20,483 nt of DNA from the IMG/VR virus record IMGVR_UViG_3300022939_000192, positions 1 through 20,483 of that record; one strand, written 5' to 3'. This stretch comes from a virus. Under the pieces are notes generated by a model. It did no database searches. It had not been told where the DNA came from and worked only from the letters and a program-made list of their open reading frames with translations. Positions 1 to 20,483 of this stretch are shown here, piece after piece; within the stretch, counting starts at the first letter, position 1; each line of letters starts with the position of its first letter. The position numbers and the translations under genes were made by a program.

Positions 1-132
1 TTCTTCTGCATCCAAATCTTTCTTTGTCAATGGAGCATCACCAGCAGCAGCGTTCAAATCTGCCATTGGTTGATATGTTCCGAAAGGAACACCAGAGTAT
101 GACTGTTCAACAAATATCTTAAAGGTTTTCAT
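1..132 (-). CDS. 5' part of an unidentified late protein with a capsid-targeting-like N-terminus (cut by window edge)
   Basis: Reading down from an ATG at 132, the frame stays open for 44 codons to the window edge. The protein begins MKTFKIFVEQSYSGVPFG and is then rich in Ala, Asp and Lys. The first ten residues resemble the N-terminal capsid-targeting peptide of T4 internal head proteins (M-K-T-Y-x-x-F-I-x-E), also seen at three other starts in this window. The ATG shares one base with the TAA of the upstream gene (TAATG), which suggests translational coupling. The rest of the protein lies outside the window, so no function is offered. That it is a head-internal protein is inference. Confidence 0.6.
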   Translation of the reverse strand, partial: MKTFKIFVEQSYSGVPFGTYQPMADLNAAAGDAPLTKKDLDAEE

Positions 133-641
133 TACTTTACTTTTGACATTGCAAAGTCAGCAATCTTCATAAACTGTGCCTTGTTGCCATTCAACATATC
201 TGCCATCTTCTTTTTGTTAGAAGCGTTGACTGCATCATAGACTTGAACGATTGCAGAAGCAGAGAATAGGTCTACTCTCAACTTACCGTCTTTGAGTTTA
301 ACCTGTTGATTCTGTTTTCTCTTAACGATGTCTTTAAGAATATCAACATTATCTTCTGTAAGATGTCTTGCTCTTTCAAGAGTAGATTCTTTAACTGTCT
401 TTGCAAGTTTAGATTCTCTCTTTGCTTTCAGTTCAGACATTCTCTTAAAGAATTGTCTTGCTTCTTTTGTTCTACCATCGTATGGATTCTTTTTCTTTTT
501 CTTTGCCATCTGTGCATCTGGTGGCATAGAAACTGCACCACTACCAGCATTGTTGGTTGGTGCCTCTTCTTCTACTTTCTTAATCCCAAGTTTGGGATCA
601 TCGTAGAACTTCTTCATAATGTCATCGAATTTGACGCTCAT
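132..641 (-). CDS. Lysine-rich hypothetical late protein
   Basis: A 169-residue, highly charged protein that I do not recognise. Residues 44-90 are very basic, with a run of five lysines near residue 47 followed by a Lys/Arg-rich helical stretch. Residues 95-169 look like an alpha-helical domain. An E-E-E-A stretch at residues 24-27 is a loose candidate for prohead-protease cleavage. The start ATG overlaps the upstream stop as ATGA and the stop overlaps the next start as TAATG, so it belongs to one translated chain. No signal peptide or membrane segment is visible. The basic composition and late-block position would fit a DNA-contacting internal head or core protein, but that is inference. 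Confidence 0.6.
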   Translation of the reverse strand: MSVKFDDIMKKFYDDPKLGIKKVEEEAPTNNAGSGAVSMPPDAQMAKKKKKNPYDGRTKEARQFFKRMSELKAKRESKLAKTVKESTLERARHLTEDNVDILKDIVKRKQNQQVKLKDGKLRVDLFSASAIVQVYDAVNASNKKKMADMLNGNKAQFMKIADFAMSKVK

Positions 642-1252
642 AGAATATCCCCTATATCTACTTCCTTTATATCTTCAGCAGAGACAAATATCTTCTGCTT
701 TGTTTTCTTATGAATTACTGGAAATACATCGACACCAAGAATAGTATCTTCTGGTGGAGTATCTTCAAATACTTCTACCTCATCACCTTCTAGTGCTTCA
801 AACTCTTCTTCAGACTCTTCAGCAGTGGCAACATCTTGAACCAAAGTATAGATTCCTTTTGACAACTTACCATTGTCCAGAGTTACCTCTTCAGCAATAG
901 TGTCATCTAATTCAATATTGTTTTCTTTAAGATACTTTAGAAATTCTTTCTCAAACATTTGAGGGTCTTCAATATGTTCTTTGAAAGTATCCTTGAGTAG
1001 AAATAGTGCTGCGGCATATGTTCCAATTTTAGTGCGTAGTCCTGGCACCTTTTGGAATATCTTTTTGATGTTAAATACCAACTTATGAAGAATCGTATAC
1101 GAGTTCTTCTGATCTGCCGTAGTTAATCTCATGTCTGTTCTTTTACCCTTTGCGTCAATGATGCCTTTCTTAAATGCATCACTTTCTTCAAATGGTGTTG
1201 TCAACAAACGCAAGAAACGGTATGTAACAAATAAGTCTATCGCTCTACCCAT
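638..1252 (-). CDS. Conserved T4-like phage hypothetical protein with an acidic C-terminal region
   Basis: A 204-residue protein starting MGRAIDLFVTYRFLRLLTTP. From memory this N-terminus is a conserved family of marine T4-like phages with no assigned function. The first ~130 residues are helical and mixed-charge. Residues ~140-170 are strongly acidic (many Glu, with a Pro-Pro-Glu-Asp stretch), followed by a small hydrophobic/basic C-terminal segment. It overlaps both neighbours (TAATG at its start, ATGA at its end). It may be a structural or assembly protein because it travels with late genes. No catalytic motif is visible. Confidence 0.6.
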   Translation of the reverse strand: MGRAIDLFVTYRFLRLLTTPFEESDAFKKGIIDAKGKRTDMRLTTADQKNSYTILHKLVFNIKKIFQKVPGLRTKIGTYAAALFLLKDTFKEHIEDPQMFEKEFLKYLKENNIELDDTIAEEVTLDNGKLSKGIYTLVQDVATAEESEEEFEALEGDEVEVFEDTPPEDTILGVDVFPVIHKKTKQKIFVSAEDIKEVDIGDIL

Positions 1253-1614
1253 TATAGTTTCTCTAATACCTTTTTGACTTCTTTATCTTCTTCAATCTCT
1301 TTAAGTTCCCCTATCGGTAGCATATTAAGGAAGTTCATAAATGTTTTAAGAACACCCCAATACTCTGGTTCTATCTTAAAGAGCAACAGTGTTGAACCGG
1401 CGTCCGTTCCGAACAAATTACTGATAACAGTCATATGGTTCAATATCAACCGTTCTTTTAACTCACCTGTTTCATTATACTTTTTCAATAGACGCTTTAT
1501 ATACTTAAAGCGTTTCATGTCATCGTAAAATTCAGCTTCACCTTCACACTGTGGATTATCATAATGCTTGATAGCAAACATTATTATATTATCATTAGTT
1601 AGTTTCTCAAACAT
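1252..1614 (-). CDS. Conserved small T4-like phage protein, function unknown
   Basis: A 120-residue, mostly alpha-helical protein. Features such as 'AIKHYDNPQC' near residue 15, then 'RFKYIKRLL' and 'ERLILNHM', match from memory a small family conserved across marine T4-like myoviruses. No enzyme motif is visible. The ATG at 1614 is preceded by AAGG four bases upstream. The stop shares a base with the next ATG (TAATG). Only 16 bases separate it from the upstream gene. A virion-assembly role is possible from context only. Confidence 0.6.
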   Translation of the reverse strand: MFEKLTNDNIIMFAIKHYDNPQCEGEAEFYDDMKRFKYIKRLLKKYNETGELKERLILNHMTVISNLFGTDAGSTLLLFKIEPEYWGVLKTFMNFLNMLPIGELKEIEEDKEVKKVLEKL

Positions 1615-1630
1615 AATGCCTTACCGTTTA

Positions 1631-2047
1631 TTAGACGATTCTGGCTTTAATAAAATGTGTTCCTGCTGAAGTTTTTTCGTGCATTATTTCGATTGATAGT
1701 CCACCCTCAACCTTGTGAGAAATACCATCATCGTTCACATCGCCATTTTCGTCTTTTCCAATTCTTCCACCAAACTGTGTCAGTGGCATAGAATACGAAC
1801 CACCGCTCTCTGACAAATCAAAGTTATCAAAAGAAATAGAAAGTCTTCCTAGTTTCTCTCTAAGTTTATTTAGAGCGTGTTCTGCAACTAGGTGTTCAAT
1901 ACCACCCAATGCGCCTAGGAAAGAATTGATTCTTTCGATAGTTTCTGGTTTGGAGAGATCATTAGAAAAGTCAGGCCCACTTGGTTGATGTCCCACATCA
2001 ATGTTTGCATTGTGTGATTCATCAAGATACTTGTTAAAGGTCTTCAT
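1631..2047 (-). CDS. Hypothetical late protein with a capsid-targeting-like N-terminus
   Basis: A protein of 138 residues if translated from the second ATG at 2047, or 140 from the ATG at 2053. I prefer 2047: GAGG sits nine bases upstream of it but only three bases from the first ATG. The shorter form starts MKTFNKYLDES, which closely matches the T4 internal-protein targeting peptide including a Glu-Ser cut-like position at residues 10-11. The remainder has a helical middle and a C-terminal beta-rich part with a Gly/Asp-rich loop (KDENGDVNDDG). I do not recognise the fold. The start lies inside the upstream acidic gene. A packaged head-internal protein is the inferred role. Confidence 0.6.
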   Translation of the reverse strand: MKTFNKYLDESHNANIDVGHQPSGPDFSNDLSKPETIERINSFLGALGGIEHLVAEHALNKLREKLGRLSISFDNFDLSESGGSYSMPLTQFGGRIGKDENGDVNDDGISHKVEGGLSIEIMHEKTSAGTHFIKARIV

Positions 2048-2195
2048 TTTCATCTTCCTCTTCTACAACTTCTTCGATTTCCTCTTCGACAACCTCTTCT
2101 ACAACATTAGGGTTGACTTCTAGGATTTCTTGAAGTGCTTCTGGTTTTTTCTTTTCTGGAATGGGTTGACCATTCGCACCGTATCTAACTGTCAT
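2034..2195 (-). CDS. Small very acidic protein, possible prohead-core-like peptide
   Basis: A 53-residue protein starting MTVRYGANGQPIPEKKKP. The last 23 residues are almost entirely Glu, Val and Asp (E-E-V-V-E-E-E blocks). The start at 2195 is chosen because AAGGAG lies seven bases upstream. A longer reading to 2246 runs back into the preceding structural gene and has no ribosome site. Its stop lies inside the next gene. Size and acidity recall T4 gp67, the small acidic prohead-core protein, but there is no clear sequence match, so this is analogy only. Confidence 0.6.
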   Translation of the reverse strand: MTVRYGANGQPIPEKKKPEALQEILEVNPNVVEEVVEEEIEEVVEEEDENEDL

Positions 2196-2206
2196 GGCTT
2201 TTCTCC

Positions 2207-2671
2207 TTAAGCAATAGTTACGCCGTAAGAACCAACAACAACCCATGATGAGTTAGTAGATAGCAAAGTTACGGTATCTCCAACATCTGCAAAGGTAATA
2301 GTTCCAGCACCACCCCATGCTGCGCCTGTTACTGTAACAACAGAATCATTTGCACCAGAACCACCGTCAACAGTCATTGTAATGATTTTAAGTTGTCCGT
2401 TACTTCCAGCACCAAGTGAACCGGCGTGAGCACCATTAGTAGTGTCAATGTGAGTGATTGATGAAGCAACATCAATTGCCTCTGCGACTTGGTCACATAC
2501 ATGAACTGTATCGTCCAATGCAATCCAAGTTGGAATGTTGTTAAAAACATTTGCAACCGAAATCTTTTTATTAACAGGGTTGCCACTTGGGTCATCAATT
2601 ACATGAAGCAAGTCTTCTGCTGCAAGGTTATTACCCAAATCTGTTAGTGCAGTAATCTTTTTATCTGCCAT
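2207..2671 (-). CDS. Virion structural protein with a tail-fibre/adhesin-type N-terminus
   Basis: A 154-residue protein. Residues 1-45 (KKITALTDLG..., DLLHVIDDPSG..., NKKISVANVF) follow the pattern 'KIT-L-x-L-x-x-x-D-L-L-x-V-x-D-P-x-G-x-x-x-K-K-I-x-x-x-N', common at the N-terminus of phage fibre, spike and decoration proteins. Residues 60-154 are low in charge, rich in Thr, Gly, Val and Ala, and look like a beta-sandwich. The composition is typical of a secreted-like structural protein and differs from the Lys/Glu-rich neighbours. A strong TTAAGGAG ribosome site precedes the ATG. The precise location in the virion is not determined. Confidence 0.65.
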   Translation of the reverse strand: MADKKITALTDLGNNLAAEDLLHVIDDPSGNPVNKKISVANVFNNIPTWIALDDTVHVCDQVAEAIDVASSITHIDTTNGAHAGSLGAGSNGQLKIITMTVDGGSGANDSVVTVTGAAWGGAGTITFADVGDTVTLLSTNSSWVVVGSYGVTIA

Positions 2672-2698
2672 TTGTTTTCTCCTTAATTATTTTAACCC

Positions 2699-2953
2699 TC
2701 AACTCAATACTGCCTTTAGGGCAGTATTATCGTCTTGCGAGGGAATGCTACTGTCGGGATTCGACTCAAGTTGTTGCAGAAACAAGTCACACTGTTGGAT
2801 TGCGCCATTAACGGCATTACCCTGTGCGGTCAACTGCACCCTCATACTATCTATTTTTTGGATTTGTCCTTGAAGTCCTTCAAGTTCTTTTTCCAAATCT
2901 TTCTTTCGTTTTTCAATGTCACTGACAGTGATTGTCTTTTCATTCTTTGCCAT
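2699..2953 (-). CDS. Small coiled-coil protein of the structural cluster
   Basis: An 84-residue protein. Residues 8-65 form a strongly predicted coiled coil with Lys/Glu/Leu/Gln heptads (EKRKKDLEKELEGLQGQIQK), followed by a Ser/Pro/Asp-rich tail. No catalytic motif, signal or membrane segment is visible. The ATG has GGAG six bases upstream. The last nine codons contain a perfect 9-bp inverted repeat (see 2706-2728). It sits between two probable structural genes, so a small virion or chaperone-like role is plausible, but unproven. Confidence 0.6.
   Translation of the reverse strand: MAKNEKTITVSDIEKRKKDLEKELEGLQGQIQKIDSMRVQLTAQGNAVNGAIQQCDLFLQQLESNPDSSIPSQDDNTALKAVLS
2706..2728 (-). terminator. 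Perfect 9-bp hairpin in the last codons of the coiled-coil gene
   Basis: AATACTGCC and GGCAGTATT pair perfectly around a five-base loop, five bases before the TGA stop. No T-run follows on the minus strand (GAGTTGAGGG comes next), so it is not a classical intrinsic terminator. It could be a transcript-processing or mRNA 3'-end-stabilising hairpin. Confidence 0.35.
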
Positions 2954-2977
2954 AATCTACTCCGTAGTTTATACTAC

Positions 2978-3247
2978 TTATACATCTGCACCGATTGTTG
3001 TATCGTCAGTGTTATCGTCACCAGTAATAGAAGACATTGCAACAAAAACTTCAGTCTTGTTACGAGTTCTACCATGCTGATCTGTATATGTGTTATTTGT
3101 TACCCATCCAGCGTGTGCAACACCTTTATCTTTGTTACCTTGAACCTGTGCTTCTGCTTCTGAAATTCCAGCAACAGCAGTCTTCTGAGCGGTAGTAAGA
3201 TTCTTAGGTTTGTCAGACGCTTGGTCAACATTTCCCCATAGTGCCAT
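2978..3247 (-). CDS. Small probable virion structural protein
   Basis: An 89-residue protein starting MALWGNVDQASDKP. Short proteins starting MALWGN are recurrent structural proteins in marine T4-like phages, from memory. Residues 40-80 look beta-rich, with an alternating polar pattern (HAGWVTNNTYTDQHGRTRNK) resembling a compact repeat from head-decoration or neck proteins. It has its own strong ribosome site (AAGGAG, seven bases upstream) and a late-promoter-like GATAAATA 32 bases upstream, consistent with high late expression. The exact function is unknown. Confidence 0.6.
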   Translation of the reverse strand: MALWGNVDQASDKPKNLTTAQKTAVAGISEAEAQVQGNKDKGVAHAGWVTNNTYTDQHGRTRNKTEVFVAMSSITGDDNTDDTTIGADV

Positions 3248-3278
3248 TGTTATTCTCCTTAATGGTTGTTTATAGTTC

Positions 3279-3286
3279 TATTTATC
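3279..3286 (-). promoter_or_regulatory. T4-type late promoter candidate (GATAAATA)
   Basis: The minus strand reads GATAAATA, which fits the NATAAATA form reported for late promoters of marine T4-like phages (T4 consensus TATAAATA). It overlaps the TAA stop of the HAD gene and lies 32 bases before the ATG of the small structural gene at 3247. I found only three NATAAATA matches on the coding strand and none on the opposite strand. Confidence 0.5.
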
Positions 3287-3794
3287 TAAATCCATTTCTC
3301 TTCAATTGAGCAATAGTATTAGATGGGCTCGTATGGTGAATCCCAATACCCCCAGCGGCTTCCCATTCTTTAATATTCTTCAAATAATCATCAATCAGAA
3401 TATTTGGTTTACCGTTAGTCTTTGCATATTTCTGCTTTTCTGCTCTTAAAACAAGATAAACTTTACCTTTGGGTGAGGCATTTTTCTTTAACCAAGCAGT
3501 TTTGCCTGGGCGTGAATTTCTATCCCTATTAGAATATGCAGACAAAATGTTTGCGTTGTAACGATTGATAAATTTCCACATCGTCTGAGCGCCAGGCATC
3601 CAAGGCAATGTATGCCAAAAATCTTTCTTTGACTTAATTGCTTCCCAGCGTTCTTCCTTGTCTGTAGAGACAAAGGATTTACCTGTCAATTTTTCGTAAC
3701 CACCGATAAAGTCACAAAGAACCATATCCATGTCACAATAAATTTCAGGCAAATCCTCTTCGGAAATTTTTAGAAGTTCCGAAATATTTTTCAT
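3282..3794 (-). CDS. HAD-superfamily phosphatase, 5'(3')-deoxyribonucleotidase-like
   Basis: A 170-residue protein with the HAD layout. Motif I is CDMDMVLCDF, with catalytic Asp21 and Asp23. Motif II is probably Ser85 in NILSAYS. A basic segment around Lys120-Lys122 could supply the motif III lysine. Motif IV is ILIDD, with Asp135 and Asp136. Length and the D-x-D-x-V-L-x-D-F form suggest a 5'(3')-deoxyribonucleotidase of the type carried by many phages, removing phosphate from (deoxy)nucleoside monophosphates. The residue after the second Asp is Met rather than the usual Gly. The gene overlaps its upstream neighbour as TAATG and lies among late genes, which is unusual for a nucleotide-pool enzyme. 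Substrate is inferred. Confidence 0.75.
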   Translation of the reverse strand: MKNISELLKISEEDLPEIYCDMDMVLCDFIGGYEKLTGKSFVSTDKEERWEAIKSKKDFWHTLPWMPGAQTMWKFINRYNANILSAYSNRDRNSRPGKTAWLKKNASPKGKVYLVLRAEKQKYAKTNGKPNILIDDYLKNIKEWEAAGGIGIHHTSPSNTIAQLKRNGFR

Positions 3795-4711
3795 TACTCA
3801 CCGTCTTTATCTTCTGGACTAACTTCAATCTTATCTAGAGGTTTGCCAGTCATGGTTTTCTTGCCTTTTACTTCGTCTTCTTTTTCTTCAGACTTCTTTT
3901 TCTTTGCACCCCAATAACCTTCTTTCCACATAGAAATCGCATTTGCATATGCAGACATCGACTCTTGCATCTGTTCGTTAGTTATTTGGATTGCCTTAGC
4001 AACAGCAGGGTCTTTAGAAAGTCCTTTTGCAATCTTTTCGATTGTAGTGACAATCTGTGTCATGTTACCACCCTTCCAACGAGGGTCGTTAAGAACACCA
4101 AATGCCATTTTATACTGTTTTGCAGAATACTTCTCTTCAAGTTCTACTTCTTCTGCCTTTGCTCTCAACTTTTTGAGATCATCACCATCGACTTTACCGT
4201 TCTTGTTCAAGTCAATTTTCTTTTGTTTTGCAGTAAGTTCTTCAGACTTAGTTTTTGCAAAGTCAGAATACTCTTCTCTTTCTAGAACCTTGAATGATGG
4301 AGCACCTTTAGACTTCATATCCTTCATCAACTTGTCTGCATCATCTGGGAATTCGATTACGAGTTCGTCACCCTCATCGTATGCATCTTCGTAAGGCACC
4401 ATGTTTCCAGCAACTTTTTGTGTAAGAACTTTGTATGCTCTTGCAGCGTCACTAGAACTTCTGAACTGTAGAACTAACAAGTCTGCTGGTTTCTCTTGAA
4501 GTTTTGCTTCTGACATATGATAACCTTTGCCATCACAATGGTCGCATCCTTCGCCTTTACACTTAGGACATTCAACCTTTTCTTCATTCTTAGGTTTTTC
4601 ACCTTTTTCTTTTTTCGCAATTGCGATTGCGGCCTGTTGTGCTGGAGAAACTGCCTCAAGAACGGCACTCTCCAGACTGCCCGCTTTTGTATCGAAATAC
4701 TTCTTGGACAT
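3794..4711 (-). CDS. Modular late protein with a CxxC zinc motif and an EF-hand-like loop
   Basis: A 305-residue protein made of short modules. Residues 48-62 hold a DnaJ-like CxxCxGxGCxxC motif (Cys48, 51, 56, 59), likely binding zinc. Residues 78-150 form a mixed alpha/beta segment. Residues 167-178 are a canonical calcium-loop pattern (D-L-N-K-N-G-K-V-D-G-D-D) as in dockerin or EF-hand proteins. Residues 196-245 form a compact helical module (KQYKMAFGVLNDPRWKGG). The tail is Lys/Glu-rich and disordered. A V-L-E-A stretch at residues 17-20 resembles a prohead-protease site. AAAGGAG lies six bases before the ATG, inside the end of the previous gene. I do not recognise the whole protein. A packaged or head-core role is inferred from its neighbours. 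Confidence 0.65.
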   Translation of the reverse strand: MSKKYFDTKAGSLESAVLEAVSPAQQAAIAIAKKEKGEKPKNEEKVECPKCKGEGCDHCDGKGYHMSEAKLQEKPADLLVLQFRSSSDAARAYKVLTQKVAGNMVPYEDAYDEGDELVIEFPDDADKLMKDMKSKGAPSFKVLEREEYSDFAKTKSEELTAKQKKIDLNKNGKVDGDDLKKLRAKAEEVELEEKYSAKQYKMAFGVLNDPRWKGGNMTQIVTTIEKIAKGLSKDPAVAKAIQITNEQMQESMSAYANAISMWKEGYWGAKKKKSEEKEDEVKGKKTMTGKPLDKIEVSPEDKDGE

Positions 4712-4712
4712 A

Positions 4713-6491
4713 TTATTCTCCTTTTCTCATTTTTTCAATTTCGGATGCCCGATTGATTTTGTTTATTGTCTCTTGTGCCTTTGCAATTTGCAACTGCAAT
4801 TGAGCAATTCTTGTTTTCTTTTGATCTTCCTTACCTTGATCGACTTTCTTTGCCTGATCGTTGGCAGGGGTTTCTTCTTCTTTGAGTTGAGACTTATCTA
4901 CTTTATCACCAATACTTTGTGCAGTTTTAAGTCTTGCCATTTTTAGTGGTGCAACATCTTTGAATCTCTTTTCAAGACTTTTGCGATCCAACCTCAAATC
5001 TCTCTCATCACTGCCCATTGAATAGATTTTCATATCCGTTCCAACAAGAGCATATTTCATCTTTGGTGCTTCGTCTAGTTCAGTTTCTTCTGCAACAGAA
5101 CGAATATAGTCTGCAATCTTGGCAACTGGTGCATTAGGATATGCCTTGATTGCACCAGCAAGTTCCTTCTTCACCATTGATTCTGCCTCTTTAGGATTGT
5201 TACCTTTCTTAACCAAATATGCAACAACCTTCTTTGCGTCTACTGCCTCTTCAACAGATTCTAGTTTACCACCAGCATCTGTAAACGCAGCGATTGCCAT
5301 GTTCTTCTTCTCTTCATCAGACTTACCTTTGAACTGTGGTGCGTCTGATTTCTTGAAGTCATCAATCCATGCACCCAAACCATCAGAGACTTTTAGTTTC
5401 TCTTCTAGTGGTTGGGAAGGCCACTGGATAGGTTCTACACCTTCTTCCACTGACTCTGGAACAACTCGCAGTTTACCAGCAACATACAAAGGATGATCTT
5501 TCATCGCCTTCTGTGCATCTTCTTCATCGTTTGAGTCAACAGAGATGATATACTTACCACCCTTCTGTGCAACCTTATGTCTAATCTTACCAAGTGCTTC
5601 TTTTGCCTGATAGGTAACTAGTTTGAGGTTCAACATTGCCTCTTCTAGTTCAACTTCTTCTTTGATACCAAGACGCTTCATATGTTTCTTTACAATATCC
5701 CTCGCATCACCGTTTGGATTCTTCTTACCAGCAACATACAAGTCATCAAACAACTCATCATCACCAATAAGTGCATAGAGTTTGTCTGAAGCATCATCAC
5801 CTTCTTTGCCAAGTTTAATTGGTTTAGACATAAGTTTTTTCAAAGCATCTTTTGCCTTTGGTGAATCTGGAAGAGCCCATGTTCCTTCTTTAATGTCATC
5901 AATAGATGCACCCATATCTCCGATAGCAAATGTTACCTTACCATCTCTCTTGTATAGGAACTTCTTAACTGAACCTTCATTACCTTTTGTTGCAAGAGTA
6001 ATCTTTTCAACTCTTCCCTTGTTTACCACATTCTTTGATTTCACAACATAATCAACAAAGTCTGTTCCCTTGCTGATTGTAGAACTGGTTTTGAGTTTGA
6101 TAGTGTCACCCTTCTTCATCTTGTCAAATGCACGAACCAACTTAGGGTCATCCATCTTTAATTCATCAAGATCAAGTTCCTCTTTAACACTTTCCACATT
6201 ACTATGGTCAATATTTGCATGAAGTCCTTTCATCTGTTCATGTGTGCCAGAAAGTTTATTCTGCATCCACTCTGGAAATTCACCACCACCTTGAATGTGT
6301 TGCATGATTTCGTTTGCAGCATATACAATGAACTTTAGTTGATCTGATGCCATAGAACCTTCATCTGGTGTTGCTGGTTCGTCTTGTTCTCTCTTAACAG
6401 TTTTTGCTTCTGTCAAAGGTTTTAAGAGATTATCTTCTCTAGCACGAACTTGTTCAAGAAGATCTCTCATTGTTGTTGAGTATCTAGTCAT
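4713..6491 (-). CDS. Bead-on-string modular late protein with repeated prohead-protease-like sites
   Basis: A 592-residue protein built of separate small modules joined by acidic linkers: ~45-100, ~110-277 (beta-rich, around KKGDTIKLKTSSTISKG), 286-345, 352-410 (around GLGAWIDDFKK), 417-468, 476-535 and a coiled-coil tail 545-592. The linkers repeatedly contain L/I/V-x-E-A/G: residues 26-29 (LTEA), 200-203 (IKEG), 282-285 (LEEA), 348-351 (VEEG), 413-416 (VEEA) and 472-475 (LDEA). The T4 gp21 protease cuts after Glu in this context. I infer a precursor processed in the prohead. Similar modules occur, from memory, in other marine T4-like phages without known function. No enzyme motif is visible. 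One base separates its stop from the next start. Confidence 0.7.
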   Translation of the reverse strand: MTRYSTTMRDLLEQVRAREDNLLKPLTEAKTVKREQDEPATPDEGSMASDQLKFIVYAANEIMQHIQGGGEFPEWMQNKLSGTHEQMKGLHANIDHSNVESVKEELDLDELKMDDPKLVRAFDKMKKGDTIKLKTSSTISKGTDFVDYVVKSKNVVNKGRVEKITLATKGNEGSVKKFLYKRDGKVTFAIGDMGASIDDIKEGTWALPDSPKAKDALKKLMSKPIKLGKEGDDASDKLYALIGDDELFDDLYVAGKKNPNGDARDIVKKHMKRLGIKEEVELEEAMLNLKLVTYQAKEALGKIRHKVAQKGGKYIISVDSNDEEDAQKAMKDHPLYVAGKLRVVPESVEEGVEPIQWPSQPLEEKLKVSDGLGAWIDDFKKSDAPQFKGKSDEEKKNMAIAAFTDAGGKLESVEEAVDAKKVVAYLVKKGNNPKEAESMVKKELAGAIKAYPNAPVAKIADYIRSVAEETELDEAPKMKYALVGTDMKIYSMGSDERDLRLDRKSLEKRFKDVAPLKMARLKTAQSIGDKVDKSQLKEEETPANDQAKKVDQGKEDQKKTRIAQLQLQIAKAQETINKINRASEIEKMRKGE

Positions 6492-6759
6492 AGTTGTTTT
6501 CCCATATCTGGATTACCAGATTTCCTTTTCCTTTAATTATTCTGTGATATTCCATTTTAGGAATATTATAAAGTTTTCCTTTTTCAAGTTCTATAGGCAA
6601 TCGGTTATCCATTTGCAATTTCCAACCCTCACCTTGTAACACTGTTACTTCTCTAGTTTGTTTGTCTCTGTGCCAGATTAGTTCTGTTTCATCAACATCA
6701 CTAGAAAATTCTCTTACAATGTATTTATCTTCTACTACTTGTGTATATGGTTTTACCAA
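6484..6759 (-). CDS. Small cupin-like protein (TTG start)
   Basis: A 91-residue, beta-rich protein with a cupin-like pattern: W29-H-R-D, E-V-T-V-L-x-G-E-G-W, L-P-x-x-L-x-x-G, then I-P-K-M-E-Y-H-R-I around residues 67-75. The two His-containing motifs are where cupins bind metal, but the first has only one clear ligand set, so catalytic activity is doubtful. From memory, close relatives occur in marine T4-like phages. No ATG is available near the N-terminus. A TTG at 6759 has GGAGG nine bases upstream and is the likely start. It overlaps the gene before (stop at 6753) and the gene after by eight bases. The ligand is unknown. Confidence 0.65.
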   Translation of the reverse strand: MVKPYTQVVEDKYIVREFSSDVDETELIWHRDKQTREVTVLQGEGWKLQMDNRLPIELEKGKLYNIPKMEYHRIIKGKGNLVIQIWENNYD

Positions 6760-9305
6760 TAGAAGTTGCCTCCACCAGACAAACCAAGTTGTTTTGCATA
6801 ACGAGGTAGGTTACAGCTCCAGTAACCCGCTTTTGTTTTGTCTTTCTGTTGGTCGCAATTGTGACGAGCAGCAAAATTCTTTCTCGCCTCTGGGTCATCC
6901 AACTTGACTTTCAAACCAGTTGTGTCACCAAATGTGACTTTCTTAACATTGCCAGTTGATGGGTCTTTAACATACACATAGTATTTCTTTGGCCCACCCA
7001 CTTTTGGTTTGTTAAGTTCTACATCCTTTTCTTCAAACATCATAGGGCAATCTAGTGGAACTGGTTGTCCTTGATAGTAGTCCATCTTTCCAATATCGCC
7101 TTCCATAAGTTCCTTATCAAAACCTACTGGTTTATAAACACCAATATTATAGGCATCTCTCTTCTCTTGGAAAAACTCAAAATACTTTTCTGAACCAACA
7201 CGATATTGATTCGATTCAATTAGACTTGAAGTCTCACACTCATTACAACAGTTTGGTGTTCCACAATTCAAATGTTCCTTAAATGAAAATCTTTCAAACT
7301 GTGCAACACTTCCAGTATCAATAATTTCAATATCACCCTTCTTTAGAAGTGCTTCAAATTCTTTCTTAGAGAATACTCTTTCTCCATCTGGGCCCTTTAC
7401 GACATATACTTGTTGTTTGGTTACTCCCACTGAGGAATACTCTTTCCCAAACATTTTAATTTTTTGTCCATCCCCAAGTTGGTATTTCTTTTTACCGTGT
7501 TTGACAATCATAGTCAAACCTTCTGATACTGTATACTTTTCTACTTCCTGTCCTGGCGTCATTCCTTGAAGCGCCTCCCTTCTTGCATCTGTTCCAATTT
7601 CACGAGGGTCTTCTTCTTCACTTACACCCTTATGTTTCTTCCACAAATCAGCATCGGCAGTTGTTCTTGTTTTACCACCACTGATAAATGAATTTACTCT
7701 TGCGTGTCCCCATTGTTCTGGGGTTGTGCCTGGGCGATGTCCACCCTTCCATGCGGCAACACCACGATTGTAAACTTGTTTTAGAATAGATACAGAGATA
7801 CCAGATGCTTCTGCCTTTTTAGCAAGAGAAGTATCTGCGGCACCTTCATGTAGATTATCTATAAACTCATAAAAAGAACTTTCTCCCATTGCAAGATTTT
7901 GCAACTGTCCAATCATGTTTGTCAAGATTGGTTGTGGGATTGCAGAAATAACTGCCATCTGTTGTGGAGTTAGTCCTTTAACTTTCTTTAGAATTTTATC
8001 AATTACACCTTCTTTATACAAGTCTGGGAACTTTTTCTTCATCTTGTTTGTATACTGAGATGGTTTAGTCTTTGCAGTTGCATCGCCTGGAGCGGGTTTG
8101 TATGCAGACTTATCATCATCGTCTTTCTCTGCACCCTTCCTAAAGTGAGCATCTCTCTTGTCCTTTGTGGACTTTGCCATCTCATCGCCCTCAGCATCTT
8201 TTGCATAATACTTAGCGGGTTGAGTTCCCTTCTTGTCTTTAATGTCTTTGTCTTGTTTACCTTCAGTTACAGATTCATATTGTGTTTCGTATGCCTTTGC
8301 AAGTTCTCTTGCATCAACACCTCTGAACTGTCTACCGATTTCTCCAGCATAATAAACAATGTCATGTTTTAGTTTACCGTTGTTCTCTTTTTTCTTTCTG
8401 TCAATAACAGATTTAAGAACATCTAATGCCTTTGCATAAATGTTTCTATGAGTAGACTTTGCAGCAATATGTTTAATGAGTTGTCCCATAGTTTGTTCTT
8501 GTAATTCATACAACCACTTCTTATGAGTTGTTCCATCTTCTTCTGCAAAGGTTAGATAATTAGTTCCTCTGCGAATAATTTTACCAGAGACACCAGAGTA
8601 ACTATCAGTAACTATTTCGCCAATAGTTAGTATCTCTCCACGAACATACATATCTCTAAAAATATCTTCTTCTGTGATTACTTCTGTTTTAGGAACAAAA
8701 GACTCACGAATACCCATATGTTTTCTTACATCTGCGAATAATTTGTCACCATCAGAGAACCCTCTTGGTAGTCCAAGTTTGAACTGGTCGAAATCATTTG
8801 CAGATGCAGCAGCCCTCATCTTTGATGCAGACATTCCAGTAACACCTTCTGCATCTGGGTCACGCTCACCAGCAGAGACTACTTCAATGTTGTCAAAACC
8901 ATAATATCCGTGTCTTGCCTCTACACCGTTATATTTGTTCAATAGAGAATTAAACTCATCAACTCTGTCAGAACCAACAACCATTACAATTGCTTTATGT
9001 CCTTTGTTGTATAGTGAAACTGCAATCTCAAATACATTTCTTGCCTTATCTACAACAATGTTCCTTGCGTGTTTTGGGAACATCTTTTTCATGTATGCAA
9101 CCTTCTTCACATATGGAAGAGGGTCTTTCTTTGCGTTTTCAGAGTGAGATGCGAAAATATAATAAGGAGCGCCAGGATTGCTCTTCGCAACTGCACTAAC
9201 CTTATCTAATAGTTTTTCGTGCCCTGTGGTTGGTGGATTAAATCTACCAAAGGTAAACACACAAGTGTCACCACGAGCCTCTCTAATCTCTCTAAAACTT
9301 TTCAT
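6753..9305 (-). CDS. Multidomain late protein: NMN-adenylyltransferase-like N-terminus plus several phage modules
   Basis: An 850-residue protein. Residues 11-195 are a nucleotidyltransferase of the NMNAT/cytidylyltransferase type: FGRFNPPTTGH (19-29, the HxGH-type ATP motif) and MSASKMR (158-164, the ISSTxxR-type motif). Such domains transfer AMP to NMN or a related phosphate substrate. Residues 205-268 form a small beta module (GKIIRRGTNYL...KKWL). Residues 490-560 match, from memory, the DUF5824 type (AAWKGGHRPGTTPEQWGHAR). Residues 678-690 hold a His/Cys cluster. Residues 773-836 match the DUF5872 type (ARHNC...YWSCNLPRY). The first residues, MKSFREIREA, resemble a capsid-targeting peptide, and L/I/V-x-E-G/A sites punctuate the linkers (9, 348, 487, 595, 735). 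Start and upstream stop overlap as ATGA. I infer a packaged polyprotein. Confidence 0.75.
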   Translation of the reverse strand: MKSFREIREARGDTCVFTFGRFNPPTTGHEKLLDKVSAVAKSNPGAPYYIFASHSENAKKDPLPYVKKVAYMKKMFPKHARNIVVDKARNVFEIAVSLYNKGHKAIVMVVGSDRVDEFNSLLNKYNGVEARHGYYGFDNIEVVSAGERDPDAEGVTGMSASKMRAAASANDFDQFKLGLPRGFSDGDKLFADVRKHMGIRESFVPKTEVITEEDIFRDMYVRGEILTIGEIVTDSYSGVSGKIIRRGTNYLTFAEEDGTTHKKWLYELQEQTMGQLIKHIAAKSTHRNIYAKALDVLKSVIDRKKKENNGKLKHDIVYYAGEIGRQFRGVDARELAKAYETQYESVTEGKQDKDIKDKKGTQPAKYYAKDAEGDEMAKSTKDKRDAHFRKGAEKDDDDKSAYKPAPGDATAKTKPSQYTNKMKKKFPDLYKEGVIDKILKKVKGLTPQQMAVISAIPQPILTNMIGQLQNLAMGESSFYEFIDNLHEGAADTSLAKKAEASGISVSILKQVYNRGVAAWKGGHRPGTTPEQWGHARVNSFISGGKTRTTADADLWKKHKGVSEEEDPREIGTDARREALQGMTPGQEVEKYTVSEGLTMIVKHGKKKYQLGDGQKIKMFGKEYSSVGVTKQQVYVVKGPDGERVFSKKEFEALLKKGDIEIIDTGSVAQFERFSFKEHLNCGTPNCCNECETSSLIESNQYRVGSEKYFEFFQEKRDAYNIGVYKPVGFDKELMEGDIGKMDYYQGQPVPLDCPMMFEEKDVELNKPKVGGPKKYYVYVKDPSTGNVKKVTFGDTTGLKVKLDDPEARKNFAARHNCDQQKDKTKAGYWSCNLPRYAKQLGLSGGGNFYW
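6769..6773 (-). promoter_or_regulatory. Strong ribosome binding site deciding a TTG start
   Basis: The minus strand reads GGAGG nine bases before TTG at 6759, within the last codons of the 850-residue gene. It supports TTG as the start of the cupin-like gene, which has no nearby ATG. Confidence 0.55.
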
Positions 9306-10546
9306 TTATCCCATGCCTTTATTGCAGTAAAGTTATTGTAACTAAATTCCATTCTATCGACTAATTTAACTGCACCACCAGTAGTTCTGTCAATTGCAAC
9401 ATAACCCTCTGGGTTTACAACTTTGAACCCATTGTCAGTTTTAATAAAAGTTCCAATGCTTCTAACAGTATTTAGTTTCTTTACAATACCCATCTTTGCA
9501 TCCACAATATAGTTCTGGAATGTCAATATATTAGTTAAATTACCGATATGTTTTTTTAGTTCACGAACAGTTTCTTTTTTATTGTTTTCAGCAGTCTCTT
9601 TTGTTGCTGGTGTTTTTAGTTTATCAATTCGTTTTTGATATACACCTTCAACCCACGCAATGTATCCTTGTGCGTGTTGTTTAGGATTAGTAATCTTTTG
9701 TCCAGCACGAACCTTTGAGTTATTGTATGTTTTCAAAGACGCACCAGATAAGTCACCAGTAAAACTATTTTGAATATTCAAGAAACTGGTCAACAGTGAA
9801 GAGTTGATAGTTCTGAATGTTGAACCAGCACCAGACAATGATGCAGTTACAGCATCTGTTTCTGCCTGTGTCATAGTTGCAGAACCAGAAGTATCTTTAT
9901 AAGTTGCATCATCCATCCATACAGAAGATGATCTACCCAACTTAGAAATGTTTGCACCAAACGATGCCTTCATGTCTTGTAGTGTCTTACCAGAATATGT
10001 GGTGTGCCACACCACACCAATCTTTGCATTTTTAATCTGTCTACCCAAATCAGAATTTACATCTGCGGCGTAAACGATTGTGTTTGGTTGAAATGTGTAA
10101 TAAGATTTACCATCAATCTTTTCTGTGGAAACCGTATCACTAGTGAACATCAAGTCTCCTTGTAGAACACCAGTGATTCCTAGTTTAGAAAATTCTGAAA
10201 GTGCAACTTTGAACTTAGTTGCCAAGTCGCCAGAAACATCCGAATCTACTTCAGATGCAGTCTTGTATAATTTTGGATTTTTGTTAAATACAGATTTCTT
10301 TGCAACAAAGAACTTACCGTCTTCTGGGTCGATACCAGCAAAGATTGCAGGCGCACCATCCCACTTAACGGTCATATTGATAGAGGAACGAGATGCACCT
10401 GCTAACATATCACGCAATGACCGTATAAAGTTGATAGAGGCACGCCCTCCATCAACTCCATAGTTGAGAATTTCGTCTTCGATATGTTCTAGGTGTAGAT
10501 TTTTCCCACCTTTATCTTCAGTGAGAAATCCATTGAATTTTAACAT
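9302..10546 (-). CDS. Ligase-like covalent nucleotidyltransferase candidate (DUF6267-like phage protein)
   Basis: A 414-residue protein resembling, from memory, a marine T4-like phage family labelled DUF6267 with no known function. It carries what look like the motifs of ATP-dependent DNA/RNA ligases and capping enzymes in order: motif I KWDGAP (61-66, Lys61 as possible adenylated residue), motif III LQGDLMF (128-134), a IIIa-like strand at 149-160, motif IV PEGYVAI (379-385) and motif V AVKLVDR (392-398). The wide gap between IIIa and IV holds a helical insert (~240-370). The start MLKFNGFLTED resembles a capsid-targeting peptide. It is the first gene after the 90-base promoter gap and is coupled (ATGA) to the NMNAT-like gene. 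Ligase chemistry is inference. Confidence 0.75.
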   Translation of the reverse strand: MLKFNGFLTEDKGGKNLHLEHIEDEILNYGVDGGRASINFIRSLRDMLAGASRSSINMTVKWDGAPAIFAGIDPEDGKFFVAKKSVFNKNPKLYKTASEVDSDVSGDLATKFKVALSEFSKLGITGVLQGDLMFTSDTVSTEKIDGKSYYTFQPNTIVYAADVNSDLGRQIKNAKIGVVWHTTYSGKTLQDMKASFGANISKLGRSSSVWMDDATYKDTSGSATMTQAETDAVTASLSGAGSTFRTINSSLLTSFLNIQNSFTGDLSGASLKTYNNSKVRAGQKITNPKQHAQGYIAWVEGVYQKRIDKLKTPATKETAENNKKETVRELKKHIGNLTNILTFQNYIVDAKMGIVKKLNTVRSIGTFIKTDNGFKVVNPEGYVAIDRTTGGAVKLVDRMEFSYNNFTAIKAWDK

Positions 10547-10585
10547 TTTGACACATTTTCCATTTATACAAAGTTATTACCGTAT

Positions 10586-10593
10586 TATTTATA
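10586..10593 (-). promoter_or_regulatory. T4-type late promoter TATAAATA
   Basis: This is an exact T4 late-promoter consensus on the minus strand, in the only large intergenic gap, 40 bases before the ATG at 10546. It sits within a perfect inverted repeat TATTAT-AA-ATAATA. It marks the boundary between replication genes and the probable late block. A weaker variant, TATAAATG, lies at 10568-10561. Confidence 0.65.
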
Positions 10594-10619
10594 ATAACAC
10601 AGCAGTCCAATATTGTCAA
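10591..10619 (-). promoter_or_regulatory. Sigma70-type promoter overlapping the late promoter
   Basis: The minus strand carries TTGACA at 10619-10614, a spacer of exactly 17 bases, and TATTAT at 10596-10591. It shares bases with the TATAAATA late element. The 90-base gap 10547-10636 contains nothing else that I can support. Confidence 0.65.
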
Positions 10620-10636
10620 GATGTTTTTAGAACAAA

Positions 10637-12025
10637 TTAGAATTTAATATCGTTGAATTTATCGTATTTTGCAGTATTACTTTTATCAAACACTGGAGTA
10701 TCATCCTGTCCAGAATCAATCAAATCATCTTGTGCTTCTTGTTCACAATCAAATAATTTCATTCTTGCACGATCAATTCCAATAACAAATCGTTTGTTCA
10801 TGCCAGGGTCGTTGTAACGGTTCTTCAACTGCTTCACCATAATCTGGTTCAGTTGTTCTAGTTCTTCTGTAGAGATAAGAGCAAACATCAAGTCAGCAGT
10901 TGCAGGCAAACCAAATGATTCGGATGTATCCTCTAGTCCTACATCAGAGTTGGCGTAACCACCACGAGTAGTCTGGGTTGCAGACATGATAGGAACATTG
11001 TTTTCTACTGCAAGTCCTCTTAGTTCTTCTGCAATCGCCTTGATATAGAAGTATGAACCCACATTCGCATTACCTTTGAAACGAGCAGATGAACAGATAT
11101 TCAGATAGTCGATAAAGATAATATCTGGTTTGAAAGATTTCTTGAGAGCAAGTTCTTTCAACAATGCACGAAAGTGTCCAGTGTGTGCAGATGCAGTTGG
11201 ATATTCTTTGATAATGAGTTTACCATTTGTCTTGTTTTGGATTTTAGTTAATCTATCTGTAAACATCTTTTTAGGAAGTTCATGCAAATCATCCATAGTG
11301 ATGTTCATCAAGTTCGCATCAATTCGTTCTGCAATTCGTTCTTCTGCCATCTCCAAAGTGATGTAGAGAACATTCTTGCCTTGCATCAAAGTAGATGCCG
11401 CCATGTGACACATGAACAACGATTTACCAACACCAGTTCCAGCAAGTGCAATGTTTAGTGTTTTCTGTGGAAGTCCACCCTTAGTAATCTTGTTAAAGTA
11501 TTCCAAGTCAAACTCAAGTTTCTCTTCCTTCTTGTGATAAAACTCAAATCGACTTGCACCGTCATCAACATAATCATGTCCTACATTTTGATCAAATGCA
11601 ACTGCAAGTGCTTCGGATAGAATAGATGGAATTGCTTCTGGGGTATGTTGTTTGTCTTTACCCTCAATGATTTGAATACTGGATAGGATAGAGTTGTAAA
11701 CTGCTTTATCTTTACAGAACTTTTCAGTGGTATCCACCAACCACTGCATATCAACTTGTGCATCAGATAATGTTTCGACAACATTTAGAACTGTCTTGAA
11801 CTCTTCTTCATTTAAGTCTTTACGATTATCTAGTTCAATGGATAGTGCTTCTTTAGTTGGTTGATTACCATACTTCTCCATGAACTTTGTGATTTCTTCA
11901 AAAACCACACGCTCTGAACGATTAGAAAAATACTCTGGTTTAATAAATGGCAAAACCTTACGAGCGTAAGGTTCATTATAAACTAGGTTACTGAGAGTTG
12001 TTCTTTCAATCGTCTGTGTTGACAT
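10637..12025 (-). CDS. 41: Replicative DNA helicase, DnaB/T4 gp41 type
   Basis: A 462-residue, RecA-fold hexameric helicase of the DnaB family. Residues 1-150 are the helical N-terminal domain. The ATPase domain starts near 175, with Walker A GTGVGKS (196-202), the conserved segment NVLYITLEMAEE (218-229) as in T4 gp41, and Walker B DIIFIDYLNI (301-310). An Arg-rich strand near 415-425 would provide the arginine finger. Length matches T4 gp41 (about 475). It unwinds DNA at the fork together with the polymerase and primase of the phage. AAGGAAG lies upstream of the ATG, and the start overlaps the previous gene by 20 bases. It is the last gene before the late-promoter gap. Confidence 0.93.
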   Translation of the reverse strand: MSTQTIERTTLSNLVYNEPYARKVLPFIKPEYFSNRSERVVFEEITKFMEKYGNQPTKEALSIELDNRKDLNEEEFKTVLNVVETLSDAQVDMQWLVDTTEKFCKDKAVYNSILSSIQIIEGKDKQHTPEAIPSILSEALAVAFDQNVGHDYVDDGASRFEFYHKKEEKLEFDLEYFNKITKGGLPQKTLNIALAGTGVGKSLFMCHMAASTLMQGKNVLYITLEMAEERIAERIDANLMNITMDDLHELPKKMFTDRLTKIQNKTNGKLIIKEYPTASAHTGHFRALLKELALKKSFKPDIIFIDYLNICSSARFKGNANVGSYFYIKAIAEELRGLAVENNVPIMSATQTTRGGYANSDVGLEDTSESFGLPATADLMFALISTEELEQLNQIMVKQLKNRYNDPGMNKRFVIGIDRARMKLFDCEQEAQDDLIDSGQDDTPVFDKSNTAKYDKFNDIKF

Positions 12026-12314
12026 ATTGTAATTCTTCCTTATTTAATTGTTCTGTAATTATATCTTGTAAAATGTCACCAATAAGTTTGAAGAAATCAT
12101 CTCCAATCATTTCTTTTGGTAGTCCGTTAGAGTCTAACATATCCCAATCGAATTGTAAAGATGCTTCTGTTTTTTCTTCGTTCTCAACAATGGATACCTT
12201 ACCGTATTGATAAACAACTCCTTGATATTTGCCCGCCTTTTCAGTTAATCCAATTCCTGTCCAAGTCTTATCTTTATTTTCTACAAAGGTATACATTTCT
12301 CTAATATCAGACAT
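12006..12314 (-). CDS. Conserved small T4-like phage protein, function unknown
   Basis: A 102-residue protein. Residues 5-55 look like a small beta sheet (MYTFVENKDKTWTGIGLTEK), and residues 56-95 hold a conserved-looking segment, FDWDMLDSNGLPKEMIGDDF, followed by an amphipathic helix. I recall this pattern from marine T4-like phages but know no function. It overlaps the oxygenase gene before it by eight bases and the helicase gene after it by 20. Its fixed place beside gp41 suggests a replication-linked accessory role, which is context only. Confidence 0.6.
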   Translation of the reverse strand: MSDIREMYTFVENKDKTWTGIGLTEKAGKYQGVVYQYGKVSIVENEEKTEASLQFDWDMLDSNGLPKEMIGDDFFKLIGDILQDIITEQLNKEELQYVNTDD

Positions 12315-12852
12315 AATGTAAATAACTTCCTATAATATATTTTGGTTTCTTAATAGGTTTTACTCCAGCATGAAGATGTGTCCACATTGGGGGGAACATC
12401 AACATTCTACCTATCTCTGGTTTTACTCTTATATGATACTGTGGGAAATCCGTAAATCCTGCTTCGTTATCATCAAGGTATAAAAAGAATACCAAGAACC
12501 TACGAGCAGAATCGTGACTGCCGACATCAACATGATCTGGAAACTCATCTTTGTCATTAGGCAAATATCGTTTCATACGAAAGTTTTCAAATGCAAATCG
12601 TTGTGGAAACATCTTATCTGTAACATTACAGTCTTGCATATACTTATCAACATGACTATGAAAGACTTCATATAATGCTTTACTAAACGGCTCCCATTCG
12701 GGATGATTTTGCAAATTGATTTGTGTGAAAGACATATGCCCATCTAACACCACTTCTTCGTGGTGTGATGGGTGTTCTTCAAACATTGCAATAAGTTGTT
12801 TTGCAAAATCTGGTGTGATTACATTATCATATGTCTGAATGAACTTCGTCAT
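12307..12852 (-). CDS. Fe(II)/2-oxoglutarate-dependent oxygenase
   Basis: A 181-residue double-stranded beta-helix oxygenase. The metal triad is visible as His107-x-Asp109 (PDHVDVG) and His161 in [10 protein letters not shown]. The usual 2OG-binding basic residue would be Lys171 in [10 protein letters not shown], where most relatives have Arg. The pattern [11 protein letters not shown] then AGFTDFP is that of prolyl-4-hydroxylase-like phage oxygenases common in marine T4-like genomes. Fe(II) and 2OG would be used to hydroxylate a protein or nucleic-acid substrate that cannot be named here. It lies between UvsX (26-base overlap) and a small conserved gene. Confidence 0.82.
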
Positions 12853-13897
12853 CTACTTCTTCATTCTCTGCTTCAAATTGTTTCTGATTACCATACTTAA
12901 ATTCTTGCCCAGCAGCATTATCCAACTGTTGCATGATTTCATCAGTAAAATAATTCTCTGGATTGTTGTTGATTGTCTTGCCGAATGTCTTAGTGCCATC
13001 AGGCAATTCGATACGAGTAGATACAGATTTGAAAATTCCATATTTCAGTGCGAGGTCAAGTAGTCCATAATAACGATCAAGTCCTTTATCATATGTTAGT
13101 CGAACATCCACCATCTTGTTTTCAATAGTCAAACGAGACTTGGCGTTCTTACAGTGAACGATGTTACCAATAACTTCTGTTCCATCTTTCTCTTTCTTCT
13201 TAGAAAGATAGACGATAGATGATGCAGCATACTTCAGTCCAGAACCACCACCCATTTCTTTGGTTGGGAACATTGAACCAACTACATCATATGTATGGTT
13301 AGTAACAACCATTGGAACTTTTGCTTTACCAAGTTTCAAAGTCAATACACGAAATGCAGCCTTGAGAACTTGTGCCCGTGTCATGTCACGAGTTTCTTTA
13401 CCATCAGCAGTATCTTCTACTTCTTTTGTTGTAGACAACATACCAAGCGAATCAAGGCACAACATCAAAGGCGAACGCTGATCCTCTGGTTGTTCAAGAT
13501 ATTTGTCTAGAACACGAATTGCCTGTGTTCTAAATTCTTGAACTGTGGTTACTGGTAGAATTACCATACGAGATGGGTCAATACCTCTGTCGATAACCAT
13601 TTGTTTTGTGATTGCAGATTCAGACTCAAAATACAACACACCAGCATCTGGGTTTGCATCAAGGAATGACTTTACCATGCCCATCACAAAATAGGTTTTA
13701 CCTGTTGCAGATTCACCAGCAACAGCAGTGATTTTATTTGATGGAAGTCCACCGTAGATACTTCCAGACATCAATGCGTTGAAGATATACGAACCTGTAT
13801 CAATGAAGGAATCTACATCCCCTGCTTCAACGCCATCTGATACAAGTGCAGCATATTCATTGCCTGCTGTCTTGGCAATATCTTTCAGAAAGTCCAT
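12827..13897 (-). CDS. uvsX: RecA-like recombinase, T4 UvsX type
   Basis: A 356-residue strand-exchange protein. Walker A is GESATGKT (61-68), the catalytic Glu region is VLYFESES (87-94), Walker B is LMLCLDS (144-150), and the loop region matches T4 UvsX (VTNHTY, then [13 protein letters not shown] near 215-227). The C-terminus is acidic as in RecA and UvsX. It forms filaments on single-stranded DNA for recombination-dependent replication and repair. T4 UvsX is about 390 residues, so this is a slightly short version. AAGGAG lies ten bases before the ATG, within the end of the MazG gene. Its place next to the gp41 helicase matches T4-like early regions. Confidence 0.93.
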
Positions 13898-13899
13898 AC

Positions 13900-14307
13900 T
13901 TAAATATCTCCTTCTTCTCTGTTTTCTGAGCGAAAAGTCTCAAACCCATTTGGGTATCGTGCTTCTAACTTTTCTATATTAGTATCTATAACATCTTCCA
14001 ATTTAATTTGAAGAGCGATACACGCCTGAGTAACATACCAGAGAATATCTCCAAGTTCTCTCTTTGCGTGATACTGTGCTTCCTCATCAAATGGTTTGCC
14101 TTGAAAGACACACTTCTTTACAATCTCTGCAAACTCACCACCTTCTGCACTGATACCAATTGCAGCAGTTAGAATTCTTTCTGGTGACACTCCATGTTGG
14201 TCAATAACATCTAATGAATCAGAAAACGCTTGTGGGTCTTTTGACTCTTCACTTGTTACCTCATCAACAAATCGAGTGTAGTCGAGTAGAAAATCTTCGT
14301 CTTTCAT
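13900..14307 (-). CDS. mazG: MazG-like nucleotide pyrophosphohydrolase
   Basis: A 135-residue, all-alpha protein of the MazG/dUTPase-like superfamily. The metal-binding acidic pairs are visible as SAEGGEFAE (Glu55, Glu58, Glu61) and [10 protein letters not shown] (Glu84, Asp87), the E-x-x-E...E-x-x-D pattern. It would hydrolyse nucleoside triphosphates to monophosphates. In marine phages, MazG is proposed to act on nucleotide pools or (p)ppGpp-linked host stress. I chose the ATG at 14307 because it overlaps the previous stop as TAATG and has AAAGGA upstream. A longer reading to 14358 only adds residues inside the neighbouring gene. Exact substrate is unknown. Confidence 0.85.
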
Positions 14308-14600
14308 TATACAATTCCTTTCGGTGGCAGTTGAATACCGCTGGTTTGGGATGTCCATCCAGAAGCAAGTTCTGGAACAGTTTCAATCATAAACATGATA
14401 CTAGAACGAGAAAAACTAAAATCACCATCTGGTTCTTTTCCTGTCATACTAATACCATTGACAAGTCCAACACCCTGCTGGGTGACTTGAACCATTCGTG
14501 GTTTATATAGTGTAATGTGGGTGTCGCTCTCATCTACAAATCGCCCGATGATTTCTGCACCATTTGTCATTACAAGTGTAGTAACTTTATTTTTTTCCAT
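14307..14600 (-). CDS. Small LSm/Hfq-like beta protein
   Basis: A 97-residue protein. Residues 6-38 (TTLVMTNGAEIIGRFVDESD..., ITLYKPRMV) follow the Sm1-like pattern of a short helix or strand, then 'hydrophobic-T-N-G-x-E-h-h-G-x-h-x-x-x-D'. A second half (residues 60-75, FSFSRSSIMFMIE) could hold the closing strands. I recall similar short proteins beside MazG-like genes in marine T4-like phages, without known function. LSm folds bind RNA as rings, but no binding residue can be assigned. The start at 14600 is preferred over a reading to 14657 because the latter lies deep in the acetyltransferase gene. It overlaps that gene by 14 bases. Confidence 0.6.
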   Translation of the reverse strand: MEKNKVTTLVMTNGAEIIGRFVDESDTHITLYKPRMVQVTQQGVGLVNGISMTGKEPDGDFSFSRSSIMFMIETVPELASGWTSQTSGIQLPPKGIV

Positions 14601-15030
14601 ATTCCCATTTCCAAACTTTGCCTGGCATCTTACCACCAGACCAATTGATGAACCCAACTTCTTTCATTCCAACTTTAGCATAAAACTTATTCGCTGGAAT
14701 GTTTTCAGAACGAACCGTTAGGTAGACATCCGTTCCTACAAAATCGAAAAACTCTTTGATAACCTTTTCAGCATTACCATTGCCAGATACCGAATTGATA
14801 ATCTGATGGATCATATGAGAACCAGCAGTTATACTAACATCAGTATCTTGTCCAATTTTTCTATTCGATTTAGACCTATGATATGTTATTAACACCCCTT
14901 TGTCAAGAACTAATTGATTTTTTTCTAGTCTATTTTTTACATGGGATTTTCTAACATGAGGAAACCAATCTTTATTGTCTTGGTATACTTTCCACGCCTC
15001 ATCAAAATCGTCTGGGGTTAAGTGTCTCAT
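14587..15030 (-). CDS. GNAT-family acetyltransferase-like protein
   Basis: A 147-residue protein with the C-terminal GNAT signature: a strand TDVYLTVRSENIPANKFYAKVGM, then a final beta strand with K-V-W-K-W-E. The acetyl-CoA binding loop is not the classic Q/RxxGxG/A but S-G-N-G-N-A-E-K (near 82-89). The ATG at 15030 forms an ATGA overlap with the upstream stop and is preferred over a TTG two codons earlier. It would transfer an acyl group from acyl-CoA to an amine. The substrate is unknown. The gene is coupled to the oxygenase before it. Confidence 0.72.
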   Translation of the reverse strand: MRHLTPDDFDEAWKVYQDNKDWFPHVRKSHVKNRLEKNQLVLDKGVLITYHRSKSNRKIGQDTDVSITAGSHMIHQIINSVSGNGNAEKVIKEFFDFVGTDVYLTVRSENIPANKFYAKVGMKEVGFINWSGGKMPGKVWKWEYGKK

Positions 15031-15605
15031 AACCAAACCATACTTTCAACTTGTGAATTGTTATATACATCAATTACTAGGTGAACTCTGTCAATGTCTG
15101 AATTGTTTTCTACTTCATGCGCCCGAGCAACATCTAACCACCAACACTCACCTTTTGCCATACTGAACTCTGCAATACCACTCTGTAACCATGAACGAAA
15201 AATAATCTTATCATTAGTGATAACAGGAATATGTAGGCGAACTATTCTACCAGTTTTAATATCTGCATCTACTTTATCTGTGTGTTTTGCAATTTTAGTG
15301 CCTGCCTTCAAACGCATCAGTCGAACTCTTTCACATTCAGCAGGAATATTTTCTAGAATTGAACCAATGTTCAACTCATCATACAGTTCTGTGTTCTGTA
15401 ATTTATTTTCGGTTTGTGTTCCTAGAACACCACCCTTTCCAATAGACTTTGTATCAGCACCATAACCTCTAAGAGATATTGCTGTCCACTGTCCCTTCTT
15501 ATTATATTTTGTCACTACTGGTGCAAAGTCTTCATTACTATTACACCAATCAACAATCGGTTGAAGTTGCTCATCCGATACTGTTATATTTTCTAGTAGT
15601 CTCAT
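15027..15605 (-). CDS. Aspartyl/asparaginyl beta-hydroxylase-like 2OG oxygenase
   Basis: A 192-residue protein with the Asp/Asn beta-hydroxylase pattern: RVRLMRLKAGTKIAKHTD (His108 and Asp110), then RIVRLHIPVIT, and GECWWLDVARAHEVENNS with His163, followed by DRVHLVIDV with Arg173. The His-x-Asp...His arrangement binds Fe(II), and the Arg would bind 2-oxoglutarate. It would hydroxylate an Asp, Asn or related side chain. The target is unknown. GAGGAG lies eight bases before the ATG, and the start overlaps the previous stop as ATGA. It is the second Fe(II)/2OG enzyme within 3 kb. Confidence 0.8.
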   Translation of the reverse strand: MRLLENITVSDEQLQPIVDWCNSNEDFAPVVTKYNKKGQWTAISLRGYGADTKSIGKGGVLGTQTENKLQNTELYDELNIGSILENIPAECERVRLMRLKAGTKIAKHTDKVDADIKTGRIVRLHIPVITNDKIIFRSWLQSGIAEFSMAKGECWWLDVARAHEVENNSDIDRVHLVIDVYNNSQVESMVWL

Positions 15606-16891
15606 GTAAAGAACTCCTCTAATGTATTCACTTTAACATCTCTGAACAAGTCAACTGAAGTATCTTTACCAAATACCCAAACATTTTCCATGTAGAGTTT
15701 ATTCATAAACTCATCCATTTTGTCCTTGTCAAAGTTACCTTCTTCATCCTTGAAAACCGAAGCACCTTGTGGGCGCTGCATAATCCTCATTCCAATCTGT
15801 CCTAAGAAATTAGGACGAAGCATATCTACCAACTCATCGCCTGAACGGTATCGTTTACCATGCACTTTAGGGTCAAGGATGTTTACCATCAAGATACCAT
15901 TCTCACTCAATGAGTTGAAACTGTTTTGTGCAACTGGAAGATAGAAGTCATCTCTCCACTTGTCGTATTCGTTGAACTTTGCCCATGACTGTAGTTCCTC
16001 TTTTTCACCGCCCTCATTATATCTTTCTGTAGAGAAGTAAGGCGGTGAAGTAAATGCACAATCAACATCTTTAATTCTATCCCAAGGCAAATCTTCTGCA
16101 CCACAATTAAAAATATGAACAGACTTTTTACCTTTAGACTTATCATAGATGCCATCATAGAACGCAATCATTTTATGATAACGCTCAAATGTGTTTGGAT
16201 TGGGGTCGCAACCAATGTAGTGTGTTGCATTAGAAGCATAAAAACCAGTAAGTCTATCACCCCAACCCATAGAGGTATCTAATACGGTTTTCGCACGAGT
16301 CATGTCATAAATTGTTTTCGCAACAATAGGTTTGAACTGTGTTGCAATGTAAGTTCCTAGACGAAATGCCATTGTATAAGTTTTAGGTGTAAGTTCTTTT
16401 GCATCATTTACACCTCTCCAAATAGGGCCGAAAGCACCCCAAATATTATCACCATCTTCCCATCTAGTAACTGGTGCTTTGAAACCATACGAACCACAAC
16501 GCATACGCAAGTCATTCATAAATGAGTCTGCACAATAGTTGAAGTTGGATGGGCCTTCGATAAACCCTAGTCCAAATTCACTATATGGATATTTGTAGTC
16601 ATCGTATTTTTCAACAACCTCTTTTGTAGGAATATTGATATAATCAGTGAAAGGCGCTTTCTCCAACTTACGAAAGTTTTCGATTACTTTTGATTCTGAA
16701 AATTGTTTGAGTGGATATGGCGGTTTCTCTCTTGTAATATATTCTGCAAGAGTAGAACGAAATAATTCTTTACCATACTTTTCTGTTGTCGAAACAAACA
16801 AAGAACGATTCATCACTGGCAATCCAGTGCTGTCTGCACAACTTCTTAGTAACTCATATAGTTCTTGGTTTATTTCTGTTTTATCACTCAT
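15602..16891 (-). CDS. DNA-methyltransferase-like protein with TSPPY motif
   Basis: A 429-residue protein. Residues 202-232 carry a Rossmann-type SAM motif in modified form (VLDTSMGWGDRL, then YIGCDPNP), and residues 281-285 are TSPPY, the catalytic motif IV of amino-methyltransferases that modify N4 of cytosine or N6 of adenine. The motif I to motif IV order fits a gamma- or beta-type MTase with a long (200-residue) N-terminal extension of unknown role. Members of this type occur in marine T4-like phages. It could mark phage DNA against host nucleases. The start overlaps the polymerase stop as ATGA, with AGAGGA nine bases upstream. RNA or protein methylation cannot be excluded. Confidence 0.75.
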   Translation of the reverse strand: MSDKTEINQELYELLRSCADSTGLPVMNRSLFVSTTEKYGKELFRSTLAEYITREKPPYPLKQFSESKVIENFRKLEKAPFTDYINIPTKEVVEKYDDYKYPYSEFGLGFIEGPSNFNYCADSFMNDLRMRCGSYGFKAPVTRWEDGDNIWGAFGPIWRGVNDAKELTPKTYTMAFRLGTYIATQFKPIVAKTIYDMTRAKTVLDTSMGWGDRLTGFYASNATHYIGCDPNPNTFERYHKMIAFYDGIYDKSKGKKSVHIFNCGAEDLPWDRIKDVDCAFTSPPYFSTERYNEGGEKEELQSWAKFNEYDKWRDDFYLPVAQNSFNSLSENGILMVNILDPKVHGKRYRSGDELVDMLRPNFLGQIGMRIMQRPQGASVFKDEEGNFDKDKMDEFMNKLYMENVWVFGKDTSVDLFRDVKVNTLEEFFT

Positions 16892-19404
16892 ACGAAAAAA
16901 TCCTCTAGTGACATTTGTGTTCCATAACTTCTGTCAATTGTCCATCCAATCTGGTTCATAATAAAAGTCAAAGGTTCAACAAACGCCTTCTCAAACTGTG
17001 TATCATAGTCTAGATGTGAATGTATGTCAAGTTCTTTTGGCAACTTTGTCATAAACGAAATCACATTAGACTGCATCCGATTAGGTGTTCTCAAGTTGAG
17101 AAACTTAATCTTCTCACCCTCTTGTATAAGAGGATACTTATTAGTCAACTTCTGCTGACGAACAAAATGGTTGTAGAGTATCACACCTTTAATATGCATT
17201 GGTGTTCCCTTTTTGAAGATGTTAGAACTGTCACTCCAATTAGAGATTCCGTTCACAGAACGAGGAAACGCAATTTCTTCTGGAGGCAGTTTCATAAACT
17301 CTTCACGAAACTCTTGAATAAAGTTGTTCACATCTTTCTCTGTGCCAGACATTATAACTTTTAGAGCATCTTTAATCTTCTCACGACATGGTGCAGGCGT
17401 AGATGACTTAACTGCTTCAATACCCATAATCTTGAGTGATGGTTCTTTATAACGAACCCCCTCAACATCCCATGCATTTAGAATGTATCGTTTCTTTGCA
17501 GTCCAAATACCCTTGTCTGCAATCACCTCACGCTTCATCTGCATCTTCTGTGCATATGCATTTACATACGAAGCAAGGCCTTGATAACTCTTATCAATAA
17601 ACGGTTCAATCTTATCTTGAGCGACTCGGTCAAGGAAGTCCACGGCCCGCCCACGATACGAATCTTCCGACTCATTATCTCTCTTTTTAAGCACACTGTC
17701 AACCAATCGCTCAAAAGTAATATATACTGAATCCGTATCGCTCGCAATGACATAATCCACTCCTTCAGTTTTCAGTAGTTTGTTCAGATAGATGTTTAAG
17801 GATTTCTCAATCCACCGAATAGCAAGTTGTCCAGAAGTTGTAATACCTTCTGCAATCTTGAGTTCATAGTATCTAAACCATTCGTTACCAATCGCACCAT
17901 AGGCAGAGTTCAATGAAATCTTTCTTGCCATCTGAATGTTATTAAAACGAGACACATCTTTTAGATACTTGGGGTCTTTGGTATCTTCGTATTTCTGTTT
18001 TGCGTCCAACATCTTGCGTTTGTAAATGGTTCTGTCATCATACATACTCTGCATCATCTCAGGCAAGAACCCTTGTTTTTCTTTTGAAAACATCGCACCG
18101 TTTGGTGTGCAAGTTACATTGTCTGGATTAGAAAGTTTCTTTGCTGCAAGCATATAATCAACATCGACATTTGGATCATACTGTGGTAGTAGTGTCTCTG
18201 GCGAGATGTTGTATTGCATAATCAAGTGAGGATAGAGTGAGTTCAAGTCAAAAGACAGAACCCACTTATGTTGTCCAACTTGTGGTTCTTTCACATATGC
18301 ACCGGCATACTTTTCACTCTTACTTTCACTTCTTTTCTTTTGAGGAATAACGACCTTCTTTGATAGAAGATGATTGTAGATAAGAACATCCCAATACTTA
18401 ACAGAAGTAAATGCATCAGTGATATTTACCTTTGCATCATATGCCATAGTCAAATGCAAGTCGATGAGTTTCATCTTATCGTCTAGTTTGTCAACGAGTT
18501 CCACATCCTGTATATTATAGTCTAGGAATGATTGATAGTCGTTTGTATACCACTCACGAAAAGTCTCATATGGATTTTCGTCTTTGCGTTCGCCTAGTTC
18601 AACATGAGCAATGTGGTCTAGTCGATAAGATTCTTGTCTTACATAAGTGTGTTTACGATACAGCAGAAGATAATCCAAGTCCTCGACACCCATAATGTCA
18701 TAGACTTGTTCTTTCTTTCCATAACCACTGGTAACAGTTCTTGCATTAACTACACCCCAAGGCGATAGGCGTTTCATTGCATCCTCACCCATAACCGATT
18801 TGATACGGTTGCAGATATAAGGAATATCGAATCGTTCAGTGTTCCAACCAGTAATAATATCTGGATGGTCACTTTCCCACCATGCAAGAAATTGTGCTAG
18901 GAGTTCACGCTCAGTCGCACACTTAATATATTGCACATCTTCTCTATCATTGTGATATTCGTGCAACCCCCAAACCTTAATGCGTCCAGTATCATGATTT
19001 TTGATAGTGATTGCAAGCATAGGTTCAAGTGCCTGATCGGCATTTGGGAAACCGTTCTCACACTCCACCTCAATATCAATTGTGACAATACGCATTTGCG
19101 AACTATCAAACTCGATTTGTCGAGGATACTTTTCTGCGATATAGGTGTAGGGGAATTGTGTCAACCCATAGACAAGATGAGGTTGATTTTCATATTGTGC
19201 AACGAATTCTTTTGCTTCTTTAATTGTGAGAAAACGCATCGGATTGACATTCTTGCCTTCCAATGTTTTCCAACCTGTTTCTTTTTGAACAGGGACATAG
19301 AGGGTTGGTTCGTATTTAACTTTGAAGTTAGAACGAACTCCGTTCTCTACGCCACGAACAAGAAGTTGATTGCCCCATTGGGCAACATGAGTGTAAAATC
19401 GCAT
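16888..19404 (-). CDS. 43: DNA polymerase, family B (T4 gp43 type)
   Basis: An 838-residue replicative polymerase. Proofreading exonuclease motifs are TIDIEVE (Exo I, Asp110/Glu112), GWNTERFDIPY (Exo II, Asp193) and YNIQDVELVD (Exo III, Asp300). Polymerase motifs are SFDLNSLYP (A, Asp386), KISLNSAYG (B, 495-503) and SDTDSVY (C, Asp556/Asp558), with KKRY downstream. The end, SLEDFFV, resembles the clamp-binding C-terminus of T4 gp43 (LDFLFG). It is 60 residues shorter than T4 gp43 and appears intact. A sigma70-like promoter lies immediately upstream, with its -10 only six bases before the ATG, and no clear ribosome site is seen. Confidence 0.96.
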   Translation of the reverse strand: MRFYTHVAQWGNQLLVRGVENGVRSNFKVKYEPTLYVPVQKETGWKTLEGKNVNPMRFLTIKEAKEFVAQYENQPHLVYGLTQFPYTYIAEKYPRQIEFDSSQMRIVTIDIEVECENGFPNADQALEPMLAITIKNHDTGRIKVWGLHEYHNDREDVQYIKCATERELLAQFLAWWESDHPDIITGWNTERFDIPYICNRIKSVMGEDAMKRLSPWGVVNARTVTSGYGKKEQVYDIMGVEDLDYLLLYRKHTYVRQESYRLDHIAHVELGERKDENPYETFREWYTNDYQSFLDYNIQDVELVDKLDDKMKLIDLHLTMAYDAKVNITDAFTSVKYWDVLIYNHLLSKKVVIPQKKRSESKSEKYAGAYVKEPQVGQHKWVLSFDLNSLYPHLIMQYNISPETLLPQYDPNVDVDYMLAAKKLSNPDNVTCTPNGAMFSKEKQGFLPEMMQSMYDDRTIYKRKMLDAKQKYEDTKDPKYLKDVSRFNNIQMARKISLNSAYGAIGNEWFRYYELKIAEGITTSGQLAIRWIEKSLNIYLNKLLKTEGVDYVIASDTDSVYITFERLVDSVLKKRDNESEDSYRGRAVDFLDRVAQDKIEPFIDKSYQGLASYVNAYAQKMQMKREVIADKGIWTAKKRYILNAWDVEGVRYKEPSLKIMGIEAVKSSTPAPCREKIKDALKVIMSGTEKDVNNFIQEFREEFMKLPPEEIAFPRSVNGISNWSDSSNIFKKGTPMHIKGVILYNHFVRQQKLTNKYPLIQEGEKIKFLNLRTPNRMQSNVISFMTKLPKELDIHSHLDYDTQFEKAFVEPLTFIMNQIGWTIDRSYGTQMSLEDFFV

Positions 19405-19410
19405 AATGTA

Positions 19411-19439
19411 AATATACCACCGTTAGGGGTTGTTGTCAA
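19411..19439 (-). promoter_or_regulatory. Sigma70-type promoter of the polymerase gene
   Basis: The minus strand carries TTGACA at 19439-19434, a 17-base spacer, and TATATT at 19416-19411. The -35 overlaps the TGA stop of the previous gene. The -10 ends six bases before the ATG at 19404, so initiation would fall at or next to the start codon. Confidence 0.65.
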
Positions 19440-19660
19440 GAGAAAAGTGTATATTGTTTTTGTTCTTCTTCTGAGAAATGTTGATCTAACATATCAATGA
19501 CATCTTGATATTTAGCAATTTCTAGAACTTCCTTTTCCATCGTTTCAATGATGTCTGGGTGTTCGCCAACACCTACAGGATTGTTTAGATATACAAGAAC
19601 ATTTGCTTTATGTTTTGCAATGTGTCCTTCTGCGTGTTTTCTTAGTGCGTCAAGTAACAT
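19436..19660 (-). CDS. Conserved small helical T4-like phage protein
   Basis: A 74-residue, alpha-helical protein: LLDALRKHAEGHIAKHKANV, then PVGVGEHPDIIETMEKEV. From memory this short family recurs in marine T4-like phages, often near gp43, with no assigned function. The stop overlaps the -35 of the polymerase promoter. AAAGGAAAA lies before the ATG. Seventeen bases separate it from the gene before. No motif allows a function to be named. An accessory of replication or of the virion are both possible. Confidence 0.6.
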   Translation of the reverse strand: MLLDALRKHAEGHIAKHKANVLVYLNNPVGVGEHPDIIETMEKEVLEIAKYQDVIDMLDQHFSEEEQKQYTLFS

Positions 19661-19677
19661 GATATTTTCCTTTCAAT

Positions 19678-20483
19678 TTAACCTTCATCATCATTCTCAT
19701 CACCCCTTTCAATCCAATCCGACAGAGCGAATCTTCTGTTAGGGTTTACTGAGACCTTAAACCGTGTCATTGCATCTCTGTTAATGAGAACAGTTGACAT
19801 GGAATCTTTTGTTGTTAGACCAAATGGAACATCTTTATACAACTTGTTATTGAACTTAACATCTAAATGCACAATTGGTCTTTCATCAATCTTTCCAACA
19901 TGAGCAGGATGGGACATACCCATCAACTTGCTAGTTTGTCCCTTACCATTTTTACTCCACTTAACATTCTTACCTTTGACTTCTAGTTCATCAACAACGA
20001 ACATAGATGCCTTTGTTCCGTTACCAGTGTCAAACTTTGCACGAACAGGGCCGTAACCCTCAATCTCAATGCGTTCAACATATCCTGCTTCGGTAGGGAA
20101 TGTGTGTCTACGGTTTTTAACTGTTGAGATATACTCAATCATTTTGTCCACAATTTCTTTAGGTTTTGCGACACCCTTGTAATCGTTTTCGTCAGACTCT
20201 TCCACAGTGATGTCATACATCGCAAAATTACTTCCAATACCGGCACTACCATTACACTCAAGAATGTAAATGTCACCATTAACCAAAGCATGATCAACAC
20301 CGACAATGTATGCACCAACTGACCTAGCAGCAGAAAGAACTGCTGTCCTTTCTTCTTCAGTAAGTTCATGCGGTTCTGTTGTTGCCCCTCTGTGTCTATT
20401 AGATCTGAAATCTTTTTCTGGACGAATTCTTTTAGTTGATGCAAGTATTTTACCATTCATTACCACCGTTCTTATGTCATAAT
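19678..20483 (-). CDS. RimK-type ATP-grasp ligase fused to a RimB-like aspartyl-protease domain (5' end missing)
   Basis: The frame is open to the window edge. Codons for Y-D-I-R-T precede the GTG at 20466, so the N-terminal part lies outside. The first ~85 visible residues are the end of a RimK-like ATP-grasp domain: DIRTVVMNGKILAS, KDFRSNRHRGA, and VGVDHA...YILECNGSAGIG with the Glu-x-Asn metal ligands. After a linker, residues ~128-255 (counted from 20466) match the RimB-type retropepsin-like domain that accompanies RimK in bacteria: VRAKFDTGNGTKAS (catalytic Asp146) and TVLINRDAM...VSVNPNRRFALS. RimK adds glutamates to the C-terminus of ribosomal protein S6, and RimB trims them. A phage fusion of both is notable. 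The phage target is unknown. Confidence 0.8.
   Translation of the reverse strand, partial: YDIRTVVMNGKILASTKRIRPEKDFRSNRHRGATTEPHELTEEERTAVLSAARSVGAYIVGVDHALVNGDIYILECNGSAGIGSNFAMYDITVEESDENDYKGVAKPKEIVDKMIEYISTVKNRRHTFPTEAGYVERIEIEGYGPVRAKFDTGNGTKASMFVVDELEVKGKNVKWSKNGKGQTSKLMGMSHPAHVGKIDERPIVHLDVKFNNKLYKDVPFGLTTKDSMSTVLINRDAMTRFKVSVNPNRRFALSDWIERGDENDDEG

Follow-up and report, generated by a model that had tools for sequence, protein, structure and literature searches.

The window analysed here (the whole 20,483-nucleotide stretch of IMG/VR record IMGVR_UViG_3300022939_000192) holds four genes whose shared N-terminus is very probably a T4-type capsid-targeting sequence. This leader is conserved in relatives, matched by the internal proteins of T4 and scarce in control genes, and the cargo set is larger than the four genes, fused strings of domains included. 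The four starts reported in the first-pass annotation were re-found, all on the minus strand (Table 1): MKTFKIFVEQS at 132, in a gene of which the window edge leaves 44 aa; MKTFNKYLDES at 2047, where an alternative ATG at 2053 gives an extra MK; MKSFREIREA at 9305; and MLKFNGFLTED at 10546. The pattern M-K-x-F-x-x-F-[LIV]-x-E that had been drawn from them is too strict, as none of the four matches it literally: 2047 has Y7, 132 and 9305 have E9 rather than E10, and 10546 has L2. All four have F4, a hydrophobic position 7 and a Glu in position 9 (two genes) or 10 (the other two); [LIV]xE is present in three, the exception being 132, which reads F-V-E and has no clean [LIV]xE. The proteins behind the leaders had been called unrelated, which holds for 9305 and 10546, assigned to different Pfam and PHROG families; 2047 has no convincing family, and the comparison covered these three bodies, that of 132 being cut and outside the search.

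Table 1. Coordinates of the genes, leaders, joints and promoter discussed in the text
Feature	Position	Strand	Basis or remark
N-terminal 44 aa of cut gene	1..132	-	Melnitz orthologue 23207 = MKTFLQFEQS
Leader MKTFKIFVE of cut gene	132-106	-	profile score 10.7
138-aa protein	1631..2047	-	no Pfam family
Capsid-targeting leader MKTFNKYLDE (predicted)	2018..2047	-	M1, K2, F4, E10 invariant
5'-3' deoxyribonucleotidase, possible weak leader MKNISELLKISEED	3282..3794	-	phrog_2643 E 1.2e-30; profile -0.4
305-aa mosaic protein	3794..4711	-	sequence; domain match
Joint EEVELEE, 305-aa protein, before KEIKMAIG-type domain	4153-4133	-	
592-aa mosaic protein	4713..6491	-	family leader type MTRY..TM.EA; three joints
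Joint EETELDE, 592-aa protein	5070..5090	-	
Joint EEVELEE, 592-aa protein	5640..5660	-	
Joint EELDLDE, 592-aa protein	6162..6182	-	
850-aa mosaic	6753..9305	-	cytidylyltransferase/NMNAT-like, DUF5824, VGSEK and phrog_7595 (YVYVKD) domains
LIE site, aa 695-697, immediately before VGSEK domain	7215..7223	-	
Internal leader relic FSFKEHL, aa 673-679, before VGSEK domain	7269..7289	-	comparison with relatives' single genes
Internal leader-like FYEFIDNLHE, aa 478-487, before DUF5824	7845..7874	-	same stretch in near-identical locus L013
Capsid-targeting leader MKSFREIRE (predicted)	9279..9305	-	profile 5.2; family core pattern 40/91
DUF6267, 414 aa, RNA/DNA-ligase-like nucleotidyltransferase (candidate)	9302..10546	-	PF19782 E 2.8e-108
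Capsid-targeting leader MLKFNGFLTE of DUF6267 (predicted)	10517..10546	-	profile 7.9; family core pattern 56/98
T4-type late promoter TATAAATA, head of cargo operon	10586..10593	-	enriched upstream of DUF6267 in relatives

A leader profile built solely from the gene-2047 family (13 leaders, the window's own included) scored 2047 at 20.4, 132 at 10.7, 10546 at 7.9 and 9305 at 5.2. Only these four of the 26 scored window genes exceeded 5, the remaining 22 reaching at most -0.4; the RimK-type gene at the right edge, which starts outside the window, was left out of the 26. Shuffled N-termini gave 0.19–0.25 scores above 5 per 194–223 genes, and the likeness of the four N-termini is not due to chance. 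The profile also returned probable false matches (T4 gp46 at 5.0; S-SM1 118866 at 7.4 and 116308 at 6.1), and because the 5.2 of gene 9305 is about at that level, the case for this gene leans more on its family. Some orthologues of the 5'-3' deoxyribonucleotidase carry a clear leader and others do not. Scored with the profile of this marine family, T4 ipIII, ipII and ipI took ranks 2–4 of 143 T4 genes (three genome stretches, with Alt and gene 21, both cut, excluded), and the S-SM1 cytidylyltransferase took rank 1 of 223 genes. Within the gene-2047 alignment of 15 sequences with identity down to 28% (14 relatives taken from 21 rows, with L086, L099, L052 and repeats left out), M1, K2, F4 and E10 are invariant and a hypervariable linker follows; the family member L099, outside the alignment, has E9. 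Homologues of gene 2047 in the phage collection were confined to Melnitz-type and HTVC008M records (six records), and its predicted fold is a low-confidence model (pLDDT 60.7, best VIA Z 4.4).

Our survey of 139 IMG/VR loci and named genomes, in which the loci are best-scoring relatives and not phylogenetically independent, found the leader in the cytidylyltransferase, DUF6267 ligase-like, gene-2047 and RimK ATP-grasp families, in P-loop kinases and adenylate kinases, and in small basic proteins. The core pattern is present in 109 of 252 distinct cargo N-termini vs. 1 of 128 replication and metabolic controls (Fisher P 1e-22); it was drawn up after the leaders had been seen, the profile and the T4 test being less circular. 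By family, it occurs in 56/98 DUF6267 (57%), 40/91 cytidylyltransferase (44%) and 11/15 gene-2047 N-termini, in 6/18 of the family of the 592-aa protein, and in only 2/15 of the Melnitz 12203 family, which has no Pfam match and for which a PD-(D/E)xK reading, based on motifs only, was set aside. Early replication proteins do not share the pattern at a comparable frequency: gp41 (0/46), uvsX (0/34), polB (0/17) and gp61 (0/6) gave no match among their distinct N-termini, nor did MazG (0/5). Comparison families outside the pooled test gave 0–8% (NT5C 2/34, DUF7207 2/24, mel_6491b 1/27, gp204 0/17). In these counts, duplicates over the first 12 residues were counted once, and ORFs open at the 5' end or with no usable start were dropped (rows kept: cytidylyltransferase 115/119, DUF6267 114/127, gp41 52/75). 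In adenylate kinases (PF00406) the leader precedes the enzyme domain; of the 13 copies with an intact 5' end, 11 have a profile score of at least 11, and the other two (L078, L082) have SFKQYFFEA a few residues inward. The leader is absent from some cyanophage orthologues: neither DUF6267 nor the cytidylyltransferase carries it in S-CAM4 and Sf-FP1, nor does S-SM1 DUF6267 as annotated.

The enrichment in relatives that had been proposed as a check is seen for cargo families against controls. Over whole proteomes (210 proteins for Melnitz, 194 for HTVC008M and 223 for S-SM1, with genes cut at piece ends and proteins below 40 aa dropped), the loose motif is raised only about twofold over shuffling, with 19 vs. 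7.9 in Melnitz and 16 vs. 6.9 in HTVC008M, and is not enriched in S-SM1 (10 vs. 8.9); as this enrichment is weak or absent, we do not take the loose motif alone as evidence. A strict T4 expression, M..[FYW]..[FYWLIM][LIVMFA].E, was tried and rejected as too strict, since it matched one gene each in Melnitz and S-SM1 and none in HTVC008M. It is highly improbable that the likeness is a by-product of translation initiation or of an A-rich 5' coding preference in late genes. AT-rich genomes readily yield ATG AAA AC. TTT as a start, and the loose motif is frequent, but F4 and E9/10 are position-specific; the leaders encode Phe by either TTT (122) or TTC (23) and Glu by either GAA (112) or GAG (37), so the constraint acts on the peptide; the replication genes of the same phages almost wholly lack the leader; and the same profile recovers the T4 internal proteins.

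The capsid-targeting reading is also supported by published virion evidence. T4-GC190, the S-SM1 cytidylyltransferase and orthologue of gene 9305, begins with MKKFSAFLNEA and was detected in S-SM1 virions by published mass spectrometry (PMC3037559); within this cargo set, packaging is shown for this orthologue only. The likeness to T4 capsid targeting noted in the first-pass annotation is thus borne out both by the recovery of T4 internal proteins with a marine profile and by a leader-bearing virion protein. Residues 4 and 7 of T4 IPIII are described as setting targeting, and residues 8 and 10 as setting processing (PMC9026906). The major capsid proteins carry a similar site (FLSE/A in Melnitz, FLGE/I in HTVC008M and ILTE/T in S-SM1, vs. 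FLTE/A in T4 gp23), at which they would be cut by analogy with gp23; a prohead protease is annotated in all three phages, and the window ends short of that region.

From these observations we infer docking, cleavage and injection, and a role of the enzymes in the new host. Late in infection, the leader, with an aromatic residue in position 4, hydrophobic ones in 7 and 8 and Glu in 9 or 10, would dock the protein on the prohead core; the prohead protease gp21 would cleave after [LIV]xE, leaving the mature protein in the head; and the mature cargo, if T4 is a guide, probably enters the next host together with the DNA. The cargo would comprise enzymes of nucleotide and nucleic-acid chemistry (the cytidylyltransferase/NMNAT-like and DUF6267 ligase-like proteins) plus small basic proteins and, in relatives, a P-loop kinase, an adenylate kinase and a RimK-type ATP-grasp enzyme. 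We think it unlikely that the docked proteins are instead assembly or core components, degraded or kept in the empty head and not injected. The same protease also cleaves T4 core proteins such as gp22 (PMC5694885), the cargo operon runs on into genes with head or S-layer-type structural annotations, and small basic proteins could condense DNA. However, adenylate kinase, RimK, cytidylyltransferase and kinase domains have no obvious assembly role, and purified S-SM1 virions are reported to keep their cytidylyltransferase (PMC3037559).

For DUF6267, the catalytic motif I KxDG is present (K61-W-D-G64, invariant in 65/65 aligned sequences), and E380-G381, K394 and D397 are likewise invariant in 65/65; E380-G381 and K394 presumably correspond to ligase motifs IV and V. 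Its model (pLDDT 78.5) has carbonic anhydrase as top Foldseek match (E 0.17), and VIA-align returned many RNA and DNA ligases (Z 5.3–6.9 over 149–190 residues) with DnaK and another unrelated chain above them (Z 6.9–7.5). The best match of its profile among sequences of solved structures is a ribosomal protein (E 0.063). The sequence TATAAATA, read in the first-pass annotation as a late promoter, occurs once in the window, 39 nt before the ATG at 10546. One copy is also expected there by chance, so its presence alone says little and the claim is weak within the window; the box is, however, enriched upstream of DUF6267 in relatives (27/103 vs. 4.8 expected by shuffling).

Beyond the four genes first noted, cargo domains are strung together in mosaics, represented in the window by the 850-, 592- and 305-aa genes. 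The 850-aa protein matches phrog_3041 (E 3e-89), PF19141 (E 1.3e-17) and phrog_7595 (E 9.8e-11), and its cytidylyltransferase profile had no match among sequences of solved structures. Its VGSEK domain opens separate leader-bearing genes in relatives (L036, MIDFKEFVEIDEF; L119, MKSFKQFQNIEEM); other single-gene forms of string domains have no clear leader (L142, MNQLEAALRFHR; L067, MSSVDKFLSYVKD), and the start of the 592-aa protein in the window, MTRYSTTMRDLLEQ, is a poor leader match (profile -7.5). We collected 98 non-redundant multi-domain ORFs in 29 architectures, with disparate domains shuffled between phages; their family labels are best-hit labels, which overlap because domains are shared. 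A search for domains that begin right behind a leader and also right behind an EE.ELDE joint gave 4 near-boundary matches in 545, the match shown after repeat removal being an AMQHAY-type domain; the comparison of string domains with single genes is more telling than this boundary test.

Because the string joints are [LIV]xE-type sites, gp21 could free the pieces inside the head. It is also quite possible, although we lean the other way, that the strings stay uncut, with the 850-, 592- and 305-aa proteins entering the head intact as polyvalent proteins and their joints serving as flexible acidic linkers. Polyvalent injected proteins are on record (PMC5512222); the joints are Glu-rich, and acidic linkers raise [LIVMF]xE by composition, to 35% of all 21-residue windows of such proteins; and LxE[AGS] is only weakly raised in the mosaics (7 vs. 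3.1 in the 850-aa protein, P 0.05; 7 vs. 2.9 in the 592-aa protein, P 0.04; 3 vs. 1.5 in the 305-aa protein), with no excess in the HTVC008M cytidylyltransferase (0 vs. 1.6). Cleavage of the strings is favoured by position: by strict count, 123 of 140 junctions have [LIVMF]xE in the 18-residue stretch that precedes the second domain (131 of 140 if the first three residues of that domain are included) vs. 15% inside domains, and in 27 of 29 domain-pair types most junctions have it. The site stands immediately before the kinase domain in all 34 copies that no contig end truncates, and is preserved both in copies with a leader and in fused ones (8/8 of those with a long N-terminal part), although these residues might belong to the domain. 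Moreover, leaders are retained in mid-protein, as REFREYLNE in an adenylate kinase–kinase fusion and as FESFLAED and FESFLNES in two DUF6267 fusions.

Such phages may therefore deliver a ready-made enzyme set into the host with their DNA. More tentatively, and at slightly less than an even chance, marine T4-like phages would run a standardised cargo system with a tag, a joint, mobile modules and a delivered repair kit: a ten-residue tag would direct proteins to the prohead; one short protease joint would link modules that shift between single genes and fused strings; and the prohead protease would cut the strings in the head. The kit delivered would consist of DUF6267, P-loop kinase, adenylate kinase, cytidylyltransferase/NMNAT-like protein, RimK and perhaps a nuclease, and would serve in nucleotide repair and in the repair of RNA or DNA ends ahead of all phage gene expression, with host or phage nucleic acid as its substrate. 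For many hypothetical proteins encoded by cyanophages, pelagiphages and methylophages, no site of action has been assigned; the tag would allow some of them to be classed as capsid cargo on sequence alone, each predicted cut site being a testable peptide, and the joints would offer a naturally occurring way to build cleavable cargo strings. T4-type protein injection would then reach marine phages and extend beyond anti-restriction proteins to enzymes. In the open-access literature, as far as its text was available to search, we found no report of the tag in these phages.

The closest known system is T4 IPI, IPII and IPIII, which share with the present proteins a roughly ten-residue leader in which position 4 is aromatic, 7 and 8 are hydrophobic and 10 is Glu (ipII, ipIII), followed by otherwise unrelated cargo. 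T4 IP1–3 are described as inhibitors of GmrSD restriction enzymes (PMC12373910); in contrast, enzymes are among the cargo here, this cargo is found repeatedly in marine phages and some of it is fused in strings, and in many cases the leader has one residue less. T4 Alt, a packaged ADP-ribosyltransferase processed by gp21 at ITE-6 and LTE-619 (PMC5694885), is a precedent for a packaged enzyme with gp21 processing, but has an N-terminal propeptide of six residues and another activity. The polyvalent proteins of phages and conjugative elements are likewise multidomain, with shuffled domains, and are thought to enter the host with DNA; in that report (PMC5512222), where the word "cyanophage" is absent, their release is ascribed to embedded peptidase domains, whereas here a gp21-type joint recurs and the same pieces are also found as stand-alone genes with a leader. 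Giant phages SPN3US and phiKZ likewise package many ejection proteins cut by the prohead protease, but their propeptides are much longer, several exceeding 100 residues, and the sites include AQE, AVE and SQE (PMC5694885).

The shared N-terminus is best explained as a capsid-targeting leader of the T4 type, carried in marine T4-like phages by a cargo set that is partly enzymatic; both the first-pass annotation's observation and its main reading hold, by a leader profile, by family controls and by a virion protein of cyanophage S-SM1. A further layer goes beyond that annotation: cargo fused into strings that are possibly cleavable. Among the papers listed by searches of the open-access literature, we found no prior report of a capsid-targeting leader in these phages.

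The 20.5-kb IMG/VR fragment comes from a T4-like marine myovirus, and methylophage Melnitz (Kyanoviridae) is the nearest annotated genome found (78% identity over 41% of 20,000 bases searched). Along the minus strand, which carries all genes of the finding, polB, uvsX and the gp41 helicase gene are followed by a TATAAATA promoter box and then by the leader and mosaic genes. The DUF6267 and cytidylyltransferase genes overlap, with no small basic gene between them. Elsewhere, small and very lysine-/arginine-rich proteins with leader-like starts (L002:14525-14917, in Melnitz, and L007:14973-15344) are perhaps DNA-binding head proteins.

Leader and mosaic genes of the window
Gene	Start	Span	Strand
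DUF6267 gene	10546		minus
Cytidylyltransferase mosaic, 850 aa	9305		minus
Mosaic, 592 aa	6491		minus
Mosaic, 305 aa	4711		minus
Deoxyribonucleotidase	3794	3282-3794	minus
Gene 2047	2047		minus
Gene 132, cut	132		minus

The four N-terminal peptides (genes 132, 2047, 9305 and 10546) are real and lie where they were first described; the literal pattern proposed for them, M-K-x-F-x-x-F-[LIV]-x-E, fits none of the four. Common to all are Phe at position 4, a hydrophobic residue at position 7 and Glu at position 9 or 10. As a pattern should not be fitted to the four themselves, a ten-position leader profile was trained only on 13 leaders of the gene-2047 family, the window's own among them. The four genes score 20.4, 10.7, 7.9 and 5.2, and the remaining 22 window genes tested all score −0.4 or lower. 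The S-SM1 cytidylyltransferase ranks first of 223 S-SM1 genes. False hits reach 5.0 (T4 gp46), 6.1 and 7.4 (S-SM1 genes at 116308 and 118866), so that gene 9305, with 5.2, is a marginal case by its own score and leans on its family. The Melnitz DNA modification methylase (L002:4010-5227; start MKYFRYTLDEM) is a weak match, scoring 1.6, that may be due to chance; a packaged methylase, if true, would be of interest.

We then counted distinct N-termini with the core pattern M..[FYW].{2,3}[LIVMFYH].E in ORFs of 22 reference families from 139 IMG/VR loci and pieces of named phages, taking as start the 5′-most ATG that overlaps the upstream gene by at most 25 nt. The pattern occurs in 56/98 DUF6267, 40/91 cytidylyltransferase, 11/15 gene-2047-family, 9/31 basic-protein, 2/4 RimK and 2/28 kinase N-termini (17/28 for the kinase with a looser pattern), in 6/18, 4/20 and 2/10 of the 592-, 305- and 641-type mosaics, and in 2/15 and 0/6 of the 12203 and 23207 families. 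The first-pass annotation had let its reading hang in part on the early replication proteins, and these do not carry the pattern at equal frequency: it is absent from gp41 (0/46), uvsX (0/34), polB (0/17) and gp61 (0/6), as from MazG (0/5). Other comparison families gave 0/17 (gp204), 1/20 (2OG oxygenase), 1/27 (mel_6491b), 2/24 (DUF7207) and 2/34 (NT5C). Pooled cargo (cytidylyltransferase, DUF6267, basic protein, RimK and kinase) has the core pattern in 109/252 vs. 1/128 for pooled controls (gp41, uvsX, polB, gp61, MazG and 2OG; Fisher P = 1e-22, with P values overstating independence because the rows are related sequences), and the profile gives 83/252 vs. 1/128. Scanning all six frames of the loci yielded 161 ATG starts with a profile score >7, of which 109 fall in reference families (DUF6267, 45; cytidylyltransferase, 29; gene-2047 family, 21; basic, 5; 23207, 4; RimK and 12203, 2 each; NT5C, 1), none in gp41, polB or uvsX, and 52 in other ORFs; part of these 52 may be chance. 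Both Phe codons and both Glu codons are in use at the conserved leader positions, which argues that the signal is the peptide rather than the nucleotide sequence.

An adenylate kinase family (PF00406, E = 6e-38) neatly exemplifies the leader. Fifteen members were found (L064:3395-3976 and 14 further loci), 13 with an intact 5′ end, and 11 of the 13 score ≥11, their enzyme domain preceded by a leader such as MKTFRTYIKEA or MKSFKQYFFEA. The other two, L078 and L082, have an earlier 5′-most ATG, and SFKQYFFEA stands a few residues inside.

The leader is not universal in these families. In S-CAM4 and Sf-FP1, neither DUF6267 nor cytidylyltransferase has it, and the next gene starts with MKDFKKLREE or MKNFKELKNK; DUF6267 of S-SM1, as annotated, also lacks it. 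The loose leader motif is frequent by chance alone. These starts, MKDFKKLREE and MKNFKELKNK, belong to two cyanophage genes (L154:4778-5035 and L155:4730-5008) that carry the annotation ribonucleotide reductase alpha subunit. Both resemble a C-terminal part of the cytidylyltransferase that has become separate, judged by phrog_4808 matches from a PHROG search of the window and S-SM1 proteins. Among deoxyribonucleotidases, some orthologues carry a leader (L118, MKTFNQYILEKEMPEIYC) and others begin directly at the enzyme; the leader is gained or lost within one family.

The argument from a late promoter is weak in the window, where one TATAAATA box is expected by chance. In relatives, the box lies ≤250 nt upstream of DUF6267 in 27/103 cases and upstream of the 12203 family in 7/14, where shuffling predicts 4.8 and 0.6, with 0/17, 1/47 and 0/33 for the controls polB, gp41 and uvsX.

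The 592- and 305-aa proteins contain a recurrent joint, E-E-[VTL]-[ED]-[LI]-[DE]-E, present in 9/24 592-type, 5/23 305-type, 6/16 641-type, 15/115 cytidylyltransferase and 10/991 otherwise unassigned ORFs of the loci, and absent there from polB (0/25), gp41 (0/70), uvsX (0/44), DUF6267 (0/126) and NT5C (0/40). Joints of different genes are followed by the same recurring small domains. Domains of the 850-aa protein, which retains an internal leader relic (FSFKEHL), are separate genes in relatives, many with their own leader (the YVYVKD domain, MKTFKEYENIDKS...; the VGSEK domain, MKSFKQFQNIEEM...) and some without (L142, L067). Among 98 non-redundant multi-domain ORFs of 29 architectures, [LIVMF]xE lies strictly within 18 residues ahead of the second domain at 123/140 junctions, and in the majority for 27/29 domain-pair types; the background is 15% of 18-residue windows inside domains and 35% of 21-residue windows over all positions, linkers included. 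VGSEK-YVYVKD junctions form the largest exception group (site in 15/23). The sharpest case is the P-loop kinase, directly preceded by the site in 34/34 copies with preceding sequence (one contig-end-cut copy excluded), near the N-terminus in 26 and behind a long preceding part in 8, although the site could be an integral part of the domain. Leaders also occur mid-protein, in two DUF6267 fusions (L104, FESFLAE/D; L116, FESFLNE/S; slash, putative cut) and, as REFREYLNE/G, between adenylate kinase and P-loop kinase in an in-frame fusion (L084, a contig-start ORF with its 5′ end cut).

DUF6267 has KWDG and other invariant residues resembling nucleotidyltransferase motifs in 65/65 aligned sequences. 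Its predicted model (pLDDT 78.5) has a best Foldseek match at E = 0.17; VIA-align places RNA editing ligase, T4 Rnl1 and Rnl2, tRNA ligase and DNA ligases at Z 5.3-6.9, with unrelated DnaK chains ranking higher; these matches suggest a ligase fold and do not prove it. The P-loop kinase matches AAA_33 and zeta-toxin families and, more weakly, the polynucleotide kinase family phrog_505 (E = 2e-8). With a RimK-type ATP-grasp protein (PF08443) and an NMNAT-like cytidylyltransferase, the cargo may act on nucleotides, RNA/DNA ends or protein tails; we infer that it could give an early advantage over host nucleases, or mend cleaved tRNA or the genome as it enters.

Sullivan et al. 2010 (PMC3037559) detected T4-GC190, a putative cytidylyltransferase, when they analysed the proteins of purified S-SM1 virions. 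SSM1_190, tagged T4-GC 190 in its record, starts with MKKFSAFLNEA, and on that source it is an experimentally packaged, leader-bearing orthologue of gene 9305.

T4 gp61.1 (L012:18966-19130), a 54-aa hypothetical protein starting with MKTFKEFIKED, ranks first by the profile among 143 genes of three T4 stretches, ahead of the known internal proteins, and its first 20 residues matched 711 phage records; it may be an unrecognised capsid-targeted protein. In T4 IPIII, as described in PMC9026906, residues 4 and 7 serve targeting and residues 8 and 10 processing. In the gene-2047 family, M1, K2, F4 and E10 are invariant across 15 aligned sequences (L099, with Glu at 9, stands outside the alignment), followed by a linker of ~25 residues that varies in length and sequence. 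In the predicted model of gene 2047, residues 3-13 form a helix and confidence is low for residues 1-27. Where T4 has FLTE/A, the capsid proteins of these phages read FLSE/A, FLGE/I or ILTE/T, and by analogy would be cut at the same place. The likeness extends to the T4 internal proteins themselves: ipIII, ipII and ipI rank second to fourth of the 143 by a profile built from a marine family.

What the first reader, a model, noticed from the sequence alone, without database searches (positions are those of the whole stretch)
19678..20483. Phage fusion of a RimK-like ligase and a RimB-like protease domain
One reading frame contains the end of a RimK-type ATP-grasp domain (ILECNGSAG) and a retropepsin-like domain with D-T-G (AKFDTGNGTKAS). 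In bacteria these are separate proteins that respectively add and trim glutamates on ribosomal protein S6 and alter translation. A single phage polypeptide with writer and eraser activities would be a compact tool to remodel host ribosomes or tag a phage protein. The N-terminus is outside the window, so completeness is unknown.
Basis: partly seen in the sequence, partly recalled or inferred. Interest (0 to 1): 0.7.

Follow-up and report, generated by a model that had tools for sequence, protein, structure and literature searches.

The report
Phage glutamate-tagging enzyme with packaging signal
A marine virus of bacteria carries one protein that joins an enzyme for adding glutamate tails to proteins with an enzyme that cuts such tails, and its front end carries an address label that probably loads it into the virus particle, so it could be injected and act on the host from the first moment of infection.

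Summary
The window's truncated ORF (19678-20481, minus) is the last 267 residues of a 483-residue protein; near-identical contigs supply the N-terminus. It is a complete RimK-type ATP-grasp ligase fused to a RimB/RloA-type retropepsin-like domain. All RimK catalytic positions checked and the DTG are conserved. The fusion is not new: Monier et al. 2008 reported rimK-DUF785 next to regA in marine T4-like contigs, and fusions exist in cells.

What I found beyond that is the N-terminus. Across three RimK subfamilies occupying the same regA-gp43 slot, the protein starts with F-x-x-[FY]-[ILV]-x-E followed by a variable, disordered linker. This matches the four residues mapped in the T4 capsid-targeting sequence (IPIII, MKTYQEFIAE). 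In cyanophage S-CREM2, whose virion proteome is published, the same strict motif marks exactly three genes, and all three are enzymes detected in virions. A distant homologue of the fusion was detected in YerA41 particles.

Best reading: a virion-packaged, injected glutamate ligase/protease that edits an acidic C-terminus from the start of infection. S6 is the likeliest target but is unproven: the S6-ligase equivalog model is not met. Packaging is inferred, not shown, for this protein.

The parts
19678..20481 (-). 3' part (residues 217-483) of the RimK-RimB fusion gene; the 5' part lies beyond the contig end
20233..20478 (-). [quoted passage not shown]
20293..20295 (-). Catalytic Asp equivalent to E. 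coli RimK D248
   Evidence: alignment
20251..20259 (-). E-x-N metal-binding motif (ECN), equivalent to E. coli RimK E260/N262
19729..20091 (-). RimB/RloA-type retropepsin-like domain
20023..20031 (-). DTG catalytic triplet of the retropepsin-like domain, aligned to the DTG of 9g58, 9g59 and 2pma
19678..19728 (-). Acidic low-confidence C-terminal tail (...ERGDENDDEG)
19436..19660 (-). 74-aa conserved phage protein of unknown function (phrog_1811) between the fusion and the polymerase
16888..19404 (-). gp43-type DNA polymerase B; downstream landmark of the regA-[RimK]-43 slot
9302..10546 (-). 414-aa protein with the same N-terminal motif (MLKFNGFLTED), phrog_455; candidate co-packaged protein
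1631..2047 (-). 138-aa protein with the same N-terminal motif (MKTFNKYLDES); candidate co-packaged protein

Best explanation
The gene encodes a two-domain enzyme of T4-like marine phages: a RimK-family ATP-grasp ligase that adds alpha-linked glutamates to an acidic protein C-terminus, fused to a RimB/RloA-like retropepsin domain that trims poly-glutamate and/or keeps the ligase stimulated. Its first ~11 residues are a T4-type capsid-targeting sequence (F-x-x-[FY]-[ILV]-x-E). I propose that the enzyme is drawn into the prohead core, cut by the gp21-type prohead protease after the motif's Glu, enclosed with the DNA and injected, so that it acts from the start of infection on a host protein, most likely ribosomal protein S6. 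Shown: the architecture, the intact catalytic residues, the fold, and conservation and specificity of the N-terminal motif. Inferred: packaging of this protein, protease cleavage, injection, enzymatic activity and the S6 target.
For: Architecture and catalytic residues. Folds: RimK part matches 7qys (E 6e-19) and 5zk6, a RimK-RpsF complex; C-terminal domain matches 2pma, 9g59, 9g58, Ddi1 and HIV-2 protease. N-terminal motif: present in all 45 non-redundant fusion sequences with F5 and E11 at 100% and [FY]8 at 100%, followed by a variable linker; 70/76, 35/35 and 31/37 loci of the three families match strictly. Specificity: of 1439 distinct ORFs of 120 aa or more, the motif marks 143 RimK-family ORFs and few others, against 5 of 14132 internal start codons. 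T4 IPIII/IPII start MKTYQEFIAEA, and targeting maps to residues 4 and 7, processing to 8 and 10 (PMC9026906). External validation: in S-CREM2 the strict motif marks 3 of 350 ORFs and all three are virion-detected enzymes (SAM hydrolase, APH-like kinase, cytidylyltransferase) (PMC10665884); in S-SCSM1 the virion-detected NMNAT carries it. Peptidase_S77 (gp21 type) occurs in contigs of two relatives. YerA41 g112, annotated as a ribosomal protein modification protein and matching the fusion gene by gene order, was found by LC-MS/MS in particles (PMC7354516). RimB binds and stimulates RimK and cleaves poly-Glu tails (PMC11957791). AlphaFold gives residues 1-16 low confidence, as expected of a removable propeptide.
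Against: No virion proteome is known to me for a phage of the window's own family or for Mosig or Melnitz. The YerA41 homologue lacks the strict motif, so its presence in particles does not test the signal, and YerA41 preparations also contained polymerases and other enzymes. The RimK genes have no TATAAATA late promoter within 250 nt (0 of 55), whereas several packaged S-CREM2 enzymes have one at about -29; T4 ipIII and ipII, which are packaged, also lack one. In S-SCSM1 one further gene with the motif (ORF30) was not detected in virions. The S6-specific model PRK10446 scores 98 against a cut-off of 331. The three subfamilies are only about 30% identical, so they may have different substrates.
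Confidence: 0.6

Rival explanations
1. A cytoplasmic regulator made early in infection from the replication/regA operon that glutamylates host S6 or a phage protein; the N-terminal motif is an ordinary helix with no packaging role.
For: The gene sits between regA and gp43 in the early gp45-44-62-regA-43 cluster with no late promoter. RimK acts in the cytoplasm in bacteria (PMC11957791).
Against: The motif is far more conserved than the linker behind it, is shared with unrelated proteins of the same genomes, is absent from E. coli RimK and from the S-RIM8 RimK, and marks virion enzymes in S-CREM2.
Confidence: 0.25
2. The enzyme works inside the prohead or on phage proteins: it tags a head or core protein with glutamate or trims acidic tails during assembly, rather than acting on the host ribosome.
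For: The capsid-targeting-like signal places it in the prohead core; the window also encodes a short protein with a Glu-rich C-terminus (2034-2192, minus).
Against: No substrate is identified and the prohead interior is not known to supply ATP or glutamate; virion enzymes of cyanophages are usually read as injected effectors (PMC10665884).
Confidence: 0.15
3. The retropepsin-like domain is catalytically silent and serves as an allosteric activator or dimerisation module of the ligase (this can hold together with the best explanation).
For: Pseudomonas RimB stimulates RimK ATPase; the Melnitz-type subfamily works without the domain and no separate RimB-like ORF was found in its loci.
Against: DTG is invariant across the fusion alignments, which points to retained catalysis.
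Confidence: 0.25

Closest known systems
Phage rimK-DUF785 genes of GOS marine contigs (Monier et al. 2008, PMC2530865)
   Same: Same domain order (ATP-grasp then C-terminal DUF785/PF05618), same regA neighbour, same T4-like marine phages; almost certainly the same gene family
   Different: That paper predates the RimB protease work, and the passages read here do not describe a capsid-targeting-like N-terminus, a virion link or the protease fold
RimABK system of Pseudomonas (RimK, RimB; PMC11957791)
   Same: The same two enzyme classes: poly-glutamate ligase and retropepsin-like poly-Glu protease, with intact catalytic residues
   Different: Separate proteins there; RimA is not part of this polypeptide; the phage protein fails the S6-ligase equivalog cut-off (98 vs 331 bits) and has an extra N-terminal signal
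T4 internal proteins IPI-IPIII and Alt
   Same: N-terminal motif spacing F/Y-x-x-F-I-x-E; gp21-type protease encoded by relatives; works like a packaged, injected effector
   Different: The mature part is a RimK-RimB enzyme instead of an internal protein or ADP-ribosyltransferase; packaging not demonstrated
Virion-associated enzymes of cyanophage S-CREM2 (SAM hydrolase, APH-like kinase, cytidylyltransferase)
   Same: Carry the same strict N-terminal motif and are detected in virions
   Different: Unrelated catalytic domains
Yersinia phage YerA41 g112 / YerA41_066
   Same: Full-length RimK-RimB fusion; by gene order the product found in phage particles by LC-MS/MS
   Different: About 28-30% identity, different genome context (after ribonucleotide reductase), no strict N-terminal motif

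Membership tests
RimK-family alpha-L-glutamate ligases (TIGR00768) | Score above the curated subfamily cut-off | tested here: met
   L006 protein 144.8 vs 143.4 bits; Mosig 173.8; YerA41-type GN1 168.6
RimK-family alpha-L-glutamate ligases (TIGR00768) | ATP/Mg and substrate-site residues of E. coli RimK conserved | tested here: met
   K100, K141, E178, R203, R211, N213, D248, E260, N262 in all fam1-fam3 rows
Ribosomal protein S6--L-glutamate ligase (PRK10446 equivalog) | Score above the equivalog cut-off | tested here: not met
   98.1 vs 331 bits
Ribosomal protein S6--L-glutamate ligase (PRK10446 equivalog) | Adds glutamate to S6 | not testable with these tools
   needs enzymology or mass spectrometry
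RimB/RloA retropepsin-like peptidases (PF05618) | Retropepsin-like fold | tested here: met
   Model mf85efbba0e65 vs 2pma E 3.5e-7, 9g59 4.4e-6, HIV-2 protease 8.2e-4; model pLDDT 74
RimB/RloA retropepsin-like peptidases (PF05618) | DTG catalytic motif aligned with family DTG | tested here: met
   Invariant in A3 and A4; aligned to 9g58/9g59/2pma
RimB/RloA retropepsin-like peptidases (PF05618) | Pfam PF05618 score above the gathering cut-off | tested here: not met
   Window protein 17.3 vs 27 bits, L006 15.5; the assignment rests on profile and fold comparisons, so it is filed as RimB-like, not as a member of PF05618
T4-type capsid-targeted internal proteins | N-terminal CTS with aromatic residues at 4 and 7, hydrophobic at 8, Glu at 10 | tested here: met
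   some members carry it shifted by 1-2 residues
T4-type capsid-targeted internal proteins | gp21-type prohead protease encoded by the same phages | tested here: met
   Peptidase_S77 in contigs of L023 and L012 relatives; not in the 20-kb window itself
T4-type capsid-targeted internal proteins | Protein present and processed in virions | not testable with these tools
   No proteome for this family; YerA41 homologue detected in particles (PMC7354516)

The most novel reading that the evidence does not exclude
A widespread group of marine T4-like phages injects, with their DNA, a pre-made poly-glutamate writer/eraser that resets host ribosomes (S6) before any phage gene is expressed. The regA-43 locus is a dedicated slot for such injected RimK-type effectors, swapped between phages whose flanking core genes stay 80-87% identical, while the capsid-targeting tag is kept.
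Probability: 0.35. Interest if true: 0.85.

Novelty: new variant of a known kind. Interest (0 to 1): 0.62.

Why it matters
Injected effectors of marine phages are almost unknown. A short sequence motif that already marks virion enzymes in two proteome-characterised cyanophages would let part of the packaged proteome be predicted from sequence alone in abundant ocean viruses. If the RimK-RimB protein is one of these, it would be a ribosome-modifying enzyme delivered at time zero, and it makes the role of S6 glutamylation in phage infection directly testable in existing isolates (Mosig on Pelagibacter, Melnitz on Methylophilales).

Tried and rejected
(1) Fusion as a new discovery: rejected, reported in 2008. 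(2) Cellular origin of the close relative in a 'Woesearchaeota' MAG (L280): rejected as a phage contig, since the gene lies directly behind a RegA gene (PF01818 E 5.7e-46) and carries the same N-terminal motif. (3) Salmonella phage hit H8: an unannotated 2.3-kb contig, not informative. (4) Separate RimB gene beside RimK-only members: none found in the RimK-only loci with a domain HMM. (5) Late promoter in front of RimK: none; T4 ipII/ipIII have none either, so this does not decide. (6) The motif hit in clamp-loader ORFs is a TTG inside the gene, a false start. (7) The strict scan of Mosig gave 0 hits because its motif begins six residues in. (8) Papers: no held paper was found that combines RimK with capsid targeting in phages; only open-access text is held.

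Full report
Observation. The window is a 20,483-base virus contig. On its minus strand an ORF of 267 codons (19678-20481) runs off the end. Its first 82 residues match the C-terminal half of the RimK ATP-grasp domain (PF08443, 2.2e-15) and its end weakly matches PF05618, the DUF785/'Zn_protease' family. A search of IMG/VR gave 37 relatives, four of them 100% identical over the stretch, and these contain the missing N-terminus: a 483-residue protein starting at a TTG codon. A family-wide scan found at least 587 related stretches in viral contigs. The one close match among about 85,000 cellular genomes (L280) is a contig with RegA and the same N-terminal motif, that is, a misbinned phage fragment.

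Domains. The full protein passes the RimK-family model TIGR00768 (144.8 vs 143.4 bits) but not the S6-ligase equivalog PRK10446 (98 vs 331). Positions equivalent to E. coli RimK K100, K141, E178, R203, R211, N213, D248, E260 and N262 are conserved in all members of the three families compared. An AlphaFold model of the full protein (pLDDT 78) is closest to RimK structures, including RimK bound to RpsF. The C-terminal domain, modelled alone (pLDDT 74), is closest to 2pma (DUF785), RloA2 and RloA, then Ddi1 and HIV-2 protease. A profile of this domain aligns its DTG with theirs. The Pfam gathering score is not reached by the window protein, so the assignment rests on profile and fold. Bacterial RimB is a dimeric aspartic endoprotease of poly-Glu tails that also stimulates RimK (PMC11957791).

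Context. Gene order is gp45-gp44-gp62-regA-[RimK-RimB]-74-aa protein-gp43, the T4 replication cluster with the fusion inserted between regA and 43. The closest sequenced isolate is Methylophilales phage Melnitz: gp45, gp44, gp62, regA and gp43 are 81-87% identical, but the protein in the slot is a RimK without the protease domain and only 28% identical. No separate RimB-like ORF was found near such RimK-only genes. In Pelagibacter phage Mosig the slot holds a fusion about 30% identical. On a tree of the ligase domain, window-type fusions, Mosig-type fusions and RimK-only proteins form three supported groups, the last joining Mosig and YerA41 rather than the window type. The simplest reading is one fusion with a later loss of the protease domain and replacement of the gene in place; long branches make the deeper order uncertain.

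N-terminus. Nearly every full-length member of the three groups begins with F-x-x-[FY]-[ILV]-x-E or a close variant, e.g. MEKFADFITEA, MKNFQSFITEE, MAVSFSNFVEEL, MQVQPFKNYLEEA, LTQKFSQFITEE. In 45 non-redundant fusions F5 and E11 are invariant and position 8 is always F or Y, while the following residues 14-20 are variable and gapped, and the model is of low confidence there. This matches the T4 capsid-targeting sequence: IPIII and IPII start MKTYQEFIAEA; mutational work assigns targeting to residues 4 and 7 and processing to 8 and 10 (PMC9026906). E. coli RimK and the S-RIM8 RimK lack the extension. Among 1439 distinct ORFs of 120 aa or more from related contigs, the motif at a start marks 143 RimK-family ORFs, a 414-aa family, a 140-aa family, one singleton and a clamp-loader false start; the background at internal start codons is 5 in 14,132.

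Validation. I tested the motif on two Kyanoviridae with published virion proteomes. In S-CREM2 the strict motif marks 3 of 350 ORFs: SAM hydrolase (MKDFDSFLEE), APH-like kinase (VKRFDAFLTE) and cytidylyltransferase (MKNFSSFLTE). All three are listed in the virion proteome as non-structural proteins (chance that three random genes all fall among the 52 virion proteins of 219: 0.013). Virion proteins ORF12 (Cas9-like, FASFMAE), ORF13 (LHSFLTE) and ORF136 (FSMFFSE) carry near matches. In S-SCSM1 the virion-detected NMNAT carries it (MKSFLQFLKEA); one 106-aa gene with the motif was not detected. None of the passages I read in these papers names the signal. The gp21-type protease needed for processing is encoded on contigs of two relatives. 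Independently, YerA41 g112 'ribosomal protein modification protein', the fusion gene by gene order, was detected in particles, though it lacks the strict motif.

Limits. No late promoter precedes the RimK genes (0 of 55), unlike several packaged S-CREM2 enzymes, but T4 ipIII and ipII also lack one. Packaging, cleavage, injection, catalysis and the S6 target are not shown for this protein. I put about 0.95 on the two-domain enzyme identity, 0.65-0.7 on capsid packaging and 0.4-0.45 on S6 as the main target (judgement, not computed).

Noticed in passing
window 9302-10546 (-) and 6753-9305 (-): 414-aa protein starting MLKFNGFLTED with a TATAAATA 47 nt upstream, next to an 850-aa cytidylyltransferase-like protein; one PHROG (455) spans both. 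Cytidylyltransferase/NMNAT homologues are repeatedly found in cyanophage virions, so this pair is a second candidate packaged module.
   Followed up: partly
window 1631-2047 (-): 138-aa protein without PHROG match starting MKTFNKYLDES, almost the T4 IPIII signal; homologues with MKTFKKYIKEA and MKTFNKYIAEK starts in two related contigs.
   Followed up: partly
window 2034-2192 (-): Small protein ending in a Glu-rich tail (EEVVEEEIEEVVEEEDENEDL), a conceivable phage substrate for a glutamate ligase or poly-Glu protease.
   Followed up: no
L296 7704-10313 (-), S-CREM2 ORF12: A Cas9/Csn1-like nuclease detected in phage virions carries a near-CTS (FASFMAEA) about 18 residues in and shares an operon-like cluster with the packaged kinase; the cluster's first gene (ORF15) has a TATAAATA at -30.
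   Followed up: partly
L280: Contig in a 'Woesearchaeota' MAG (CALCXY010000050.1) holds DnaJ-like, RegA and a CTS-bearing RimK-RimB fusion: a misbinned T4-like phage fragment.
   Followed up: yes
L065 vs L305/L003 (Melnitz): The regA-43 slot is swapped between a RimK-RimB fusion and a RimK-only protein (28% identity) although flanking core genes are 80-87% identical.
   Followed up: partly
L301 24558-24992, S-SCSM1 ORF70: RegA, the gene upstream of the RimK slot, is annotated as a virion protein in S-SCSM1.
   Followed up: no
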